From Comamonadaceae bacterium (GTDB lineage: Bacteria; Pseudomonadota; Gammaproteobacteria; Burkholderiales; Burkholderiaceae_C): DNA of 64,000 nt. Within the stretch, counting starts at the first letter, position 1; every line of letters starts with the position of its first letter. The notes beneath the pieces were generated by a model, which had not been told where the DNA came from, ran no database searches, and saw only the letters and a list, made by a program, of their open reading frames with translations. The DNA lies in the NCBI GenBank assembly GCA_947478725.1, contig CANJWZ010000023.1:1-64000 (forward strand), given 5' to 3'. The translations under genes and the position numbers were made by a program. Below are positions 1 to 64,000 of this stretch, one piece after another.

Positions 1-3000
1 GCGCTCTTTCCTGATTGGGAAACGCTGCCGTACGACACGTTTTCGCCGCATCAGGACCTGATCAGCGAGCGCCTGGCCACGCTGTGGCGCATACAGCAAA
101 AGAGCAAAAACTCGGGCGCCGATGTCGTCATCGTGCCCGCCACCACGGCGCTCTACCGTCTGGCTCCGCCCAGCTTTTTGGCCGGCTACACCTTTGAATT
201 CAAGGTCAAGCAAAAGCTGGACGACGCCAAGCTCAAGGCGCAGCTCACGCTGGCCGGTTACAGCCACGTCACCCAGGTGGTCAGCCCCGGCGAATACGCG
301 GTGCGCGGCGGCTTGATTGATTTGTTCCCGATGGGCTCACTGGTACCGTTCAGGGTTGATTTGTTTGACGACGAGATTGACAGCATCCGCACCTTTGACC
401 CGGACAGCCAGCGCTCTTTGTACCCGGTACCTGAAGTGCGCCTGCTGCCAGGCCGGGAGTTCCCGATGGACGACGATGCGCGGACGCGCTTTCGCAACCG
501 CTGGCGCGAACTGCTGGACGGCGACCCAACGAAAAGCCGCATTTACAAAGACATCGGCAACGGTGTGGCCACCGCAGGTATTGAATATTATTTGCCGCTG
601 TTTTTTGAAGAAACTGCTACTGTTTTCGACTATCTGGGTGCCAACGCGACAGTCGTTTTGCATGGTGATCTGGAGCCCGCTTTCCAGCGCTTTTGGCAAG
701 ACACCAAAGACCGCTACCGGCTGGTCAAGGATGCGCCAGACCGGCCCGCCTTGCCGCCCGAGTCGCTGTTTTTAAGTGCCGAGCAGTTTTATGCACGCGC
801 CAACGACTACGCGCAGCTGGCGCTGCGTGCGGGCGTGAACGATGTTGAGCACAACACCCACTTTCAAAAGCTGGACGACATGGCCGTGGTGCGCGGCGCA
901 GAAGACCCGCTGACCCAGCTCAAAAGTCACATCAAAAACACGCCCCAGCGGGTGCTGATCCTGGCTGAAAGCGACGGCCGCCGCGAGAGCCTGCTGGATT
1001 TTCTGCGCGCCAGCGGCGTCAGCCCACCCGCGTTTGATTCGCTTGAAGACTTCCAGACCAGCCCGGAAAAGCTCGGCATCGCCACCGCCGCTTTGAACGT
1101 GGGTTTCAGCTGGCTGGATGGCGACATTGACTTCATCACCGAGACCGAACTTTTCGCTGCGGGCATGGCGGTGCGCCGCCGTAATAAAAAGCAGGAAAAA
1201 GTCAGCGATGTTGAAGCGCTGATCAAGGACCTGTCAGAGCTCAACGTCGGCGACCCGGTGGTGCACAGCGCCCACGGCATTGGCCGCTACAAGGGGCTGA
1301 TCAACATGGACCTAGGGCAAGGCCCGAGCGAGTTTTTGCATTTGCAATATGCCGACGATGCGACGCTGTATGTGCCCGTCAGCCAGCTGCAGCAAATCAG
1401 CCGCTACACCGGGGTGAGTGCCGACGAGGCACCGCTGCACCGGCTGGGCGGCGCGGCGTGGGACAAAGCCAAACGCAAGGCCGCTGAACAGGTCCGCGAC
1501 TCGGCTGCCGAGCTGCTCAACATCTACGCCCGGCGCGCCGCACGTGAAGGCCACGCCTTCAGATACTCGCCAAACGATTACGAAACCTTTGCCAACGACT
1601 TTGGCTTTGACGAAACCGCCGACCAGAGCGCTGCCATTCATGCGGTGATTCAAGACATGATCAGCCCGCGCCCGATGGACCGGCTGGTCTGCGGCGATGT
1701 GGGCTTTGGCAAAACCGAAGTAGCGCTGCGCGCCGCCTTTATTGCGATCACGGGTGGCAAGCAAGTCGCCCTGCTGGCCCCCACCACGCTGCTGGCCGAG
1801 CAGCACTTTCAAACCCTGTCAGACCGCTTTGCCAAGTGGCCAGTCAAGGTCGCCGAAATGAGCCGTTTCAGGTCGGCCAAAGAAATCACCACAGCCATCA
1901 AAGGCATTGCCGACGGCACGATAGACATTGTGGTGGGCACCCACAAGCTGCTGAGCAAGGACATCCACTTTCCGCGCCTGGGGCTGCTCATCATTGACGA
2001 AGAACACCGCTTTGGCGTGCGCCACAAAGAGGCCATGAAGGCCATGCGCGCTGAAGTTGACGTGCTGACGCTGACCGCCACACCGATCCCCCGCACACTG
2101 GGCATGGCGCTTGAAGGTTTGCGCGACTTGAGCGTGATTGCCACGGCGCCGCAACGGCGGCTTGCGATCAAGACCTTTGTGCGCAGCGAGAGCAATGGCG
2201 TGATTCGTGAAGCGGTCTTGCGCGAGCTCAAGCGTGGCGGGCAGGTCTACTTTTTGCACAACGAAGTTGAGACGATTCAAAACCGCCGCGAAAAGCTGGA
2301 GGCGCTGCTGCCCGAGGCCCGCATCGCCGTCGCGCACGGCCAGATGCCTGAGCGCGAACTGGAGCGCGTGATGAAAGACTTCGTCGCCCAGCGCTACAAC
2401 CTGCTGCTGTGCTCCACCATCATTGAAACCGGCATTGACGTACCGACCGCCAACACCATCGTCATGGCGCGCGCCGACAAGTTTGGCCTGGCCCAGCTGC
2501 ACCAGTTGCGCGGCCGGGTAGGCCGCAGCCACCACCAGGCTTATGCATATTTGATGGTGCCCGACATTGAGGGCCTGACCAAGCAAGCCGGCCAGCGGCT
2601 GGAAGCGATTCAGCAGATGGAAGAACTCGGCTCCGGCTTTTATTTAGCCATGCACGACTTGGAAATCAGGGGCACGGGCGAGGTGCTGGGCGAAAACCAG
2701 TCCGGCAACATGATGGAAATCGGCTTTCAGCTCTACAACGAAATGCTGACAGAAGCGGTGCGCTGCCTGAAAGCCGGTATTGAGCCCGACTTGCTGAACC
2801 CCTTGACAGTCACCACCGACATCAACTTGCACGCCCCGGCCCTGCTGCCCGACGACTATTGCGGCGACGTGCATTTGCGCCTGAGCTTTTACAAAAAGCT
2901 GGCAACGGCCAAAAATGCCGACCAGATTGACGCCCTGCTGGAAGAAATCGTTGACCGCTTCGGCAAGCTGCCGCCGCAAGGCCAAACGCTGATCGACGTG

Positions 3001-3267
3001 CACCGCCTGCGCGTCATTGCCAGGCCCTACGGCGTGGTCAAAGTCGATGCCGCGCCAGGCGTTATCAACATCACCTTCAAAAAAGACCCGCCTATCGACT
3101 CCATGGCCATCATGCATCTGATTCAAAAAAACCGGCACATCAAGCTGGCCGGCAATGAAAAGCTACGGATTGAAAAAGACCTGCCCTCGGCAGTAGACCG
3201 GGCGCAAATGGTGCGGGATGTGCTGCGCAGTTTGGGGCAGCCAAAAGTTGCAGAAGCATCATTGTAG
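1..3267 (+). CDS. mfd: Transcription-repair coupling factor Mfd (5' end outside window)
   Basis: Superfamily 2 DNA translocase that removes RNA polymerase stalled at lesions and recruits UvrA. The reading frame is already open at base 1 (ALFPDWETLPYDTF), so only about 60 N-terminal residues are missing compared with the usual ~1150; 1088 residues are visible. In order, I see the UvrB-like N-terminal part, the CarD/RID-type segment GDPVVHSAHGIGRY (near nt 1250-1290), Walker A GDVGFGKTE (near nt 1693), the DEEH box followed by RFG (near nt 1993), motif III TATPIPRT, the helicase C-domain with QLHQLRGRVGRS, and the TRCF C-terminal domain. It reads away from the window edge and is followed by a 72-bp spacer and a toxin-antitoxin pair. 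No frameshift is apparent. Identification is from family motifs and is secure. Confidence 0.97.
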   Translation, partial: ALFPDWETLPYDTFSPHQDLISERLATLWRIQQKSKNSGADVVIVPATTALYRLAPPSFLAGYTFEFKVKQKLDDAKLKAQLTLAGYSHVTQVVSPGEYAVRGGLIDLFPMGSLVPFRVDLFDDEIDSIRTFDPDSQRSLYPVPEVRLLPGREFPMDDDARTRFRNRWRELLDGDPTKSRIYKDIGNGVATAGIEYYLPLFFEETATVFDYLGANATVVLHGDLEPAFQRFWQDTKDRYRLVKDAPDRPALPPESLFLSAEQFYARANDYAQLALRAGVNDVEHNTHFQKLDDMAVVRGAEDPLTQLKSHIKNTPQRVLILAESDGRRESLLDFLRASGVSPPAFDSLEDFQTSPEKLGIATAALNVGFSWLDGDIDFITETELFAAGMAVRRRNKKQEKVSDVEALIKDLSELNVGDPVVHSAHGIGRYKGLINMDLGQGPSEFLHLQYADDATLYVPVSQLQQISRYTGVSADEAPLHRLGGAAWDKAKRKAAEQVRDSAAELLNIYARRAAREGHAFRYSPNDYETFANDFGFDETADQSAAIHAVIQDMISPRPMDRLVCGDVGFGKTEVALRAAFIAITGGKQVALLAPTTLLAEQHFQTLSDRFAKWPVKVAEMSRFRSAKEITTAIKGIADGTIDIVVGTHKLLSKDIHFPRLGLLIIDEEHRFGVRHKEAMKAMRAEVDVLTLTATPIPRTLGMALEGLRDLSVIATAPQRRLAIKTFVRSESNGVIREAVLRELKRGGQVYFLHNEVETIQNRREKLEALLPEARIAVAHGQMPERELERVMKDFVAQRYNLLLCSTIIETGIDVPTANTIVMARADKFGLAQLHQLRGRVGRSHHQAYAYLMVPDIEGLTKQAGQRLEAIQQMEELGSGFYLAMHDLEIRGTGEVLGENQSGNMMEIGFQLYNEMLTEAVRCLKAGIEPDLLNPLTVTTDINLHAPALLPDDYCGDVHLRLSFYKKLATAKNADQIDALLEEIVDRFGKLPPQGQTLIDVHRLRVIARPYGVVKVDAAPGVINITFKKDPPIDSMAIMHLIQKNRHIKLAGNEKLRIEKDLPSAVDRAQMVRDVLRSLGQPKVAEASL

Positions 3268-3283
3268 GTTTGGCTTATTTTTC

Positions 3284-3305
3284 AGCATAGGCTATGGCAT
3301 ATGCT
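3284..3305. promoter_or_regulatory. Candidate operator/promoter of the vapBC pair
   Basis: An inverted repeat AGCATA-N10-TATGCT lies about 35 bp before the antitoxin start, overlapping a possible -10 element (TATGCTAGACT). VapBC and MazEF operons are usually autorepressed by the antitoxin binding such palindromes, so this is a reasonable operator. It is inferred only from symmetry and position. Confidence 0.35.
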
Positions 3306-3339
3306 AGACTGAAGTTGCCTAGAATTTCAGGAGCGCACC

Positions 3340-3672
3340 ATGAACCACGTCTCTGACATCATCCCCACCTACTTGGTCAATCCTCTTGCGGACACTCTCG
3401 CGGACAGCCCTGCGCGCAAGGTGAGCCTGTTCCGCAACGGTGCCAACCAGGCGGTACGTATACCTAAAGAATTTGAGTTGCCAGGCACCCAGGCCACCAT
3501 GCGGCGAGTGGGCAAGCAGTTGATCATCGAAGCCGTCGCAGCCTTGCCAGCCAAAGGCACAGTGGCCGCTCTTGCCGCCGCCTTAGAAAGCATGAAAGAC
3601 TGGCCTGCCATCACTGAACCGTTTCCGGACGTTGATGAAGGCTTGCTGCCTCTGGACGACATTGTTTTATGA
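3340..3672 (+). CDS. VapB-type antitoxin, AbrB/MazE-like swapped-hairpin family
   Basis: 110-residue protein whose middle part (VSLFRNGANQAVRIPKEFEL, about residues 28-47) matches the AbrB/VapB swapped-hairpin DNA-binding motif. The C-terminal tail (DWPAITEPFPDVDEGL...) would wrap the toxin. The family usually has 70-90 residues; here about 28 extra residues precede the DNA-binding domain. A good ribosome site (CAGGAG) precedes the ATG. Its stop codon overlaps the toxin ATG (ATGA), so the two are translationally coupled, as is typical for type II toxin-antitoxin loci. Function is inferred from family and neighbour. Confidence 0.85.
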   Translation: MNHVSDIIPTYLVNPLADTLADSPARKVSLFRNGANQAVRIPKEFELPGTQATMRRVGKQLIIEAVAALPAKGTVAALAAALESMKDWPAITEPFPDVDEGLLPLDDIVL

Positions 3673-4094
3673 CAAGCCTGATGCTGGACACGAACATCAT
3701 CTCTGACATGATGCGACATCTGCAAGGCCCAGCCGCCCAACGCGCAATCGCCATCAGCTCTAGTGAATCAGGCGGCAAACGCGGACTTTACACAAGTGTG
3801 ATTGTTCAATGCGAGCTAGAGTTTGGTCTGGCACGCCAGCCCAATCCACGACTGCAAATCGCCTACGATGCCGTGATGCAGACTATCGATGTTCTGCCAC
3901 TGACGAAAGACATCGTTTCCCGATACGCTGCCTTGCGCTCGCATCTTCAAGCTGCGGGCACGCCCATAGGCGCAAACGACTTGCTGATCGCGGCACACGC
4001 CTTGGCCCTGGATGCCACCTTGGTCAGCGCCGACGCTGATTTTTTGCGTGTGCCAGGCCTGCAGCTTGAAAACTGGCTGGCAGTCGAGGTTTGA
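3669..4094 (+). CDS. vapC: VapC-type PIN-domain toxin (ribonuclease)
   Basis: 141-residue PIN-domain protein. The acidic metal-binding residues expected of PIN nucleases are present: Asp in LMLDTNII (residue 7), Glu in CELEFGLA, Asp in GANDLLIAAHAL and Asp in SADADF. Proteins of this family cleave RNA (often initiator tRNA or rRNA) when freed from VapB. The ATG overlaps the antitoxin stop by 4 bp. The intact active-site set and the coupling argue that the module is functional. The exact RNA target cannot be read from sequence. Confidence 0.9.
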   Translation: MTSLMLDTNIISDMMRHLQGPAAQRAIAISSSESGGKRGLYTSVIVQCELEFGLARQPNPRLQIAYDAVMQTIDVLPLTKDIVSRYAALRSHLQAAGTPIGANDLLIAAHALALDATLVSADADFLRVPGLQLENWLAVEV

Positions 4095-4099
4095 TGCTA

Positions 4100-4186
4100 A
4101 CAAATTCAAAAATCGCTAAAAAACGATCAAATCAGCCTCTAGCCCAATAAAAAATTGGCCCAGTAGCTATCAAAAAAATAGTATCC
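4100..4186. repeat. Dispersed A/T-rich hairpin repeat between vapC and serB
   Basis: This spacer is almost wholly made of short nested inverted repeats: AAAAATCGCT/AAAAAACGAT, GCCCAAT-N5-ATTGGCCC, then AGTAGCTATCAAAAAAATAG. The same modules recur at 58902-58966, 25826-25868 and 7347-7392 and, in shorter form, inside several coding sequences. No transposase is near. It resembles the short palindromic repeats I associate with Comamonadaceae genomes. Confidence 0.7.
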
Positions 4187-4193
4187 GCAATTC

Positions 4194-4904
4194 ATGAATC
4201 CAACAGAAATATCGCCTAGCCTGGTCATTCAAGGCTTCACGCCGCCCTTGGCGCTGGCAAGCTTCAAGCTGATCGCCTTCGACATGGACTCGACGCTGAT
4301 CAACATCGAATGCATTGACGAGATTGCCGATGCGGTAGGCTTGAAGGCCGAAGTGGCCGCCATCACTGAGGCCACGATGCGCGGTGAGATTGCTGACTTC
4401 AAAACCAGCTTGCGCCGGCGCGTGGCGCTGCTCAAGGGCGTGAGTGTGGTCAGCATGGAACGCGTGTATACCGAGCGCCTGCAACTGAACCCCGGAGCCA
4501 CTGAGCTGGTGGCCGCTTGCAAAAAAGCGGGCATGAAGGTGTTGCTGGTGTCGGGCGGGTTCACGTTTTTTGCGGATCGTGTGGCGGCTCGGCTGGGCAT
4601 TGACTACGCCAAGTCCAACCAGCTTGAAGCGCTAGACGGCGTGCTGACAGGCCAACTGCTTGACCAGCCTTGGGGCGTTATTTGTGATGGCGAGGAAAAG
4701 CGCAAAACGCTGCTTGAAACCTGCACGCTGTTGGGCATTGAGCCAAGCCAGGCGATAGCCATGGGCGATGGCGCCAATGACTTGCCGATGATGGGTGCAG
4801 CAGGTTTGTCAGTGGCCTACCATGCCAAGCCCAAAGTGCGTGAGAAGGCGATGGTGGCCATCAATTCAGGCGGGCTGGACAGGCTGCTGGAAGTGCTGCA
4901 CTAA
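4194..4904 (+). CDS. serB: Phosphoserine phosphatase
   Basis: HAD-superfamily phosphatase catalysing the last step of serine synthesis (O-phospho-L-serine to L-serine). The 236 residues contain motif I DMDSTLI (about residue 31; first Asp is the nucleophile), motif II VSGGFTFF, a conserved Lys before motif III, and motif III GDGANDLPMM. The cap-domain pattern ECIDEIAD is typical of SerB. It lacks the N-terminal ACT-like extension found in longer SerB forms. The ATG lies 8 bp after the hairpin repeat, so any promoter must be within or before that repeat. It is convergent with cobQ, 5 bp apart. Confidence 0.95.
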   Translation: MNPTEISPSLVIQGFTPPLALASFKLIAFDMDSTLINIECIDEIADAVGLKAEVAAITEATMRGEIADFKTSLRRRVALLKGVSVVSMERVYTERLQLNPGATELVAACKKAGMKVLLVSGGFTFFADRVAARLGIDYAKSNQLEALDGVLTGQLLDQPWGVICDGEEKRKTLLETCTLLGIEPSQAIAMGDGANDLPMMGAAGLSVAYHAKPKVREKAMVAINSGGLDRLLEVLH

Positions 4905-4909
4905 CAGAC

Positions 4910-6370
4910 TTAGGCGATCAACGACTGCAACACGCCCGGCTCAAAGTGCTGCTCGATGTAGTCAGCCAGCCCGTCAAATACGCTGCCCAACGTTGGTGCA
5001 GCGGCACCAAACAATGCGTGCAGCACGGCTGGGTCTTCAAACAGGCCATGCAGGTAAACACCCAGCACATTGCCTTTTGCGTTTTGCCAGGCCAGGTCGT
5101 ACGGCATTACTCGACACGTACCGTCGGCCATGTCGGCCCGTAATGCGGTTTGCCCATGGTGAATTTCATAGCCCGCCACTTGTACACGTGACAAGGCCGC
5201 CCAAGGGCCGGTGGTCTGGTTGAACCGGGTTTGCCTGTGCTGCACGGTTTTTGCCTCTTCAAACACCGTCACCACACCCAGCAAACCCAACCCGGCGGCG
5301 TTACCCTCATCCATGGTTTCTATGCCGTGCGGGTCAATCAATGCCTCCCCCAGCATTTGCAGGCCGCCGCAAATACCCAGCACTGCCCCACCGGCCGCCG
5401 AATGGGCGTTCACAGCTTGGTCTAATCCCTGCGCGCGCAGCCATGCCAGATCACTGCTGGTGGCTTTGGAGCCGGGCAAAATAATCCAGTCATGGCGGCT
5501 CAAACCAGCGAGGTCAGCCGGGCTGCGCGCCCACAGCAAACGCACACCCGGCACGTTTTTAAGCGGCTGGAATTCATCCAGGTTGCTGATGCGGGGGTAG
5601 GCAATGACGGCAATGGTTCTGCTGACTTGCCCGCTGGACCGGGTTCTGTCATCGAAAACGCCATCCTCCTCGGGCAGGCCGTGTTGCCACCACATGGGCA
5701 GCGTGGCAACCGTTGGCACGCCCGTCAGGTCTTGCAGCATTTGCGGGCCGGGAGCGAGCAGTTTTGCGTCACCCCGGAACTTGTTCAACACGAAACCCTT
5801 GATGCATTTTTGCTCGGTCGCGTCCAGCATCGCCCATGTGCCGTACAGGTGCGCAAACGCCCCACCCCGATCAATGTCAGTGACCAGCAAGCAGGCCGCG
5901 TTGGCGTGCAGGGCGACACGCATGTTGACAATGTCGCTGTGCTTCAAGTTGATTTCTGCGGGTGAGCCTGCGCCTTCTATCACCACCACATCGTTCTCGG
6001 CCATCAGCTCGTCAAGTGCGCGGGCCAGCAGCGGCCACACATGCGCACTGCGGCCACGCCAGTCGATTTTTGACAGTTCCGCGTTGACCTGCCCCATCAA
6101 AACCACCTGGCTTTGCGTGTCTTTTTCAGGCTTGAGCAATAACGGATTCATGCGAACTTCAGGTGTGGCGTTCGCAGCCAAGGCTTGAAAGTATTGGGCG
6201 CTACCGATTTCTCCGCCAGCAACAACACGCGCATTGTTGCTCATGTTTTGCGCCTTGTAGGGCGCAACCTTCAAGCCTTGCCTGGCGTAGTAGCGGCACA
6301 GCGCCGTGGTCAGCCAGCTCTTGCCCGCCCCGCTGGTGGTGCCTAAAACCATCACGGCTTTTGCAGTCAT
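4910..6370 (-). CDS. cobQ: Cobyric acid synthase
   Basis: Glutamine- and ATP-dependent amidase that converts adenosylcobyrinic acid a,c-diamide to adenosylcobyric acid (four amidations at b, d, e and g). The N-terminal dethiobiotin-synthetase-like ATPase begins VMVLGTTSGAGKS, followed by YKAQNMSNNA. The C-terminal class I glutaminase domain has GICGG with the nucleophile Cys, and a late GVYLHGLFE His. An upstream in-frame ATG at 6394 exists, but I prefer 6370 because it forms an ATGA overlap with the cobC stop; this gives 486 residues, normal for CobQ. It is the last gene of the minus-strand cobalamin block. Confidence 0.95.
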   Translation of the reverse strand: MTAKAVMVLGTTSGAGKSWLTTALCRYYARQGLKVAPYKAQNMSNNARVVAGGEIGSAQYFQALAANATPEVRMNPLLLKPEKDTQSQVVLMGQVNAELSKIDWRGRSAHVWPLLARALDELMAENDVVVIEGAGSPAEINLKHSDIVNMRVALHANAACLLVTDIDRGGAFAHLYGTWAMLDATEQKCIKGFVLNKFRGDAKLLAPGPQMLQDLTGVPTVATLPMWWQHGLPEEDGVFDDRTRSSGQVSRTIAVIAYPRISNLDEFQPLKNVPGVRLLWARSPADLAGLSRHDWIILPGSKATSSDLAWLRAQGLDQAVNAHSAAGGAVLGICGGLQMLGEALIDPHGIETMDEGNAAGLGLLGVVTVFEEAKTVQHRQTRFNQTTGPWAALSRVQVAGYEIHHGQTALRADMADGTCRVMPYDLAWQNAKGNVLGVYLHGLFEDPAVLHALFGAAAPTLGSVFDGLADYIEQHFEPGVLQSLIA

Positions 6371-7335
6371 GTCTTGCCTTTGATGTGTCGCCACGCATGG
6401 TGCAGGGCGTCTTGTGCTGCGGGCGCTTGCACGCTGATGCGCACATGGCCAGCCAGGCCAAACGAGGTGCAGTCGCGCAGCTTGATGCCGTGCTGGCGCA
6501 AGGCGGCTAAATCAACAGGCGCCCGACAAACGAAAAAATTCGCCAGACTGGGCAATACCGTCCAGCCCATAGCCGCACAAAGCGCGGTTTGCCGAGTTTT
6601 CCATTGCCCCAGCGTCGTCAGACTGTCTGCCAGCCAGGTTTGCGTGTCCGCTTGCGTCCAGGCGCTGAGCATGGCCACACCGTGCGCGCCGATGGGCCAT
6701 GACGGGCAGAGCTGATTCATGGCTTCAACACCTGCACTGGCGTCCGAAGGCGCAATGGCATAAGCTGCACGCACGCCTGTCAGGCCCAGCGCTTTGTTGG
6801 GTGAATACAGTTGCCAGCTTTTGTCAACGTTGCCTGCACAGGCCAAAGCACCCGGCAAGCGCAGCGGCTCGTAAGCCCGGTCAAGCACGCTTACCGCGTG
6901 GCTGGCGCTATCCGCACCCACATGTGGCGCGCCAAGCGGACTCGATGGATCGCAAGCCCAGCACAGGTCGGCGACATCTGTGTTGACGAGGTTCAAACCA
7001 TGCGCTGCAGCCGCGTGGGCATAGTCGCCATAGCCATGCGCTGGCAACCCAACCGATTGCCCGCCCTGCCTGGCCACCATGGCCGTGATACGGAAAATAA
7101 ATTCACTGGCACTTGCCGCCAACACAACACGCTGCACATCCACATCATGAAAAGCGGCAAGTTGCCCACGTAGCGCTGTGTAGCTGGCGTCCGGGTACTG
7201 GCTTGCGTCTGCCTGCTGAATGGCCGCCAGCGCCGCCGGGCACGGCCCGCAGGCATTGCTGTTGGTTGAAAAGTCGAACTGCACCGCACCGAAAGCATCG
7301 GGGCCGCCGTGAATACGTGGAGATTGAACTGTCAT
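6367..7335 (-). CDS. cobC: L-threonine-O-3-phosphate decarboxylase (aminotransferase fold)
   Basis: PLP-dependent enzyme that makes (R)-1-amino-2-propanol O-2-phosphate, the linker for the nucleotide loop (CobC in Pseudomonas naming, CobD in Salmonella). The 322-residue protein has the N-terminal FSTNSNACGPCPAAL (class I/II aminotransferase substrate-loop type), the region FIFRITAMVARQGG, and the PLP-lysine context SPNKALGLTGVRAAY. It is slightly short for the family (about 330-360). ATGA overlaps link it to cbiB upstream and cobQ downstream, which supports translational coupling. Placement between cbiB and cobQ supports the corrinoid role over an ordinary histidinol-phosphate aminotransferase. 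Confidence 0.9.
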   Translation of the reverse strand: MTVQSPRIHGGPDAFGAVQFDFSTNSNACGPCPAALAAIQQADASQYPDASYTALRGQLAAFHDVDVQRVVLAASASEFIFRITAMVARQGGQSVGLPAHGYGDYAHAAAAHGLNLVNTDVADLCWACDPSSPLGAPHVGADSASHAVSVLDRAYEPLRLPGALACAGNVDKSWQLYSPNKALGLTGVRAAYAIAPSDASAGVEAMNQLCPSWPIGAHGVAMLSAWTQADTQTWLADSLTTLGQWKTRQTALCAAMGWTVLPSLANFFVCRAPVDLAALRQHGIKLRDCTSFGLAGHVRISVQAPAAQDALHHAWRHIKGKT

Positions 7336-8270
7336 GACTTGAAAGACGCTATCAATAAAATAGCTGCCTGCCCAAATAAAATAGCAGCTACAACCACTTT
7401 TGATGCCTTTTTTTGAGCTGAAGCGGCATCTTTTGGCTCGGGTGGCCTGCCGGATGGGTTCAAAACATAAACGCCTGGCTTTTGCAAACGCACGCCAAGA
7501 GCCAAGGCCATCGCAGCCATCGGCCAGCCGCTGTTGGGCGATGGGGTTTTGTGGGCTTCAGTCCGAAGTCTGTTGTAGTCAACCCCTGGCACCAGCAACT
7601 TCAGCAGCAGCGCTGTGATGCGCGCAGGCACCCAGCTCAGCAGGTCGTCGGCGCGCGCCGCCCACTTGCCGGCCCATTCCCAGTTCACCCCGTTGCGCAG
7701 GCCCCGGTAGCCCCACATCGCATCCGCCGTATTGGCAAAGCGGTACACCGCAGCGCCCGGTAACCCAAACAACACAAACCAGAAGATGGGTGCGACGACA
7801 GAATCATTAAGGTTTTCAGCCAGCGACTCGATGGCGCTTTCACGCACCTCAGACTCACTGAGCGTGGTCGTGTCACGGCTGACCAGCATGGCCAACCGCT
7901 GCCGACCCGCATCCAGCGATTGGCCGAGGGCCGCCTCCACCGCCTGAACTTCAGATCGAAGCATCGCCCAAGCCAGCATGGGCTTGAGGGCCAGCCCCAG
8001 CAGCAGCGCAGCCGCCAGCCACGGCAACTGAACAAGGCCCCATTGCAGGGCGCCAGAAACTATCAAAACCATAGCTGCTCCCGCAAGCCAGAAGCCGGCT
8101 GCAAGCCAGAATGTCCGAAAATCACCAACAGCAGGCAAAGGGTTCGGCAAAAGTCGTCGGGCAGCCCAGTTCAGGTAATGGCCCATCCAGACCACCGGGT
8201 GCAAGCGCACAGGTGGCTCGCCGACATATCGATCCACCACAAACGCCACCAGCAAAGCGCCAGACAGCAT
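7332..8270 (-). CDS. cbiB: Adenosylcobinamide-phosphate synthase (CbiB/CobD)
   Basis: Integral membrane enzyme joining aminopropanol phosphate to adenosylcobyric acid. With start ATG 8270 (MLSGALLVAF) the protein has 312 residues and opens with the family signature VVDRYVGEPPVRLHPVVWMG. Later it shows ESLAENLNDSVVAPIFW and YRFANTADAMWGYR, both typical. The longer open frame upstream to 8459 is overlap with the bluB remnant and is not CbiB-like. The last ~22 residues (AAILFGQAAILLIASFKS) are encoded by a copy of the dispersed hairpin repeat, and another copy lies in the codons near 8057-8078. It overlaps cobC by ATGA. Confidence 0.92.
   Translation of the reverse strand: MLSGALLVAFVVDRYVGEPPVRLHPVVWMGHYLNWAARRLLPNPLPAVGDFRTFWLAAGFWLAGAAMVLIVSGALQWGLVQLPWLAAALLLGLALKPMLAWAMLRSEVQAVEAALGQSLDAGRQRLAMLVSRDTTTLSESEVRESAIESLAENLNDSVVAPIFWFVLFGLPGAAVYRFANTADAMWGYRGLRNGVNWEWAGKWAARADDLLSWVPARITALLLKLLVPGVDYNRLRTEAHKTPSPNSGWPMAAMALALGVRLQKPGVYVLNPSGRPPEPKDAASAQKKASKVVVAAILFGQAAILLIASFKS
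7347..7392. repeat. Dispersed hairpin repeat inside the 3' end of cbiB
   Basis: CGCTATCAATAAAATAGCTG and, 20 bp on, AAATAAAATAGCAGCTAC form the same GCTAT...ATAGC hairpin module seen in the spacer before serB and after the enoate reductase gene. Here it is translated as the hydrophobic C-terminus of CbiB. A third smaller copy (AACTATCAAAACCATAGCTG, 8057-8078) lies further inside the same gene. Confidence 0.6.
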
Positions 8271-8280
8271 CCAGGCCGAA

Positions 8281-8472
8281 TCAACCACGGCTGACGTGCC
8301 CCCACGTATCATCAAACACCAAGTCCGCCACATCTGCGCGGCAGGCCCACTTTTCGGCTTGCAGCATCGGCTGGTCGTCAAACGCATCCACCGGGCCGAG
8401 GCACAAAATCGCGATGGGCTGGCTGCCTTCGGGCATCTCAGGCAGCGTGCGGCGGTCAAAAACAGGCTGCAT
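8281..8472 (-). pseudogene. bluB: Remnant of bluB (5,6-dimethylbenzimidazole synthase), N-terminal ~3/4 missing
   Basis: Directly after cobO, with a TGATG overlap, is a 63-codon frame ([16 protein letters not shown]...). Its sequence SQPIAILCLGPVDAF, then QPMLQAEKWA and DLVFDDTWG, matches what I know of the C-terminal end of BluB, the flavin-destroying enzyme that makes the lower ligand of B12. Full BluB has about 220 residues, so the FMN-binding N-terminal RRDVRRF part and the central part are absent. The frame joins cobO so neatly that a clean in-place deletion is likely. It cannot be an active BluB. An alternative is a small protein of another role, which I consider less likely. Confidence 0.75.
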
Positions 8473-9065
8473 CAATCCTCAATTCCGCGCTGTGCGGGGA
8501 TACCCGCCTTGAAGGCGTGCTTGACCATGGTCATTTCAGTCACGGTGTCGGCCAGCTCAATGATCTCTGGCGGGCAGCGGCGGCCGGTGATGACGACGTG
8601 GGTATGGGTCGGTCTGTCAAACAGGGTTTGCACCACTTCTTCAACGCCGCCCACGGCCTCCATCCAGCCGTAGATCAGCGGGTAGGTAAATTCATCGAGT
8701 ACCACCATGAAGTACTCACCGCTCTGGATAGCCGCCTTGGCTTTGAGCCAGCCGTCGCGCGCAAGCTGGCCAGAGCGCTCCAGGTCCTGGCTCTTCCAGC
8801 TAAAACCGTCGCCCAAGCCCTCAATCGGAATACCGAGCTGCTCAAACATGCGGTGCTCGCCAAAGCGTGCAGTGGGCACTTTCATGAACTGGAAGATCTT
8901 GATTTTTTGGCCATGCACATGGGTGCGGCCAAAGGCGCGCAATGCCAGCCCAAATGCGGCGGTGCTTTTGCCTTTGCCGTCACCCGTGTTGACGATCAGC
9001 AGGCCGCGCCGCTCGCCCTCGGATTTTTCGTAGGGCTTGTCGGTGGGAGGTGTTTCGATTTGCAT
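8472..9065 (-). CDS. cobO: Cob(I)yrinic acid a,c-diamide adenosyltransferase
   Basis: CobA/CobO-type ATP:corrinoid adenosyltransferase that attaches the 5'-deoxyadenosyl group to cobalt. The 197 residues contain the P-loop variant [14 protein letters not shown] (about residues 26-39), then [14 protein letters not shown], the VLDEFTYPL core and the C-terminal motif [20 protein letters not shown]. All are diagnostic for this family rather than for PduO or EutT types. A purine-rich GGAGATTAACC precedes the ATG. It sits downstream of btuD with a 64-bp gap containing a small repeat, and overlaps the bluB remnant. Confidence 0.96.
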
Positions 9066-9081
9066 GGTTAATCTCCGAATG

Positions 9082-9129
9082 GGTCCCCGAATTGGGGTCA
9101 GATTCCAATTAAATGGTCAGATTGTCGAT
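9082..9129. repeat. GGGGTCAGATT-type direct/inverted repeat between btuD and cobO
   Basis: The spacer holds a hairpin GGGTCCCCGAATTGGGGTC and two tandem near-copies beginning GTCAGATT (GTCAGATTCCAATTAAATG and GTCAGATTGTCGATTTAAAT). A degenerate relative (GGAATTGGCAGATTTGACCCC) occurs at 38518-38541. Similar GGAATCTGACCCCAATT strings are common REP-like sequences in proteobacteria. It may act as an attenuating hairpin within the operon, but that is not shown. Confidence 0.45.
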
Positions 9130-9924
9130 TTAAATATGGGGTAAAGCCACCCACTGGCCCGCCAGTTGATGAATGGCAATCCGCTGGTCAAACACGGCCT
9201 CAATCGCCAGGTGGCTGGCTGCGTCGCTGCAAGCACCCTGATGCGTGACGCGGCCATGGGCCATGACCACCACGTCATCGGCTTGTAGCGCAAACGAAAT
9301 TTCATGCAGCACGCTGATGACAGTTTTGCCGCTGGCTACCAGTGCTTTGGCCAGCAGCAGCCAGTCGGTTTGATGCGGCGGGTCCAGATTGGCCAGCGGC
9401 TCGTCCATCAGCAGCACCTCAGCCTCAACGGCCAGGGCGCGCGCCAGCAACACGCGCTGGCGTTCACCACCAGACAGCTGCCCGAGCGCCCTGCCCCGCC
9501 AGTCCCAGGCGTGGGTGGAACGCAAAGCTTTTTCAACCGCGGCGTGGTCGGCCGCACTGGCCGGTGCCAGCCAGGGCTGGTGCGGCAAGCGGCCCAGCAT
9601 GGTGACGTCATAAGCGGTCAGGTCATCCGCCGATGCTTCGCTAAAACTCCCAGCGCTTTGACCTAGCCAGGACAGCTGCTGGGCCCGCTGTTTGGCGGGC
9701 AGGCTTTGCAGAGGCTGACCCAGCAATTCGACCGACCCTGTCAATGGCATCAAACCCGCCAGCACCTTGAGCAGCGTCGATTTACCAGCGCCGTTCGGCC
9801 CGACGATGCTGGTCCAGCAGCCGCGCGGAAAATCAATCGAAATATCGCTCAAAACCTCGACATTTCCGAGTCTGGCCCTTATTTTATCTGCGCGAGCAGC
9901 TACTGAATGAATAGCATCCGTCAC
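9130..9924 (-). CDS. btuD: Vitamin B12/corrinoid ABC transporter ATP-binding protein
   Basis: ATPase subunit of the BtuCDF importer (FepC/BtuD family). With GTG start at 9924, which overlaps the btuC stop (GTGA), it has 264 residues. Walker A is VGPNGAGKST (about 41-50), signature LSGGERQR (150-157), Walker B VLLMDEP (170-176) and the switch His in SVLHE (near 207). The first ~15 residues (VTDAIHSVAARAD) fall on a copy of the dispersed hairpin repeat (9874-9919), giving an N-terminal extension unlike usual BtuD starts. Function follows from its place directly after btuF and btuC. Confidence 0.9.
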   Translation of the reverse strand: MTDAIHSVAARADKIRARLGNVEVLSDISIDFPRGCWTSIVGPNGAGKSTLLKVLAGLMPLTGSVELLGQPLQSLPAKQRAQQLSWLGQSAGSFSEASADDLTAYDVTMLGRLPHQPWLAPASAADHAAVEKALRSTHAWDWRGRALGQLSGGERQRVLLARALAVEAEVLLMDEPLANLDPPHQTDWLLLAKALVASGKTVISVLHEISFALQADDVVVMAHGRVTHQGACSDAASHLAIEAVFDQRIAIHQLAGQWVALPHI

Positions 9925-10931
9925 AAACCAGCCCCTCGCCCGGTATGCCTGTGCATCAGCCACAACAGGTAACCACCGCCCAGCACAGCCGTCAGCACGC
10001 CGACCGGCAGCTCTTGTGGAGCCATCAGCCAGCGCGCCATCACGTCGGCCCCTGTCAAAAGTACCGCGCCCATCAGGCTGGACAAAACAATCAAGCGACC
10101 GTGCGTGGTTTTAACCACCGACCGGACCAGATGCGGCGCGGCTAAACCCACAAACGCGATCAAGCCTGTCTGCGCCACGGCGGTGCCTGTGCTAAGCGCC
10201 AGCACCGCCACCAGCGCAGCGCGCATTTGCGGCAGTTTCAGCCCCAGGCTTTGGGCAGTCGCTTCGCCAAGTGCCAGGCCGTCAAGCACGTGGCTCATCA
10301 GCCAGGCAGCTGTCAAGCTGATGCCGAACGCCCAGGCCATCACAGCGCAGGCCGACCAACCCACAAAGGCGGTGGTGCCAAGCATGAAGGCTTGCATGGC
10401 CTGCATGATGTCGGGCGTGAGCAGCAGGATCAGTGACGTGACCGCACCCAGCACCACGCCCACCACCACGCCCGCCAGCAGCAGGCGCAGCGTGTGCTGC
10501 ACGCCTTTGGCCAACAGCAATGTCAGCAGCACCGCAGCAACGGCACCCAAGAACGCAGCGCCGGTCAGCCCCAGCCGGGCGACCCATTGCGTGGCCAGTG
10601 GCGACACGCCAAACAGCGCCATGGCCAAAGCCACCCCCAAAGACGCGCCAGAGGCGCTGCCCAACAAATACGGGTCTGCCAGCGGATTGCGAAACAGGCC
10701 CTGTGCCACCGCGCCGGCCAGCCCGAGCAATGCACCCGCCAGCCAGGCGCCGACGGTACGCGGCAATCGGATTTCCCAGATGATTTGCATGGCTTGTGGG
10801 TCGCGCTGCATGTTGGCAACCGATTCAAAGCCTGTACTGCCAACGGTGATGCCCAGCAGCAGCAAGCCGCAGGACGCGGCCAGCAACAGGCTTGCCAACC
10901 AAACCGCTTGGCGACGTTGCGCCTTATTCAT
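9921..10931 (-). CDS. btuC: Vitamin B12/corrinoid ABC transporter permease
   Basis: FecCD/BtuC-type permease, 336 residues, with about ten hydrophobic segments. Recognisable features are RLPRTVGAWLAGALLGLAGAVAQGLFRNPLADPYLLG near residues 54-90 (a classic family signature, given here in part: RLPRTVGAWLAGALLG), GEATAQSLGLKL, and GLIAFVGLAAPHLVR followed by a late GADVMAR and ELPVGVLTAVLGG. The start overlaps the btuF stop by 8 bp and its stop overlaps the btuD GTG start, so the three genes are coupled. It works with BtuF in the periplasm and BtuD in the cytoplasm. Confidence 0.93.
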   Translation of the reverse strand: MNKAQRRQAVWLASLLLAASCGLLLLGITVGSTGFESVANMQRDPQAMQIIWEIRLPRTVGAWLAGALLGLAGAVAQGLFRNPLADPYLLGSASGASLGVALAMALFGVSPLATQWVARLGLTGAAFLGAVAAVLLTLLLAKGVQHTLRLLLAGVVVGVVLGAVTSLILLLTPDIMQAMQAFMLGTTAFVGWSACAVMAWAFGISLTAAWLMSHVLDGLALGEATAQSLGLKLPQMRAALVAVLALSTGTAVAQTGLIAFVGLAAPHLVRSVVKTTHGRLIVLSSLMGAVLLTGADVMARWLMAPQELPVGVLTAVLGGGYLLWLMHRHTGRGAGL

Positions 10932-11790
10932 AGGTTTCTAAACACTTGGCCATCAGCCGCGCGGCCTCCGCCATGCGCGGGCCGGGGCGTACCACCACCT
11001 CGGAATCGGCCACACCAAACACGCACACCCGGTTGTTCTTCACCGCCTTGATGCTGTTCCAGCCGGGGTAGGCCACTGCATTGACCATGCTGCGGTTGCC
11101 GATCATGATCACGTCAGGATTGGCGCGCACCACGTATTCGGGGTTCAGACGCGGGAAGGGGCCCAGCTTGGCGGGCACCACGTTTTTTACGCCCAGGCGT
11201 GTGAGGGTTTCGCCAATGAACGATGCCTCGCCCGCTGCATACGGCCCACGGCTGACTTCAAAATAAACCCGCGCCGTCTTGGCTTTGGCGGGCAGCGACT
11301 GCGCTGCTGCCGACACGCTGCTGTCGATGATGCGCCACAAACGATCTGCGCCCTGCGCCTCGGGCACAGCCAGCAGCACACCCAGGACTTGCAACACGCG
11401 TTTGACATCCGCATGGGTTTTGGTTTCCAGTGCCACCACCTTGATGCCCAGCGCCTCAAGCCGTTCGCTCGAACGTGACTTGCCCGACACGAGCACCAGG
11501 TCGGGCTTCAAAGCCACGATGCCTTCAATGTTCGGGTCCATCCCGCCGCCGAGTTGGGGCAGGTTCTTTAAAGACTCGGGGAAGTTGGAATAACGGTCAA
11601 CACCCACCAGGCGCTGGCATTGTTCCATCGCACACACGCTTTCTGTCAGTGACGGCAACATGCTGACGATGCGCTGCGGTGTTTGGGCGAAGGTGACGGT
11701 CACGCCCCGGTCATCTGTGACTTGCAAGGCTTGCGCTGAGCCGCAAAAAACCATCAGCAACATGAGCCATTGCTTTATTTTCAGGCGCAT
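10924..11790 (-). CDS. btuF: Periplasmic cobalamin-binding protein
   Basis: Substrate-binding protein of the BtuCDF importer (TroA/BtuF fold, 288 residues). An N-terminal signal peptide (RLKIKQWLMLLMVFCGSAQA, cleavage near residue 22) precedes VTDDRGVTVTFAQTPQRIVSMLPSLTE, the usual class III binding-protein opening. Further on are DLVLVSGKSRSSERLEALGIKVVALE and NVVPAKLGPFPRLNPEYVVRANPDVIMIG (in parts). It overlaps cobU by 10 bp and btuC by 8 bp. Position within the cobalamin block makes corrinoid the likely ligand; the fold alone would also fit a siderophore. Confidence 0.9.
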   Translation of the reverse strand: MRLKIKQWLMLLMVFCGSAQALQVTDDRGVTVTFAQTPQRIVSMLPSLTESVCAMEQCQRLVGVDRYSNFPESLKNLPQLGGGMDPNIEGIVALKPDLVLVSGKSRSSERLEALGIKVVALETKTHADVKRVLQVLGVLLAVPEAQGADRLWRIIDSSVSAAAQSLPAKAKTARVYFEVSRGPYAAGEASFIGETLTRLGVKNVVPAKLGPFPRLNPEYVVRANPDVIMIGNRSMVNAVAYPGWNSIKAVKNNRVCVFGVADSEVVVRPGPRMAEAARLMAKCLETYE

Positions 11791-12389
11791 GGCGGGCTCT
11801 TCAAGGTCAGCGGCAAACCAGCGGCCATGAAAGTCACCCGGTCACACGCCGCAGCCACGTCCTGGTTCAGCCGTCCCAAGGCATCAACAAATGCACGGGT
11901 CTCGCGGCCCATCGGAATCACACCCAGTCCGATCTCATTGCCGACCAAGATCACAGGGCCGGGTGAATTTTTAATTGCTATTAAAAGAGTAGCTGTTCGC
12001 TCAATGATTTCAAGGTCTACCGCTTCTTTCGAAGGGATATCTTGGCTATTTCCCGTCGTTTTGGCGTCTACGTGAGGCATCAAGAGCTTGGTCAGCCACA
12101 GCGTCAGGCAATCGACCACCACCAGGGTCTGCGGTGCGCTGTGGGTTTGGATCGCCTGGCCCAGCGCTATGGGTTCTTCAACCGTGGTCATGCCCGGCAC
12201 GCGCTCCGCCCGGTCTTGCTGATGGCGGGCAATGCGCTCGACCATTTCATCGTCCCAAGCCTGGGCGGTGGCAACCATCACGGCCTGATGGCTGGGCGAT
12301 GCTGCCAGCCAGTCACGCGCCAACCCTTCGGCGCGGCGTGACTTCCCGCTGCGCTGACCGCCAAGGATGAGTTCGCTACGCACTGGCAT
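11781..12389 (-). CDS. cobU: Bifunctional adenosylcobinamide kinase / guanylyltransferase
   Basis: CobU/CobP makes adenosylcobinamide-GDP for nucleotide-loop assembly and corrinoid salvage. The start is ATG 12389 (MPVRSELILGG); the long open frame before it is antisense-like overlap with the upstream gene. Motifs are the P-loop LGGQRSGKS (about 8-16), the guanylylated-His context ERIARHQQDR, DCLTLWL and VGNEIGLGVIPMGRETR. Compared with typical CobU (~180 residues) the 202-residue protein has an insert around HVDAKTTGNSQDIPS. The codons for ATLLIAIKNS coincide with a copy of the dispersed hairpin repeat (11974-11995). It overlaps both neighbours. Confidence 0.92.
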   Translation of the reverse strand: MPVRSELILGGQRSGKSRRAEGLARDWLAASPSHQAVMVATAQAWDDEMVERIARHQQDRAERVPGMTTVEEPIALGQAIQTHSAPQTLVVVDCLTLWLTKLLMPHVDAKTTGNSQDIPSKEAVDLEIIERTATLLIAIKNSPGPVILVGNEIGLGVIPMGRETRAFVDALGRLNQDVAAACDRVTFMAAGLPLTLKSPPCA

Positions 12390-13224
12390 GCAGGTCACCC
12401 CAGGCCATGATGATTTTGTGGATCTGCTCGACACCGTCGATGATGGAAGCTGGCCCAGGCTGCAAAATTTCAGCCGACTTGATCTCAAACAACTGGTCGT
12501 TTTTAACGGCGTTGACTTCTTGCCAACCCGGCCGGGCGCGCACATGCGCAGGCCTGAATCGGCGGCCGCACCAGGAGCCAAAAATAATGTCAGGGTTACG
12601 CCGCACAATCTCTGCCCCGTCGGCAATGATGCGGCCCTTGCCCATCGGTTCTTTGGCGAGTTCGGGAAAGCAGTCATCGCCCCCCGCAATGCCGACCAGC
12701 TCAGACACCCAGGCAATGGCGCTGATGTGCGGGTCATACCATTCTTCAAAAAACACGCGGGGGCGGCGCTGCAAAGAACGGGCTACCCCTTCCATCGCCA
12801 GCAGGCGGTTTTGCATGGTTTTTATCAGTGCCAGACCTTTGTCAGCTTGCCCGACCATCGCGGCCAGCTGGTACATCATGGAGAAAATTTCGGCCACGCT
12901 GCGCTGGTTAAAAATCGTGACTTGAATGCCTTTTTTAACCAGTTGCGAGGCAATGTCGGCCTGCAGGTCTGAAAAGCCAATCACGCAATCGGGTCGCAAC
13001 TCAACAATCTTGTCAATCTTGGCGCTTAAAAACGCGCTGACTTTGGGCTTTTCTTCCCGTGCACGCGGCGGCCGGACGGTGTAGCCAGATATGCCCACAA
13101 TGCGCCGCTCTTCGCCCAGCATGTAGAGCCATTCGGTGGGTTCTTCGGTCAGGCAAACGATGCGTTGTGGGCCGTAGTTTTGGCCTGTTGAATGGCTGCG
13201 CCAGTCGTTCGTTTTATCCAGCAT
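12376..13224 (-). CDS. BtuF-like corrinoid-binding protein without signal peptide
   Basis: A 282-residue TroA/BtuF-fold protein. Evidence includes PQRIVCLTEEPTEWLYMLG, VELRPDCVIGFSDLQADI, VFFEEWYDPHISAIAWVSELVGIAGG and a PGPASIIDGVEQIHKII end. Unlike the periplasmic BtuF encoded 600 bp downstream, it begins MLDKTNDWRSHSTGQ with no hydrophobic leader and no lipobox, and no better upstream start is seen inside cobB. It is therefore predicted to be cytoplasmic. It overlaps cobB by 11 bp and cobU by 14 bp. A corrinoid carrier or chaperone handing intermediates between CobB and CobU/CobO would fit, but this is inference; the fold is the secure part. Confidence 0.75.
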   Translation of the reverse strand: MLDKTNDWRSHSTGQNYGPQRIVCLTEEPTEWLYMLGEERRIVGISGYTVRPPRAREEKPKVSAFLSAKIDKIVELRPDCVIGFSDLQADIASQLVKKGIQVTIFNQRSVAEIFSMMYQLAAMVGQADKGLALIKTMQNRLLAMEGVARSLQRRPRVFFEEWYDPHISAIAWVSELVGIAGGDDCFPELAKEPMGKGRIIADGAEIVRRNPDIIFGSWCGRRFRPAHVRARPGWQEVNAVKNDQLFEIKSAEILQPGPASIIDGVEQIHKIIMAWGDLHASA

Positions 13225-14560
13225 GTTGATCCCTCAAGAACAGAGCCGCAGCAGCTGCCGGGTTAGACGCAAACCAGGCGTGAAAGTAGCTGGCCTTGAC
13301 CGGGCCCTGCACGTACAGCGCCTCGCCCTGCCCCCACAGCTTGCGACCTGGCGCAGCCTGGGTGCGCGCAGCGACGGGTAACGCTGTGGCACAAGTCGAA
13401 TAGTGAAACGCGTGGCCACGCAGCAGGCCGCCGCTTACTTCCAGTTGCTGCGGCCCCAGAGCTGCCAGTCGTTTTTGCAGCGTGACGCTGCCGGGCAAAA
13501 CACCCCACATGGCGTGACTGTCAACACCAGAAGTGGTCAGTGTTTCAAACAGGGCCATCATGCCGCCGCATTCAGCCCACACAGGCTTGCCTGCTGCCAC
13601 ATGCGCCGCGATGCTGGTTTTCATGGCTGTGTTGGCGGTTAATTTTTCAGCATGCAACTCGGGGTAACCGCCAGGCAGCCAGAGGGCATCACAGGCCGGC
13701 AAGGCGCTGTCAGCCAACGGAGAAAAGTAAACGATCTGCGCACCCATCTCCTGCAAGCAGTCGGTGTTGGCAGCGTAGGTAAAGCAGAAAGCGGCATCAC
13801 GGGCAACAGCGATGGTCTGGCCTTTCAAGGCGGTCGCTGGAAAGACAGCTTCGTTGGAATCAGGCGATTCAAAAGTGGTAGACCACACCTGCAAATCAGC
13901 CGTGCTCATGTTGCCAAGCGGTGTTGCAGCCAAAGCGTCAGCCGCCGCATCCAGCCTTTGCATGGCATCGCTCAGCTCACTGGCAACAACCAGCCCCAAA
14001 TGCCGCTCGGGCAGCGTGAAGGCATCACTGCGCATCAGCGCACCGCGCCACTGACTGGCATCGCGCAGGCCAGCTTGCAGCATCTCGGCATGGCCGGTTG
14101 ACGCCACCCGGTTGGCCAGAACACCGGCAAACGGCAGGCCTTCGCGGTAATGCTGCAGGCCCCAGGCCAGAGCGCCAAAGGTGCCGGCCATGGCGCTTGC
14201 GTCAATCACGGCCAGCACCGGCAAGCCAAAGCGCTGCGCCAGGTCCGCCGCGCTGGGCTCGCCGTCAAACAACCCCATCACGCCTTCAACAATGATCAGG
14301 TCGCACTCCTTAGCCGCGTCATGCAGGCGCTGGGCGCAGTCAGTTTCACCCGTCATCCACAAATCAAGCTGATGTACCGGTTTGCCGCTGGCCAAGGTCA
14401 GCCAGTGCGGGTCCAGAAAATCAGGCCCGCATTTGAAGACCCGCACCCGCCGACCCTGCCGCGCATGCAAGCGCGCCAGCGCAGAAGCCACCGTCGTTTT
14501 ACCCTGCCCGGATGCGGGCGCGGCAATCAGGATGGCGGGGCAAGCTACTACTGGTTTCAT
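13214..14560 (-). CDS. cobB: Cobyrinate a,c-diamide synthase (CobB/CbiA)
   Basis: ATP-dependent glutamine amidotransferase that amidates the a and c carboxylates of (hydrogeno)cobyrinic acid. The 448 residues have the N-terminal ATPase with LIAAPASGQGKTTVASAL (about residues 11-28), VFKCGPDFLDPHWL, and VEGVMGLFDGEPSAADLA. The C-terminal glutaminase has LWLPGGYPELHAEKL, the nucleophile in WAECGGMMALFE, and GLLRGHAFHYS. It follows btuB by 39 bp on the same strand and so is probably expressed from the riboswitch-controlled transcript. Downstream genes overlap it. Confidence 0.95.
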   Translation of the reverse strand: MKPVVACPAILIAAPASGQGKTTVASALARLHARQGRRVRVFKCGPDFLDPHWLTLASGKPVHQLDLWMTGETDCAQRLHDAAKECDLIIVEGVMGLFDGEPSAADLAQRFGLPVLAVIDASAMAGTFGALAWGLQHYREGLPFAGVLANRVASTGHAEMLQAGLRDASQWRGALMRSDAFTLPERHLGLVVASELSDAMQRLDAAADALAATPLGNMSTADLQVWSTTFESPDSNEAVFPATALKGQTIAVARDAAFCFTYAANTDCLQEMGAQIVYFSPLADSALPACDALWLPGGYPELHAEKLTANTAMKTSIAAHVAAGKPVWAECGGMMALFETLTTSGVDSHAMWGVLPGSVTLQKRLAALGPQQLEVSGGLLRGHAFHYSTCATALPVAARTQAAPGRKLWGQGEALYVQGPVKASYFHAWFASNPAAAAALFLRDQHAG

Positions 14561-14599
14561 GGGTTGGTGGTCCTACGCTATGAACGGTACTCAAGACAA

Positions 14600-16492
14600 T
14601 CACATTGCAAAAGAGACGGACGCAAATGCATTGCGACCCGGTGTGGAGAAACTATTGGCCAACATGTAATTTTTGTTCGTGAGATTGTTGATACGAACTT
14701 GCAAGGACATGTTTTTATAGAAAGACCAGGTCAGGCCGGTGTTGATGACACTGTAGCCCGCGAGCACATCGCGACCAACACCCACGACTTTTGCGTCCTC
14801 CCTATCGCCAGACATCTTCAACTCCCCGAAAATTTTGACCTGACCCATGCGGTGATGAATGCTGGCATTGAATATTCTTCTTGCGACACGTACCAAGCGC
14901 AAATCGTTACTTGCAGCCACCGAGCTGTAAGATTTTGGATCTGCATAATCGTAGGAAAGAGCGTATCCAGTGCTGCCAGACTGCACATCAGCACTGAGCG
15001 TTACGCCCCGCAATACCGCCAGTGAGCTTTGAACATTGGTGGAAGGAATGATGAAACCCTGAACATTGTTTCGATAGATGACTGCACCCAGGGAGACATT
15101 GGCTTCCTGATATTTGAGCCCTGTTTCAAGCGCGCGGTTTTTCTGCGGTACCTGCGTTGGTGTTCCGAAACCAGGGTAATAGAGCTGATTAAAAGTAGGT
15201 GCCTGGTAGCTGGTACCGGCGCTCGCCACCCATCGAAGGCTTGGCGTCAGCCGATACCCACCTGCTAGCGACCCATTGTTAAAGCTGCCGAATTGCGAGT
15301 TTTTGTCATTTCTGACCACCGCCAGTGCATTCCATTGATCGCGGTTCAGAGCGTACGACAGCGAAGTACTCTCTATCCGACGACTGGTAACGGTGTAGAC
15401 GGTTTCACTGTCGACAGATTCGTTGCGGTTTTCCAGCGTCGCTGACAACACATCGCGACCAATGCTGAAATCGTTTTGCCAGGAATATTGGCTACGTGCC
15501 GTGTTAAAACGACTGCTACCGCCAGGCGCGCCGTCCGAAATACGGTAGTAATCGCTCACAGATTTTTCATCATCACTGCCCACAGTCACAATGGATTTCC
15601 ATGACGGTAGCCATTGCGCATCCCATCTGAAAATTTGGGTGCCTACTCGCGCCTTGCTAAACGCATCAGACGTCAGTTTGGTAAGCTTAAGAGTGTTTGG
15701 GCTGGGCATGCCATCGAACTGGTATTCGGTATCGCTGCGCAGTAAGCTCAGTGAAATTGAATGCTCTTTATTGAGCTTGGCGGTTAACTTTGCATCAAAA
15801 CTCGCCGACTTGAACCCATCAAGATCGGGGTTGTAGCTGGTAGACAGCGAATCAACGATCACGCTGATTCCCGTCGCTCTTTCTCGCGACGCACCGAAGC
15901 TGTACGCTACCGATTTTTCCTCGCCCATCGTGCCCCGTATCGACGCGCCCGATTGCCTGTGCCCATCGGATCCCATGCCAGCGGTGGCATCCACTGCCAT
16001 GCCATCAGATGGCGCACGCGTAAAAATTTGAATGACACCACCCACGGCATCGGGACCATATAACGCGGACGATGCACCCCGCAGAATTTCAATTCGCTCA
16101 ATTCGAGAAAGCGGCAGATTTTCGTAAGAAACGGCACCGCTTGTTGCGGACCCGACCCGAATACCGTCAATCAGAACAATCGTCTGCGCGGTCGCCGCCC
16201 CCCGCAAAAATACACCCGTAGACGAGCGATAACTGCCGCTACTTGTCAACTGTACGCCAGGTTGCTGGGCCAAAATATCGCGCAAGGACGACTGTCCAGC
16301 CCGGTCCAATTGCTCACGAGTGATGATGGAGATATCCGCAATCGCGTCAGTGATGGGCGTTGCAACCCGGCTGGCGGTCACCACCATCTCTTTGAGCTGG
16401 GTGCCATCGATGGTCTGTGAGAAAACAGGAAAAGTCGTGGCAAGCGCGAACGAAAGCGCGGCGAGCCGCTCACAGTAAAAGCAAGTTTGCAT
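14600..16492 (-). CDS. btuB: TonB-dependent vitamin B12 receptor
   Basis: Outer-membrane receptor of 630 residues for cobalamin import. A signal peptide (ALSFALATTFPVFSQ) is followed by a TonB box (KEMVVTASR), the plug domain (LRDILAQQPGVQLTSSG, VFLRGAATAQTIVLIDGIRVGSATSG) and a 22-strand-type barrel with the late NINNLTNKNYMLANSFSTPGRN pattern typical of BtuB. The last residue is Met (SVSFAM) rather than the aromatic usually favoured by the BAM complex. A cobalamin riboswitch occupies its leader, which fixes the assignment to B12 rather than siderophores. Confidence 0.95.
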   Translation of the reverse strand: MQTCFYCERLAALSFALATTFPVFSQTIDGTQLKEMVVTASRVATPITDAIADISIITREQLDRAGQSSLRDILAQQPGVQLTSSGSYRSSTGVFLRGAATAQTIVLIDGIRVGSATSGAVSYENLPLSRIERIEILRGASSALYGPDAVGGVIQIFTRAPSDGMAVDATAGMGSDGHRQSGASIRGTMGEEKSVAYSFGASRERATGISVIVDSLSTSYNPDLDGFKSASFDAKLTAKLNKEHSISLSLLRSDTEYQFDGMPSPNTLKLTKLTSDAFSKARVGTQIFRWDAQWLPSWKSIVTVGSDDEKSVSDYYRISDGAPGGSSRFNTARSQYSWQNDFSIGRDVLSATLENRNESVDSETVYTVTSRRIESTSLSYALNRDQWNALAVVRNDKNSQFGSFNNGSLAGGYRLTPSLRWVASAGTSYQAPTFNQLYYPGFGTPTQVPQKNRALETGLKYQEANVSLGAVIYRNNVQGFIIPSTNVQSSLAVLRGVTLSADVQSGSTGYALSYDYADPKSYSSVAASNDLRLVRVARRIFNASIHHRMGQVKIFGELKMSGDREDAKVVGVGRDVLAGYSVINTGLTWSFYKNMSLQVRINNLTNKNYMLANSFSTPGRNAFASVSFAM

Positions 16493-16579
16493 GAGAAGAA
16501 ACTGTCAACAACAAGCCCTCACCAGCTTCCCCGCCAGTGCATGAGCGATACGAACGCATTACCTCTCGGAAATACGATC

Positions 16580-16815
16580 ACCTTGTTGGCCGGTATCCGG
16601 GCTGACGAAGCTGCACTCATCACCTTCCCAAGCACTTGTTCAGGGCACTCAGTGGCTGTCGATGAATACTGGATAAAAGCCAGAAGTTCTGACCTGGATC
16701 CGTTCGTTTTACCGTTGCGGGGGCAGCGCAGGTTGAGAGACTTGGCACGCTTGAGTGCAAACTCTCTCCTGCTTCCCGTTGAACTGCGGCATGTGAACCA
16801 CACCGCGAGCACCAA
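16580..16815 (-). promoter_or_regulatory. Cobalamin (AdoCbl) riboswitch in the btuB leader
   Basis: Read on the minus strand, the leader shows the conserved cobalamin-riboswitch blocks in the right order: ACGGGAAGCAGG (16768-16779), GCTGCCCCCGCAACGGTAA (16709-16727), GCCACTGAGTGCCC (16643-16656), GGGAAGGTG (16621-16629) and the B12 box GTCAGCCCGGATACCGGCC (16588-16606). The B12 box ends about 95 nt before the btuB ATG. High adenosylcobalamin should reduce btuB expression and probably that of the downstream cob/btu operon. Boundaries are approximate. The remaining spacer to the divergent zapB-like gene carries nothing else I recognise. Confidence 0.95.
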
Positions 16816-16867
16816 CAAATCACATTCTACACTTTGGGTTGTAAGTAAACCCTACAATTGGAGGTGT

Positions 16868-17104
16868 ATGTCCAATACCAACCAAATTGACCAGATCACG
16901 GAGCGCGTTGAACGCCTGTTGCTGCGCTACGAGGAATTACAACGCACCAATGCCCTGCTGACTGCACAGGTCAGCGCACTGACGCAAGAGCGCGACTCGC
17001 TGCGGTCCAGGCTTGGCGCTGCGCGCGCAAGGGTAGACGCGCTGCTCGAGCGCCTGCCTGAAAACGCCAGCCACAGCCAGTCCGCCCCCTTGGGAGCCTC
17101 ATGA
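16868..17104 (+). CDS. ZapB-like small coiled-coil protein (TIGR02449 type)
   Basis: 78-residue protein that is almost entirely a coiled coil: ITERVERLLLRYEELQRTNALL, then TQERDSLRSRLGAARARVDALLERL, with a short disordered tail. It sits directly before zapA with an ATGATG/TGA overlap, the arrangement usual in beta- and gammaproteobacteria. A role in the Z-ring with ZapA is likely. A purine-rich GGAGG lies only 3-4 nt before the ATG, an unusually short spacing. The longer open frame beginning at 16487 crosses the antisense riboswitch and is not coding. Confidence 0.85.
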   Translation: MSNTNQIDQITERVERLLLRYEELQRTNALLTAQVSALTQERDSLRSRLGAARARVDALLERLPENASHSQSAPLGAS

Positions 17105-17421
17105 TGAAGCAGCTTGAAGTCCAGATCATGGGACAAAGCTATTTGCTGGGCTGCCCACCCGAAGGTGATGCGCGTCTCCTCGATGCCGTCAACCGGGTTG
17201 ATCTGGCCATGTGCAAAATTCGGGACAGCGGCAAGATCAAGGCGCGTGACCGCATTGCTGTGTTGGCGGCCCTGAATCTGGCGTTTGAACTGCCGGAGCA
17301 ATCCGCAGCGGCTCAAACCACCGCACCCAAACAGGCCGACCCCAGCCGGGACGAGGCGCAACTGTCAGCCTTGCTGCAGCGTCTGGATCTGGCCCTGGGG
17401 CAGGATGGCCAGCTGCTTTAG
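17101..17421 (+). CDS. zapA: Cell division protein ZapA
   Basis: 106-residue FtsZ-associated protein that bundles FtsZ filaments at midcell. Characteristic features are the N-terminal beta strand KQLEVQIMGQSYLLGCPPEG, then LLDAVNRVDLAMCKIRDSGKIKARDRIAVLAALNLAFEL (given in parts here), which is the ZapA dimer/tetramer helix. The C-terminal third is rich in Ala and Gln and ends in a short helix. It overlaps the upstream coiled-coil gene by 4 bp. It is followed immediately by 6S RNA, an arrangement conserved in many proteobacteria. Confidence 0.94.
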   Translation: MMKQLEVQIMGQSYLLGCPPEGDARLLDAVNRVDLAMCKIRDSGKIKARDRIAVLAALNLAFELPEQSAAAQTTAPKQADPSRDEAQLSALLQRLDLALGQDGQLL

Positions 17422-17439
17422 CTTGAGCCTACAATCGAC

Positions 17440-17617
17440 ATCGTCTGCAGTACGCGCTGGGCTTTATATTTCCTTGTACCAATGCTTTTAATAGCACGGG
17501 CTTGGTAAATTGCCTGGCTGGCGTGCCCGTCTCGCGTTAGACGAGCCCAAAGCCAGGCTGCCCTCGCCCACCTGAACCCTGGTTCAGGATGACGGTCCAG
17601 CGGTACCTGCAGACACC
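17440..17617 (+). ncRNA. ssrS: 6S RNA (ssrS)
   Basis: The closing stem is clear: GTCTGCAGTACGCGCTGG (17443-17460) pairs with CCAGCGGTACCTGCAGAC (17597-17614). Inside are segments I know from Burkholderiales 6S RNA: TGGTAAATTGCCTGGCTG, GCCAGGCTGCCCTCGCCCACC, and CCTGAACCCTGGTTCAGGATGACGG near the 3' end. A -10-like TACAAT lies at 17430-17435, consistent with a start near 17442. It binds the sigma-70 RNA polymerase in stationary phase by mimicking an open promoter. Position after zapA supports it. Exact ends are estimates. Confidence 0.92.
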
Positions 17618-17625
17618 TTGAACGA

Positions 17626-19146
17626 TCAAGCCAAACCCAGCTTTTGCGCCAGGCCAATGCGTTGCAGCTTGCCAGTTGCGCCTTTGGGAATCTCGTCCAT
17701 GATGAGAATTTTTTTGGGCACCTTGAAGTCTGCCAGCTTGGTGGCGACAAACTCACGTATCTCCCGGTCTGTCGCTGTTTTTCCTTCACGCAGGACCACA
17801 GCCGCAGCAACTTCTTCGCCCAGTTTGTCATGCGGCATGCCAAAGGTCACGACCTGCGCCACGGCGGGGTGATCCATCAGCACTTCATCAACCTCCCGTG
17901 GTGATATTTTTTCACCACCTCGATTGATGATTTCTTTCAGGCGGCCCGTGAGCGTGACATAGCCATCGCTGGTCATCGTGCCTTGGTCGCCCGTGCGAAA
18001 CCAGCCGTTGATGAAACCCTCAGCATTGGCCTTGTCGTTGTTCTCATAACCCAGGGTGACGTTTTCGCCGCGAATAACGATCTCACCGATGTCGCCAGCT
18101 GCCAGCAAGTTGCCCGAGTTGTCCATGATGGCGACCTCGGGGCCGGCAGCCAGTCCGACCGAGCCTGGAATGCGTTTGCCTGGTGGCAGCGGGCTGCTGG
18201 CCATTTGGTGCGCAGCTTCCGTCATGCCGTAAGACTCTATCAGCGGGGTTTTAAACACCCTTTCAAGCTCGGCAATCACCTGCGGCGGCATGGATGATGA
18301 GGACGAACGGATAAAGCGAAGCGGGTTGGCTTCAATCACATCCATGTTGTTGGCTGCGCGAGCCAGGATGGTTTGGTGCATGGTGGGTACAGCCGTGTAC
18401 CAAGTCGGCTTGCACTCTTTCATCCAGCTAAAAAACTTGAGAGCATTAAAACCAGGTGTGCAAAAAATCATGCTGCCGACGGCCATGGGCGCCAGCACGC
18501 CTGCAATCAGGCCATGAATATGAAAAAGCGGCATGACGTGCAGTTCACGGTCGGCGCTTGTGAGCTGCAAGGTGTTGCTGATGTTGCGGGCCGACGCGCA
18601 CACATTGCGATGCGACAGCGGCACAATTTTGGGCCGTGACGTCGTGCCCGAGGTGTGCAAAATCAGCGCGACATCATCGGCCATGGCTGGGCCAGGCAAG
18701 GCGGCTTGGCCTATTTGGCTGGATGTCAATTCGAAATTTCCTGCGCCGCGCTCAGGCAGGGCTTTGAGTTCAATGACCGCCATACCCAGTTTGGCAGCGA
18801 CCTCCAGTGCGGGCGTTTGACTGCCCGCCGCCACGATCAAGGCCTTGGCTTTCAAGTCACTCAGATAAAACTCAAACTCATCGGCACGGTAAGCCATGTT
18901 CAGCGGCGCGGCGGTACACGCACTCGCCACAGCGACGAAAGCAGTCGCCATTTCAGGGCAGTTGGGCAGCACGATGCCTACACGGTCACCCCGCCCAATG
19001 CCCATGGCATTGAGGGCGTCGGTCGTCTGCGCAATGAGACGGTTCATGGCGCCGTATGACAGCGGTACGCCGCTGGGTGCCATCATGGCGGTGGCTTCAG
19101 GCGATTGCAGCGCAATCATCTCGTGGAGGGTGGTGAGGTGGGTCAT
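17626..19146 (-). CDS. AMP-forming acyl-CoA synthetase, AAE3/oxalate-CoA ligase-like
   Basis: 506-residue ANL-superfamily ligase. The P-loop reads LHTSGTTSRPKIVPLSH, with TTSRPK in place of the common TTGxPK. That variant is what I know from the Pcs60/AAE3 oxalyl-CoA synthetase group. Other motifs are ESYGMTEAAHQM, GWFRTGDQG, LTGRLKEIINRGGEKISP, and the C-terminal catalytic Lys in PKGATGKLQR. It is the last gene of a five- or six-gene operon with a ketopantoate-reductase-like protein, an FAH hydrolase and TctABC, suggesting activation of an imported small carboxylate. Oxalate or another dicarboxylate is possible, not proven. Confidence 0.85.
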   Translation of the reverse strand: MTHLTTLHEMIALQSPEATAMMAPSGVPLSYGAMNRLIAQTTDALNAMGIGRGDRVGIVLPNCPEMATAFVAVASACTAAPLNMAYRADEFEFYLSDLKAKALIVAAGSQTPALEVAAKLGMAVIELKALPERGAGNFELTSSQIGQAALPGPAMADDVALILHTSGTTSRPKIVPLSHRNVCASARNISNTLQLTSADRELHVMPLFHIHGLIAGVLAPMAVGSMIFCTPGFNALKFFSWMKECKPTWYTAVPTMHQTILARAANNMDVIEANPLRFIRSSSSSMPPQVIAELERVFKTPLIESYGMTEAAHQMASSPLPPGKRIPGSVGLAAGPEVAIMDNSGNLLAAGDIGEIVIRGENVTLGYENNDKANAEGFINGWFRTGDQGTMTSDGYVTLTGRLKEIINRGGEKISPREVDEVLMDHPAVAQVVTFGMPHDKLGEEVAAAVVLREGKTATDREIREFVATKLADFKVPKKILIMDEIPKGATGKLQRIGLAQKLGLA

Positions 19147-19155
19147 AGAAAAAGT

Positions 19156-20163
19156 TTAAATCGAAGAAATTTTGAGCGTCGCATTGTGCTGCTGCAGGTT
19201 TTTTGCCAGCAAACTGGCCAGGGCATAGACGGCATGAATGGTTGGCGTCGGGGTCTGGGTGATTTGCCCAAGCTCCATGACGGCGGCGACCAGCGCTTGC
19301 AATTCGAGTGCCCGACCCTGCTCCACATCTTGCAACATCGAGGTTTTGTGTTGCCCCACGGCCTGCGCACCTGCGATGCGCTTTTCCAGGCTGACCTTGA
19401 ATTGCACGCCAAGCTTTTCACCAATCGCCTGGGCCTCCATCATCATGTTGGCGGCCAGCTCGCGCGTGGGAGCGTAAAGGCAAATGTCTTCAAGCGTCGC
19501 ATGCGTCAGGGCGCTGATAGGGTTAAAGCTCAGATTGCCCCACACCTTGAGCCAGATTTCCGAGCGTATATCCATTGACACGGGCGCTTTGAAGCCAGCG
19601 CCTTTGAAAGCATCACTGATGGCGCGAATGCTCGGCGTGTCAGACCCGTCAATCTCGCCGAGCGTGAAGCGGTTACCTTCAATCACCTTGATCACACCGG
19701 GGCGAATCACCTCACTGGCCGGATACACCACGCTTCCAATCACGCTGTCGATCGGGATGTACTTGGCAATCACACCATCCGGGTCAACCGCACGCACTGG
19801 CATGGCGGTGTAATGGCCCGAAAGCTTGTAAAAGTACCACCAGGGAATCCCATTTTGCATGGTCACCACGCGGGTGGCGCTGTGCATCAAGTGCGGCAAA
19901 TCGGCGGCAACGTCAGCCACCTGGTGTGCCTTCAGGCCCAGAATCACCACGTCCTGCGGGCCCGCTTCGCGGATATTGGAAGTCGCCTTGACGGGTTTGG
20001 CAAGCAGTTCGTTGCCATTTTCCTCAATCAGCATCAAACCGTTTTGTTTGACAGCCTCCAGATTCGCACCGCGCAAAATCAGCGTGACCTCGTGGCCACT
20101 GAGTGCCAGCTTGACCCCCAACATGCCGCCTATGGCACCTGCACCAACAATACAAATTTTCAT
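19156..20163 (-). CDS. Ketopantoate reductase family protein (PanE/ApbA)
   Basis: NADP-dependent reductase fold, 335 residues. The Rossmann motif VGAGAIGGMLG is at residues 6-16. The catalytic region has LKAHQVADVA, VTMQNGIPWWYF, and the family Lys in EIWLKVWGNLSFNPISALT, followed by EAQAIGEKLG. In the pantothenate pathway such an enzyme reduces 2-dehydropantoate. Here it lies between a CoA ligase and an FAH-family hydrolase in a carboxylate-uptake operon, so a catabolic 2-oxo/2-hydroxyacid reductase is at least as likely. It ends 10 bp before the ligase start. Family is certain; substrate is open. Confidence 0.85.
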   Translation of the reverse strand: MKICIVGAGAIGGMLGVKLALSGHEVTLILRGANLEAVKQNGLMLIEENGNELLAKPVKATSNIREAGPQDVVILGLKAHQVADVAADLPHLMHSATRVVTMQNGIPWWYFYKLSGHYTAMPVRAVDPDGVIAKYIPIDSVIGSVVYPASEVIRPGVIKVIEGNRFTLGEIDGSDTPSIRAISDAFKGAGFKAPVSMDIRSEIWLKVWGNLSFNPISALTHATLEDICLYAPTRELAANMMMEAQAIGEKLGVQFKVSLEKRIAGAQAVGQHKTSMLQDVEQGRALELQALVAAVMELGQITQTPTPTIHAVYALASLLAKNLQQHNATLKISSI

Positions 20164-20164
20164 T

Positions 20165-20965
20165 TCAAGCTTCTACATTATTTGAATTCGACCCAAAAGT
20201 GTTTTTCAAAACACCAATGCCATCTATGGCCACTTCCACCACTGTACCCGGCTTGATGGGCAAGACGCCGAGCGACGTGCCGCAGGCAATCACATCGCCA
20301 GGCACAAGCGTCATCTCGCGTGACAGGCTGGAGACGATCTGCGCAGGTGAAAAAATCATGTCGCTACAGGGGTAATTTTGCCGCTCACGTCCGTTGACCA
20401 GCGTGCGCACTGTCAACGCGTTCCAGTCGAGCCCGCTGGCAATGACGGGGCCAAAAATGCCAAAGGTGTCAAAGCTCTTGGCACGCGTCCATTGTGCAAA
20501 TGAGGCGTCCCGCGTGAGCAAGTCCAGCGCCGTCACATCGTTCACGCAGGTCACACCAAAAATCGCATCCGCCGCCTCATCAATACCGATGTTTTTGCAG
20601 GTTTTACCAATCACCAGACCCAGTTCACCCTCGTACACCACACGGCCGTCATAGTGAGCAGGCGCGTTAAAGGGCTGTTCATGCGCGCAATAGCTGCTTG
20701 CCGCCTTGATGAACCATAACGGTTCGGCAGGCAGACTCAAGCCCTGCTTGGCAGCTTGTGCGTGGTAGTTGTTCCACAGGCCAATCAATTTACTAGGCAC
20801 GCATGGCAGCGCAACAACAACATCGGCCAATGCAATGGATTGCCCCGTTCGCTCAAAGTCGCCAAACATATGGCCCTGGCAGACTTCAATCGTGTCACCA
20901 TGCAGCAAACCAAACCCGGCTTGGCCACCCGCCTCATAGCGTATCCATCGGTTGATAGTCATCAT
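20165..20965 (-). CDS. Fumarylacetoacetate hydrolase-family protein
   Basis: With ATG 20965, which overlaps the tctA stop (ATGATGA), the protein has 266 residues. The FAH C-terminal domain shows LIGLWNNYHAQAAKQG, the metal-binding YEGELGLVIGK, FGVTCVNDVTALDL, AKSFDTFGIFGP and ACGTSLGVLPIKPGTVVEVAIDGIG (in parts). Members hydrolyse or decarboxylate beta-diketo or oxo-acids (for example acylpyruvate, oxaloacetate, hydroxymuconate derivatives) using Mg. Its place between the Tct transporter and a CoA ligase points to catabolism of an imported carboxylate. The true substrate is not visible. Confidence 0.85.
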   Translation of the reverse strand: MMTINRWIRYEAGGQAGFGLLHGDTIEVCQGHMFGDFERTGQSIALADVVVALPCVPSKLIGLWNNYHAQAAKQGLSLPAEPLWFIKAASSYCAHEQPFNAPAHYDGRVVYEGELGLVIGKTCKNIGIDEAADAIFGVTCVNDVTALDLLTRDASFAQWTRAKSFDTFGIFGPVIASGLDWNALTVRTLVNGRERQNYPCSDMIFSPAQIVSSLSREMTLVPGDVIACGTSLGVLPIKPGTVVEVAIDGIGVLKNTFGSNSNNVEA

Positions 20966-22458
20966 CCATGAGCTTTCATACGCTTGACCACCGCGCCAAT
21001 CAAGGGCCAAAACAACATGACCAAGGCCAGCGTGGTGATGCTCGCGACAAGCGGGTTAGACACAAACACCAGCATGCTGCCGCTGGACCCCAGCAAAGAT
21101 TGCCTGAAAGCATTTTCGGCCATGTCCCCCAGCACCAGCGCCAACACCAGCGGTGCCAGCGGGTAGTCCAGCTTTTTAAACACATAACCCATCACACCAA
21201 ACCCCATCATCAGCCACACATCAAACATCGAGCTGTGCACCGTGTAAGCGCCGACCGCGCAAATCACCAAAATCACCGGGGCAATAATAGAAAACGGAAT
21301 CCGCAAAATCGCGGCAAACCAAGGCACTGTCAGCAACACCACAATCAGCCCGGCAATGTTGCCCAGGTACATGCTGGCAATCAGACCCCAGACAAAATCT
21401 TTTTGCTCTACAAACAGCAGCGGCCCAGGCTGTAAACCCCAGACCAGCAGGCCACCGAGCAGCACGGCCGCCGTTGGGGAGCCAGGAATACCGAGCGTCA
21501 ACATCGGCAGCAGTGCGGCAGTACCGGCGGCGTGGGCGGCGGTTTCAGGGGCGATAACGCCCTCAATATCGCCCTTGCCAAAGTTGCCTGGGGTTTTTGA
21601 AAATCGCTTGGCAATACCGTAACCCATGAAGGACGCGGGGGTTGCACCGCCTGGCGTGATGCCCATCCAGCAGCCAACCGCTGCGCTGCGAATGTAGCTG
21701 AGCCAATAGCGGGGTAATTTTTTCCAAGTTTCCAACACCACTTTAGCGTTGATCTTGCCGTCTTTTCCTTTGAAGGCCAGGCCCTCTTCCATCGTCAGCA
21801 AAATCTCGCCGATGCCAAACAGGCCGATCACCGCAATCAAAAAATCAAAGCCCTTCATCATCGGCTCAAAACCAAACGTCAGCCTTAGCTGGCCGGTGAC
21901 GTTGTCCATGCCAATCGCAGCCAGCGTGAAGCCGAGGAACATCGCTGCCAGCGTCTTCCACGGTGCGCCCTTGCTCATGCCCACAAAGCTGCAGAAGGTC
22001 AGCAGCTGAACCGCAAAAAATTCCGGTGGGCCAAATTTGAGCGCGAACTTGGCTACCAGCGGCGCTAAAAAAGTAATCATCAGCACAGCAACAAACGCAC
22101 CGACAAATGAGGAGGTAAATGCCGCCGTCAAAGCTTGGCCAGCGTGGCCTTGCTGGGCCATCGGATAGCCGTCAAAGGTGGTGGCCACTGACCACGGCTC
22201 GCCCGGAATATTGAACAGAATCGACGTGATTGCCCCGCCAAACAGGGCGCCCCAATAGATACACGACAGCAAAATAATCCCAGAGACGGGGCTCATGCTG
22301 AAAGTCAATGGCAGCAAAATCGCCACGCCGTTGGCTCCGCCCAAGCCAGGCAACACACCGATCAAAATGCCCAGCACAATACCCAACAGCATCAGAGCGA
22401 TATTGGCGGGTGACAGGGCCACGGCAAAGCCCTGAAACAAAGCTTGTATTTCTTCCAC
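20962..22458 (-). CDS. tctA: Tripartite tricarboxylate transporter, large membrane subunit
   Basis: TctA, 498 residues with about a dozen hydrophobic segments. The signature GILIGVLPGLGGANGVAILLPLTF lies near residues 33-56 (given as GVLPGLGGANGVAILLP), then GITPGGATPASFMGYG and LGIPGSPTAAVLLGGLLVWGL. TctABC is a secondary transporter that uses a periplasmic binding protein to take up citrate or other carboxylates. It lies 1 bp after tctB, and its stop overlaps the FAH gene start, so the transporter and the enzymes are probably co-transcribed. Confidence 0.94.
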   Translation of the reverse strand: MEEIQALFQGFAVALSPANIALMLLGIVLGILIGVLPGLGGANGVAILLPLTFSMSPVSGIILLSCIYWGALFGGAITSILFNIPGEPWSVATTFDGYPMAQQGHAGQALTAAFTSSFVGAFVAVLMITFLAPLVAKFALKFGPPEFFAVQLLTFCSFVGMSKGAPWKTLAAMFLGFTLAAIGMDNVTGQLRLTFGFEPMMKGFDFLIAVIGLFGIGEILLTMEEGLAFKGKDGKINAKVVLETWKKLPRYWLSYIRSAAVGCWMGITPGGATPASFMGYGIAKRFSKTPGNFGKGDIEGVIAPETAAHAAGTAALLPMLTLGIPGSPTAAVLLGGLLVWGLQPGPLLFVEQKDFVWGLIASMYLGNIAGLIVVLLTVPWFAAILRIPFSIIAPVILVICAVGAYTVHSSMFDVWLMMGFGVMGYVFKKLDYPLAPLVLALVLGDMAENAFRQSLLGSSGSMLVFVSNPLVASITTLALVMLFWPLIGAVVKRMKAHG

Positions 22459-22459
22459 G

Positions 22460-22966
22460 TCAGTACCCCAGTGCGGCTTCTAGCGGGCCTTTGATCAGGG
22501 GCACCTTGAACCAGATTTCAAACATCACAAACAGCACCACCACCACGATGAGAGATGTCAGCCCAGACTTTAAAACGCTGAACCTGCCCTGCCAGCGCAT
22601 GAACACAGCGATGAAAATCAAAGAGGCCGTATACAGGCCCAGCCACTGCATCGCAGCAACGTACACCAGGCAGGGCAAAAAGATGGCCAGTACCAGTTTG
22701 ACGGCTGGCTTGGATACAAACGACTCGGCTTTGCTGGACTTCAAAGCCAGCAGCAAGTTCACCGCGCTGGCCAGGTTCATCAACAAGCCGATATAAAACG
22801 GAAAGTATCCGCTTTGTGGCCCCTCTGAGCCCCAACCCGCGCCGATACGGGAGCTGTCCCACATCACCACACTGCCGACCAATAAAAAGAAAACAGCGGT
22901 GACGATTTCAAGCGTTCGCTTGGACGCCGCGCTGACTTCCTCGGCTTGAGGTGCTTCTTGCTGCAT
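22460..22966 (-). CDS. tctB: Tripartite tricarboxylate transporter, small membrane subunit
   Basis: 168-residue TctB with four hydrophobic segments (LEIVTAVFFLLVGSVVMWD, the YFPFYIGLLMNLASAVNLLL region, LVLAIFLPCLVYVAAMQWLG, and a C-terminal VVVVLFVMFEIWFKVPL). The conserved P-x-x-GY-FPFYIG pattern of the family is present as GPQSGYFPFYIG. It is 13 bp downstream of tctC and 1 bp before tctA, the canonical order C-B-A. Confidence 0.92.
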   Translation of the reverse strand: MQQEAPQAEEVSAASKRTLEIVTAVFFLLVGSVVMWDSSRIGAGWGSEGPQSGYFPFYIGLLMNLASAVNLLLALKSSKAESFVSKPAVKLVLAIFLPCLVYVAAMQWLGLYTASLIFIAVFMRWQGRFSVLKSGLTSLIVVVVLFVMFEIWFKVPLIKGPLEAALGY

Positions 22967-22979
22967 GAAAGTTTCCTGT

Positions 22980-23984
22980 TTATTTGGCGACGAATCCGGC
23001 TTCCTGCATCAACAGGCGATGGCGGATTTCTTCATTGGCAACCCAGCGCGCAAACTCAGCGCCCTCCATAAAGGTTTGGTTGAACGCGCCTTCATCCATG
23101 AACTTTTTCCATTCCGGTGTCGCTCGCACTTTTTTCATCAAGTCGACGAAAAAAGCGGTCTGTTCGGGCGTCACACCAGGGGCCATAAAGATGCCGCGCA
23201 GCATCAGGTATTCCACATCCAGTCCGCCTTCCTTGCAGGTAGGAACGTCAGACCAAGCCTTGTCAGCAATTTTGTCTTTGTACGCCAATCGCTTGCCATC
23301 GAAAACACACAAAGGGCGCAGCTTGCCGCCGCGCCACTGAGCCACGGCCTCAATCGGATTGTTGACGGTGGAATCAACATGCTTGCCCACCAGTTGCACT
23401 GCCACTTCGCCGCCGCCCTTGTAGGGGACGTAAATAAACTTGCTACCCGTCGATTTTTCAATCAGTGCAGTGATGATTTGATCCTCCTGTTTGGAGCCGG
23501 TCCCACCCATTTTGAGCTTGCCACCCGCCGCCTTGACGGCCGCCAGGTACTCCTGCGTGGTTTTGTAAGGCGTTTCAGCATTCACCCAGAGCACGAACTC
23601 ATCGAGTGACAGCATGGCGACGGGCGTCATGTCTTTCCAGCTGAAAGGCACCCCCGTGGCCAAGGGTGTGGTGAACATATTTGACAGCGTGATCACGATT
23701 TTGTGCGGGTCACCCTTGGCGTTTTTGATCTCCAAAAAGCCTTCTGCGCCTGCACCGCCACCCTTGTTGACGACCACCATTGAAGTCTTCATCAACTTAT
23801 TTTTGGTGATGATGCCCTGAATCAATCGAGCCATCTGGTCGGCGCCGCCGCCTGTCCCTGCCGGCACGACAAACTCTACATTCTTTGTGGGCTGCCAAGG
23901 CGCTGCATGCGCTGCAAAGGTCACAGCTAAAGCTACACTGCCTGCTGTTTTGGTTATGCATTTAAAAAGTGAGGTCAAGCGCAT
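22980..23984 (-). CDS. tctC: Tripartite tricarboxylate transporter substrate-binding protein (Bug family)
   Basis: The start chosen is ATG 23984 (MRLTSLFKC), preceded by AGGAA and followed by a signal peptide ending AAHA (334 residues). The much longer open frame to 24692 runs antisense to the TauE gene and is not coding. The mature protein begins WQPTKNVEFVVPAGTGGGADQMAR, the usual Bug-family pattern, then NKGGGAGAEGFLEIKNAKGDPH and YVPYKGGGEVAVQLVGKHVDSTVNNP (in parts). It binds the carboxylate in the periplasm and passes it to TctAB. The operon starts here, divergent from tauE. Confidence 0.93.
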   Translation of the reverse strand: MRLTSLFKCITKTAGSVALAVTFAAHAAPWQPTKNVEFVVPAGTGGGADQMARLIQGIITKNKLMKTSMVVVNKGGGAGAEGFLEIKNAKGDPHKIVITLSNMFTTPLATGVPFSWKDMTPVAMLSLDEFVLWVNAETPYKTTQEYLAAVKAAGGKLKMGGTGSKQEDQIITALIEKSTGSKFIYVPYKGGGEVAVQLVGKHVDSTVNNPIEAVAQWRGGKLRPLCVFDGKRLAYKDKIADKAWSDVPTCKEGGLDVEYLMLRGIFMAPGVTPEQTAFFVDLMKKVRATPEWKKFMDEGAFNQTFMEGAEFARWVANEEIRHRLLMQEAGFVAK

Positions 23985-24058
23985 AGTCAGGTTCCTGTAG
24001 TAGTTAACGACGGGTCGGGACAAACCAAATTTCAGTTTAACTGCGTAGTTCATAAAAA

Positions 24059-24078
24059 TACCCATTCGTTTACGGGTA
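24059..24078. promoter_or_regulatory. Inverted repeat in the tctC-tauE divergent spacer
   Basis: TACCC-N10-GGGTA lies centrally in the 121-bp divergent region between tctC and the TauE-family gene, followed on the plus strand by AAAAACCCCCATCCG, a partial direct copy of the left half. It is a candidate operator controlling one or both genes. Only symmetry and location support it. Confidence 0.3.
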
Positions 24079-24105
24079 AAAACCCCCATCCGCTTCCTTT
24101 CAAAT

Positions 24106-24921
24106 ATGCTGCTAGAACCTCTTCTCATTGTTGAACTTGCTGTGCTCGGCGTCGGGGCAGGCTTTCTGGCTGGTCTATTGGGCATAGGCGGCGGAATGCT
24201 GATGGTTCCATTCATCACCATGAGCATGTCCAACCGTGGAGTAGCCCCTGATTTGGCAGTCAAAATGGCGATCGCTACCTCCATGGCGACCATTATTTTT
24301 ACCTCGATTTCCAGCGTTTGGGCACACCACAAGCGCGGCGCGGTACGTTGGGACATTGTCAAACGGCTGGCGCCAGGCATTGTGATGGGCAGTCTTGTGG
24401 GTAGCCTGGGTGTTTTCGCAATGCTCAAGGGTTCGTATTTGGCCATCTTCTTTGGTCTGTTCGTGGGTTTTTCAGCCACACAGATGTTTCTGGACAAAAA
24501 ACCCAGACCCGCACGCCAGTTGCCGGGCACAGGCGGGCTGCTGACGGCTGGCGGCTTCATTGGATTTTTATCCGGCCTGGTAGGCGCTGGCGGTGCCTTC
24601 ATCAGCGTGCCCTTCATGACCTGGTGCAATGTGGCCATTCGCAATGCGGTAGCGACATCAGCGGCGCTGGGTTTTCCGATTGCCCTGGCCAATGTGATCG
24701 GCTACATCATCAGCGGCCAGAGCGTGCAAAACTTGCCAGCTGGCGCGATTGGCTACATCTGGCTGCCCGCATTGGGGGTGATTGCAGTGTGCAGCTTTCT
24801 GGTCGCACCGCAAGGGGCAAAAGCTGCGCACACGCTGCCGGTGGGCAAGCTCAAGCGCATCTTTGCCAGCGTCCTTTATGTGCTAGCCGCGTACATGCTC
24901 TACAAAGGCATAGCAGCTTAA
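24106..24921 (+). CDS. TauE/SafE-family (sulfite/organosulfonate exporter-like) permease
   Basis: 271-residue membrane protein with two homologous halves, each with a Gly-rich motif: GAGFLAGLLGIGGGMLMVPF (about residues 17-36) and GFLSGLVGAGGAFISVPFM (about 153-171). About eight hydrophobic segments are seen. Family members export sulfite, sulfoacetate or other small organic anions. It is transcribed divergently from the TctABC operon, so export or exchange of an acid related to that operon is conceivable. The final codons overlap the remains of the convergent rraA-like gene. Confidence 0.88.
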   Translation: MLLEPLLIVELAVLGVGAGFLAGLLGIGGGMLMVPFITMSMSNRGVAPDLAVKMAIATSMATIIFTSISSVWAHHKRGAVRWDIVKRLAPGIVMGSLVGSLGVFAMLKGSYLAIFFGLFVGFSATQMFLDKKPRPARQLPGTGGLLTAGGFIGFLSGLVGAGGAFISVPFMTWCNVAIRNAVATSAALGFPIALANVIGYIISGQSVQNLPAGAIGYIWLPALGVIAVCSFLVAPQGAKAAHTLPVGKLKRIFASVLYVLAAYMLYKGIAA

Positions 24922-25136
24922 GCCTAGCACCGGTGCAGGCATGACCACCATGCCATCCTCGTCGGCATCAAGCCAATCGCCCGGACGAACCCACACACGC
25001 CGACGCCTTTGAACAAAGTCGGCAGAACCCTGAAGTTGCCTGACGCATCATTGTTATGCGCATCGCTCGGCTCGCAAGTGACAAATTTCAAAGCGTTTGC
25101 AGGTGACATGAGTGGTTCTTTGAGATGCATCGACAT
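24922..25136 (-). pseudogene. rraA-like gene with internal deletion and frameshift
   Basis: A strong ribosome site (GGAGG, 8 nt before ATG 25136) starts MSMHLKEPLMSPANALKF. It continues VTCEPSDAHNN...FRVLPTLFKGVG, which resembles the N-terminus of RraA (FxTxDLCDAH...LRVLPPVF). At about 24995-25005 the homology jumps, in a different frame, to VWVRPGDWLDADEDGMVVMP, which is the RraA C-terminal strand. Thus roughly 100 middle codons, including the Arg/Asp active-site region of the RraA/HMG-aldolase fold, are missing. RraA regulates RNase E or acts as an oxo-acid aldolase. The relic cannot make a normal protein. Family assignment is from memory of the motifs. Confidence 0.7.
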
Positions 25137-25326
25137 GACGTTTTTTCCTCCGAAAAGCGACTTAACGATGTTGTTTTTGATTTTCAGAAGCAAATTAGCG
25201 CCACAAAACATCAAAAAAGTACTTTTCCCCTATGAAAACTGCTCTTTCTCCAGTAGCATCCGCAGTGCTGTCGGGGAGTAGTTATCTCTGACAGTGATTT
25301 ATCAACTTCTAGAAGGAAAATCAATC

Positions 25327-25755
25327 ATGGCAACTGCAAAAAAAGCACCGGCTAAAAAAGCACCCGCAAAAAAGGCTGCTCCGGCAAAGAAAGTAGCTGC
25401 GAAGAAAGCAGCCCCAGCGAAAAAAGTAGCCGCTAAAAAAGCAGCACCCGCCAAAAAAGCAGCACCGGCCAAAAAGCCAGCTGCTAAAAAAGTGCCTGCC
25501 AAAAAGCGGACCCCTAACGCTGCGTTCATGAAGGCATTGACACTGAGCCCGGCATTGGCCGCAGTGTTGGGCGACAAGCCGCTGCCACGCACCGAGATCG
25601 TCAGCAAGCTGTGGGTCTACATCAAGGCCCACAAACTGCAAGACAGCGTCAACAAGCGCATGATCAACGCCGACACCAAGCTGAAAGCCGTTTTCGGCAA
25701 AGCCCAGGTATCGATGTTCGAGATGGCTGGCCTGATCGGTAAGCACGTCAAGTAA
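25327..25755 (+). CDS. Histone H1-like / SWIB domain fusion protein
   Basis: 142 residues. The N-terminal ~60 are a low-complexity tail of KKAPAKKA/KKAAPAKKV repeats, like the C-terminal tail of eukaryotic histone H1 and bacterial H1-like proteins. The C-terminal ~80 (NAAFMKALTLSPALAAVLGD, LPRTEIVSKLWVYIKAHKLQD, then MINADTKLKAVFG) form a SWIB/MDM2 domain. The start is ATG 25327, preceded by AGAAGGAAA. Such proteins are common in Burkholderiales and chlamydiae and are thought to bind nucleic acid and affect chromatin. A rho-independent terminator follows 20 bp after the stop, so it is monocistronic. Confidence 0.9.
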   Translation: MATAKKAPAKKAPAKKAAPAKKVAAKKAAPAKKVAAKKAAPAKKAAPAKKPAAKKVPAKKRTPNAAFMKALTLSPALAAVLGDKPLPRTEIVSKLWVYIKAHKLQDSVNKRMINADTKLKAVFGKAQVSMFEMAGLIGKHVK

Positions 25756-25775
25756 TCTGCCCTCGGGTAGACATT

Positions 25776-25803
25776 AAAAAGCCGGTGAAAACCGGCTTTT
25801 TTT
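25776..25803 (+). terminator. Rho-independent terminator after the SWIB gene
   Basis: AAAAAGCCGGT-GAAA-ACCGGCTTTTTTT: a perfect stem with a four-base loop and T-tract, symmetric enough to work in both directions. It separates the SWIB gene from the converging sbtB. Confidence 0.92.
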
Positions 25804-25825
25804 ATGCTTGTCAGGTATTTATCAT

Positions 25826-25868
25826 GGCACTGGCCCAATAGATACTTGAATAAGCAGCTACAAAATCA
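25826..25868. repeat. Dispersed hairpin repeat copy downstream of sbtB
   Basis: GGCACTGGCCCAATAGATACTTGAATAAGCAGCTAC shares the GGCCCAAT and AGCTAC modules with the copies at 4100-4186 and 58902-58966. It fills most of the spacer between the terminator and the sbtB stop codon. Confidence 0.5.
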
Positions 25869-25880
25869 TCGTCGCCTCGG

Positions 25881-26183
25881 TTAGAACTTTTGCGGCCGCA
25901 CCACCTCAATATGAGAGAAAAACAGACGCAGGCCGTAGTTGCTGGCGTATTGCCCGATGACGTGGCTGGCAATCGCGTCAGCGACCGCCTCGTCGCAAAT
26001 GATCTTCATCTCTATCATCCGGTCAGCTTCCCAATCGCCTTCATGGGTTGCATTTTGGGAGCCGCCACGCACGTCGTAGACGGTGTAGCCCTGCGAACCC
26101 AGCCTTTTGGCATCGGCGATCAGCGACTTTTCAAGAATGGCTTCGGTGATGATGACCAGCAGTTTTTTTTGATGTTTAAGCAT
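25881..26183 (-). CDS. sbtB: PII-like protein SbtB, regulator of the bicarbonate transporter
   Basis: 100-residue PII-superfamily protein: KKLLVIITEAILEKSLIAD (first strand and helix), GSQGYTVYDVRGGSQNATHEGDW (T-loop region), MIEMKIICDEAVADAIASHV (second repeat) and a final LRLFFSHIEVVRP. It follows sbtA by 27 bp, the usual transporter-PII pair. SbtB binds adenine nucleotides (cAMP, AMP, ADP) and inhibits SbtA. The C-terminus stops at RPQKF: the CGPxGC redox R-loop of the cyanobacterial protein is absent, so any redox control is missing. Confidence 0.82.
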   Translation of the reverse strand: MLKHQKKLLVIITEAILEKSLIADAKRLGSQGYTVYDVRGGSQNATHEGDWEADRMIEMKIICDEAVADAIASHVIGQYASNYGLRLFFSHIEVVRPQKF

Positions 26184-26210
26184 CGTTCGTGACTCCAGGG
26201 CAGGGGTGGA

Positions 26211-27179
26211 CTAGCTGAGGACTTGCGCCAGCTTTAAATACAGCGGGATTCCCAGCAGGACATTAAAAGGAAAGGTCACGCCCAAGGCGGCGGTGATGGA
26301 CAAGGCGGCATTGGCTTGCGGAACCGCAATGCGCATGGCTGTCGGTGCAGCAATATAGCTGGCGCTGGCGGCCAGCGCTGCCATGATGGCAATGCCGCCA
26401 GTACTCAAGCCCAGTGCCTTGCCGCCGAGCGCACCCAACAAAGCCAAGCCCATGGGGGCGAGCAAGGCGAAAACAATCAATTTAACGCCGTAACGCTTGA
26501 GCTCGCCCAGCCTGCCACCGGCGACCAGCCCCAACTCTAATAGGAACAATGCCAACACGCCTTTGAACAGCACGGTAAAAAGCGGTGCAATCGGCGCCGT
26601 GCCGGCCTCACCCATGAGCGTGCCCATCACCAAGCCACCCACAAGCAGAAACACGGATTTGCCCAAAAAGACGTCGTGCGCCAGCTCGCTCCAGGCAAAC
26701 CCAGCTCGAGCACCCTTTTCCACAACTTGGCCGCTAGGCTTCTTTTCGGTCCAGCGCGCCAAGGCAATACCGGCCACGATTCCTGGTGCTTCAAGCAAAG
26801 CCACCCAAAGAGCGGCATGCGATTCATAGGCAATGTCGCGGTGCGTGAGGTACGCGCTAGCCACCGCAAACGTCACCACACTGACCGAGCCGTAATGCGC
26901 CGCAACCGAGGCCGCATCAAATCCATTGAGCCCCACCAAACGCCTGAGCAAGGGGTACAGCAGCAACGGAATCATCAAGCCCAGCGCCAGGCAAAACAGC
27001 ATTTGGGGAATGACGGCATCCAGGCTTTGTTTTGACAGCTCGACCCCGCCCTTCAAGCCAATCGCCAGCAACAGGTAAATCGACAGCGTCTCGTACAACA
27101 CGCCCGGCAAAGCCAAATCACTTTTGACCAACCTCGCCAGCAGTCCCAGCAAGAAGAACAAGACCACAACATCCATCAT
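26211..27179 (-). CDS. sbtA: Sodium-dependent bicarbonate transporter SbtA
   Basis: 322-residue membrane protein of the SbtA family (DUF897), about ten hydrophobic segments in two inverted halves: DVVVLFFLLGLLARLVKSDLALP at the start, AAHYGSVSVVTFAVASAYL in half one, then ALFLLELGLVAGGRLGELK and SASYIAAPTAMRIAVPQANAALS in half two. These match the substrate-site motifs I know (HYGSVS, SASYIAAPAA). The first ATG of the ATGATG at 27179 is taken; AGGAAG precedes it. It takes up bicarbonate with sodium and is paired with sbtB. In this lineage it could support carboxylases or autotrophic CO2 fixation encoded elsewhere. Confidence 0.9.
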   Translation of the reverse strand: MMDVVVLFFLLGLLARLVKSDLALPGVLYETLSIYLLLAIGLKGGVELSKQSLDAVIPQMLFCLALGLMIPLLLYPLLRRLVGLNGFDAASVAAHYGSVSVVTFAVASAYLTHRDIAYESHAALWVALLEAPGIVAGIALARWTEKKPSGQVVEKGARAGFAWSELAHDVFLGKSVFLLVGGLVMGTLMGEAGTAPIAPLFTVLFKGVLALFLLELGLVAGGRLGELKRYGVKLIVFALLAPMGLALLGALGGKALGLSTGGIAIMAALAASASYIAAPTAMRIAVPQANAALSITAALGVTFPFNVLLGIPLYLKLAQVLS

Positions 27180-27222
27180 CAAAAAGTCTTCCTGTCAATG
27201 TGCATTGATTGTCAAGGTGGCC

Positions 27223-28917
27223 CTAAGGTTTGAGCTGTAGCGCTTGCTGGGTGATGACCGACAGCGTGGTTCGGGTCGTGATGACTTCTGCATCCAGCAT
27301 CACTTCCATCAGGGTGCCTTCAGGGCGCGTCAGCGCGGCCAGCAGCTCGCCTTCAAACTCTGCCGTTTTGGTAATGCGTACCCCCGCATAGCCATAAGCG
27401 CGTGCCAGTGCGGCGAAATCTGGGTTTTGCAGATACGAGCCGCTGACGTGGTTGGGGAATTCGCGCTCCTGGTGCATGCGGATGGTGCCGTACATGCCGT
27501 TATTCAAAAGCACGATGATGGTTTTGGCGCCGTGCTGCGCGGCGGTGGCCAGTTCTTGGCCGTTCATTAAGAAGTCACCGTCGCCGGCCATCGTCAGCAC
27601 GACACGCCCGGTTGTGATGGCAGCCGCAATACCCGCGGGTACCCCGTAGCCCATGGCACCGACCGTGGGTGCGAGTTGCGTTTTGTGGCCCTTGACCAAG
27701 CCGTGGTGTTTGTAAAAACGGTGTACCCAGCTGGCAAAGTTGCCTGCGCCATTGGTTAACACCGCATCAGCCGGCAAATGCTGTTGCAGCACGCCAACGA
27801 TGGCGGGCATGTCAATATCGCCTGGCAGCTTGTTGGGCTGAAGGTTGGCAATGTAGTCGGCATTGGCATCCAGTGCCCACTGCTCCCACGCTACGCTGAC
27901 GGGGGCCGTTAAGACCTCTAAAGACCTGGCCGCGGCGTTCATGGTGGCGTTGATGGCCAAGTCGGCTTGGTAGACGCGGTTCAGCTCTTCCGCACTGCTA
28001 TGGATATGCACCAGCATTTGCTTTGGGCAAGGTGCTTCAAGGAGCGTGTAATTGTTGGTCGTCATCTCACCCAGGCGCGGGCCAATGGCGATGATCAGAT
28101 CGGCCGCTTTGACGCGCGCGGCCAGCTTGGGGTTCAGACCAATGCCGACATCGCCCGCATACAGCGGGTGGTGGTTGTCAAAGGTATCCTGAAACCTGAA
28201 CGCATTGCCGACCGGCAAGCGCCAGTTTTCAGCAAAGCGCTGGAGTGCCTGCGCGGCTTGTGGCGTCCAGCCACCACCGCCTGCAATGACGAAGGGACGC
28301 TCGGACTCCAGCAGCATTTCCCTCAGCGTACGCAGCGCGCCGGGGTCGCTCCAGGCTTGAACTGCCTCCACACGGGCCAGTGGCTGGGCAGTTGTCATGC
28401 GGGTCAGCATGTCTTCAGGCAGCACCAGCACCACGGGGCCCGGCCTGCCGTTCATCGCAGTGGCAAAGGCGCGTGCGACATATTCAGGAATTCGGTTGGC
28501 ATCATCGATGCGCTCGACCCGCTTGGCAAAGCCGCGGGTGGAGGGGCCAAAAAAGGCCTGGTAATCGACTTCCTGAAATGCCTCGCGGTCCCGGCAGTCA
28601 CTGGCGACGTCGCCGACCAGCAGCACCATGGGTGTCGAGTCTTGAAACGCCGTATGCACACCGATTGATGCGTTGGTCGCACCCGGTCCGCGCGTCACCA
28701 TGCACACGCCAGGCCTGCCTGTCAGCTTGCCATGCGCTTCTGCCATGTAGGCAGCGCCGCCTTCTTGCCTGCAGGTGATGAAACGAATGGCGTCTTGCCG
28801 CGCATGCAGGCCATCAAGTACGGCCAGGTAACTTTCACCCGGTACGCCAAAGGCGTGGGTCACCCCCTGGGCGATCAGGCAATCAACTAAAAGGTGTCCT
28901 GCGATTTGTTCTGTCAT
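27223..28917 (-). CDS. ThDP-dependent enzyme, acetolactate synthase large-subunit-like
   Basis: 564 residues with the three-domain ThDP fold. The catalytic Glu lies in CRQEGGAAYMAEAHGKLTG (about residues 50-68), the N-domain has TRGPGATNA, and the ThDP motif is GDGDFLMNGQELATAAQHGA followed by LLNNGMYGTIRMHQ. No small regulatory subunit gene lies beside it, and the sequence does not end like biosynthetic IlvB, so a catabolic 2-oxoacid carboligase/decarboxylase is possible. It is upstream of sbtA on the same strand with a 43-bp gap; co-transcription is possible. Family is certain, reaction is not. Confidence 0.8.
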   Translation of the reverse strand: MTEQIAGHLLVDCLIAQGVTHAFGVPGESYLAVLDGLHARQDAIRFITCRQEGGAAYMAEAHGKLTGRPGVCMVTRGPGATNASIGVHTAFQDSTPMVLLVGDVASDCRDREAFQEVDYQAFFGPSTRGFAKRVERIDDANRIPEYVARAFATAMNGRPGPVVLVLPEDMLTRMTTAQPLARVEAVQAWSDPGALRTLREMLLESERPFVIAGGGGWTPQAAQALQRFAENWRLPVGNAFRFQDTFDNHHPLYAGDVGIGLNPKLAARVKAADLIIAIGPRLGEMTTNNYTLLEAPCPKQMLVHIHSSAEELNRVYQADLAINATMNAAARSLEVLTAPVSVAWEQWALDANADYIANLQPNKLPGDIDMPAIVGVLQQHLPADAVLTNGAGNFASWVHRFYKHHGLVKGHKTQLAPTVGAMGYGVPAGIAAAITTGRVVLTMAGDGDFLMNGQELATAAQHGAKTIIVLLNNGMYGTIRMHQEREFPNHVSGSYLQNPDFAALARAYGYAGVRITKTAEFEGELLAALTRPEGTLMEVMLDAEVITTRTTLSVITQQALQLKP

Positions 28918-29034
28918 GTGCGTCGTTATCCATCGTTATTCCGGTATTGTGCTTTGGCCGTCGGCACCACCAGCTTCAAGCGCAAATGCTTAAGCAATGA
29001 CTGGCAGGAAACCCGTCTGGGAAGATGGTGTCGG

Positions 29035-29814
29035 TTATTTAAACCGGTACGACAAGCCCATATAAGCTGTGTCGCTGGTCTTGCGCACCACCAACGAGCT
29101 GTTTGTGATGGCGGAATCCTGCCACTTGCGGCGCACCTGCAGGTTGACGATCCAGTTTTCCGTGAATGAATAATCAGCGGCCAGACCCAGCACAGGCGTG
29201 GTCGACGCACCCGCGTTATAAACCGCGTAACCACTGGCCACTGACTCGGTGGACGTCACGCCGTACAAGTAATTGGTGTACTTGGCGCTGCGGCGCTCCA
29301 CGCCCAGCTGCGGGTAAAGGGACAAGCTGCCAAGCTTGACTTCTGCCGCGTAGGTGGCTTCCAGCAGGCTGCCGCCCGAGCTGCCTGCATCAACGAATGC
29401 GTTGACCATAAACGCACCGTAAGGCGTTTGCTGAAACGTGCCGATGCCAACCGGCAATGGTCTTTTACGGTCGGTCAGCCCGCCCAGTGGTGCAATATTG
29501 GCACGCCAGCCTTCCTGGCTAACGCGGCCTACCAGTTCAAGGTAGCCGTTACCGATGGGCAGCGTCTTGATGCCAAAGGTGTCAACCCGCGCAAAAAATC
29601 GGCCGTAGTCGGCAAACAAATACGGCAGCGCAGTCGCCTCATTGTTTTTACCGCGAATCAGGCTTTGTGTGCCATACACCGCAGCACCCATGTCGCCCGT
29701 GAGTTGATAACTGATGGGAGCCGGTTGTGCAGCCACAGTGCGCACCATCAAAAAAGAGGCTGCAAGAAGTGAAAAAGATGAAAAATTGAGCTTGGTGTGC
29801 ACGATATGTCCCAT
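29035..29814 (-). CDS. MipA/OmpV-family outer-membrane protein
   Basis: 259 residues from ATG 29814. A signal peptide (FSLLAASFLMVRTVAAQ) precedes a beta-barrel-type sequence: LTGDMGAAVYGTQSLIRGKNNE, PYLFADYGRFFARVDTFGIK, a Gly/Ser-rich middle (VDAGSSGGSLLE), LSLYPQLGVERRSAKYTNYLYGV, and a final AYMGLSYRFK ending with the barrel-type aromatic pattern. The pattern YxFADYGRFFARVxxxG fits the MipA/OmpV scaffold family. Members have been tied to murein enzymes and to stress, but the function here is unknown. The longer frame to 29865 is overlap with the upstream transporter. Confidence 0.72.
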   Translation of the reverse strand: MGHIVHTKLNFSSFSLLAASFLMVRTVAAQPAPISYQLTGDMGAAVYGTQSLIRGKNNEATALPYLFADYGRFFARVDTFGIKTLPIGNGYLELVGRVSQEGWRANIAPLGGLTDRKRPLPVGIGTFQQTPYGAFMVNAFVDAGSSGGSLLEATYAAEVKLGSLSLYPQLGVERRSAKYTNYLYGVTSTESVASGYAVYNAGASTTPVLGLAADYSFTENWIVNLQVRRKWQDSAITNSSLVVRKTSDTAYMGLSYRFK

Positions 29815-29861
29815 GAAAGGGTTATGGGCAAGTATATGACCGCCTCTGCTCGCAGCTTGGC

Positions 29862-31094
29862 TCAAGCAGGCGCGAGCGCGGTACGCCGGACTTTATTGAC
29901 ATTGAATGCACAGGCCACCAGCACACCTTGCAACACCACCAAGCCCAGCCACACGCTGCGGTACTGGCCATGGTCCATCAGCACGCCAAAAACCAGCGGC
30001 GTCACCGCCTGGCCAATGTCCAGCCCGGCGTAAACCACGCCATAGACTCGGCCCGAGGCGTTGTCTGGCGCGGACCCCTTGACCAGTAAGTCACGCGACG
30101 GCCCGGACATGCCGGACGCAAAACCCATGACGCCAAACAGCACCGGCACCACCCAGACCGGGTAGTCGCCCAGCGCCAGCAGCAATGCCGCCGAAGCGGC
30201 AATGCCAAAGGCAACCCCCACAATGCGCTCGCAGCGCGCCGCATTTGCTGCCAAAAAACCACCCAGCACCATGCCACAGGCACTGCTCAGCATGTAAACC
30301 GTCAGGCAGATGGCCACCAGCGGCAAGGGCACGTCATGCAACTGGCGTGCGGCCTCTGGCGCAAAGGTTTGGATCACACTGAGCACACCGGCGTACCAAA
30401 AGAAAAATACGAAGCACATCCACACCGCCGGGATTTTTAAAAAAGCCAGACTTTGGTCTTGCTCTGCCGTACTCTTGCTGACAGGTGCGGCCGCCAGTAG
30501 CAGCTTGTCGCGGTTCAGCAGCTGTATGGCCAACACCACAAAGGCCAGCGTGCCAGCTGCCATCAAGGCCACCCGCCATGAGTAAGCCAGCGTCAACGGC
30601 AGCAGCATCGCTGGGGCCAGCGCCCAGCCCAGACTGCCGGTGATGCCATGCATGCTGTAGGCATGACCGAGGCGCGGCGCACTGACTTTGCGGTTCAAGA
30701 GCGTGTAGTCCACCGGATGAAACACGCCATTGCCGATGCCGCCAATCACTGCCGCACCCGCCAGCATCCAGTAACTGGTGCTCAGGGCATATCCAAAGGA
30801 GGCCAGGCCTAACAGCGCCAGACCAGCAAACAAAACCGGGCGAGGGCCAAATCGGTCGACCACAAAACCCGAGGCCGTCTGCGCTGCGCAGGACACCACA
30901 AAAAATACGGTCATCACGAAAGCGAGCTCGGTATAGCTGACGTTGAACTCGGTCTTCAACCACGGGAAAAGCGGTGCCAGAAGCAGCTGGCTGTAGTGGC
31001 TGATGAGGTGGGCCAAACCGACCAGGCCAATCACGCCGGCGTCTTGCCTGAGGGGAACGGCGGCGGGCAGGTCCAAGGTGCTTGAATTGTTCAT
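29862..31094 (-). CDS. Major facilitator superfamily transporter
   Basis: 410 residues with 12 predicted membrane segments. MFS markers include the loop 2-3 region GFVVDRFGPRPVLFAGLALLGLASFGYAL (in parts) and a second-half equivalent near GMVLGGFLAANAARCERIVG. The phrases AHLISHYSQLLLAPLFPWLKTEFNVSY and GIGNGVFHPVDYTLLNRKV (in parts) place it with fosmidomycin/cyanate-type drug and anion transporters in the Fsr-like group. It has no clear operon partner; the MipA-type gene follows 47 bp later. Substrate is unknown. Confidence 0.85.
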   Translation of the reverse strand: MNNSSTLDLPAAVPLRQDAGVIGLVGLAHLISHYSQLLLAPLFPWLKTEFNVSYTELAFVMTVFFVVSCAAQTASGFVVDRFGPRPVLFAGLALLGLASFGYALSTSYWMLAGAAVIGGIGNGVFHPVDYTLLNRKVSAPRLGHAYSMHGITGSLGWALAPAMLLPLTLAYSWRVALMAAGTLAFVVLAIQLLNRDKLLLAAAPVSKSTAEQDQSLAFLKIPAVWMCFVFFFWYAGVLSVIQTFAPEAARQLHDVPLPLVAICLTVYMLSSACGMVLGGFLAANAARCERIVGVAFGIAASAALLLALGDYPVWVVPVLFGVMGFASGMSGPSRDLLVKGSAPDNASGRVYGVVYAGLDIGQAVTPLVFGVLMDHGQYRSVWLGLVVLQGVLVACAFNVNKVRRTALAPA

Positions 31095-31548
31095 GCCGCT
31101 ATCGTAGTATCAAACCGATATGTTGAAATCCGACAAATAGCCAATATTCAGCGAATTTCAGACAAAGCCGGCCCGATCAATACTGCATGGTCAAAATTCC
31201 ATCCCTCAAGCCAATTTCGCTTGGCGACGTTGACAGCTACAGCCCCAGCACACAGCGTCTGGCACGCGTGCGCGCCCGCAGCAGCACATCACGGTGCTAG
31301 AGGGGACAAAGTTTCGAAACCTCTACATTCACAAAAGCCGGACATCCAAAGGATGGACGGGTTGCCGCGTGATCGTTGTGTCCCTCTTGTTACGGGAGGC
31401 TGTTCATGCGTTGGACACCGGCCCTCACCCTGTGACCCCCCGAGGGGGTGGATTTTGCGTTAGAGCGGCCCGGCCATTCTCACCAAAAGAGCGCCGCCTG
31501 ATCGCTTCATCCTCAACTTCAAAATTTTCTACACAAAGGAACCTGACC
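31095..31548. other. 454-bp intergenic region
   Basis: This is the longest gene-free spacer, between the divergent MFS gene and a secreted nucleosidase. It contains a 37-codon open frame 31187-31300 (MVKIPSLKPISLGDVDSYSP...) that I do not recognise and that lacks a good ribosome site. It also has a GC-rich palindrome CCCCCCGAGGGGG (near 31438-31449), a type widespread in Burkholderiales intergenic DNA. AAAGGA at 31536 is the ribosome site of the next gene. No tRNA or riboswitch pattern was seen. Confidence 0.5.
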
Positions 31549-32628
31549 ATGCGCATTAGATGTATCTGTTACCTATGGGCAGCATGCGTTTTATGTCATG
31601 TGCCCTTACATGCGGCAAAACTGGCTCCACAATGCCTGACGGACTGCTCGCCGCGTATTGGCGTGGTGTCGGCTTTTGGGGCCGAGGCAGACCTGCTGGT
31701 GGCGCAAACGCGGCAGCGCAAAACGCATGTCATCAACGGCAACCGGTTCACAACTGGCATCTTGCGCGGTAACCGGGTGGTCATTGTGCTCAGCGGAGTG
31801 AGCATGATCAACAGTGTCATGGTGACACAGCTCATGCTGGACCACTTCCGCATTGACCGACTCATCATGAGCGGCATTGCCGGTGGGCTGAACCCCCAGT
31901 TGCAGGTGGGGGATGTGACCATTCCTGACAGCTGGGTGATGTCGATGGAGGTTTATTGGAGTCACAACGCTCAGCTGCCGTCGCCATGCGGCAAACCGGC
32001 AGACATGTCTTGTATGGGGCTGAAGCTGGCAACCGGCAAAGATGGCCTGCCTCTGGCGCCATTTCATCTGCCTACGCCGCAAGGCCAGGTGCCCACCGGT
32101 CTTTTCATGCGTGAAAACTTTGTCATGACGGCCAAAAACAGCCAAAACAAACCAGCAGGCGAGTTTGTCTTTGCCTACCCGGTAGACAAAGACATGCTGG
32201 CCGTAGCAAGCGAGCTCAAACCCCAGCTGTCGCAGTGTGGCCCAGCATTTAAACCAGGCGAGCCGCTGGACCCGAAGCAGTGTGTTCGCCAGCAGCCCAA
32301 GGTGCTTGTGGGAGGTGCAGGTGTCACCGGCAGCGCCTTTCTGGCCAACCCCGACTACCGGAAATACCTGTTTGAAAACCTGCACGCCAACAGCTTTGAA
32401 ATGGAAACCGCCGGGCTGGCCCATGTGGCTTATGCCAACAAGGTTCCCTACATCGCCTTCCGAAGCCTGAGCGACCTGGCCGGTGGCGAGACATTTGATC
32501 CAGATGTCGTTGCGCTGTTTTCGAGCGGGCTGGCTGAAGCCAATGAGTCTGCGGTGACACTGGCTTTTCTCGAAGGCTGGCGCCTGAAGCATCCGAAGTC
32601 TGTGACCAATGCACGCCTGAGCAGATGA
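31549..32628 (+). CDS. Secreted purine nucleosidase, MTA/SAH-nucleosidase (PNP/UDP) family
   Basis: With ATG 31549 (after AAAGGA) the protein has 359 residues and begins with a cleavable signal peptide (CICYLWAACVLCHVPLHA), unlike cytoplasmic Pfs/MTAN. Family motifs are PRIGVVSAFGAEADLLV, VVIVLSGVSMINSVMVTQL, IMSGIAGGLNPQLQVGDVTIP, SFEMETAGLAHVAYANKVPY and FRSLSDLAGG. The Met-Glu-(Thr) that binds ribose and the late Asp acid/base (SDLAG) are kept. It carries an insertion (about residues 135-260) with several Cys that could form disulfides in the periplasm. A role in nucleoside or SAH/MTA scavenging is inferred. Confidence 0.82.
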   Translation: MRIRCICYLWAACVLCHVPLHAAKLAPQCLTDCSPRIGVVSAFGAEADLLVAQTRQRKTHVINGNRFTTGILRGNRVVIVLSGVSMINSVMVTQLMLDHFRIDRLIMSGIAGGLNPQLQVGDVTIPDSWVMSMEVYWSHNAQLPSPCGKPADMSCMGLKLATGKDGLPLAPFHLPTPQGQVPTGLFMRENFVMTAKNSQNKPAGEFVFAYPVDKDMLAVASELKPQLSQCGPAFKPGEPLDPKQCVRQQPKVLVGGAGVTGSAFLANPDYRKYLFENLHANSFEMETAGLAHVAYANKVPYIAFRSLSDLAGGETFDPDVVALFSSGLAEANESAVTLAFLEGWRLKHPKSVTNARLSR

Positions 32629-32722
32629 TGCTCTTCTTTTAGGAGCTGCTGACCCATTTGTTTATGGGCCCGAGGCACTTTTGCACCCTAAAACGGTTTT
32701 TCAAGCCCGTTTCAGGCGTTTT

Positions 32723-34054
32723 TCAGCCCTTGACCGCCTTCAAGAGCCGCTGGGCGCAAGCTTCGGCCTGCGCCGCATCACGCGCCTCGACCATCAGGCG
32801 CAGCAGCGGCTCGGTTCCACTGGCGCGTATCAGCACCCGGCCTGTCTGACCCAGCTCTGCTTCAATCGCGGCGGTCTCGGTTTTCAGCAGGTCGTTGCTC
32901 TTCCAGTCCTGGCCGGATGTCAGGCGCACGTTGATCAGGGTCTGCGGGAACAAGGTCACGTCAGCAAGCAACTCGGCCAGTGATTTGCCGCTGCGCACGC
33001 AGGCTTGCAGCACTTGCAGCGCACTGATCAGGCCATCACCTGTGGTGTGTTTGTCCAGCGCCAGCAAGTGGCCCGAGCCCTCGCCGCCGAGCAGCCAGCT
33101 GCGTTTTTCAAGCTCCTCGAGCACGTACCGGTCACCCACCTTGGCGCGTACGAACTCAACGCCTTTGCCTCGCAGGGCGACTTCAACGGCCATGTTGGTC
33201 ATCAGCGTGCCGACGACACCCGGGACTTTTTCACCACGCGCCAAGCGTTCATTGACCATCAAATACAGCACTTCATCGCCATTGAACAAGCGCCCTCTAC
33301 TGTCAACCAGTTGCAGACGGTCAGCGTCGCCGTCGAGTGCAATGCCGAAGTCGGCGCGGTTTGCGCGCACGGCTTCAATCAACGCTTCGGGGTGCGTGGC
33401 ACCGACGCCGTCGTTGATGTTCATGCCGTCGGGGGCGCAGCCAATCGCCACCACTTCGGCCCCCAGTTCATGAAACACCTTGGGTGCGATGTGATACGCC
33501 GCGCCGTGCGCGCCATCGACCACAATGCGCAAGCCCTTGAGCGTCAAATCGTGGGCAAAGGTGCTTTTACAAAACTCGATGTATCGGCCCGCTGCGTCGT
33601 CAAGCCGCCGGGTTTTACCTAAAGCGGCAGAGTCGGCCCAGACCGGCGACTCTTCAAGCGCAGCTTCAACCGCCAGCTCCCATGCATCGTCCAGCTTGGC
33701 GCCATGGGCGCTGAAAAACTTGATGCCATTGTCAGGAAATGCGTTGTGGCTGGCGCTGATGACCACGCCCAGGCTGGCGCGCTGGGCGCGTGTCAGGTAG
33801 GCCACGCCGGGGGTGGGCAGCGGGCCGAGCAGCACCACATCCACACCTGCTGAGTTGAAACCAGACTCGAGCGCGCTCTCCAACATGTAGCCTGATATGC
33901 GGGTGTCTTTGCCAATCAGCACCGTGGGGCGCGCTTCTGTGCGCTTGAGCACGCGGCCCACAGCATGCGCGAGCCGCAGCACAAAATCCGGCGTAATCGG
34001 CGGCTTCCCCACTGTGCCGCGAATGCCGTCGGTGCCGAAATATTGTCTGGTCAT
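32723..34054 (-). CDS. glmM: Phosphoglucosamine mutase
   Basis: Converts glucosamine-6-phosphate to glucosamine-1-phosphate for UDP-GlcNAc, peptidoglycan and LPS. From ATG 34054 the protein has 443 residues, the standard length. It starts [14 protein letters not shown] and has the phosphoserine loop [18 protein letters not shown], the metal loop [13 protein letters not shown], the sugar loop LGGEGSGHL and the phosphate-binding [15 protein letters not shown]. It is the third gene of the ftsH-folP-glmM cluster, an order conserved across proteobacteria, 17 bp after folP. Confidence 0.96.
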
Positions 34055-34070
34055 GTTGTCAGTCTTTTGG

Positions 34071-34967
34071 TTAATCACTTATTTTAGAAGCCGCCTGGAC
34101 GCGGCTCCACACTTTGAGTGCCTGCACCGTTTGACGCACGTCATGCACCCGCACCACGCTCGCACCGCGCTCAACAGCCAGCAGAGCAGCCGTCACACTG
34201 GGCACCATGCGGTCGGTCATGTCCAGTTTCGCAACCTGTTCAAGCGACGTGCTGCTGACCGCTGCCAGCGACGACTTGCGCGACCAACCTGCGAGCAGCG
34301 GGTACCCTCCAGCCAGCAGCTCACGTTGCCTGGCAAGCAGTGCAAAGTTCTGTTCAACCGTCTTGCCAAAACCAATGCCGTAGTCGAGCATGATGCGATG
34401 GCGATTGACACCAATGCCCTCGAGCGTGATCGCCTGATGGTTCAAAAACGCGGCAACCTGCGCCACCACATCGCCCTGCATGGGCTCTGACTGCATGGTT
34501 TGCGGCTCGCGATGCATGTGCATCAGGCACACGCCGCAGCCCGGGTGTGCAGCCACCACTTGGCACGCGCCGGCCTGACGCAAAGCCCAGATGTCATTGA
34601 TGATGTCGGCACCCAAATCCAGCACCACTTGCATCACTTCAGGTTTGTAGGTGTCAACCGACACCGCCACGCCCAGCGTGACCGCGTGTCGTACCACTGG
34701 CACCACCCGCGCCAGTTCCTCAGCCAGCGACAGCGGTTGCGCACCGGGGCGGCTGGACTCACCGCCAATGTCCAGAATATCTGCACCGTCCTTGACAAGC
34801 TGTTCGCAATGCGCCGTCGCGCTGGCCATGCCGCTAACAGGCGAGAAAAACTGGCCCCCATCAGAAAACGAATCAGGCGTGACATTCACGATGCCCATCA
34901 CCCGGGGCTGACCCAGATCGATTTGAAAGCGTGTGGTGTGCCACACCAACGGTTGCACGGAACTCAT
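34071..34967 (-). CDS. folP: Dihydropteroate synthase
   Basis: Condenses p-aminobenzoate with 6-hydroxymethyl-dihydropterin diphosphate in folate synthesis; target of sulfonamides. From ATG 34967 it has 298 residues. The TIM-barrel motifs are [18 protein letters not shown] (about residues 22-39), [36 protein letters not shown] and [10 protein letters not shown], ending [17 protein letters not shown]. Upstream extension to 35057 is not homologous. It lies between ftsH and glmM and is separated from ftsH by a strong hairpin terminator, so partial read-through or an own promoter is expected. Confidence 0.96.
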
Positions 34968-35138
34968 AAATTTAACCAACTGACTCAAAATAAAACATGG
35001 TTGAAAGAAATCAGTATGCCAGCCAGAAAAACGGATTTGCACGGTTTCAACGTCCATTTGTCTCTTGAACGTGTCATCGTTTCGCCCGCCGTTCTATCTG
35101 GCATGCCTTCGATTGAATGAAACTCGCGACGCCGACGC

Positions 35139-35166
35139 AAAAAAACCGGGAAGAACCCGGTTTTTT
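35139..35166 (-). terminator. Rho-independent terminator between ftsH and folP
   Basis: AAAAAAACCGGG-AAGAA-CCCGGTTTTTT: a GC stem flanked by A and T tracts, 25 bp after the ftsH stop. It is symmetric and could act on either strand; the genes on both sides run minus, so it mainly limits ftsH transcripts reading into folP. Confidence 0.9.
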
Positions 35167-35190
35167 CATGAAGTCAGACGCTTTGCCGAA

Positions 35191-37113
35191 TCAGGCCGCG
35201 TTCGGTGCCGGGTCGGTCGCAACGGCCGGCGTGCCACCGCTGGAGCCGCCTGTCCCGCCAACTGACGGGTTGCGCGGCGTCCAGTCTTTAGGCGGACGCG
35301 GTTCTTTTCCGGCAATGATGTCGTCAATCTGATCTGAATCAATGGTTTCCCATTCAATCAGCGCCTTGGCCATGGCGTGCATTTTGTCTTTGTTGTCCTC
35401 GATCAGCTTGCGTGCCACGTCGTACTGCTGGTCAATGATGCGGCGCACCTCAGCATCGACTTTTTGCATGGTGGTCTCGGACACGTTGTTGGTCTTGGTG
35501 ATCGAACGGCCCAAGAACACTTCGCCTTCGTTTTCAGCATAGACCATGGGGCCCAGCGCTTCGGTCATGCCATAGCGGGTCACCATGTCACGGGCCAAAG
35601 CCGTTGCACGCTCGAAGTCATTGCTGGCGCCGGTGGTCATCTGGTTCATGAAGACTTCTTCGGCGATGCGGCCGCCAAACAGCATGCTGATCTGGCTGAG
35701 CATGAACTCTTTGTCGTAGCTGTAGCGGTCTGCAGCGGGCAAGCTCATCGTCACGCCCAGGGCGCGGCCACGCGGGATGATAGTGACTTTGTGGACTGGG
35801 TCACATTTGGGCAACATCTTGCCAATCAGCGCGTGGCCTGACTCGTGGTACGCGGTGTTGCGGCGCTCTTCTTCCGGCATGACCATGCTCTTGCGCTCTG
35901 GTCCCATCAGGATTTTGTCTTTTGCCTTTTCAAAGTCGACCATTTCAACCGTGCGGGCATTGCGGCGGGCAGCCATCAAAGCGGCCTCGTTGCACAGGTT
36001 GGCCAAATCGGCACCGCTCATGCCGGGCGTACCGCGAGCAATCACGCCGGGGCTCACGTCCTGGCCCAAAGGCACTTTGCGCATGTGCACGTTCAAAATC
36101 TGCTCGCGGCCACGAATGTCCGGCAACGTCACATACACCTGGCGGTCAAAACGGCCAGGTCGCAGCAAAGCAGCGTCCAGAATGTCGGGGCGGTTGGTGG
36201 CAGCCACCACAATCACGCCAACATTGGTTTCAAAGCCGTCCATCTCGACCAGCATCTGGTTCAGCGTTTGCTCGCGCTCGTCATTGCCGCCGCCCAGGCC
36301 GGCACCGCGCTGGCGGCCAACCGCGTCAATCTCATCGATGAAGATGATGCAGGGTGCGTTTTTCTTGGCGTTGTCGAACATGTCGCGCACACGCGATGCG
36401 CCAACGCCGACAAACATTTCCACGAAGTCTGAACCCGAGATCGAGAAAAAAGGCACCTTGGCTTCGCCGGCGATGCTCTTGGCCAGCAGGGTTTTACCCG
36501 TGCCCGGTGGGCCCACCAGCAACAAGCCGCGTGGAATGCGTCCACCCAATTTTTGAAACTTGGACGGGTCTTTCAGAAAGTCAACCACCTCCTTGACTTC
36601 TTCTTTGGCCTCGTCGCAGCCAGCCACATCTGCAAAAGTGACCGGGTTGGTGGACTCATCCAGCAAGCGCGCTTTGGACTTGCCGAAACTGAAAGCCCCG
36701 CCCTTGCCGCCACCTTGCATTTGCCGCATGAAGTACACCCAGACGCCAATCAACAGCAACATCGGGCCCCAGCTGACCAGCAAGGTCATCAGCAATGAGC
36801 TTTCTTCGCGTGCTTTGACATCAAACTTCACGTCGTTGGCAATCAAGTCACCAACCAGGCCACGGTCTAAGTACGTCGCTGTGGTGCGCACTTTGCGGTC
36901 ATCTGTGGTGGTGGCCACAATTTCAGTACCGCCCTGGCCTTCGGCGATTGTTGCGGTCTTGATGCGCTTTCCGCGAACTTCCTCCAGAAAGTCGGAGTAG
37001 CCCAGGTAATTGGCACTGACGCCGCCCCGCGTGTCAAATTGCTTGAAAACGGTGAACAGAACCATGCCGATCACCAGCCAGATTGCAACTTTTGAAAACC
37101 ACTGATTGTTCAA
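35191..37113 (-). CDS. ftsH: ATP-dependent zinc metalloprotease FtsH
   Basis: Membrane-anchored AAA protease that degrades misfolded membrane proteins and short-lived regulators. The 640 residues begin [19 protein letters not shown] (first TM), have a second TM near 103-120, then Walker A GPPGTGKT, Walker [10 protein letters not shown], the second region of homology RPGRFDRQV, and zinc motif HESGH with a later Glu/Asp ligand. The start codon is TTG at 37113; a GGAG sits about 6 nt before, and no ATG is available at that place. It lies 158 bp after rlmE on the same strand, the usual rlmE-ftsH order. Confidence 0.97.
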
Positions 37114-37271
37114 GGAGGACTCCGATCAAAAAACCCAGATGCACCAAGTGCGTCATTGAATGGGCAGATGCGTCGCATTTTAGGCCTTTCAAGGGCAAAA
37201 ACGGGATAAATTGAAGCGTACACCCCTTGCAAGCGCGCGGGTTTAGGGTTTTTGCCCGGTCTGAACGCGGT

Positions 37272-37994
37272 TTAGGACCGAGCTTTCAGCCCCAGCCCCA
37301 CCAAAAATGTTTCAGATGACCCGGGTCTGGATGCCTTGGGTTTAAAGCGCTTGACGACACTGAAGGTGTCTTTGAACAGCTTGACCATCGGGTCATAGGA
37401 CCCGCCATGGAACAACTTGACGACCAGCGCCCCCTCAGGCTTGAGGTGCTGGTTTGCAAAGTCAACCGCCAGCTCAACCAGGTCACTGATGCGCGCGGCG
37501 TCAGCTGATTCGATGCCCGACAAATTCGGTGCCATATCTGACATGACCAGGTCCAGCTTCTTGCCAGCCCCGTGCTCATGCAAAGTTTGCTCTAAAACCT
37601 GTAGCACTTCAGCCTCCCGAAAGTCGCCCTGGATAAACACCACGCCCTCAATCGGCTCCATCGCCAGCAAGTCCAGCGCGACAATCCGGCCGTTCAACTC
37701 GCCCGTCGCTGCGCCCTTGGGTGACATTTTGCGGCGTGCATACTGACTCCACGCGCCCGGTGTGCTGCCCAAGTCCACCACCAGGCTGCCAGGCTTGATC
37801 AGGCCCAGGCTTTCGTCAATTTCCTTCAGCTTGTAAGCGGCACGCGCCCGGTAGCCCTCGCGTTGCGCCAGTTTGACATACGGGTCGTTGATGTGGTCGT
37901 GCAGCCACGCCTTGTTGACCTTGCTGCCCCGTTTGGCGCTATCGGCATCGGTTTTTTTGGCTTTTTCAGTACTGGGCTTGACGTTTGACTTCAT
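37272..37994 (-). CDS. rlmE: 23S rRNA 2'-O-ribose U2552 methyltransferase
   Basis: RlmE/FtsJ methylates U2552 in the A-loop of 23S rRNA. From ATG 37994 it has 240 residues. It shows the SAM motif [58 protein letters not shown] and the end [13 protein letters not shown]. The K-D-K-E catalytic set is consistent with [10 protein letters not shown] (Lys), SDMAP (Asp), VVKLF (Lys) and SSETF (Glu). A basic N-terminal extension ([17 protein letters not shown]) precedes the fold. It is divergent from yhbY with 43 bp between starts. Confidence 0.95.
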
Positions 37995-38037
37995 GCGCCA
38001 ATTGTCTACTGAAGGCTGGGTCACCGATAATCAGGCC

Positions 38038-38514
38038 ATGGCCCAAATAATACTTACCCCTGCCCAGCGCAAAGACCACCGCGCCGAGGCCCATCATTTA
38101 AATGCCGTTGTCATGATTGGCTCTGGCGGTTTGACCGCCGCCGTGAAAAAAGAAATTGACGCTGCACTCAATGCCCACGGGCTCATCAAAGTGCGTGCAC
38201 AGATGGATGACCGTGTCGCCCGCGAGGCAGTTTTTCAGCAGTTGTCAAACGAGTTGAGCGCTGCACCCATCCAGCATATCGGCAAGCTGCTGGTGCTGTG
38301 GCGGCCCATGCCAGAAAAAGAAAAGAAGGTCAGTGAAGACCGCATGGCCGGCCCGCGCGAGGTCAAGGTCTTGAAAAACAGCTCACGCTACGGCCAACGG
38401 CCCGAAGTCAAGGTCTTGCGCGTGCTGGGCAACCAGCGCTTAACGCCGGGCGGCACGGTCAAGCGCGCCAAAAAACCACAGCTGAAAAGCCTGAAAAAAC
38501 GCTCGCAAGATTAG
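38038..38514 (+). CDS. yhbY: YhbY-family CRM-domain RNA-binding protein
   Basis: 158 residues. The N-terminal 95 form the CRM (YhbY) domain: ILTPAQRKDHRAEAHHLNAVVMIG, then GLTAAVKKEIDAALNAHGLIKVR and VLWRP, including the GxxG-type loop. The C-terminal ~55 residues are Lys/Arg-rich (KRAKKPQLKSLKKRS), longer than the 97-residue E. coli protein. YhbY binds pre-50S ribosomal particles. The divergent pairing with rlmE is conserved in many proteobacteria and supports a ribosome-assembly role. Confidence 0.92.
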   Translation: MAQIILTPAQRKDHRAEAHHLNAVVMIGSGGLTAAVKKEIDAALNAHGLIKVRAQMDDRVAREAVFQQLSNELSAAPIQHIGKLLVLWRPMPEKEKKVSEDRMAGPREVKVLKNSSRYGQRPEVKVLRVLGNQRLTPGGTVKRAKKPQLKSLKKRSQD

Positions 38515-38549
38515 TTTGGAATTGGCAGATTTGACCCCAGTTGTTGACC

Positions 38550-40583
38550 ATGACAAACCAAAATCCCCTTCTCGACTTTTCTGATCTGCCGCTGTTTGAC
38601 CGCATCCAGCCCGAGCATGTGAGCCCAGCAGTCGATGCGCAGTTGGTCGAAGCTCAGGCGGCGCTTGAAAAAGTCACTGCCAGCGACTTTCCCGCAAATT
38701 GGAACAACATCTCTGCGGTGCTGGATGTCGCCACCGAAAAGCTGGGCCGCTCCTGGGGTGCAGTGAGCCACCTGAACGCTGTGGCCGACACGCCCGAGCT
38801 GCGCGCCGCCTACAACGCGGCTTTGCCCGTCATCACTGAGTTTTATACCCGGCTGGGTGCAGACGAGCGGCTCTATGCCAAATACAAAGCCATTGACGTG
38901 AGCACCTTGAACGCTGAACAAATGCAGGCACACAAAAACGCGATGCGGAACTTTTTGTTGTCGGGCGCTGAGCTGGTGGGCGCTGCCAAAGACCGCTTTG
39001 CCAAAATTCAGGAGCGGCAAGCTGAGCTGAGCCAGAAATTCAGCGAAAACGCCCTTGACGCCACCGATGCTTTTGCCTATTTTGCGACCGAATCTGAATT
39101 GGCAGGTGTGCCGCAAGACGTGGTGGAAACGGCACGCGAGCTCGCCAAAGCCGAAGGCAAAGACGGCTACAAACTGACGCTGAAAATGCCGAGCTATTTG
39201 CCGGTGATGCAGTTTGCCACCAGCAGCGCGCTGCGCGAAGTTTTGTACCGGGCCTACAGCACTCGGGCGAGCGACCAGGCACCGGCGGAATTCAGCAAGT
39301 TTGACAACAGCGCAGTGATCAGCGAGATATTGGCCTTGCGGCTTGAAGAGTCCAAGCTGTTGGGTTACAACAATTTTGGCGAAGTGTCTGTGGTTGCCAA
39401 AATGGCCAAGTCCCCCGCTGAAGTAATCACCTTTTTACGTGACTTGGCACGCCGCGCACGGCCTTATGCTGAAAAAGACGTGGCCGACTTGCGTGCCTTC
39501 GCTGCCGAACACCTGAGCTTGTCAGACCCGCAGCCGTGGGACTTTCCGTACATCTCTGAAAAACTCAAGGAAGCACGGTATTCGTTTAGCGAGCAGGAAG
39601 TCAAACAGTATTTCACCGCACCCAAGGTGCTGGCGGGCTTGTTCAAAATCATCGAGACGCTGTTTGAAGTGGCGATTCGCAAGGACGAAGCATCAGTGTG
39701 GAAGCCCGGCGTGCAATTTTTCCGCATGGAGCGTGCAGGTCAGCTGGTCGGTCAGTTTTATCTGGATCAGCCCGCACGCACCGGCAAACGCGGCGGTGCC
39801 TGGATGGACGACGTGCGGGCCCGCTGGTTGCGGCCTGATACCGGCCTGCTACAAACCCCGGTAGCGCATCTGGTATGCAATTTTGCCGATGGCGTAGGAG
39901 GCAAACCTGCGCTGCTCACGCACGACGATGTGACCACCCTGTTCCATGAATTTGGCCATGGCCTGCACCACATGCTGACGCAAATCAACGAACGCGATGT
40001 GTCGGGCATCAGCGGGGTTGAGTGGGACGCTGTCGAATTACCGAGCCAGTTCATGGAAAACTTCTGCTGGGAATGGGATGTGCTCAAGCACATGACGGCC
40101 CATGTCGAAACCGGTGAACCGCTGCCCCGCGCACTGTTCGACAAAATGCTGGCCGCCAAAAACTTCCAAAGTGGCATGCAAACGCTGCGGCAGGTGGAGT
40201 TTTCCTTGTTTGACATGCTGCTGCACACGTCGCACAACCCGACGGCAGACGTGATGAACTTGCTCAACGAGGTGCGCCAGGAAGTTGCCGTGATCAAAGC
40301 ACCACCCTACAGCCGTACGGCACACACATTCAGTCATATTTTTTCAGGCGGCTACGCGGCAGGTTATTACAGTTATAAATGGGCTGAAGTGCTGTCGGCT
40401 GATGCGTATGCAGCGTTTGAAGAAGCACTCAAGCAGGGCAAACCGCAGGTTGAGACGGGGCGAAAGTATCGCGAAGCGATTCTGGAAGCCGGTGGAAGCC
40501 GCCCTGCCATGGAATCGTTCAAGGCCTTCAGGGGTCGGGAACCGTCGATAGATGCGCTGCTGCGTCATCAAGGGATGGCTTGA
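38550..40583 (+). CDS. prlC: Oligopeptidase A (M3 metallopeptidase)
   Basis: Cytoplasmic zinc oligopeptidase that degrades small peptides and signal-peptide fragments. The ATG at 38550 (MTNQNPLLDFSDLPLFDRI) is preferred to the in-frame TTG nine bases upstream; this gives 677 residues, close to E. coli PrlC. The zinc motif is HEFGHGLHH, the second ligand Glu is in GVEWDAVELPSQFMENF, and FYLDQPARTGKRGGAWMD and SHIFSGGYAAGYYSYKWAE are typical M3 motifs. A degenerate GGCAGATTTGACCCC repeat lies in the short spacer before it. Confidence 0.95.
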   Translation: MTNQNPLLDFSDLPLFDRIQPEHVSPAVDAQLVEAQAALEKVTASDFPANWNNISAVLDVATEKLGRSWGAVSHLNAVADTPELRAAYNAALPVITEFYTRLGADERLYAKYKAIDVSTLNAEQMQAHKNAMRNFLLSGAELVGAAKDRFAKIQERQAELSQKFSENALDATDAFAYFATESELAGVPQDVVETARELAKAEGKDGYKLTLKMPSYLPVMQFATSSALREVLYRAYSTRASDQAPAEFSKFDNSAVISEILALRLEESKLLGYNNFGEVSVVAKMAKSPAEVITFLRDLARRARPYAEKDVADLRAFAAEHLSLSDPQPWDFPYISEKLKEARYSFSEQEVKQYFTAPKVLAGLFKIIETLFEVAIRKDEASVWKPGVQFFRMERAGQLVGQFYLDQPARTGKRGGAWMDDVRARWLRPDTGLLQTPVAHLVCNFADGVGGKPALLTHDDVTTLFHEFGHGLHHMLTQINERDVSGISGVEWDAVELPSQFMENFCWEWDVLKHMTAHVETGEPLPRALFDKMLAAKNFQSGMQTLRQVEFSLFDMLLHTSHNPTADVMNLLNEVRQEVAVIKAPPYSRTAHTFSHIFSGGYAAGYYSYKWAEVLSADAYAAFEEALKQGKPQVETGRKYREAILEAGGSRPAMESFKAFRGREPSIDALLRHQGMA

Positions 40584-40630
40584 GAAGATTGAAGCAGGCG
40601 CATTGCAGGTGATCCGTTGGAGAAAACCAC

Positions 40631-41263
40631 ATGACCTCAAAAGTGATTCAGATGTTGGCCTTCAGCGCCTTGCTTGCTGGCGCGAGCGCCGCATCAAACG
40701 CACAGCAGGTATACCGAATCGTCGGGCCAGACGGCAAAGTCATCTTTTCAGACAGGCCGCCCTCTGAAACCAATGCCAAGGTCACTGCTGCCGCTGGCTC
40801 ACCACGTGGCGGCGTTTCAACAGCATCTTTGCCCTTTGAGCTGCGCCAAGTGGTTCAAAGATACCCGGTGACCCTCTACACGGGCGATAACTGCAGCCCC
40901 TGCCAGTCAGCCCGCTCGATGCTCATCACGCGTGGCGTGCCGTTCACTGAAAAGTCTGTCACAACGCCAGAGGACAGCCAGGCCCTGCAGCGCCTGAGCG
41001 GCGAGAACTCCTTGCCCTTCGCCACCATTGGCGGCCAGCAACTCAAGGGCTTTTCAGACGCAGAATGGACTCAGTTTTTAAACGCAGCTGGCTACCCGGC
41101 CAGCTCTGTTTTACCGTCAAGCTACCGGCAAGCCGCGGCCACACCACTGGTGGCGGTGTCTGCTGCGCCAGCAACTATTGCCCCGGCAGCACCCGAGCGC
41201 GCCGCTGCACCCGCAACCCAGCCGGCGCCCGCGGCTGCCGGCCCGTCAGGTATCCGTTTTTGA
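40631..41263 (+). CDS. Secreted DUF4124 + glutaredoxin-like protein
   Basis: 210 residues. A signal peptide (MLAFSALLAGASAASNA) is followed by a DUF4124 module (QQVYRIVGPDGKVIFSDRPP, residues ~25-44), then a glutaredoxin/thioredoxin-fold domain with the active site NCSPCQSARSML (CxxC near residues 91-94), the cis-Pro context SLPFATIGGQ and LKGFSDAEW. A Pro/Ala-rich tail of ~55 residues ends the protein. It likely works in the periplasm as a thiol redox protein. GGAGAA precedes the ATG. It is convergent with rpiA, 9 bp apart. Confidence 0.8.
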   Translation: MTSKVIQMLAFSALLAGASAASNAQQVYRIVGPDGKVIFSDRPPSETNAKVTAAAGSPRGGVSTASLPFELRQVVQRYPVTLYTGDNCSPCQSARSMLITRGVPFTEKSVTTPEDSQALQRLSGENSLPFATIGGQQLKGFSDAEWTQFLNAAGYPASSVLPSSYRQAAATPLVAVSAAPATIAPAAPERAAAPATQPAPAAAGPSGIRF

Positions 41264-41272
41264 ACGGGCTGT

Positions 41273-41944
41273 TCAGAATGTCAGCGTTTTAACGCCGGCA
41301 CTGGTTGCCAGCAGGCAAACACTGGCTTTTTGGAATGCAAAGACGCCGACACATACGACGCCAGGCCAGTTGTTCACGGTCGCTTCAAACGCCAGCGGGT
41401 CAACAATCTTCAAGCCCGTCACATCCAGAATATGCTGGCCGTTGTCGGTGACCAGCGGCACGCCACTTTTCAATCGCAAGGCAGCCACACCACCGAGTTC
41501 TGCAAACTGCCGCGATATGCGTTTGGCCGCCATCGGAATGACCTCTACCGGCAAGGGGAAAGCGCCGAGCGCGGTCACCAATTTGGATTCGTCGGCGATG
41601 CACACAAACTGCCGGGCCTGAGCCGCCACAATTTTCTCCCGCGTCAGTGCAGCGCCACCGCCTTTGATCATGTAACCGGCATGGTCAATCTCGTCAGCGC
41701 CGTCGATATACACCGCCAGCTCATCGACTTCGGTGGCGTCAAAAACAGTGATGCCCAATGCCTGCAGGCGCTCGGTTGAAACGATGGAGCTGGACACGGC
41801 ACCTTTGATTTGCCCCGCCATCGTGCCTAGGGCATCAATGAATTTGTTGACCGTGGAGCCGGTGCCCACGCCCACAGTGCTGCCCGGCTGGACATATTGC
41901 AAAGCAGCCTGGCCTACCAGGGTTTTAAGTTCATCTTGAGTCAT
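41273..41944 (-). CDS. rpiA: Ribose-5-phosphate isomerase A
   Basis: Interconverts ribose-5-phosphate and ribulose-5-phosphate in the pentose phosphate pathway. From ATG 41944 (the in-frame TTG at 41974 is rejected) it has 223 residues, matching the family. Motifs are [62 protein letters not shown] (in parts) and [11 protein letters not shown]. The catalytic Glu lies in LTREK and Asp in DGADE. It is divergent from pyrD with a 62-bp spacer. Confidence 0.95.
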
Positions 41945-42006
41945 GGCGTGCCTGACGGGTTGAGTTTGCGACAATGCGAATTGAATTTAACAAAGCAAAT
42001 TATCCA

Positions 42007-43098
42007 ATGGCTCTGCTCCCCTACGCCCTCGCTCGCCCCTTTTTATTTGGCCTCGACGCCGAAACCGCCCATGAGTTGACGATGGCCTCGCTGGCAAGCA
42101 CGCAGTACACACCGTTGTCGTTTGCGTATCGCAGCACGCGGGTTGACGACCCGATTGAACTGGCAGGACTGAAGTTTCCCAACCGTGTGGGCCTGGCTGC
42201 TGGACTGGATAAAAACGCGCGCTGTATTGATGGATTGGCGGCCATGGGGTTTGGTTTTATTGAGGTCGGCACCGTCACGCCAAAACCGCAGGTTGGAAAC
42301 CCGAAGCCACGCGTGTTTCGCCTGCCCAAGGCCAATGCCCTGATCAACCGGCTGGGACTGAACAATGACGGGCTTGACACATTTACTGCCAATGTGCAGC
42401 GCGCCTCGTTCCGAAATAGCAAAAGCATGGGTGACAAACTGCCCATGCTTTTGGGGCTGAACATCGGGAAAAACGCAAACACGCCGATGGCCAATGCGAC
42501 TGATGACTATCTGGCGTGCCTGGACGGCGTCTACGCTCACGCTGATTACGTGACCATCAATATATCGAGCCCCAACACCAAAAATCTTCGCGATTTGCAG
42601 GCCGATGAGGCACTTGATTCACTTCTCGCCGCGATGGCTGAACGACGCGAGTTGCTCGCTCAAAAACATGGCCGACGTGTGCCCTTTTTCGTCAAAATTG
42701 CGCCCGACCTGGACGATGCGCAAATCGGTGTCATTGCCGACACCATGCAGCGTTACGCTGCCAAAGACGCGGCCGCAAGCAGTCTGGGCTGGGGCCTGTT
42801 GGCAACGAACACCACCATCAGTCGAGAAGCGGTCGCAGGGCTACCCCATGCCACTGAAACTGGCGGACTTTCTGGCACACCCGTTCTAAGCGCCAGCAAC
42901 CGCATCATCACGCAACTGCGCAAAGCGCTGGGCAAGCAATTTCCAATTATCGGTGTGGGTGGCATTCTCAGCGCCGAAGATGCTGTCAGCAAAATCGTCG
43001 CGGGCGCAGACGTCGTCCAGATCTACACCGGGCTGATTTACAAAGGGCCAAACCTTGTGAGCCAGTCGGCCCTGGCCATCAAAAAACAATTTGTCTAA
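42007..43098 (+). CDS. pyrD: Dihydroorotate dehydrogenase (quinone), class 2
   Basis: Membrane-associated flavoenzyme of pyrimidine synthesis. From ATG 42007 ([21 protein letters not shown]) it has 363 residues; a start at 41974 would add 11 residues. The class 2 features are an N-terminal amphipathic helix, [20 protein letters not shown] (FMN site), [28 protein letters not shown], and [14 protein letters not shown], which carries the catalytic Ser. The late motif [27 protein letters not shown] (in parts) closes the barrel. It is convergent with the heterocycle cluster. Confidence 0.95.
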
Positions 43099-43101
43099 GT
43101 A

Positions 43102-43148
43102 AAAACCGAGGTACTGGTTTTCGAAGCTTTCAGCTGCTTGAAAGTTCG
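43102..43148. terminator. Two hairpins between convergent pyrD and the DUF3830 gene
   Basis: AAAACC-GAGGTACT-GGTTTT (43102-43121) is followed by CGAAGCTTTCA-GCTGC-TTGAAAGTTCG (43122-43148), the second overlapping the end of the DUF3830 frame. The first has T and A tracts on both sides and fits a bidirectional terminator. Stem strength is modest. Confidence 0.45.
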
Positions 43149-43546
43149 AAAATAACGTCTTGTGCGCCTTCCCACAACACCTTCTTGCCAAGCGTCATCA
43201 GTTGGTCACGACCTTCGGTGATGGTCAGAAAATGGTTGCCCGCCAAAGGTCCCATCTTGCTGGAAAAGCTGCAACCGCCATAGGCCAGAATAATTTCTGT
43301 CTCGCTGTAGCCACCAGGATAAAAAAGAATGTCCCCCGCCGAAGGATGGCTGGTGTGGTTCTCAAAGCTGACACCCAGCTTGAAGTCGCCCAGCGGTACC
43401 CAGCAGCCCTCACCACTCCAGCGCACGTGGATCAGTTTTTGACGATACGGCAGCAGCTTTAAAAAGGCAGCAACGGTGAGGGGCGCGTGCGGATTGGTTT
43501 CTGCAACGAAATGCAGACCACCGGCGGTAATGTTGATACGACTCAT
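43130..43546 (-). CDS. DUF3830 family protein (cyclophilin-like fold)
   Basis: 138 residues: FVAETNPHAPLTVAAFLKLLPY near the start, VRWSGEGCWVPLGDF, SFENHTSHPSAGDILFYPGGYSETEIILAYGG (in parts) and HFLTITEGRDQLMTLGKKVLWEGAQDVIF (in parts). I recognise this as the DUF3830 family, which often lies in amidohydrolase and ABC-importer clusters and has a cyclophilin-like barrel; its biochemical role is unknown to me. It is the last gene of the putative heterocycle cluster, 43 bp after the permease gene, so co-transcription is likely. Confidence 0.75.
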   Translation of the reverse strand: MSRINITAGGLHFVAETNPHAPLTVAAFLKLLPYRQKLIHVRWSGEGCWVPLGDFKLGVSFENHTSHPSAGDILFYPGGYSETEIILAYGGCSFSSKMGPLAGNHFLTITEGRDQLMTLGKKVLWEGAQDVIFELSSS

Positions 43547-43589
43547 GACAGCTTTCCTTGGGTTCTGTAATTTGTTGGGGCGTTTGACA

Positions 43590-44372
43590 TCACGCCATCA
43601 CCATTTCAGTCTTGCGTTGTGCCCACCCGGTCATGCGATGTTCAATCAACGAGGACAACGCGTAGAGTGCGACGCCCATGCCTGCCAGGAGAAAAAGACC
43701 GGCAAAAACAAGGGGGACATCAAAATTTCCGCTTGCAATCATCATGACCGTGCCAATGCCTTTGTTGGCGGCGACGGTTTCACTCAAAACAGTACCGACA
43801 AAAGCCAGCGTGATGGCGATTTTAAGGGACGCGAACAAGTAAGGCAGCGCACGCGGCAAGCCGACGTTCCAGAGCACGTCACGCTTGCTCGCACCCAAAA
43901 CCTTCAAGACGTCCTCAAGCTCCGGTTCGGTGCTGGCAAGTCCCGTGGCCACGTTGACCACGACCGGAAAAATGCTGATCACCATGGACGTCAAAATGGC
44001 GGGCACAGTACCAGACCCAAACCACACCACGAAAAGCGGAACCACAGCTACTTTTGGAATGCTGGAAAAACCAACCAGCAAAGGATAAGCCACGTCGTAG
44101 GCCAGCTTTGATGATCCGATCACCACCCCGATAAAAATACCGGCAAGCACGCCCATGGCAAAGCCCGCAAGGGTGGTGTAAAGCGTCTGAACCGTGTGCG
44201 GCCAAAGCAGCGGCATTTTGGCAAACAGCACCAGTGCTATCTGACTGGGGCGCGGCAAAATCAGATCAGAAACGCCAGTTGCAAGGCAGGCCAACTCCCA
44301 AACCGCGAAAAATGCAACCAGCGCAAAGGCAGACAGCAGGCGCTGGCGCATCTGTGGTGTGACGGTGCTCAT
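43590..44372 (-). CDS. ABC transporter permease (SsuC/TauC/ThiX-like)
   Basis: 260 residues with six predicted membrane segments. The cytoplasmic EAA-type loop EDVLKVLGASKRDVLWNVGLPRALPYLFASLKIAI (in parts) is characteristic of the nitrate/sulfonate/taurine/pyrimidine permease family. GVLAGIFIGVVIG and VGFSSIPKVAVVPLFVVWFG are further family motifs. It overlaps the ATPase gene by 4 bp (ATGA). With it and one or both NMT1/THI5-like binding proteins upstream it would make a complete importer for the heterocycle cluster. Confidence 0.88.
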   Translation of the reverse strand: MSTVTPQMRQRLLSAFALVAFFAVWELACLATGVSDLILPRPSQIALVLFAKMPLLWPHTVQTLYTTLAGFAMGVLAGIFIGVVIGSSKLAYDVAYPLLVGFSSIPKVAVVPLFVVWFGSGTVPAILTSMVISIFPVVVNVATGLASTEPELEDVLKVLGASKRDVLWNVGLPRALPYLFASLKIAITLAFVGTVLSETVAANKGIGTVMMIASGNFDVPLVFAGLFLLAGMGVALYALSSLIEHRMTGWAQRKTEMVMA

Positions 44373-45232
44373 GCTGCCACCGCCTGCTCTGGGGCCACAG
44401 CATCGACGTTGCGACGTGCATCGGCAATACGCATCCGCAGTTGCTGCACAAGCGCAGCAAATTCCGGCGAGTAGCTGCTCTCTAGCGTACGCGGCCTGTC
44501 AAACGGAACCGCTCGTGTCTCCAGGATGCGTCCCGGGCGTGAACTCATCACGCAAATGCGATTGGCCAGATACGCTGACTCGCGCAAATCATGGGTCACC
44601 AGCAACACCGTTGGCTTTTTCGTCATCCAGAGAGCCTGCATGATGTCCCACAACTCCTCCCGGGTGAACTGGTCAAGCGCACCAAACGGCTCGTCGAGCA
44701 ATAGCAGTTCGGGATCGTGCACGAGCGCCCGGCAAAGCGAGGCGCGCTGCAGCATGCCGCCAGAAAGCTGCCAGGGCCGCTTGTCACCAAAACCTGCCAG
44801 GCCCACTTGTGCCAACAATGACTCCGCGCGGTCTTTGTACTCGCCCCGTTTTTTGCGTGCGAATTCACTGCGGAAGGGTTCCACAATTTTCAGCGGAATC
44901 ATCACGTTTTCAAGTATCGTCAGCCATGGCAGCATGGTCGGATTCTGGAAAGCCAGTCCAATCCGCAGTCGAGGTGTGGCACTGGCATGGTTTCCGCCGG
45001 AGTTCCCAGAGGAAACTGCACCCACTTCTCGCCCGCCCGCGATGACGGCACCAGAACTGGGTTGAAGCAGCCCCGCCACCAACTTGAGAATGGTGGACTT
45101 GCCGCACCCACTCGGGCCAACCAGCGCCACAAAGTCTCCCTCGTCGATGCCCAGCGTGGTGTGATCCAGCGCCAGCGTTCCCCCGCCATAGCGCAGCATC
45201 ACATCTGACAGTTGAATGAATGAATTAGCCAT
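44369..45232 (-). CDS. ABC transporter ATP-binding protein (SsuB/TauB/ThiZ-like)
   Basis: 287 residues from ATG 45232; the in-frame TTG at 45244 is less likely. Walker A GPSGCGKST (about 39-47), the Q-loop in GLAFQNPTMLPWLTILENV, signature LSGGMLQRASLCRAL, Walker B LLLLDEPFGALDQFTREEL and switch His LLVTHDLRESAYLANRI. This pattern is typical of the nitrate/sulfonate/aliphatic amine family. There is an unusual insert with SSGNSGGNHASAT between Walker A and the Q-loop. It precedes and overlaps the permease gene. Confidence 0.9.
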   Translation of the reverse strand: MANSFIQLSDVMLRYGGGTLALDHTTLGIDEGDFVALVGPSGCGKSTILKLVAGLLQPSSGAVIAGGREVGAVSSGNSGGNHASATPRLRIGLAFQNPTMLPWLTILENVMIPLKIVEPFRSEFARKKRGEYKDRAESLLAQVGLAGFGDKRPWQLSGGMLQRASLCRALVHDPELLLLDEPFGALDQFTREELWDIMQALWMTKKPTVLLVTHDLRESAYLANRICVMSSRPGRILETRAVPFDRPRTLESSYSPEFAALVQQLRMRIADARRNVDAVAPEQAVAA

Positions 45233-45276
45233 GGTGTCTTTCAAAAAATGGAGGCGACTGACTTGCGCACAACGCT

Positions 45277-46413
45277 CTAGGCGCTAGCCATACGAATGAT
45301 GGCCGCTACAGGGCCACCACCTGCTGGGCCTTGATGTTCAGCGCCACCCGATACATACAATTCGCAGTGGCCAATAACCGATGCCAATACACCGCCAACC
45401 ACGGCCCTGGCGTGCCGCGTCGAGTGAATGTCTGAATCGTTCAGCATGGTGTGGCGGGATTGCCTTACCCGCCCGTCCGGGCTTGCTTCGGCCTTGGCCA
45501 ACAAGCTGACAACACGCTGCGCAAGCAAGGTTGAATCGTCTTGTGAGTTCAGGCCCGACACTGCGTTCAGCAGCTTTCTCACGCTCGCAGCATCAATGGC
45601 ATCTTTCATCACTGTGTGAGCAATGCGCAGCGTGGACTGGCTGGTCACAGCTTCACCCAGCACAATCACCACATTGCATTCCAGTTCAATGCCAGCAGAA
45701 GCCGATGCCAGCGACGAGTAAAGACCCCAGTCCGACAAGATCGCTGAGTCATTGACCTGCGCGCGCTGAAGCTCTCCTAGGGCCACAGCCACGCCCAGCG
45801 CAGACGCGCCACGCGAATAGCCCATAGACTCATAGCTGTCACGCGTGACAGGCAAAGCACCCCGAGACAGTGCATCGTTGACTTTTGCAGACGTCAGAAG
45901 TGGGCATTTGACCTGGACAAAATGAACATCAGCAGCATCGTTGATGCCCGCATCGCGCATCGCCGCCAAGGTCGCGCGAGCCGTCGCATCCACTTGAGCG
46001 ACCCGACCCATTTCTTCAGGTAAAAAATCTTGCGTTTTTGCGATGCCAACCACCAGGCGCTTCGAACTTTGAGCTTCATCAGGCGCAGCCGGTAGCCATC
46101 GACGCGTGAAGACCGTGAAGTGTGGCGACAAAACGCCTTCCGTGCCGCCCGACATGACCAATGCCACCCTGGAGTGGACCTCCTCGGGGGCACAGCCCAG
46201 CGCTGGCGCCAACAACTGGCACCAAGCGGCGCTGGCGTACTCGCGCGTGAAGTCGTTGACGCAGCCATTACCCTCTGTTTTTCCCATCACCGCAACCACC
46301 TCGGCGGGTACCAGATCGCCAGCATCTATCAGCGCCTGAACGCCTGAAAGATCAGCGGGACTCCGGCAAGGAACTCGCCAGACATCGACTTTTTGATGCC
46401 GTTGTCCGCTCAT
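45277..46413 (-). CDS. Cyanuric acid amidohydrolase / barbiturase family ring-opening hydrolase
   Basis: 378 residues with the three-repeat fold unique to the AtzD/TrzD/barbiturase family. Three Lys-Ser pairs expected for the active site are seen: MGKTEGNG (K45) with VMSGGTEG (S88); VQVKCPLLT (K169) with the Ser cluster SSLASASAGIELE (about 233-239); LLAKAEASPDGR (K307) with YVSGGAEHQGP (S355). MLNDSDIHSTRHARA and GPAGGGPVAAII complete the family signature. It hydrolyses a cyclic imide amide bond, giving carboxybiuret from cyanuric acid or ureidomalonate from barbiturate. Which substrate applies cannot be told by eye. Overlaps the next upstream amidohydrolase by ATGA. Confidence 0.9.
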   Translation of the reverse strand: MSGQRHQKVDVWRVPCRSPADLSGVQALIDAGDLVPAEVVAVMGKTEGNGCVNDFTREYASAAWCQLLAPALGCAPEEVHSRVALVMSGGTEGVLSPHFTVFTRRWLPAAPDEAQSSKRLVVGIAKTQDFLPEEMGRVAQVDATARATLAAMRDAGINDAADVHFVQVKCPLLTSAKVNDALSRGALPVTRDSYESMGYSRGASALGVAVALGELQRAQVNDSAILSDWGLYSSLASASAGIELECNVVIVLGEAVTSQSTLRIAHTVMKDAIDAASVRKLLNAVSGLNSQDDSTLLAQRVVSLLAKAEASPDGRVRQSRHTMLNDSDIHSTRHARAVVGGVLASVIGHCELYVSGGAEHQGPAGGGPVAAIIRMASA

Positions 46414-47879
46414 GCGTTGTCTTTCACTGGCTCGCCCACTGGCAACGCATTGACGGGCACGCCGTGGGGCGTCTGAAGGATGGCGCTGCTGTAGTGCTCT
46501 GTGTTGCGCGGCTTGGGGGTTGGCATTTTTTGCACGCTTTTAACGGAATGGCCCCAGCCGGCCGCTTCTGTCACGAGCTTGCCGTCACGCATCACAAAAC
46601 GGCCGCGAACCAAGGTATGCAGCGGATAGCCCTGCACGGCACGACCATGCCACGGCGAAATTTTGCTGATGCTCTGGAGCCGGTTTTGCGACAGCACACC
46701 CGCACGCTGCATGTCGACCAGCGCGATGTCAGCATCCGCACCCGGCGCGATGACGCCTTTCGTCCCATAAAGACCCCAGGCCTTGGCGGGGGCAACGGCG
46801 CTCCAGCGGACATAGTCCATCAAAGTGGCACGATTTCGATTGATTTCGGTCAGCATCAGCGGCATTTGCGTTTCCACACCCGGAAACCCGCAATCGCAAT
46901 TCCAGATGCTCTCGCGCATCTTTTCGTCTGGCGCATGTGGCGCATGGTCAGTCGCGATCATGTCAATGGTGCCATCCATCAACGCGTCCCAGAGCGGCTG
47001 GTTGTGGCGAGCCTCGCGGATGGGTGGGTTGACCCGCATGATGCCGCCAAGCTTGAGCATGTGCTCGGTGTTGAGCAGCAAATATTGCGGACAGGTCTCG
47101 GCCGTCACATCAACCCCGCGGCGTTTGGCTTCGCGCAGCAGATACAGAGAATCGGCCGCGCTGTGGTGCGCAATATGAACGCGCGCGCCGGTCCATTCGG
47201 CAAGGGTGAGCACCCGGCCAATGGCCTCAATTTCAGCCACAGCAGGCCGCGCGGCCAGATGCGCCAGTGCGTCAATGCGCCCGGCCAGTTGCATGTGTTG
47301 CTGGCGTCTGCTCAGGATGGATGAGTTTTCTGCGTGCACCACGGTGCGAATACCCAGCGGGGCAAGTTTTTCAAAGCCCTCCAGTAAGGCACCATCGGTC
47401 GGTGCCGGCAAATTACCAAAGGTGTTGCCGACAAATGCTTTAAAACTCGTCACCCCCGCATCCAGCAGCGCTTCAAGGTGGTCTACCGTGTCGTCGCCTA
47501 ACAGTCCATGGATGCCAAAGTCCACATAAGACGACTCGGCAGCCTTCTGCTTGAGCCGCAAGGCTTCAAGCGTTGCCGTCGGCGGATGGGTGTTGGGCAT
47601 TTCAAATACCGTGGTGACACCGCCACAGGCCGCTGCGGCCGAGCCAGTCTTCCAGGTTTCCTTGTTTGGATAGCCTGGATCACGAAAGTGCACATGGCTG
47701 TCGATCGCTCCAGGCAACAGAAACAGGCCGTCAGCCCGCATCTCTTCACGTGCAGCGGGCATCAGGTCATCATGACCCACAGCAACAATCTTTTCACCCG
47801 CAATCGCAACGCTGGCTTGGATGATCTGATCGGCAGACACCACACGGGCGCCCCGGATGACCAGGTCCACTTCTTTCAT
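46410..47879 (-). CDS. Dihydroorotase/allantoinase-like amidohydrolase
   Basis: 489 residues from ATG 47879 (AAAGGA precedes; an ATG at 47894 would place that site inside the gene). Binuclear-metal motifs are DSHVHFRDPGYPNKE (H62, H64), the carboxylated Lys in TSFKAFVGN (K147), VVHAENS (H182), VHIAHHSAAD (H238/H239) and IATDHAPHAPDEK (D311). This set fits the hydantoinase/allantoinase/dihydroorotase group that opens cyclic imides or ureides. A C-terminal extension of ~50 residues (PKPRNTEHYSSAIL...) is unusual. It is coupled to the cyanuric acid/barbiturase-family gene and so probably acts in the same pathway. Confidence 0.85.
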   Translation of the reverse strand: MKEVDLVIRGARVVSADQIIQASVAIAGEKIVAVGHDDLMPAAREEMRADGLFLLPGAIDSHVHFRDPGYPNKETWKTGSAAAACGGVTTVFEMPNTHPPTATLEALRLKQKAAESSYVDFGIHGLLGDDTVDHLEALLDAGVTSFKAFVGNTFGNLPAPTDGALLEGFEKLAPLGIRTVVHAENSSILSRRQQHMQLAGRIDALAHLAARPAVAEIEAIGRVLTLAEWTGARVHIAHHSAADSLYLLREAKRRGVDVTAETCPQYLLLNTEHMLKLGGIMRVNPPIREARHNQPLWDALMDGTIDMIATDHAPHAPDEKMRESIWNCDCGFPGVETQMPLMLTEINRNRATLMDYVRWSAVAPAKAWGLYGTKGVIAPGADADIALVDMQRAGVLSQNRLQSISKISPWHGRAVQGYPLHTLVRGRFVMRDGKLVTEAAGWGHSVKSVQKMPTPKPRNTEHYSSAILQTPHGVPVNALPVGEPVKDNA

Positions 47880-47890
47880 GTTGTTTCCTT

Positions 47891-48682
47891 TCACAGCATG
47901 GCCCAGCCGCCGTCAACCGGCAGGTCAACACCCGTGATCTGGCGCGACACATCACTGGCCATAAAAAGGCATGCATTGGCAACATCGTCGTCATTCGTGA
48001 CACGCTTTAGCGCGTAATCGGCAGCATGCCTTGTCATGGCTTCTTCAAGCGTGATGCCCAGCTTTTCGGCCATGTTTGCACAAACCTTCTCACGAAAGCG
48101 TGGGCCATCGACCATGCCGGGTGCCACACAATTCACGTTGATGCCGTAAGGGCCGGCTTCTAGTGCAAAACTTTTGGTGATTCCGCGCAGACCCCACTTC
48201 GATGCCGAATAAGCCATGCGCCCCGCGCGCCCACGCATGCCAAAGGTGCCGCCCACGTTCACCACCTTGCCGCTTTTGCGTGCAATCATTTCCGGTATCA
48301 CCGCATGCATGGTGTTAAAGCAGCCCGTCATGTTGAGCTGCACGATTTCGTTGAATTCTTCGGTGCTGGTTTCCCAACCTGTCTTGCCAATGGGGCCGGA
48401 GCCGCCCGCCACATTGACCAGCACATCAATGCGCCCGAATGCTCTCATTGCAGCGGCTGCCAGCGCCTCGGTTTGTGCCGGTACCGTCATGTCACAAGAC
48501 ACGACGAGCGCATCCACGCCCAGGGTACGCGCCTCAGCAGCAACAGGTTCGATGGCGGCAATATCGCGGCCAGCCAGCACCAGGGTCGCGCCCTCACGCG
48601 CGAATGCCAAAGTGACAGCCCGGCCCATGCCTTTGGCCGGTCCAGTGATCACGGTTACCTTGCCTTTGAGTTGGAGATCCAT
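47891..48682 (-). CDS. Short-chain dehydrogenase/reductase
   Basis: 263 residues from ATG 48682. The cofactor motif is TGPAKGMGRAV (TGxxxGxG), then NVAGGSGP, the active-site Ser in VNVGGTFGMRG, the catalytic YSASKWG (Tyr-x-x-x-Lys), and GLRGITKSFALEAGPYGINVNCVAPGMVDGPR (in parts), which marks a classical SDR. It lies between a binding-protein gene and the dihydroorotase-like gene in the same direction. It may oxidise or reduce a ring or side chain of the substrate. Substrate unknown. Confidence 0.88.
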   Translation of the reverse strand: MDLQLKGKVTVITGPAKGMGRAVTLAFAREGATLVLAGRDIAAIEPVAAEARTLGVDALVVSCDMTVPAQTEALAAAAMRAFGRIDVLVNVAGGSGPIGKTGWETSTEEFNEIVQLNMTGCFNTMHAVIPEMIARKSGKVVNVGGTFGMRGRAGRMAYSASKWGLRGITKSFALEAGPYGINVNCVAPGMVDGPRFREKVCANMAEKLGITLEEAMTRHAADYALKRVTNDDDVANACLFMASDVSRQITGVDLPVDGGWAML

Positions 48683-48707
48683 GGAAATGTTGTCTTTCTG
48701 AAAAACT

Positions 48708-49727
48708 TTAAAACTTCGAGAGCCGCTCGGCGCGCGCAGGCAAAAAGTTGCGATTGAATACTTCACCCGTGGTGGGGGTGCGGGGCAGTTGATTGGCCTC
48801 CACCACGATACCGATGGCCTTTTTCAGGCGTTCATCATCAACGTCACCCAGACCGATACGCGCAATCTCAGGATGGCTCATGTCGTTACGAATCGTCGCC
48901 AGCAGCTTTTCTTTTTCCACGTCGCGCTTGAGCAATGGCTCGCGCTTCATGGCGAAATCAACACCGGCATCCGGGTTGGCGGCCACTTCCTTGATGGCTC
49001 GGTTAAGCGCCTTGACAAAACCTTGAACCGCTTTTGGATTTTCAGCAACAAAGTTTTTTGAGAAGAACACAGCGTTTGCGTACAAATCCATGCCCGAGTC
49101 GCCGTAGCGGATAAACCGCAGGTCTTTGGCTGGGTCCAGCCCCATCGCCTTGGCACTGAAAGTGACGGTAGTGACATAACCAAACACCGCATCAACCTGA
49201 CCGCGCGCCAGCATTTGTTCGCGCAGGTTAGGCGCCATATTGGTCACAGTGACTTTGCTCGCGTCGATTTTTGCCAGCTTGGCGTAGGCGGGGAACAGTT
49301 TGAGTGCAGCATCGTTGGCCGGCCCACCGATGGTTTTTCCTTCCAGGTCTTTGGGTGTCTTGATCGGACTGTCCTGTTTGACCACCACCGTGAACGGGGG
49401 GGTGTTGTACATCATGTAAACCGCCACCGGCGCGTCGGCCGGCCGCTTTGAAGCCAGATCAATCAAGGCGTTGAGGTCACCAAAACCAGCTTGATAAGCG
49501 CCCGATGCCACCTTGGGGACGGATGCGGCTGAGCCTTCGCCCTGGTCAAACTCGACGTCTAGTCCCTCGGCCTTGAAATAACCTTTGTCCTGCGCCAGGA
49601 AAAACCACGCCTGCGCGCCTTCATATTTCCAGTTCAGAACCATCTTGATTTTGGTCTGCGCTAAAACGGCAGCAGGTGAAAGCGCTGCGCACAGGGCTAG
49701 CAAGGCAAAGCGGCGGGATAGTTTCAT
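48708..49727 (-). CDS. NMT1/THI5-like ABC substrate-binding protein (second of two)
   Basis: 339 residues from ATG 49727. A signal peptide (RRFALLALCAALSPAAVLAQ) precedes IKMVLNWKYEGAQAWFFLAQDKGYF, the classical NMT1/THI5/SsuA opening. FDQGEGSAASVPKVASGAYQAGFGD and KTPKDLEGKTIGGPANDAALKLFPA (in parts) follow. It is about half identical by eye to the other binding protein of this cluster (51024-52058), so a duplication followed by divergence is likely. It probably delivers a pyrimidine-like or related ligand to the downstream permease and ATPase. Confidence 0.88.
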   Translation of the reverse strand: MKLSRRFALLALCAALSPAAVLAQTKIKMVLNWKYEGAQAWFFLAQDKGYFKAEGLDVEFDQGEGSAASVPKVASGAYQAGFGDLNALIDLASKRPADAPVAVYMMYNTPPFTVVVKQDSPIKTPKDLEGKTIGGPANDAALKLFPAYAKLAKIDASKVTVTNMAPNLREQMLARGQVDAVFGYVTTVTFSAKAMGLDPAKDLRFIRYGDSGMDLYANAVFFSKNFVAENPKAVQGFVKALNRAIKEVAANPDAGVDFAMKREPLLKRDVEKEKLLATIRNDMSHPEIARIGLGDVDDERLKKAIGIVVEANQLPRTPTTGEVFNRNFLPARAERLSKF

Positions 49728-49765
49728 GGTTTTCTTTCGGTTGGTTGATGAATCAATACGCTGAG

Positions 49766-50995
49766 TCAATACGCAGCGGGGGCAATCTGCACTGGCCCTG
49801 ACACCTGAACGCCGCGCTTGACCACAGCGAGCCTGGTGGACTGCTGCAAAATAGCGTCAGGAACGGATTTGGCATCCAGCACGATCAGGTCAGCCAGGCA
49901 GCCTGGCGCCAAACCGTAACTTTCAAGCCGCAGCATTCGCGCGGCGTTGCTGGTCATGGTCTGCCACACCTTTTCGAGCCCGGCGTTGTGCAGCTGCTTG
50001 GTCAGCTGCGCCAGTAAAAGCATGGCTTTGAGCGGGTCGGCATCACCAAAGCGGACAAAAGGATCGCGCATGTTGTCAGTGCCGCACGAGACATTGACGC
50101 CGGCTTCCATCAGCTCCAAAGTCCTGGTCAGGCGAATGCGCGTGGGCAGAACGCAGACCTGGAGATCGGCTTTTTTCATCAGGTCAATCGTGTCGATCGC
50201 CACAGCATGGCTGACACAGGCCAGCGATGCGATGTGAGACACAGCCACACGGCCCTGCCAGCCCTGCTCTATTGTTTTTTTCGCGACATAGGGCAGCGTG
50301 AAAGCCAATTCTGCGTCCCAGTTATCGAGGTGGTAGTCAATCTCGCAGTCATGCAGTTTCGCCAGCGCGAAAGTTTCGTCGACCTGCCGCTCTGGGTCAG
50401 AGGGCCAGATGGCACGGTTGACGTTTCCGCCAACGATCCTGACCCCTTTTTCCACCGCCTCCGTGATGAAGGGGCCAGCGCCGTCTTCAAGGGTTCCAGC
50501 GGTGTTAAACCAGCCCTCCTGCGGGAAGGCGGTGACTTGTACGTCCACCTTGCCAGCCATGGCACGGGCAGCCCTGTTGATGCCTTCCACAGCCCGCTGA
50601 CCCACGTAGCGGTCTACTTCGCAATTGGTGCGCACTGTTGTGGTGCCGTGGGCTAAGCCCATCGTGAGCGACTGCCTCGCCCGTGCAGCCACATCTTCAA
50701 CCGTGAAATCAGCCTTGAGCAGGCGCACGGCACGAATCGCCTCGCTCAAGCCTGCAACGTCTGCACCGTCGGCAACCCTGTCACTGATCAGAGCTTTGTC
50801 GATGTGAACATGCGGGTCAACGAAGGCTGACGAGACCAGTCGCCCGCCAGCGTCCCAGGCTGGCCCATCCACACCTGTGCGATCGCCCGAGGTGTCTGGC
50901 TCAACGCTGATGATGCGATCAGCGTCAATGCTGACGCGCCAACGCCCACCACGTCCCGGTAAGGTGGCGTTACAAATGGTCCAGGGACTTGTCAT
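49766..50995 (-). CDS. Cytosine deaminase-like amidohydrolase
   Basis: 409 residues of the metal-dependent amidohydrolase superfamily. SSAFVDPHVHIDKALI gives the HxH ligands, followed by the helical GLAHGTTTVRTNCEVD, a WDAELAFTLPYVAKKT region with YHLDN (His/Asp), VSHIASLACV with its His, and CGTDNMRDPFVRFGDADPL, which matches the SDNxxDPF motif of CodA-type deaminases. It probably removes an amino group from, or hydrolyses, an azine or pyrimidine. It ends 39 bp before the second binding-protein gene. Some members act on creatinine, isocytosine or triazines. Confidence 0.85.
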   Translation of the reverse strand: MTSPWTICNATLPGRGGRWRVSIDADRIISVEPDTSGDRTGVDGPAWDAGGRLVSSAFVDPHVHIDKALISDRVADGADVAGLSEAIRAVRLLKADFTVEDVAARARQSLTMGLAHGTTTVRTNCEVDRYVGQRAVEGINRAARAMAGKVDVQVTAFPQEGWFNTAGTLEDGAGPFITEAVEKGVRIVGGNVNRAIWPSDPERQVDETFALAKLHDCEIDYHLDNWDAELAFTLPYVAKKTIEQGWQGRVAVSHIASLACVSHAVAIDTIDLMKKADLQVCVLPTRIRLTRTLELMEAGVNVSCGTDNMRDPFVRFGDADPLKAMLLLAQLTKQLHNAGLEKVWQTMTSNAARMLRLESYGLAPGCLADLIVLDAKSVPDAILQQSTRLAVVKRGVQVSGPVQIAPAAY

Positions 50996-51023
50996 TTGAA
51001 AGTAGGTCTTAAAAGTGCAACGT

Positions 51024-52058
51024 TCAAAGCGCAGACTTCACCAGACGCTCCTGCTTGGGCGGCAGAAAACTGCGGTTGAAAATCTCAACAGGGGCAGGTG
51101 TGCGGGCAAGTTCATAGCTGTCAACGATTTGCGCGATCGCGCGCGTCATGCGGGCATCGCTCACATCGCCCAAACCCAACTCGTTCGACTCAGGCGTCAA
51201 CACATTGCTTTTCAGGACGTAAACCATCCTGCGCTTTTCGATGTCTTTGTTGATCAGTGGCTCGTTCTTGGCGAGGTTGTCAATGCAAGCGTCAGGCTGG
51301 GTGATGCAGTCCTTCATGGCACGATTGATGGCCTTGACCAAGCCTGTCACGGCTTGAGGCCTCTCCTTGGCAAGCTTGGCCGTCACCAAGACGCCATTGC
51401 TGTAAAGGTCCAAACCCAGATCGTTGTAGAAAATCCAGCGAATATCTTTCTCGGGATCAATCCCCATCGACACAAAATTCATGTAGCTGGTGGCAGAAAA
51501 AACGGCAGATGCCTCGACCTGGCCGCGCATCAACATTTGCTCTTGCAGGCTAGGCGCCATATTGGTCCATGTCACCTTCTTTTCATCAATGTTGTTTTTC
51601 TTGGCAAGCGCAGCAAATACCTTCAGCGCCGCACTGCCAGCGGGCGAGCCCAGCGTTTTGCCTTCAACATCCTTGAGCGTTTTGATCGTGCTGCCAGCCT
51701 TGGTGACGAGTGCAAACGGTGCGCGGTTGTAGATCATGTACACCATCACCGGGGCTTCGCCTGGTTTGGTCGAAGCGCCCTGAATAATGGCATTGACATC
51801 ACCCACCCCGGCCTGGTAAGTGCCCGACATCACGCGCGAAACGGCGGCAGCAGAGCCCTCCCCTTGGTCAATCGTCACATCCAAATTTTCTGCCTTGAAG
51901 TAACCTTTGTCCTGGGCCCAGTAAAACCATGAATGCACGCCCTGAATTTTCCAATCGAGTGTGAACTTGATTTTGGTAACTTCTTGCGCGACTGCTGGCA
52001 TGGAACAGGCAAGTGCTGCAGCGCCCAGAGCGAGGCACAGGCGATTGATTAATTTCAT
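51024..52058 (-). CDS. NMT1/THI5-like ABC substrate-binding protein (first of two)
   Basis: 344 residues from ATG 52058, which overlaps the cysteine hydrolase stop (ATGA). Signal peptide RLCLALGAAALACSMPAVAQ, then IKFTLDWKIQGVHSWFYWAQDKGYF and VTIDQGEGSAAAVSRVMSGTYQAGVGD (in parts). The pattern is the same as in the second binding protein 1.3 kb downstream. Proteins of this fold bind pyrimidines (HMP-like), sulfonates or nitrate. The open frame before 52058 is antisense-like overlap and not used. Confidence 0.88.
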   Translation of the reverse strand: MKLINRLCLALGAAALACSMPAVAQEVTKIKFTLDWKIQGVHSWFYWAQDKGYFKAENLDVTIDQGEGSAAAVSRVMSGTYQAGVGDVNAIIQGASTKPGEAPVMVYMIYNRAPFALVTKAGSTIKTLKDVEGKTLGSPAGSAALKVFAALAKKNNIDEKKVTWTNMAPSLQEQMLMRGQVEASAVFSATSYMNFVSMGIDPEKDIRWIFYNDLGLDLYSNGVLVTAKLAKERPQAVTGLVKAINRAMKDCITQPDACIDNLAKNEPLINKDIEKRRMVYVLKSNVLTPESNELGLGDVSDARMTRAIAQIVDSYELARTPAPVEIFNRSFLPPKQERLVKSAL

Positions 52059-52933
52059 TGGGCGTCCTTCAGGTTGGTGGTGGTAAATACAGTGGCGCCA
52101 CGCTGCTTGCGCATGCGGCGGGCAACAGTCAGCTCGGCCAAGGCAGGCAGCAGCGTTGAGGTAGTAGCCACAAATCCATGCAACTGCTTGACAATGAAGT
52201 GAACAGCTTTGGTGACGTAAGCAGGAGACGGCGTGCTGCATGCGTCAGACAAAAGCACGCAGTCATAGCCCAAGAAACCGGCATCCTGCAAGCTTGAAAA
52301 GACACATCTATCCGTATTCACGCCTGCAAACAACAGGGTTGTGATGCCCTGCTGGCGCAAAATACTGTCCAGCTCGTTGTCCCAGAAGCCACTCAAGCGG
52401 TGCTTGAAAACCAGTATGTCCTGTGGCGCGAGCGGGAGTTCATCAATCACCTGCGCTCCCCACTGTCCGGGCACGACAGCCAAGCCATGGTCTTGAGGCG
52501 AGCGTTCCGCATAACCGACGCCATCAGGCGTACGCTTGCCCTTGAACTGGACGGTTGGACTTAAATTGAGACGGTCAGGTCGGACACCCCAGTTAAGCCA
52601 GATCACGGTACCGCCGGCAGGCCGCCAGGCCTCAAGCAGCTTGGCGATGACGGGAATTGGCTTGCGCATGGGCTTAACACTGACACCCTTTTGACCAAAC
52701 CAGCCCGCAGGGTGGCAAAAGTCGTTCTGCATATCCACCACAATTAAAGCGCTTCGGGCCAAGTCAATTTCTAACGCCTGTGGCTGTGCATCGAAACGCA
52801 CAGTGACAGGAGTTTTGACTTTTCGCACCAAACTAAGGCATTGATCCGTGAGCGCCCAAGCGTTGTGCGGGGAGGGGCCGAAAGTGGCCTGGATCACCGC
52901 TTTGGTGCGTATTAACGATTTGATGCGCGTCAT
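52055..52933 (-). CDS. Isochorismatase-family cysteine hydrolase
   Basis: 292 residues from ATG 52933 (a TTG lies 15 bp upstream). The catalytic Asp lies in LIVVDMQNDFCHPAGWFGQKG, Lys in LVFKHRLSGFWDNELDS, and the nucleophile Cys in FAGVNTDRCVFSSLQDAG, the normal D-K-C set. A ~50-residue N-terminal extension precedes the fold. RutB (ureidoacrylate) and biuret hydrolase belong to this family, so hydrolysis of a ring-opened ureide or biuret-like product is plausible. It is the promoter-proximal gene of the cluster, divergent from the LysR gene. Confidence 0.85.
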   Translation of the reverse strand: MTRIKSLIRTKAVIQATFGPSPHNAWALTDQCLSLVRKVKTPVTVRFDAQPQALEIDLARSALIVVDMQNDFCHPAGWFGQKGVSVKPMRKPIPVIAKLLEAWRPAGGTVIWLNWGVRPDRLNLSPTVQFKGKRTPDGVGYAERSPQDHGLAVVPGQWGAQVIDELPLAPQDILVFKHRLSGFWDNELDSILRQQGITTLLFAGVNTDRCVFSSLQDAGFLGYDCVLLSDACSTPSPAYVTKAVHFIVKQLHGFVATTSTLLPALAELTVARRMRKQRGATVFTTTNLKDAQ

Positions 52934-53059
52934 GCCCGAATATCGCAAGCGGCGTGCCTGACACCGCTCTTCATATGCACCTTTTCGAGCGCTATGTGCT
53001 GCCGATACGGCAACGGTTTAACATGTGGCCCAGCAAATCACTTCACAGAAAGAACCCTT

Positions 53060-53995
53060 GTGAACCATCTACGATTTTTGAATTATGTGGACGAGGTTGC
53101 CCGTGCCGGCTCAATCCGGCAGGCAGCAGACAGGCTGCACGTTGCCGCATCAGCCGTTAACCGCCGGGTACTTGATCTGGAAGCGGAGCTGGGTACAGCC
53201 ATTTTTGAGCGCCTGCCCAGAGGCGTGCGCCTGACCGCCGCGGGTGAGCTTTTCGTGGCTTACATCCGCAGCCGTTCAGCCCAGTTAGAACAGGTTCGCA
53301 CAGAAATCGAAGACCTGAAAGGCCTGCGTCGCGGGATGGTCAAGGTGATTGCAAGCCAGGCCTTAGCCCCCGTCTTTTTACCCCGAGCTATCGCGGCCTT
53401 CAGGTCTACCCACCCCATGGTGGGTGTGGATGTGCATATTGGTGACCACCTGCATGCACTCAAGTCGCTCAGGAATTTTGAAGCGGATCTGGCGCTCATA
53501 TTCAACCTTGCGCCTGACGCAGACATGGACCGAATCGCTGAAATCGAGCAGAAGCTGGTGGCGGTGATGCACCGCAGCCATCCGCTTGCCCATCAGCCTG
53601 ACTTGCGGCTGCGCGACTGTATTGAATACCCGCTCATCTTGCCGAATCAGGACTTGGGTGGACGCCAACTGCTGGAGAATTTTTTAGTCCGCAGCTCGGT
53701 CAAATTACGCCCTGCGGTTGAAAGCAACAGTTTTGAGTTCATGAGAAGCTACCTGGTGCATGAACAGGGAATATCTTTTCAAATTGCCATCGGTGCGGTC
53801 ATTGAAGGAGACGAGCTGGTGGCGCGTGAAATAGCCGATCGCGGATTCCCGCGCGGCCAGCTGGTACTGGCTTGTCTGCGTGGCAGGCAACTGCCCGTGA
53901 TAGCCCACGCGTTTGCCGATGACCTCATCACTGCCCTGCACAAGCACCAAGACCCCATCCCGACCGGTCGTACCAGCGCAAACCTGGCGCGATAA
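53060..53995 (+). CDS. LysR-type transcriptional regulator
   Basis: 311 residues from GTG 53060, which has AGAAAGAA upstream; an ATG at 52994 would add 22 unlikely residues. The N-terminal winged HTH is RFLNYVDEVARAGSIRQAADRLHVAASAVNRRV (in parts) followed by LEAELGTAIFERLPRGVRLTAAGE. The effector domain covers the rest, with LPRAIAAFRSTHPMVGVDVHIGD. It is divergent from the ten-gene cluster, with about 125 bp between starts, the classical arrangement for a regulator of an adjacent catabolic operon. Its effector is probably the cluster substrate or an intermediate. Confidence 0.9.
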   Translation: MNHLRFLNYVDEVARAGSIRQAADRLHVAASAVNRRVLDLEAELGTAIFERLPRGVRLTAAGELFVAYIRSRSAQLEQVRTEIEDLKGLRRGMVKVIASQALAPVFLPRAIAAFRSTHPMVGVDVHIGDHLHALKSLRNFEADLALIFNLAPDADMDRIAEIEQKLVAVMHRSHPLAHQPDLRLRDCIEYPLILPNQDLGGRQLLENFLVRSSVKLRPAVESNSFEFMRSYLVHEQGISFQIAIGAVIEGDELVAREIADRGFPRGQLVLACLRGRQLPVIAHAFADDLITALHKHQDPIPTGRTSANLAR

Positions 53996-54039
53996 GATGA
54001 TTGGCGAAAAGCCCTAACGACATCCAAGTTGAAAACACC

Positions 54040-54510
54040 ATGCAACGATTTACGATCTCTCTGAACGACGCGCTGGCCGAAAAATTCGACACCCTGATTT
54101 CGACCAAGGGCTACAGCAACCGGTCCGAGGCCGTACGAGACCTGATCCGTGCACAGATTGACGATGTGTCGATGACACCATCGGCGGCGGTGTGGTGCGT
54201 CGCGACTGTGAACTATGTTTATGACCACCATGACAAAACCGTCGTAGAGCGCGTTTTGTCATTGCAGCATGAGCACCATGACCTGGTCATCACCAGTTTG
54301 CACACGCATCTTGATCACCATGATTGCCTTGAAACCGTGGTGATGCGTGGGCCTGCAAAATCAGTTCGGAGTTTTTCACAGATGCTGATCGCTCTGCGTG
54401 GTGTGCGACATGGCGGTGTTCACGTGGTACCCCTCGATGCGGAACACCGAAAACTTGCCCACAGCCACGGCCACAGTGGGCAGCACGTTCACCTCAAACC
54501 ACTGAGTTAG
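54040..54510 (+). CDS. nikR: NikR-type nickel-responsive ribbon-helix-helix regulator
   Basis: 156 residues from ATG 54040. Ribbon-helix-helix: QRFTISLNDALAEKFDTLI, then GYSNRSEAVRDLIR. The metal-binding ACT domain has H77 (LQHEHHD), H88 and H90 (SLHTHLDHHDC) and C96 (DCLE), matching the four-ligand Ni site of E. coli NikR (H76, H87, H89, C95). The C-terminal tail HSHGHSGQHVHL is extra His-rich and may bind more metal. It is convergent with a TonB-dependent receptor (33 bp apart). Nickel is the likely effector; cobalt is possible. Confidence 0.93.
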   Translation: MQRFTISLNDALAEKFDTLISTKGYSNRSEAVRDLIRAQIDDVSMTPSAAVWCVATVNYVYDHHDKTVVERVLSLQHEHHDLVITSLHTHLDHHDCLETVVMRGPAKSVRSFSQMLIALRGVRHGGVHVVPLDAEHRKLAHSHGHSGQHVHLKPLS

Positions 54511-54543
54511 CCAACCCAGGCGCCAGGCTGTATTTGTCAGCCC

Positions 54544-56625
54544 TTAAAAGTTCGCCACCAGCGTCAGCCTGAACGAACGCGTCTCAATCGGGTGGAAATG
54601 GATATCGGCAACCGGTGCTGTTTCGCCTTTTAACTGTGAGGCGTAATAGTAGTCAATGGCCGAGTCGCGGCGGTTGGTCAGGTTGAAACCTTCGAGCTCC
54701 AGCTTCAGCTTGGGGCTGAACTTGTAGCCAATCCGCCCGTTCATGGTTGCCGTGCTTTTGGAGCGTACCGAGTTGTTTTCAAGCAGCGGGCGCGGGCCAA
54801 AATAGCGCAACTGCAGGGCGCCAAAATAAGGGCCCAGACCGTCTACAGCCAACGCCACAGAGGCCACGCCTTCGACCGCGCCAGGAACACGATCGCCAAC
54901 CGGGTCGTTATTGCGAAACCGCGCTTTGGCAAACGAAATGTCTGCATCGACCGTCAGCCAGCGGTACGGCTTGTAGTAGTTGGAGAACTCAAACCCAGTG
55001 CGTCGGCTGGCGCGGCCCGCGCGGGTGGTGCCTGCATCGCCCTGGAAAATCAGCTCGGAATCGAAATCCAGCTGATAAACCGACAGCGCGCTTTGCAGCC
55101 CCTTAATGGCTTCGGTGCGCACGCCCAGCTCCAGGCCCTTTGACCGCACCAGAGGCGGCACCTTGTCGGCCGGATTTCCAGTTTTAGGATCTTGCTTCAA
55201 GGTCGTCCCGCGCGCGTCGTTGCTGTGAAAACCCAAGCCGTTGCTGGCGTAAAACTCAGTGCTGTTCCAGGGTCCGAAAATCAGATTGAGTTTGGGGCTG
55301 CCTTTACTGGCGGAAACGTTGCCAGAATTGGCCGAAATATTGCTGTTGACCTTGAAGTTGAAGTTGTCAACCCGCGCACCAGCGACGGAGCGAAACTTTT
55401 CGGCCCACTGGGTCGTGTTCTCAACATACAGTCCCAGACTGCGCTCGACAATACGGTCAGCTCGGGTGGTGGAAATGATTTGCCTGGCAACGCTGCTGTA
55501 AAGGCCGTTGCTGATGTTGTCGTTTTGGAACTGCACACCCACAGTGTTTTCAGATGTTCTGCCCAACAAGTTTGATGACCACGAGTGGCTGGCATGAATG
55601 CCTGTCGTCATGCGCCTGTCGGGCTGCGCAAACTGGTCGCCGTTGACAGGCGAATCCAGAAAATAAGTGAAGTTTGAAAACAGATCCAAACGGCTGCGAA
55701 CCAGATAGGCGTTGACCTGACTGGCGCTGCTGCCCGCCGACTGGCGCCAAGCGCCCGAGACGCTGTAACGGCTGGACTCGCCGCCGCTGGTTTGGTCCAC
55801 CGAATCAAATCGGCCCAAGGTGCCGGCTTGCACCGCGCGCAACGGGATTTGATCGGTGGCGTGCCACTTGGCGCTGTAGCCCATCAGCGTCACGTTAAAG
55901 CCATTGCCCTCACTGCCTTCGCTGTAGCGCAGCACGCCATTGCGTTTTCGGTAGTTGTCGCCTACGGTAAAAGGACCATCTTTATGCAGCCATTCAAGCG
56001 CGTAGAGCAGCTTGCCGTCACGCCATGTGGGCGAGTCGGCCAGCAGGGTGCGCTGGTAGCCGTTTTGACCCATACCAACGCTGGCAATGCCCTGCTCAAG
56101 TGAGTTGGCGTATTTCACATTCACGGCACCGGCGGTTGAAAAGTCTCCTTCTGCCGCGTAAAAAGGGCCTTTGCGGTAGTCCAGCAAGCTGGCCAGTTCA
56201 GGAATCAAAAAGTTGACATCTGTCCAGCCCTGTCCGTGCGAATGGCTGCGCTGGTTGACCAGCATGCCGTCAATCGTCGTGCGCAAATCGGTGCCGTGGT
56301 CCAGATTGAAACCGCGCAGATAAAACTGGTTGGCCTTACCTTCGCCGCTGTGCTGGCTGACAATCAGGCCGGGAACGGCTTCGAGCAGTTCACCTGGACG
56401 ATAGACGGTGCGGGCATCCAGCTGCTGCTGCGTCACCACGCCTTCGCTGGCGGTTCCGGCCTCACCCAACACGCTGTTGCGCGAGCTTTGAACCTGAACC
56501 GGCGCCAAAGTCGCGTCCGTGTTTTGGGCCCAAACTGCGCTTTGCAGTGCAAAGCAACCAGACATCAGCATCGCCAGGCGATTTTTGGTCAGAACAAAAG
56601 CGGGTTGATGGATAGGACGGCGCAT
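54544..56625 (-). CDS. TonB-dependent receptor, possibly for nickel or another metal chelate
   Basis: 693 residues with signal peptide (AMLMSGCFALQSAVWAQ), TonB-box region LAPVQVQSSRN, plug with YRPGELLEAVPGLIVSQHSG, ANQFYLRGFNLDHGTDLRTTIDGMLVN (in parts) and RSHSHGQGWTDVNFLIPEL, and a barrel that ends with the canonical aromatic (RLTLVANF). The His-containing plug stretch and the neighbouring nikR suggest metal transport, as NikR controls TonB nickel receptors in some bacteria. This link is inferred. A siderophore or another ligand remains possible. Confidence 0.75.
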   Translation of the reverse strand: MRRPIHQPAFVLTKNRLAMLMSGCFALQSAVWAQNTDATLAPVQVQSSRNSVLGEAGTASEGVVTQQQLDARTVYRPGELLEAVPGLIVSQHSGEGKANQFYLRGFNLDHGTDLRTTIDGMLVNQRSHSHGQGWTDVNFLIPELASLLDYRKGPFYAAEGDFSTAGAVNVKYANSLEQGIASVGMGQNGYQRTLLADSPTWRDGKLLYALEWLHKDGPFTVGDNYRKRNGVLRYSEGSEGNGFNVTLMGYSAKWHATDQIPLRAVQAGTLGRFDSVDQTSGGESSRYSVSGAWRQSAGSSASQVNAYLVRSRLDLFSNFTYFLDSPVNGDQFAQPDRRMTTGIHASHSWSSNLLGRTSENTVGVQFQNDNISNGLYSSVARQIISTTRADRIVERSLGLYVENTTQWAEKFRSVAGARVDNFNFKVNSNISANSGNVSASKGSPKLNLIFGPWNSTEFYASNGLGFHSNDARGTTLKQDPKTGNPADKVPPLVRSKGLELGVRTEAIKGLQSALSVYQLDFDSELIFQGDAGTTRAGRASRRTGFEFSNYYKPYRWLTVDADISFAKARFRNNDPVGDRVPGAVEGVASVALAVDGLGPYFGALQLRYFGPRPLLENNSVRSKSTATMNGRIGYKFSPKLKLELEGFNLTNRRDSAIDYYYASQLKGETAPVADIHFHPIETRSFRLTLVANF

Positions 56626-56712
56626 GGGAATTCGGATGACGATCTAAAGTATAAAAACAGGCTCCATGACACCCATCAAAGTGCGACATTTATGCTGAAA
56701 TTGAGTTTTTTC

Positions 56713-56723
56713 TTACATTGTAA
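56713..56723. promoter_or_regulatory. Short palindrome upstream of the TonB receptor gene
   Basis: TTACA-T-TGTAA lies 88 bp upstream of the receptor ATG and just before the divergent oxidoreductase gene. It is a plausible operator half-pair for a dimeric regulator such as NikR or another metalloregulator, but it is short and could arise by chance. Confidence 0.2.
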
Positions 56724-56788
56724 TGAGCACATGGCGTTGAATTGAGCCGCGTCGGCTTTCAGCCGCTACCATGCAAGCACATCGTTAA

Positions 56789-58879
<2,091 letters not shown>

Positions 58880-58901
58880 CAATAGCCACGGTTAAAAATA
58901 C

Positions 58902-58966
58902 TGCTATTAGATAAAAAAGGCCTGAAGCCCAATGGAATAAGGGCTAAAAGCTATTTTTTAATAGCA
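58902..58966. repeat. Dispersed hairpin repeat containing the stop codon of the LhgO-like gene
   Basis: Outer arms TGCTATTA (58902-58909) and TAATAGCA (58959-58966) are perfect inverted repeats; inside, AGCCC-N10-GGGCT is a second hairpin. This is the clearest copy of the repeat family. On the minus strand the right end encodes MLLKNSF and the TAG stop of the oxidase gene, so the repeat forms a protein C-terminus. Confidence 0.75.
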
Positions 58967-60062
58967 TTTGACTGACGACTTCACCCATCGCGAGCGAGCT
59001 CGTCAAGCCGGGTGACTCGATACCGAACAGGTTGACCAGACCTGGCATACCGTGAACCGCCTCGCCCTGAATCACAAAATCTGCCGACACCCAACCCGAT
59101 CCATCCGGCCCTTGTAACTTGGGACGCATGCCCGCATAGCCAGCCTGCAAGGCACCATCTTGCAAGCCCGGCCAGTACTTGCGCACTTCTGCATAAAAGG
59201 CCGCGCCCCGGCTCGGGTCCACCCGCAAATCGTCTTGCGAATCGACCCACTGCACATCGGGGCCAAACTTGGCCTGGCCGCCCATGTCAATCGTCAGATG
59301 CACGCCCAATCCGGCCGCCTGGGGCACGGGGTAAATCAGACGGCTGAACGGTGACTTGCCACTCAAGGTGAAGTAGTTGCCTTTGGCCCAGAAGGTCGGC
59401 GGTATATGCCTGGCGTCAAGCCCTTTGATGCGACTGGCAACCAGCGGTGCGTTCAAACCAGCCGCGTTGATGACCGTGTTGGCAGCCAGCTCTGTCCCGT
59501 CAGACGCTATGACTTCAATAGCTGATTGACCTGGTGTCATATGGTCTACAGCAGTATTGAGAACTGTCATGCCGCCTGCATTTTCAATATCCCCTTGCAG
59601 CGACAGCATCAGCGCGTGGCTGTCGACAATGCCGGTGCTGGGGCTGTGCGCAGCTGCAACGCATTCGAGTTGTGGTTCCATCGCCAGCGCCTGCTCGCGG
59701 CCTAGCAGGACCAGGTCATTGACACCGTTGGCGGCTGCCTTGGCAATGATGCCTTGCAGTTGCGCGACTTGCGCTTGGCTGGTCGCCACCAGCAGTTTGC
59801 CGCAGCGGCTGTGGCCGATGCCGCGCTGGGCGCAGTAGTCGTACAGCAGCTGTTTGCCGCGCACACACAGCTGGGCTTTGAGCGAGCCCTTTGGGTAATA
59901 AATGCCGGCGTGTATGACCTCGCTATTGCGTGAGCTGGTGCCCGTGCCAATGGCGTTGGCAGCTTCCAGCACCATGACTTCCCTGCCCTGCAAGGCCAGC
60001 GCACGCGCCACCGCCAACCCCACCACACCTGCGCCTATGACGATGCAATCGATTTTGTTCAA
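58944..60062 (-). CDS. FAD-dependent oxidoreductase, L-2-hydroxyglutarate oxidase (LhgO)-like
   Basis: 372 residues from TTG 60062, chosen because GAGG lies 8 nt upstream and the protein then begins [21 protein letters not shown], the normal LhgO start (an earlier TTG 60101 exists). FAD motif [24 protein letters not shown] is the hallmark of the L-2-hydroxyglutarate/2-hydroxyacid oxidase group; [18 protein letters not shown] and [18 protein letters not shown] follow. It oxidises a 2-hydroxyacid, passing electrons to quinone. The last seven residues come from the dispersed repeat. Confidence 0.85.
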
Positions 60063-60119
60063 TTTCAATCCCTCAAGTTGACGCGGATCGGTTTCGAGCA
60101 ACTGCCCAAGCAGTGACCG

Positions 60120-60140
60120 CAGCTGTCAATTTGACAGCTG
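60120..60140. promoter_or_regulatory. 21-bp perfect palindrome between dnaE and the LhgO-like gene
   Basis: CAGCTGTCAA-T-TTGACAGCTG is a perfect inverted repeat with one central base, 58 bp upstream of the LhgO-like start and 18 bp after the dnaE stop. There is no T-tract, so an operator or a dnaE transcript end stem are both possible. It contains TGTCAA/TTGACA half-sites. Confidence 0.45.
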
Positions 60141-60157
60141 ACATGGCATTTTCAGCC

Positions 60158-63100
60158 TTACTCATACACAATGCGCGCCAGCCCCTTGTCGGCCTGCGCC
60201 ATCCAGCTGGCCAGCGCCGCATCGCTTGGGAAAAACGTGGCCTGTTCGCCCAAGGCAACTTCAGCTGCCACATCGCCAAAGTCGGCCCGCCGCCTGACGT
60301 GCAAACGCACGGCTAGTCCGCGCAGCAGCTCACCCTGCTCGGTCATCTCTTTGCGCGGCGGAAAGTCTTTGACCAGGCGAGAAATATCGGGCGCTGCGCC
60401 GTTCACAGCCACTTTCAAATACTTGCCAAACTTGCATCGCGCGGCCTCCAGGTCCCACACCTGCGAGACCTTGAAGCGGCGGCCATAACGCTCAGACGCG
60501 CCTTGCAGCGTGCCCTGCACAATCACCAATTCGTCGTCCTTGAGCAGATGGCGGTTGGCGTTGTAGGTGGCCTCATCGACCGAGGCCTCCAGCGTGTCGG
60601 TTTTGTCGTCAAGCTTGAAGAGGATGAGCTTGCCTCTGGTGCCGTTGATGACGCGCAGGTCGGTGACGATGGCAGCCAGCACGCGTGTGTCGCGTGAATC
60701 AATCAGGTCCTCGATTTTCAGCTTAGCAAACTGGCGGACTTCAGTTTCCACCTCATCAAAAAGATGGCCTGACAGGTAAAACCCAATCGCTGTTTTTTCA
60801 GCCACCAGCCGGGCCTTGACGCCGAACGGCATGGCCTCGACCAGCGCTGGCTCCTGCGTGCTGGCAGCGTGCGAGTCAGACATGTCAAACAGCCCACCCT
60901 GATTGGCATTGGCCTCGGCAGCCAGTGCAAATTCAAAGGCCTGGTCCACCGATGCGAGCAGCGACGCGCGGTTCAGATGCAGGCTGTCAAAAGCGCCCGC
61001 CTTGATGAGCGCTTCGACCGTGCGCTTGTTGATTTTGGTGCGCTCCACGCGCACGCAAAAGTCATACAGCGAGGTGAACAGGCCAGCCTTGCGCGCCTCA
61101 ACAATGGCCGCAATCGCCTGCTCACCCGTGCCCTTGATGGCACCCAGGCCATAGCGCACGGCGCTGTTGCTGGTCGGCTCAAAGCGGTAGTCACCCCGGT
61201 TCACGTCGGGCGATTCAAAGCTGATGCCCATGGTCAGCGCGTCACCGTGCAAGATTTTCAGCTTGTCGGTGTCGCCCATTTCCACCGTCATGTTGGCGGC
61301 GAAAAACTCTGCTGTGTAATGCACCTTCAGCCAGGCCGTGTGATAGGCCAGCAGCGCGTACGCCGCAGAGTGCGACTTGTTAAAGCCATAGCCCGCAAAC
61401 TTCTCCATCAGGTCAAAAACCTCGTCGGCTTTTTCCTGCGTCAAACCGTTTTCACCCGCACCCTTGCGAAACACCTCGCGCTGGGAGGCCATTTCTTTTT
61501 CGTCTTTTTTACCCATCGCGCGGCGCAGCATGTCTGCGCCGCCCAGTGAATAGCCGCCCAGGATCTGGGCGGTCTGCATCACCTGCTCCTGGTAGACCAT
61601 GATGCCGTAGGTTTCCTCCAGCATCGGCTTGACGCGCGGATCCGGGTAGTCAGGCGCTTCCTTGCCCTGCTTGCGGGCGATGTAACTCGGAATCAAATCC
61701 ATCGGGCCAGGCCGGTACAGCGCGTTCATCGCGATCAGGTCTTCCAGTCTGTCGGGTTTTGCGTCTTTGAGCATGCGCTGCATGCCGGTACTTTCAAACT
61801 GGAACACGGCTTCGGTCTGGCCGTCCGCAAACAGCTTGTAGACCCGCGCATCGTCCAGCGGCAGGTTCTCAAACGCGAAGTCCTTTTGCGAAGGATGGCG
61901 GGCGGTGATGAAGTCTTTGGCAATCTCCAGAATCGTCAGCGTGGCCAGTCCCAAAAAGTCAAACTTGACCAGGCCAATCGCTTCCACGTCATTTTTGTCA
62001 AACTGACTGACGGCTGAAGTGCTGCCGGGCTGCAAGTAGAGTGGGCAAAAGTCTGTCAGCTTGCCGGGCGCAATCAGTACGCCACCTGCATGCATGCCAA
62101 CGTTGCGCGTCAGGCCTTCGAGCTTGCGGGCAAGTTCAAGCAAGGTGTGGACGTCTTCTTCCTTGCGTTCACGCTCGGCCAAAATCGGCTCGGCCTCCAG
62201 CGCATACACCAGCTTGTCATTTTTCTTGCGCTCGGCAGGTAGCAATTGCAGGGTGACGGCCTGGCCGGGCTTGTTCGGTATCAGTTTTGAAATGCCGTCG
62301 CAAAAGCCATACGGAAAGTCGAGCACGCGGCCCACGTCGCGAATCGCCGCGCGCGCCGCCATGGTGCCAAAAGTGACAATCTGACTGACGGCGTTGTGGC
62401 CGTATTTGTCTTTCACGTAGTCAATCACGCGGTCTCGGTTGCTCTGGCAAAAGTCAATGTCAAAGTCGGGCATCGACACCCGCTCGGGGTTCAAAAACCG
62501 CTCGAACAGCAGGTTGTAGCGCAGTGGGTCCAGGTCGGTGATCTTCAGTGAATAAGCCACCAGCGAGCCCGCGCCAGAGCCCCGCCCTGGCCCGACCGGG
62601 CAGCCATTGTTTTTGGCCCAGTTGATGAAGTCGCCCACAATCAAAAAGTAGCCAGGAAAACCCATCTTCAGGATGGTGTTGATCTCAAACTCCAGGCGCT
62701 CCACATAAGCTGGCCGTTGTGTGTCGCGCACCTCGACGTTCGGGTACAGGTGGGCCAGGCGCTCTTCGAGACCTTCAAACGACGTTTGGCGAAAGTAGTC
62801 GTCAGCCGCCATACGCACGCCATTGACTTCTGGCGTCGGGTAGTCGGGCAGCATCGGTTTACCAAGCTCAAGCCTTAAGTTGCAGCGCTTGGCAATCTCC
62901 AGTGTGTTGGTGATGGCCGAGGGAATGTCGGCAAACAGCGCTTTCATTTGCGCGGCTGACTTGAAGTATTGCTCCCGCGTGAACTTGCGCACGCGGCGCG
63001 CATTGCCCAGAATTTCACCTTCAGCAATACATACTCGCGCCTCGTGTGCCTCGTAGTCGTCGTAGGTCAAAAACTGCACCGGGTGGGTGGCCACCACGGG

Positions 63101-63676
63101 GAGCTTTAAACGCGCTGCCAGCTGAACGGCAGCCGTGACGTGGCGCGCATCGTCGGCCTGGTCGGCGCGCTGCAGTTCGATGTAAAAGCGGTGAATAAAA
63201 ATGCCTGAAAAATGCAGCGCGCTGTCGATGGCACGCGCATCATCGCCTTGCACCAGCGCCTGGCCTACTGCGCCACGCTGCGCACCTGACAGCGCAATCA
63301 AGCCCTCATTGAGCTCGCTGAGCCAGTCCAGGCTGATGATGGCCTGGCCCGCCACCACGCCGCGCGTCCAGGCACGCGTCAGCAGCTCCGACAAATTGAG
63401 GTAACCGCGCTGGTTTTGCGCAATCAGCAGCAGACGCGCGGGTGGCGCGGCGGCGTCTTTGCCGGGTACTTGCACCCAGACATCGGCGGCGACCAAGGGC
63501 TTGACACCATGGCCGCGAGCGGCCTTGTAAAACTTGACAGTGCCAAACAGGTTGCTCAGGTCACTGATGGCGAGTGCGGGTTGCTGGTCTGCTGCGGCGG
63601 CGGCGGTGATTTCATCAATGCGGTTCGTGCCGTCAACGACTGAAAATTCGGTGTGGATACGTAAATGGACAAACAT
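60158..63676 (-). CDS. dnaE: DNA polymerase III subunit alpha
   Basis: Main replicative polymerase (1172 residues, standard length). The N-terminal PHP domain starts FVHLRIHTEFSVVDGTNRI. The palm contains GPGRGSGAGSLVAYSL and the catalytic PDFDIDFCQ, then NVGMHAGGVLIAP, FDFLGLATLTILE, MNALYRPGPMDLIPSYIARK (in parts) and QEQVMQTAQILGGYSLGGADMLRRAMGKK (in parts). The C-terminal helix-hairpin-helix and OB-fold region ends near ARIVYE. The start ATG 63676 gives the usual first residues. It is a single-copy housekeeping gene with no operon partner here. Confidence 0.97.
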   Translation of the reverse strand: MFVHLRIHTEFSVVDGTNRIDEITAAAAADQQPALAISDLSNLFGTVKFYKAARGHGVKPLVAADVWVQVPGKDAAAPPARLLLIAQNQRGYLNLSELLTRAWTRGVVAGQAIISLDWLSELNEGLIALSGAQRGAVGQALVQGDDARAIDSALHFSGIFIHRFYIELQRADQADDARHVTAAVQLAARLKLPVVATHPVQFLTYDDYEAHEARVCIAEGEILGNARRVRKFTREQYFKSAAQMKALFADIPSAITNTLEIAKRCNLRLELGKPMLPDYPTPEVNGVRMAADDYFRQTSFEGLEERLAHLYPNVEVRDTQRPAYVERLEFEINTILKMGFPGYFLIVGDFINWAKNNGCPVGPGRGSGAGSLVAYSLKITDLDPLRYNLLFERFLNPERVSMPDFDIDFCQSNRDRVIDYVKDKYGHNAVSQIVTFGTMAARAAIRDVGRVLDFPYGFCDGISKLIPNKPGQAVTLQLLPAERKKNDKLVYALEAEPILAERERKEEDVHTLLELARKLEGLTRNVGMHAGGVLIAPGKLTDFCPLYLQPGSTSAVSQFDKNDVEAIGLVKFDFLGLATLTILEIAKDFITARHPSQKDFAFENLPLDDARVYKLFADGQTEAVFQFESTGMQRMLKDAKPDRLEDLIAMNALYRPGPMDLIPSYIARKQGKEAPDYPDPRVKPMLEETYGIMVYQEQVMQTAQILGGYSLGGADMLRRAMGKKDEKEMASQREVFRKGAGENGLTQEKADEVFDLMEKFAGYGFNKSHSAAYALLAYHTAWLKVHYTAEFFAANMTVEMGDTDKLKILHGDALTMGISFESPDVNRGDYRFEPTSNSAVRYGLGAIKGTGEQAIAAIVEARKAGLFTSLYDFCVRVERTKINKRTVEALIKAGAFDSLHLNRASLLASVDQAFEFALAAEANANQGGLFDMSDSHAASTQEPALVEAMPFGVKARLVAEKTAIGFYLSGHLFDEVETEVRQFAKLKIEDLIDSRDTRVLAAIVTDLRVINGTRGKLILFKLDDKTDTLEASVDEATYNANRHLLKDDELVIVQGTLQGASERYGRRFKVSQVWDLEAARCKFGKYLKVAVNGAAPDISRLVKDFPPRKEMTEQGELLRGLAVRLHVRRRADFGDVAAEVALGEQATFFPSDAALASWMAQADKGLARIVYE

Positions 63677-63858
63677 CAGGTCATTTTAGGGCGATGCTCG
63701 CCGTGACATCGAAACGACCAGCCCTAAATCGGCCTGCGCACCTAGGCAGCCATTTGATGGCCTGCCAGACGATTGTGTATAACCGCCAGACTTTTACTTT
63801 TGCCCCGCCAGTTGCGGCGCGCTGGTCAGGGCAAGGGGGCGGCGGTTCAGACGTGCGA

Positions 63859-64000
63859 TCAGCCGCGCAGCTTGGTCGCCACTTCAGCCACGCGCTTGCC
63901 GTAGGCTGCTGCGGTGTCCAAGTCGCCCTGGGGAATGGCACTGGCCGGGTCTTGTGGGCCGACTTGCGCCATCACGCCAGAGTTGGAGCCAATGCGGTTG
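63859..64000 (-). CDS. Flavodoxin-family NAD(P)H oxidoreductase, C-terminal fragment
   Basis: The last 47 codons of a gene that enters from the right edge: NRIGSNSGVMAQVG, then DLDTAAAYGKRVAEVATKLRG and a TGA stop. This ending matches what I know of flavodoxin-like/WrbA-type proteins of Burkholderiales, in which the SNSGVMAQ segment precedes a final helix. The flavin-binding N-terminus lies outside the window. The 180-bp spacer to dnaE holds no gene that I recognise; an open frame crossing it (63681-63941) is antisense to this gene. Confidence 0.7.
   Translation of the reverse strand, partial: NRIGSNSGVMAQVGPQDPASAIPQGDLDTAAAYGKRVAEVATKLRG

Follow-up and report, generated by a model that had tools for sequence, protein, structure and literature searches.

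We identified an eleven-gene cluster in the window (the whole 64,000-nucleotide stretch of Comamonadaceae DNA analysed here), and consider the chances about even that it is an AtzR-type-controlled chromosomal nitrogen-scavenging cluster converging on cyanuric acid. This reading builds on gene content, conservation, residues, the similarity of the regulator and its operator, and downstream genes, all of which were directly observed. The first-pass annotation had left the degraded compound as an unidentified N-heterocycle. The ring-opener, the regulator and the deaminase all indicate the cyanuric acid/s-triazine network, which makes that label too broad.

Gene content and organization of the cluster

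Gene families were assigned by Pfam/NCBIfam profile scores. One LysR gene on the plus strand (53060..53995) lies opposite ten genes on the minus strand, and all eleven were found in the order and families that the first-pass annotation had given. Starting next to the regulator, the minus-strand genes encode an isochorismatase-fold cysteine hydrolase with a RutB-like pocket (CysH, 52055..52933, PF00857), an NMT1-type ABC substrate-binding protein (51024..52058, PF09084, 120 bits), a CodA/AtzC/TrzC-type aminohydrolase (49766..50995), a second NMT1-type binding protein (48708..49727, PF09084, 136 bits), an SDR oxidoreductase (47891..48682, PF13561), a dihydroorotase-like cyclic amidohydrolase (DHO, 46410..47879), a predicted AtzD-like cyanuric acid hydrolase (CAH, 45277..46413), a taurine/nitrate-type ABC transporter ATPase (44369..45232, PF00005), an ABC transporter permease (BPD_transp_1, 43590..44372, PF00528) and a DUF3830 protein (43130..43546, PF12903, 105 bits).

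The LysR ORF opens at 52994, and 53060 or 53087 is the likelier start. Likely starts also make the genes for CysH (52933), the second binding protein (49727), SDR (48682), DHO (47879) and the ATPase (45232) shorter than their longest ORFs. The ATGA couplings claimed earlier were confirmed at three overlaps (52055-52058, 46410-46413 and 44369-44372). A promoter scan gave 3 matches, where shuffled sequence would give 4.4, and was uninformative; base composition gave no sign of an island.

AtzR-type regulator and predicted operator

The regulator was assigned by its LysR Pfam domains, by its identity to AtzR of plasmid pADP-1 (54.2% over 288 aa) and by its tree. Upstream of it we found a T-N11-A palindrome, TGCCGATACGGCA (53000..53012), which motif comparison predicts to be an AtzR-type operator. 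The pattern TGCC-N5-GGCA occurs within 300 bp upstream of 26/44 AtzR-like genes (pADP-1 atzR and the window gene included), against 556/26000 random 300-bp windows. The pattern alone is unremarkable, with 6 occurrences in the window against an expectation of 4.31, and only its place and conservation count. It is absent upstream of the other 18/44 genes, including those of loci L024 and L065, which counts against our preferred reading. Taken on sequence comparison, the regulator is an AtzR-type LysR protein with a predicted AtzR-type operator upstream.

Ring-opener and deaminase

The AtzD-like protein matches the Amido_AtzD_TrzD Pfam family with 505 bits and the CAH equivalog NF052395 with 536 bits (cut-off 360), and shares 62.3% identity with pADP-1 AtzD. 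Its catalytic positions (Ser-Lys dyads and Arg residues) are identical to those of AtzD, and the metal loop GGxEHQGPxGG is present as SGGAEHQGPAGGGP. The accessible part of PMC3758960 gives Arg195, Thr321, Arg325, Gly345 and Gly346 as CAH specificity residues. These numbers are offset by 0 to -2 on pADP-1 AtzD, and the positions were therefore matched by motif. By that published set, the window protein has all five residues, as do 39/44 aligned rows (window protein and AtzD counted). The barbiturase-type residues (Asn195, His321, Lys325, Val345, Ser/Ala346) are absent, and a barbiturase identity was rejected. The PDB matches likewise favour AtzD (455 bits) over barbiturase (284 bits). The phylogeny that the first-pass annotation had proposed as a check places the protein among characterised enzymes, bracketed by AtzD, TrzD and the Moorella and Azorhizobium CAHs. 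The AtzDs of L030, L035 and L036, from operons bearing BiuH/TrtA-like genes and AtzE/AtzF, nest inside its clade. These comparisons predict a cyanuric acid hydrolase, not a barbiturase, as the ring-opener.

Support for the deaminase comes from PDB scores, a plasmid relative and an active-site comparison. It matches AtzC with 173 bits and cytosine deaminase with 125 bits. Its closest plasmid relative adjoins TrzD on Aminobacter plasmid pSR8; the record does not name that gene as TrzC, and it is presumed to be so. Between the window deaminase and this TrzD-adjoining protein, 12/14 compared AtzC-pocket positions are identical, and the 15th is a gap. Sequence identity is only 37-39%. We suggest that the gene encodes a putative TrzC/AtzC-type, ammelide-type deaminase. 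Counting against convergence on cyanuric acid, this deaminase occurs in just 3/24 long relatives, and 18/24 have a different, non-orthologous amidohydrolase instead. The c9 protein of Variovorax was rejected as its orthologue.

SDR, dihydroorotase-like enzyme, cysteine hydrolase and DUF3830

The SDR retains Tyr and Lys, and Gly replaces Ser, at what we take to be the catalytic Ser position, in 41/41 compared sequences, leaving the classical Ser-Tyr-Lys triad incomplete. The earlier claim of intact catalytic residues fails for the SDR.

The DHO scores above cut-off with TIGR00857 (328 bits, cut-off 279) and TIGR03178 (370 bits, cut-off 358), and below it with NF004839 (378 bits, cut-off 631). 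It has the HxHxR and MPN motifs (HVHFR ... MPN) of E. coli dihydroorotase PyrC, residues that presumably bind the substrate carboxylate, and three lower-scoring paralogues in the genome differ. The TIGR00857 score and both motifs are those of the dihydroorotase family, and a dihydroorotase-like cyclic amidohydrolase is predicted. A firm call as AllB allantoinase was rejected: the protein is barely above one cut-off, and has HFR and MPN where solved allantoinases have HFN or HIS and MPLN.

CysH resembles RutB more than BiuH in its PDB matches (123 and 93 bits) and carries a RutB-like K-x-R-x-S-G-F motif. It falls under both family cut-offs (RutB, 135 bits, cut-off 378; BiuH, 113 bits, cut-off 370). 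Lys145 of BiuH is a substrate-binding residue of biuret hydrolase according to the part of PMC5806882 available, and the window protein has Leu at this position. Biuret/triuret hydrolase was rejected on the BiuH score and this Leu, and the earlier suggestion of a biuret-type hydrolase is not supported. For DUF3830, a sequence search for a solved relative found none, and the term itself had no match in the open-licence literature searched.

Conservation across relatives

We collected 24 long loci through the AtzD-like protein and 14 loci through the DHO; the thresholds for counting genes in loci were set by this analysis. The AtzD-side loci are close relatives, because peptide patterns taken from the query were used to find them. 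Genes for the LysR regulator, binding protein, SDR, DHO, ATPase and permease are all present in the same 23/24 long loci, so the cluster is not due to chance. The neighbourhood search suggested by the first-pass annotation found these genes linked among close CAH relatives, which supports a single conserved cluster that looks co-transcribed. The DUF3830 gene is present in 21/24 long loci, and TrtA-like genes (named by inference) lie near the cluster in 5/24. Variovorax, Pseudacidovorax and Azospirillum are among the relatives that have names.

The SDR-DHO core extends to alphaproteobacteria, and only 6/14 DHO-found loci carry a CAH. No AtzD was found in the examined stretch of the other 8/14 (L065, L067, L085-L087 and L089-L091, with L090 and L091 on short contigs). 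Several of these eight loci are also adjoined by AtzR-like LysR genes, indicating that core and regulator are independent of the CAH, which counts against our preferred reading. Fourteen genomes of the same family carry an AtzD-family match; a DHO adjoins it in only seven, and four others have ordinary cyanuric acid operons, which again counts against it. In the tree, the AtzDs paired with SDR-DHO in L084, L066 and L088 fall outside the clade of the window protein. The tree supports a pairing of AtzD with SDR-DHO that arose two to four times, or once early with frequent loss or exchange.

Overall, the genes, order and families first reported were borne out. Their interpretation survived in part: the conserved cluster stood, and the SDR residues and the biuret-type hydrolase did not.

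Downstream genes and comparison with known systems

Homologues of AtzF (711 bits, cut-off 511), AtzE (674 bits, cut-off 426), AtzG and AtzH are encoded in the same genome on other contigs. The earlier statement that AtzE and AtzF are missing is true of the window and not of the genome. The genes on contigs C49/C47 have an atzF-(ABC)-atzG-atzE-atzH-like arrangement, similar to the orphan Comamonadaceae clusters described in the available text of PMC6219798. That text names no ring-opening partner for the orphan clusters, and window-type genes co-occur with AtzE and AtzF. Kinship ignored, AtzE is found in 14/17 DHO-bearing genomes vs 21/195 (Fisher p 4e-10), and AtzF in 15/17 vs 49/195 (Fisher p 3.5e-7). 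AtzE-AtzG-AtzF adjoins SDR-DHO-AtzD in L066, and AtzE adjoins the LysR gene in L020 and L021. AtzG-AtzE-AtzH clusters are also widespread without AtzD, as the same portion of PMC6219798 reports, which counts against our reading.

The cluster resembles the pADP-1 atzR-atzDGEHF operon of Pseudomonas sp. ADP in its divergent AtzR-type LysR gene, the same upstream motif, an AtzD-type CAH, and the AtzG, AtzE, AtzH and AtzF homologues in the genome. However, these four belong to the operon in pADP-1 and lie on other contigs here, the window AtzD runs with SDR, DHO, CysH, a TrzC-like deaminase and DUF3830, and the transporter is NMT1-type rather than BMP-type. The trzC-trzD region of bacteria that degrade melamine or atrazine (TrzD, PDB 5T13; Aminobacter pSR8) shares a CAH, an ammelide-type aminohydrolase and an active-site pattern with the window, but pSR8 has a BMP transporter and the genes fdrA, DUF1116 and arcC. 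In Rhizobium, operons of the BiuH/TrtA type for cyanuric acid and triuret likewise combine a CAH, an isochorismatase-fold cysteine hydrolase and an ABC transporter, whereas the window CysH lacks the BiuH lysine and the BiuH-level score. The Rut pyrimidine pathway shares the RutB-like hydrolase, but its ring-opener is different, and RutA, RutC, RutD, RutF and RutG were not found among the cluster genes with Pfam/NCBIfam. Lacking RutA and a RutB-level score, the cluster was rejected as a Rut pathway. As first noted, it does not match this pathway, and its layout differs from that of the pADP-1 atz operon. No published description was found in the open-licence literature, and the combination may indeed be undescribed.

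Proposed pathway and alternative readings

In the proposed pathway, for which we infer all substrates, the step order and the roles of SDR, DHO, CysH and DUF3830, the AtzR-type LysR protein would control the cluster. The NMT1-type ABC transporter and its two binding proteins would import an N-rich, s-triazine-type heterocycle with amino and oxo groups. From this the TrzC/AtzC-like deaminase may remove an amino group to give cyanuric acid, which the AtzD-like enzyme would convert to 1-carboxybiuret; the AtzG/AtzE, AtzH and AtzF homologues encoded elsewhere would take this to ammonia and CO2. SDR and DHO may act on a related compound of this ring family that is carboxylated or hydrated, and the RutB-like CysH may cut a linear ureide derived from it. 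To our knowledge, the cyanuric acid steps require neither an SDR nor a dihydroorotase-like enzyme, which counts against this pathway.

It is possible, if somewhat doubtful, that the heart of the cluster serves a different carboxylated N-heterocycle, one resembling orotate, hydantoin or an azapyrimidine, through import, deamination, SDR, ring opening by DHO, and ureide cleavage by CysH, FmdA or M20, with AtzD as a local add-on for cyanuric acid. Azospirillum plasmids carry SBP-SDR-DHO-ATPase-permease-amidohydrolase genes with DUF3830 and an FmdA-type gene, and no AtzD in the examined stretch. In the core of genome G300 an M20 deacylase takes the place of AtzD, and the core of G1306 has an FmdA-type gene; no AtzD or DUF3830 was found in either examined stretch. 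The PyrC-type DHO motifs and the RutB-like CysH point the same way. Yet DHO-bearing genomes are strongly enriched in AtzE/AtzF, which fits a biuret/carboxybiuret-type product; AtzE is present in 4/5 where no AtzD was seen near the DHO, and the core has CAH partners from more than one lineage of AtzD.

The variation by lineage of deaminases and terminal hydrolases on the same core, together with the two binding proteins, would also suit two independent functions sharing one transporter and regulator, with the TrzC-like deaminase and AtzD acting on amino/oxo-triazines and SDR-DHO-CysH-DUF3830 on an unrelated ureide-forming heterocycle. Further in its favour, the CAH gene follows the amidohydrolase gene in Skermanella and lies beyond the LysR gene in G855. 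This is unlikely, given the ATGA overlap between AtzD and DHO in the window and the position of AtzD directly after DHO, both in L066 and in the cluster loci of Burkholderiales. Degradation of barbiturate or uracil, by a barbiturase route or Rut, is highly improbable: the ring-opener shares its protein family with barbiturase and CysH has a RutB-like pocket, but the residues, the PDB scores and the lack of other Rut genes in the cluster speak against it.

Possible origin and significance

Cyanuric acid was not known as a natural product according to the accessible text of a 2014 paper (PMC4051656), where the hydrolase is seen as perhaps a dying fold to which commercial triazines gave new life. 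The accessible part of PMC3758960, by contrast, describes it as a compound that oxidative DNA damage occasionally forms in nature. We consider it quite unlikely that the SDR-DHO-DUF3830 core is a natural pathway that makes cyanuric acid, carboxybiuret or biuret from carboxylated or unsubstituted 1,3,5-triazinediones, such as oxonate (5-azaorotate) and 5-azauracil, or from other urate oxidation products. If so, the core would be the pre-industrial setting in which CAH, AtzR and TrzC-like deaminases came together before moving to herbicide-degrading plasmids. No degradation genes for oxonate, allantoxanate or 5-azauracil were found in the literature searched.

Returning to the cluster as a whole, AtzR-, AtzD- and TrzC-like genes stand here in a conserved cluster laid out unlike pADP-1 and pSR8. 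The question of the original substrate is directly testable, because the named relatives include the three genera listed above. DUF3830 gains a testable context, and the orphan atzF-atzGEH clusters gain a possible upstream partner. The window cluster may also help to explain the function of the relatives of atrazine-plasmid genes before man-made triazine herbicides.

Conservation of the gene cluster

ORF and family checks placed the LysR gene and the ten genes of the minus-strand run (43130..53995) at the positions given by the first-pass annotation, and the ATGA couplings it reported are present as three overlaps; likely start codons lie downstream of the longest-ORF starts. The assembly comprises 79 contigs (3.99 Mb). 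Named relatives of the window place it in the Comamonadaceae, the nearest being a MAG locus of that family with 98% identity. In the closest relative (L002), the isochorismatase-fold cysteine hydrolase (CysH) gene (~3889-4356) was recovered as two tblastn pieces with no full-length ORF called, reflecting either a MAG frameshift or a decaying gene.

Six peptide patterns for the AtzD-like query, searched in 84,980 species genomes, yielded 27 loci, a method that reaches close relatives only. Gene content was counted in the 24 loci longer than 17 kb, with thresholds set by us. The neighbourhood proved conserved: genes for LysR, binding protein, SDR, dihydroorotase-like enzyme (DHO), ATPase and permease were each found in 23/24 loci, CysH in 22/24 and DUF3830 in 21/24. 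The sole exception, L026, has AtzD without the other cluster genes. The window's CodA/AtzC-type deaminase occurs in 3/24, a non-orthologous TRZ/ATZ-type amidohydrolase (c9) preceded by a binding-protein gene in 18/24, and the two together in none of the 24. Three additional genes, judged by eye to encode a helix-turn-helix regulator, an alpha/beta-hydrolase-like protein and a periplasmic amino-acid-binding-like protein, separate LysR and CysH in L013, L015, L016, L018 and L019.

Among 299 genomes drawn from the same family, 14 matched the AtzD-like protein (own genome counted; one match is a short fragment), and DHO adjoins the AtzD-like gene in 7 of them. In four others (G020, G039, G243, G079) the AtzD-like gene is accompanied by AtzE-, AtzF-, AtzH- or BiuH-type genes. 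The remaining three (G074, G253, G269) show no DHO and no such operon, save a weak one in G253. Since half of these carriers lack an adjoining DHO, the cyanuric acid hydrolase (CAH) of this lineage works outside the cluster too.

The predicted ring-opening enzyme and the LysR regulator

The AtzD-like protein (45277-46413) scored 536 bits against the CAH equivalog (cut-off 360). Among PDB entries it ranked AtzD (455 bits) above TrzD (422), Moorella CAH (420) and barbiturase (284). It is 62.3% identical to pADP-1 AtzD and matches it at the catalytic positions. Five positions set CAH apart from barbiturase (PMC3758960), and the window protein equals AtzD at all five, a pattern common to 39/44 aligned rows. 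In a maximum likelihood phylogeny of 55 rows, in which the tool flagged some long branches, characterised CAHs bracket the window's clade. AtzDs of plain cyanuric acid operons nest inside this clade, adjoining BiuH- and TrtA-like genes (L030) or AtzE, AtzH and AtzF (L035, L036). From its sequence, the window ring-opener is predicted to be a cyanuric acid hydrolase.

Remoter AtzD-family genes (L059, L060, L061; 43-47% identity) have Gln at the Thr321 position and are accompanied by AtzR-like LysRs and ABC genes, with AtzH-like and weakly AtzE-like genes also in L060 and L061; a further activity within the family is possible. The AtzD-like query matched 132 plasmid records, about half from Rhizobium and about a third from Enterobacterales, and several of the 40 matches listed came from human samples. 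Plasmid CAH genes of L048 and L050 (Aminobacter pSR8; Serratia IncX5 plasmid) occur with fdrA, DUF1116, arcC and DUF2877.

The window LysR shares 54.2% identity with AtzR over 288 residues and, by sequence, is AtzR-like. TGCC-N5-GGCA, the inner part of GTGCC-N5-GGCAC, which we take to be the AtzR site, was found within 300 bp upstream of 26/44 AtzR-like genes, including those of the window and pADP-1, versus 556/26,000 windows of 300 bp drawn at random from the loci of these genes. The 18 misses comprise five loci with genes between LysR and the run, L024, L065, and otherwise LysRs that are alphaproteobacterial or still more distant. Six occurrences in the window against 4.31 expected show that the pattern alone is not rare there.

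The deaminase, SDR, CysH and DHO

Among solved relatives of the deaminase (49766-50995), AtzC was best (173 bits) and cytosine deaminase next (125). Its best matches in 72,556 plasmids were an amidohydrolase adjoining a CAH on Aminobacter pSR8 and Klebsiella records, with 39% identity by tblastn and 37% over the full alignment. That CAH has zero branch length to TrzD, and we infer that the amidohydrolase, not so labelled in the record, is TrzC. Compared at AtzC residues (PMC4577212), the window deaminase and that amidohydrolase agree at 12/14 positions, a 15th being a gap, and both have Lys65, Asp219, Pro280, Asn304 and Phe309 of AtzC.

The first-pass annotation described the catalytic residues as intact. 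This fails for the SDR because Gly replaces the usual catalytic Ser in 41/41 sequences, with Tyr and Lys kept. CysH keeps its Asp-Lys-Cys triad and has Leu at BiuH Lys145, variants of which are effectively inactive (PMC5806882). CysH also matches K-x-R-x-S-G-F of RutB, and with this motif and the Leu its assignment as BiuH or TrtA was rejected.

The HVHFR and MPN motifs of DHO resemble HLHLR and MPN of E. coli dihydroorotase, whose HxHxR/MPN residues bind a carboxylate, and differ from those of solved allantoinases and of three lower-scoring paralogues (L095-L097). The motif Arg occurs in every one of six listed variants (38/43 rows). A dihydroorotate dehydrogenase gene (PF01180, 41974-43098) abuts the cluster, and Variovorax/Pseudacidovorax loci have a PF00156 gene nearby (L005 16758-17411), judged by eye to encode an orotate-type phosphoribosyltransferase. 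These neighbours may be coincidence or may hint at orotate-like chemistry.

Pairing with downstream cyanuric acid genes

The reported absence of AtzE and AtzF holds for the window and not for the genome. Two contig ends (C49 and C47) carry AtzF (711 bits, cut-off 511), ABC transporter genes, AtzG, AtzE (674 bits, cut-off 426; 69% to pADP-1 AtzE), GntR and AtzH. The allophanate hydrolase (AtzF) gene is split over the C49 end and C47 start (L076, L081), which leaves the AtzF-ABC-AtzG-AtzE-AtzH locus interrupted in this assembly. Comamonadaceae atzF-atzGEH clusters have been described, with the ring-opening partner unnamed in the sections of PMC6219798 used here, and atzGEH clusters without atzD are common (PMC6219798).

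A search with DHO, each count including the own genome, gave matches at E up to 1e-150 in 7/399 genomes from the order, and at E up to 1e-130 in 2/369 from the class and 4/398 from the phylum. Among plasmids, 70 records matched at E up to 1e-60, and four of these were examined. Across 14 DHO-found loci, SDR adjoins DHO in 13, and ATPase and permease occur in 9. AtzD is present in six (L062, L063, L064, L066, L084, L088) and was not seen in the fetched stretch of eight. An acetamidase/formamidase-type gene replaces AtzD in Azospirillum and G1306, and an M20 deacylase occupies its slot in G300. AtzR-like LysRs (39-51% identity) occur in most of these loci, with or without AtzD. One stretch of L066 holds AtzE-AtzG-AtzF, an 8-oxoguanine-deaminase-like gene, SDR, DHO, AtzD and M20. 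The AtzDs of L084, L066 and L088 lie apart from the main clade, that of L084 grouping with Azorhizobium CAH (support 97/85); thus CAH and the SDR-DHO core came together either on two to four occasions or a single time early on, followed by losses and exchanges.

AtzE exceeded its cut-off in 14/17 DHO-bearing genomes versus 21/195 order genomes without such a DHO (Fisher p 4e-10), and AtzF in 15/17 versus 49/195 (p 3.5e-7), both uncorrected for kinship. The 195 are the 200-genome order sample minus five DHO bearers; G020, G039, G243 and G079, not known to carry DHO, were scanned and excluded from the 17, and three have AtzE. Five DHO-bearing genomes showed no AtzD in the vicinity of DHO, the stretch searched for it, and four of them have AtzE. 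About 20 kb separates AtzE and the AtzD cluster in G177 and G255.

Proposed role of the cluster

We found no description of the cluster in an open-licence literature library, and the view that it is undescribed rests on that search. Most economically, the cluster can be read as a nitrogen-scavenging unit whose steps converge on cyanuric acid and 1-carboxybiuret, with a second branch in which SDR, DHO and CysH would handle a carboxylated relative. Paramecium secretions contain cyanuric acid, according to a 2025 study (PMC12342508); natural substrates of this kind may therefore plausibly exist.
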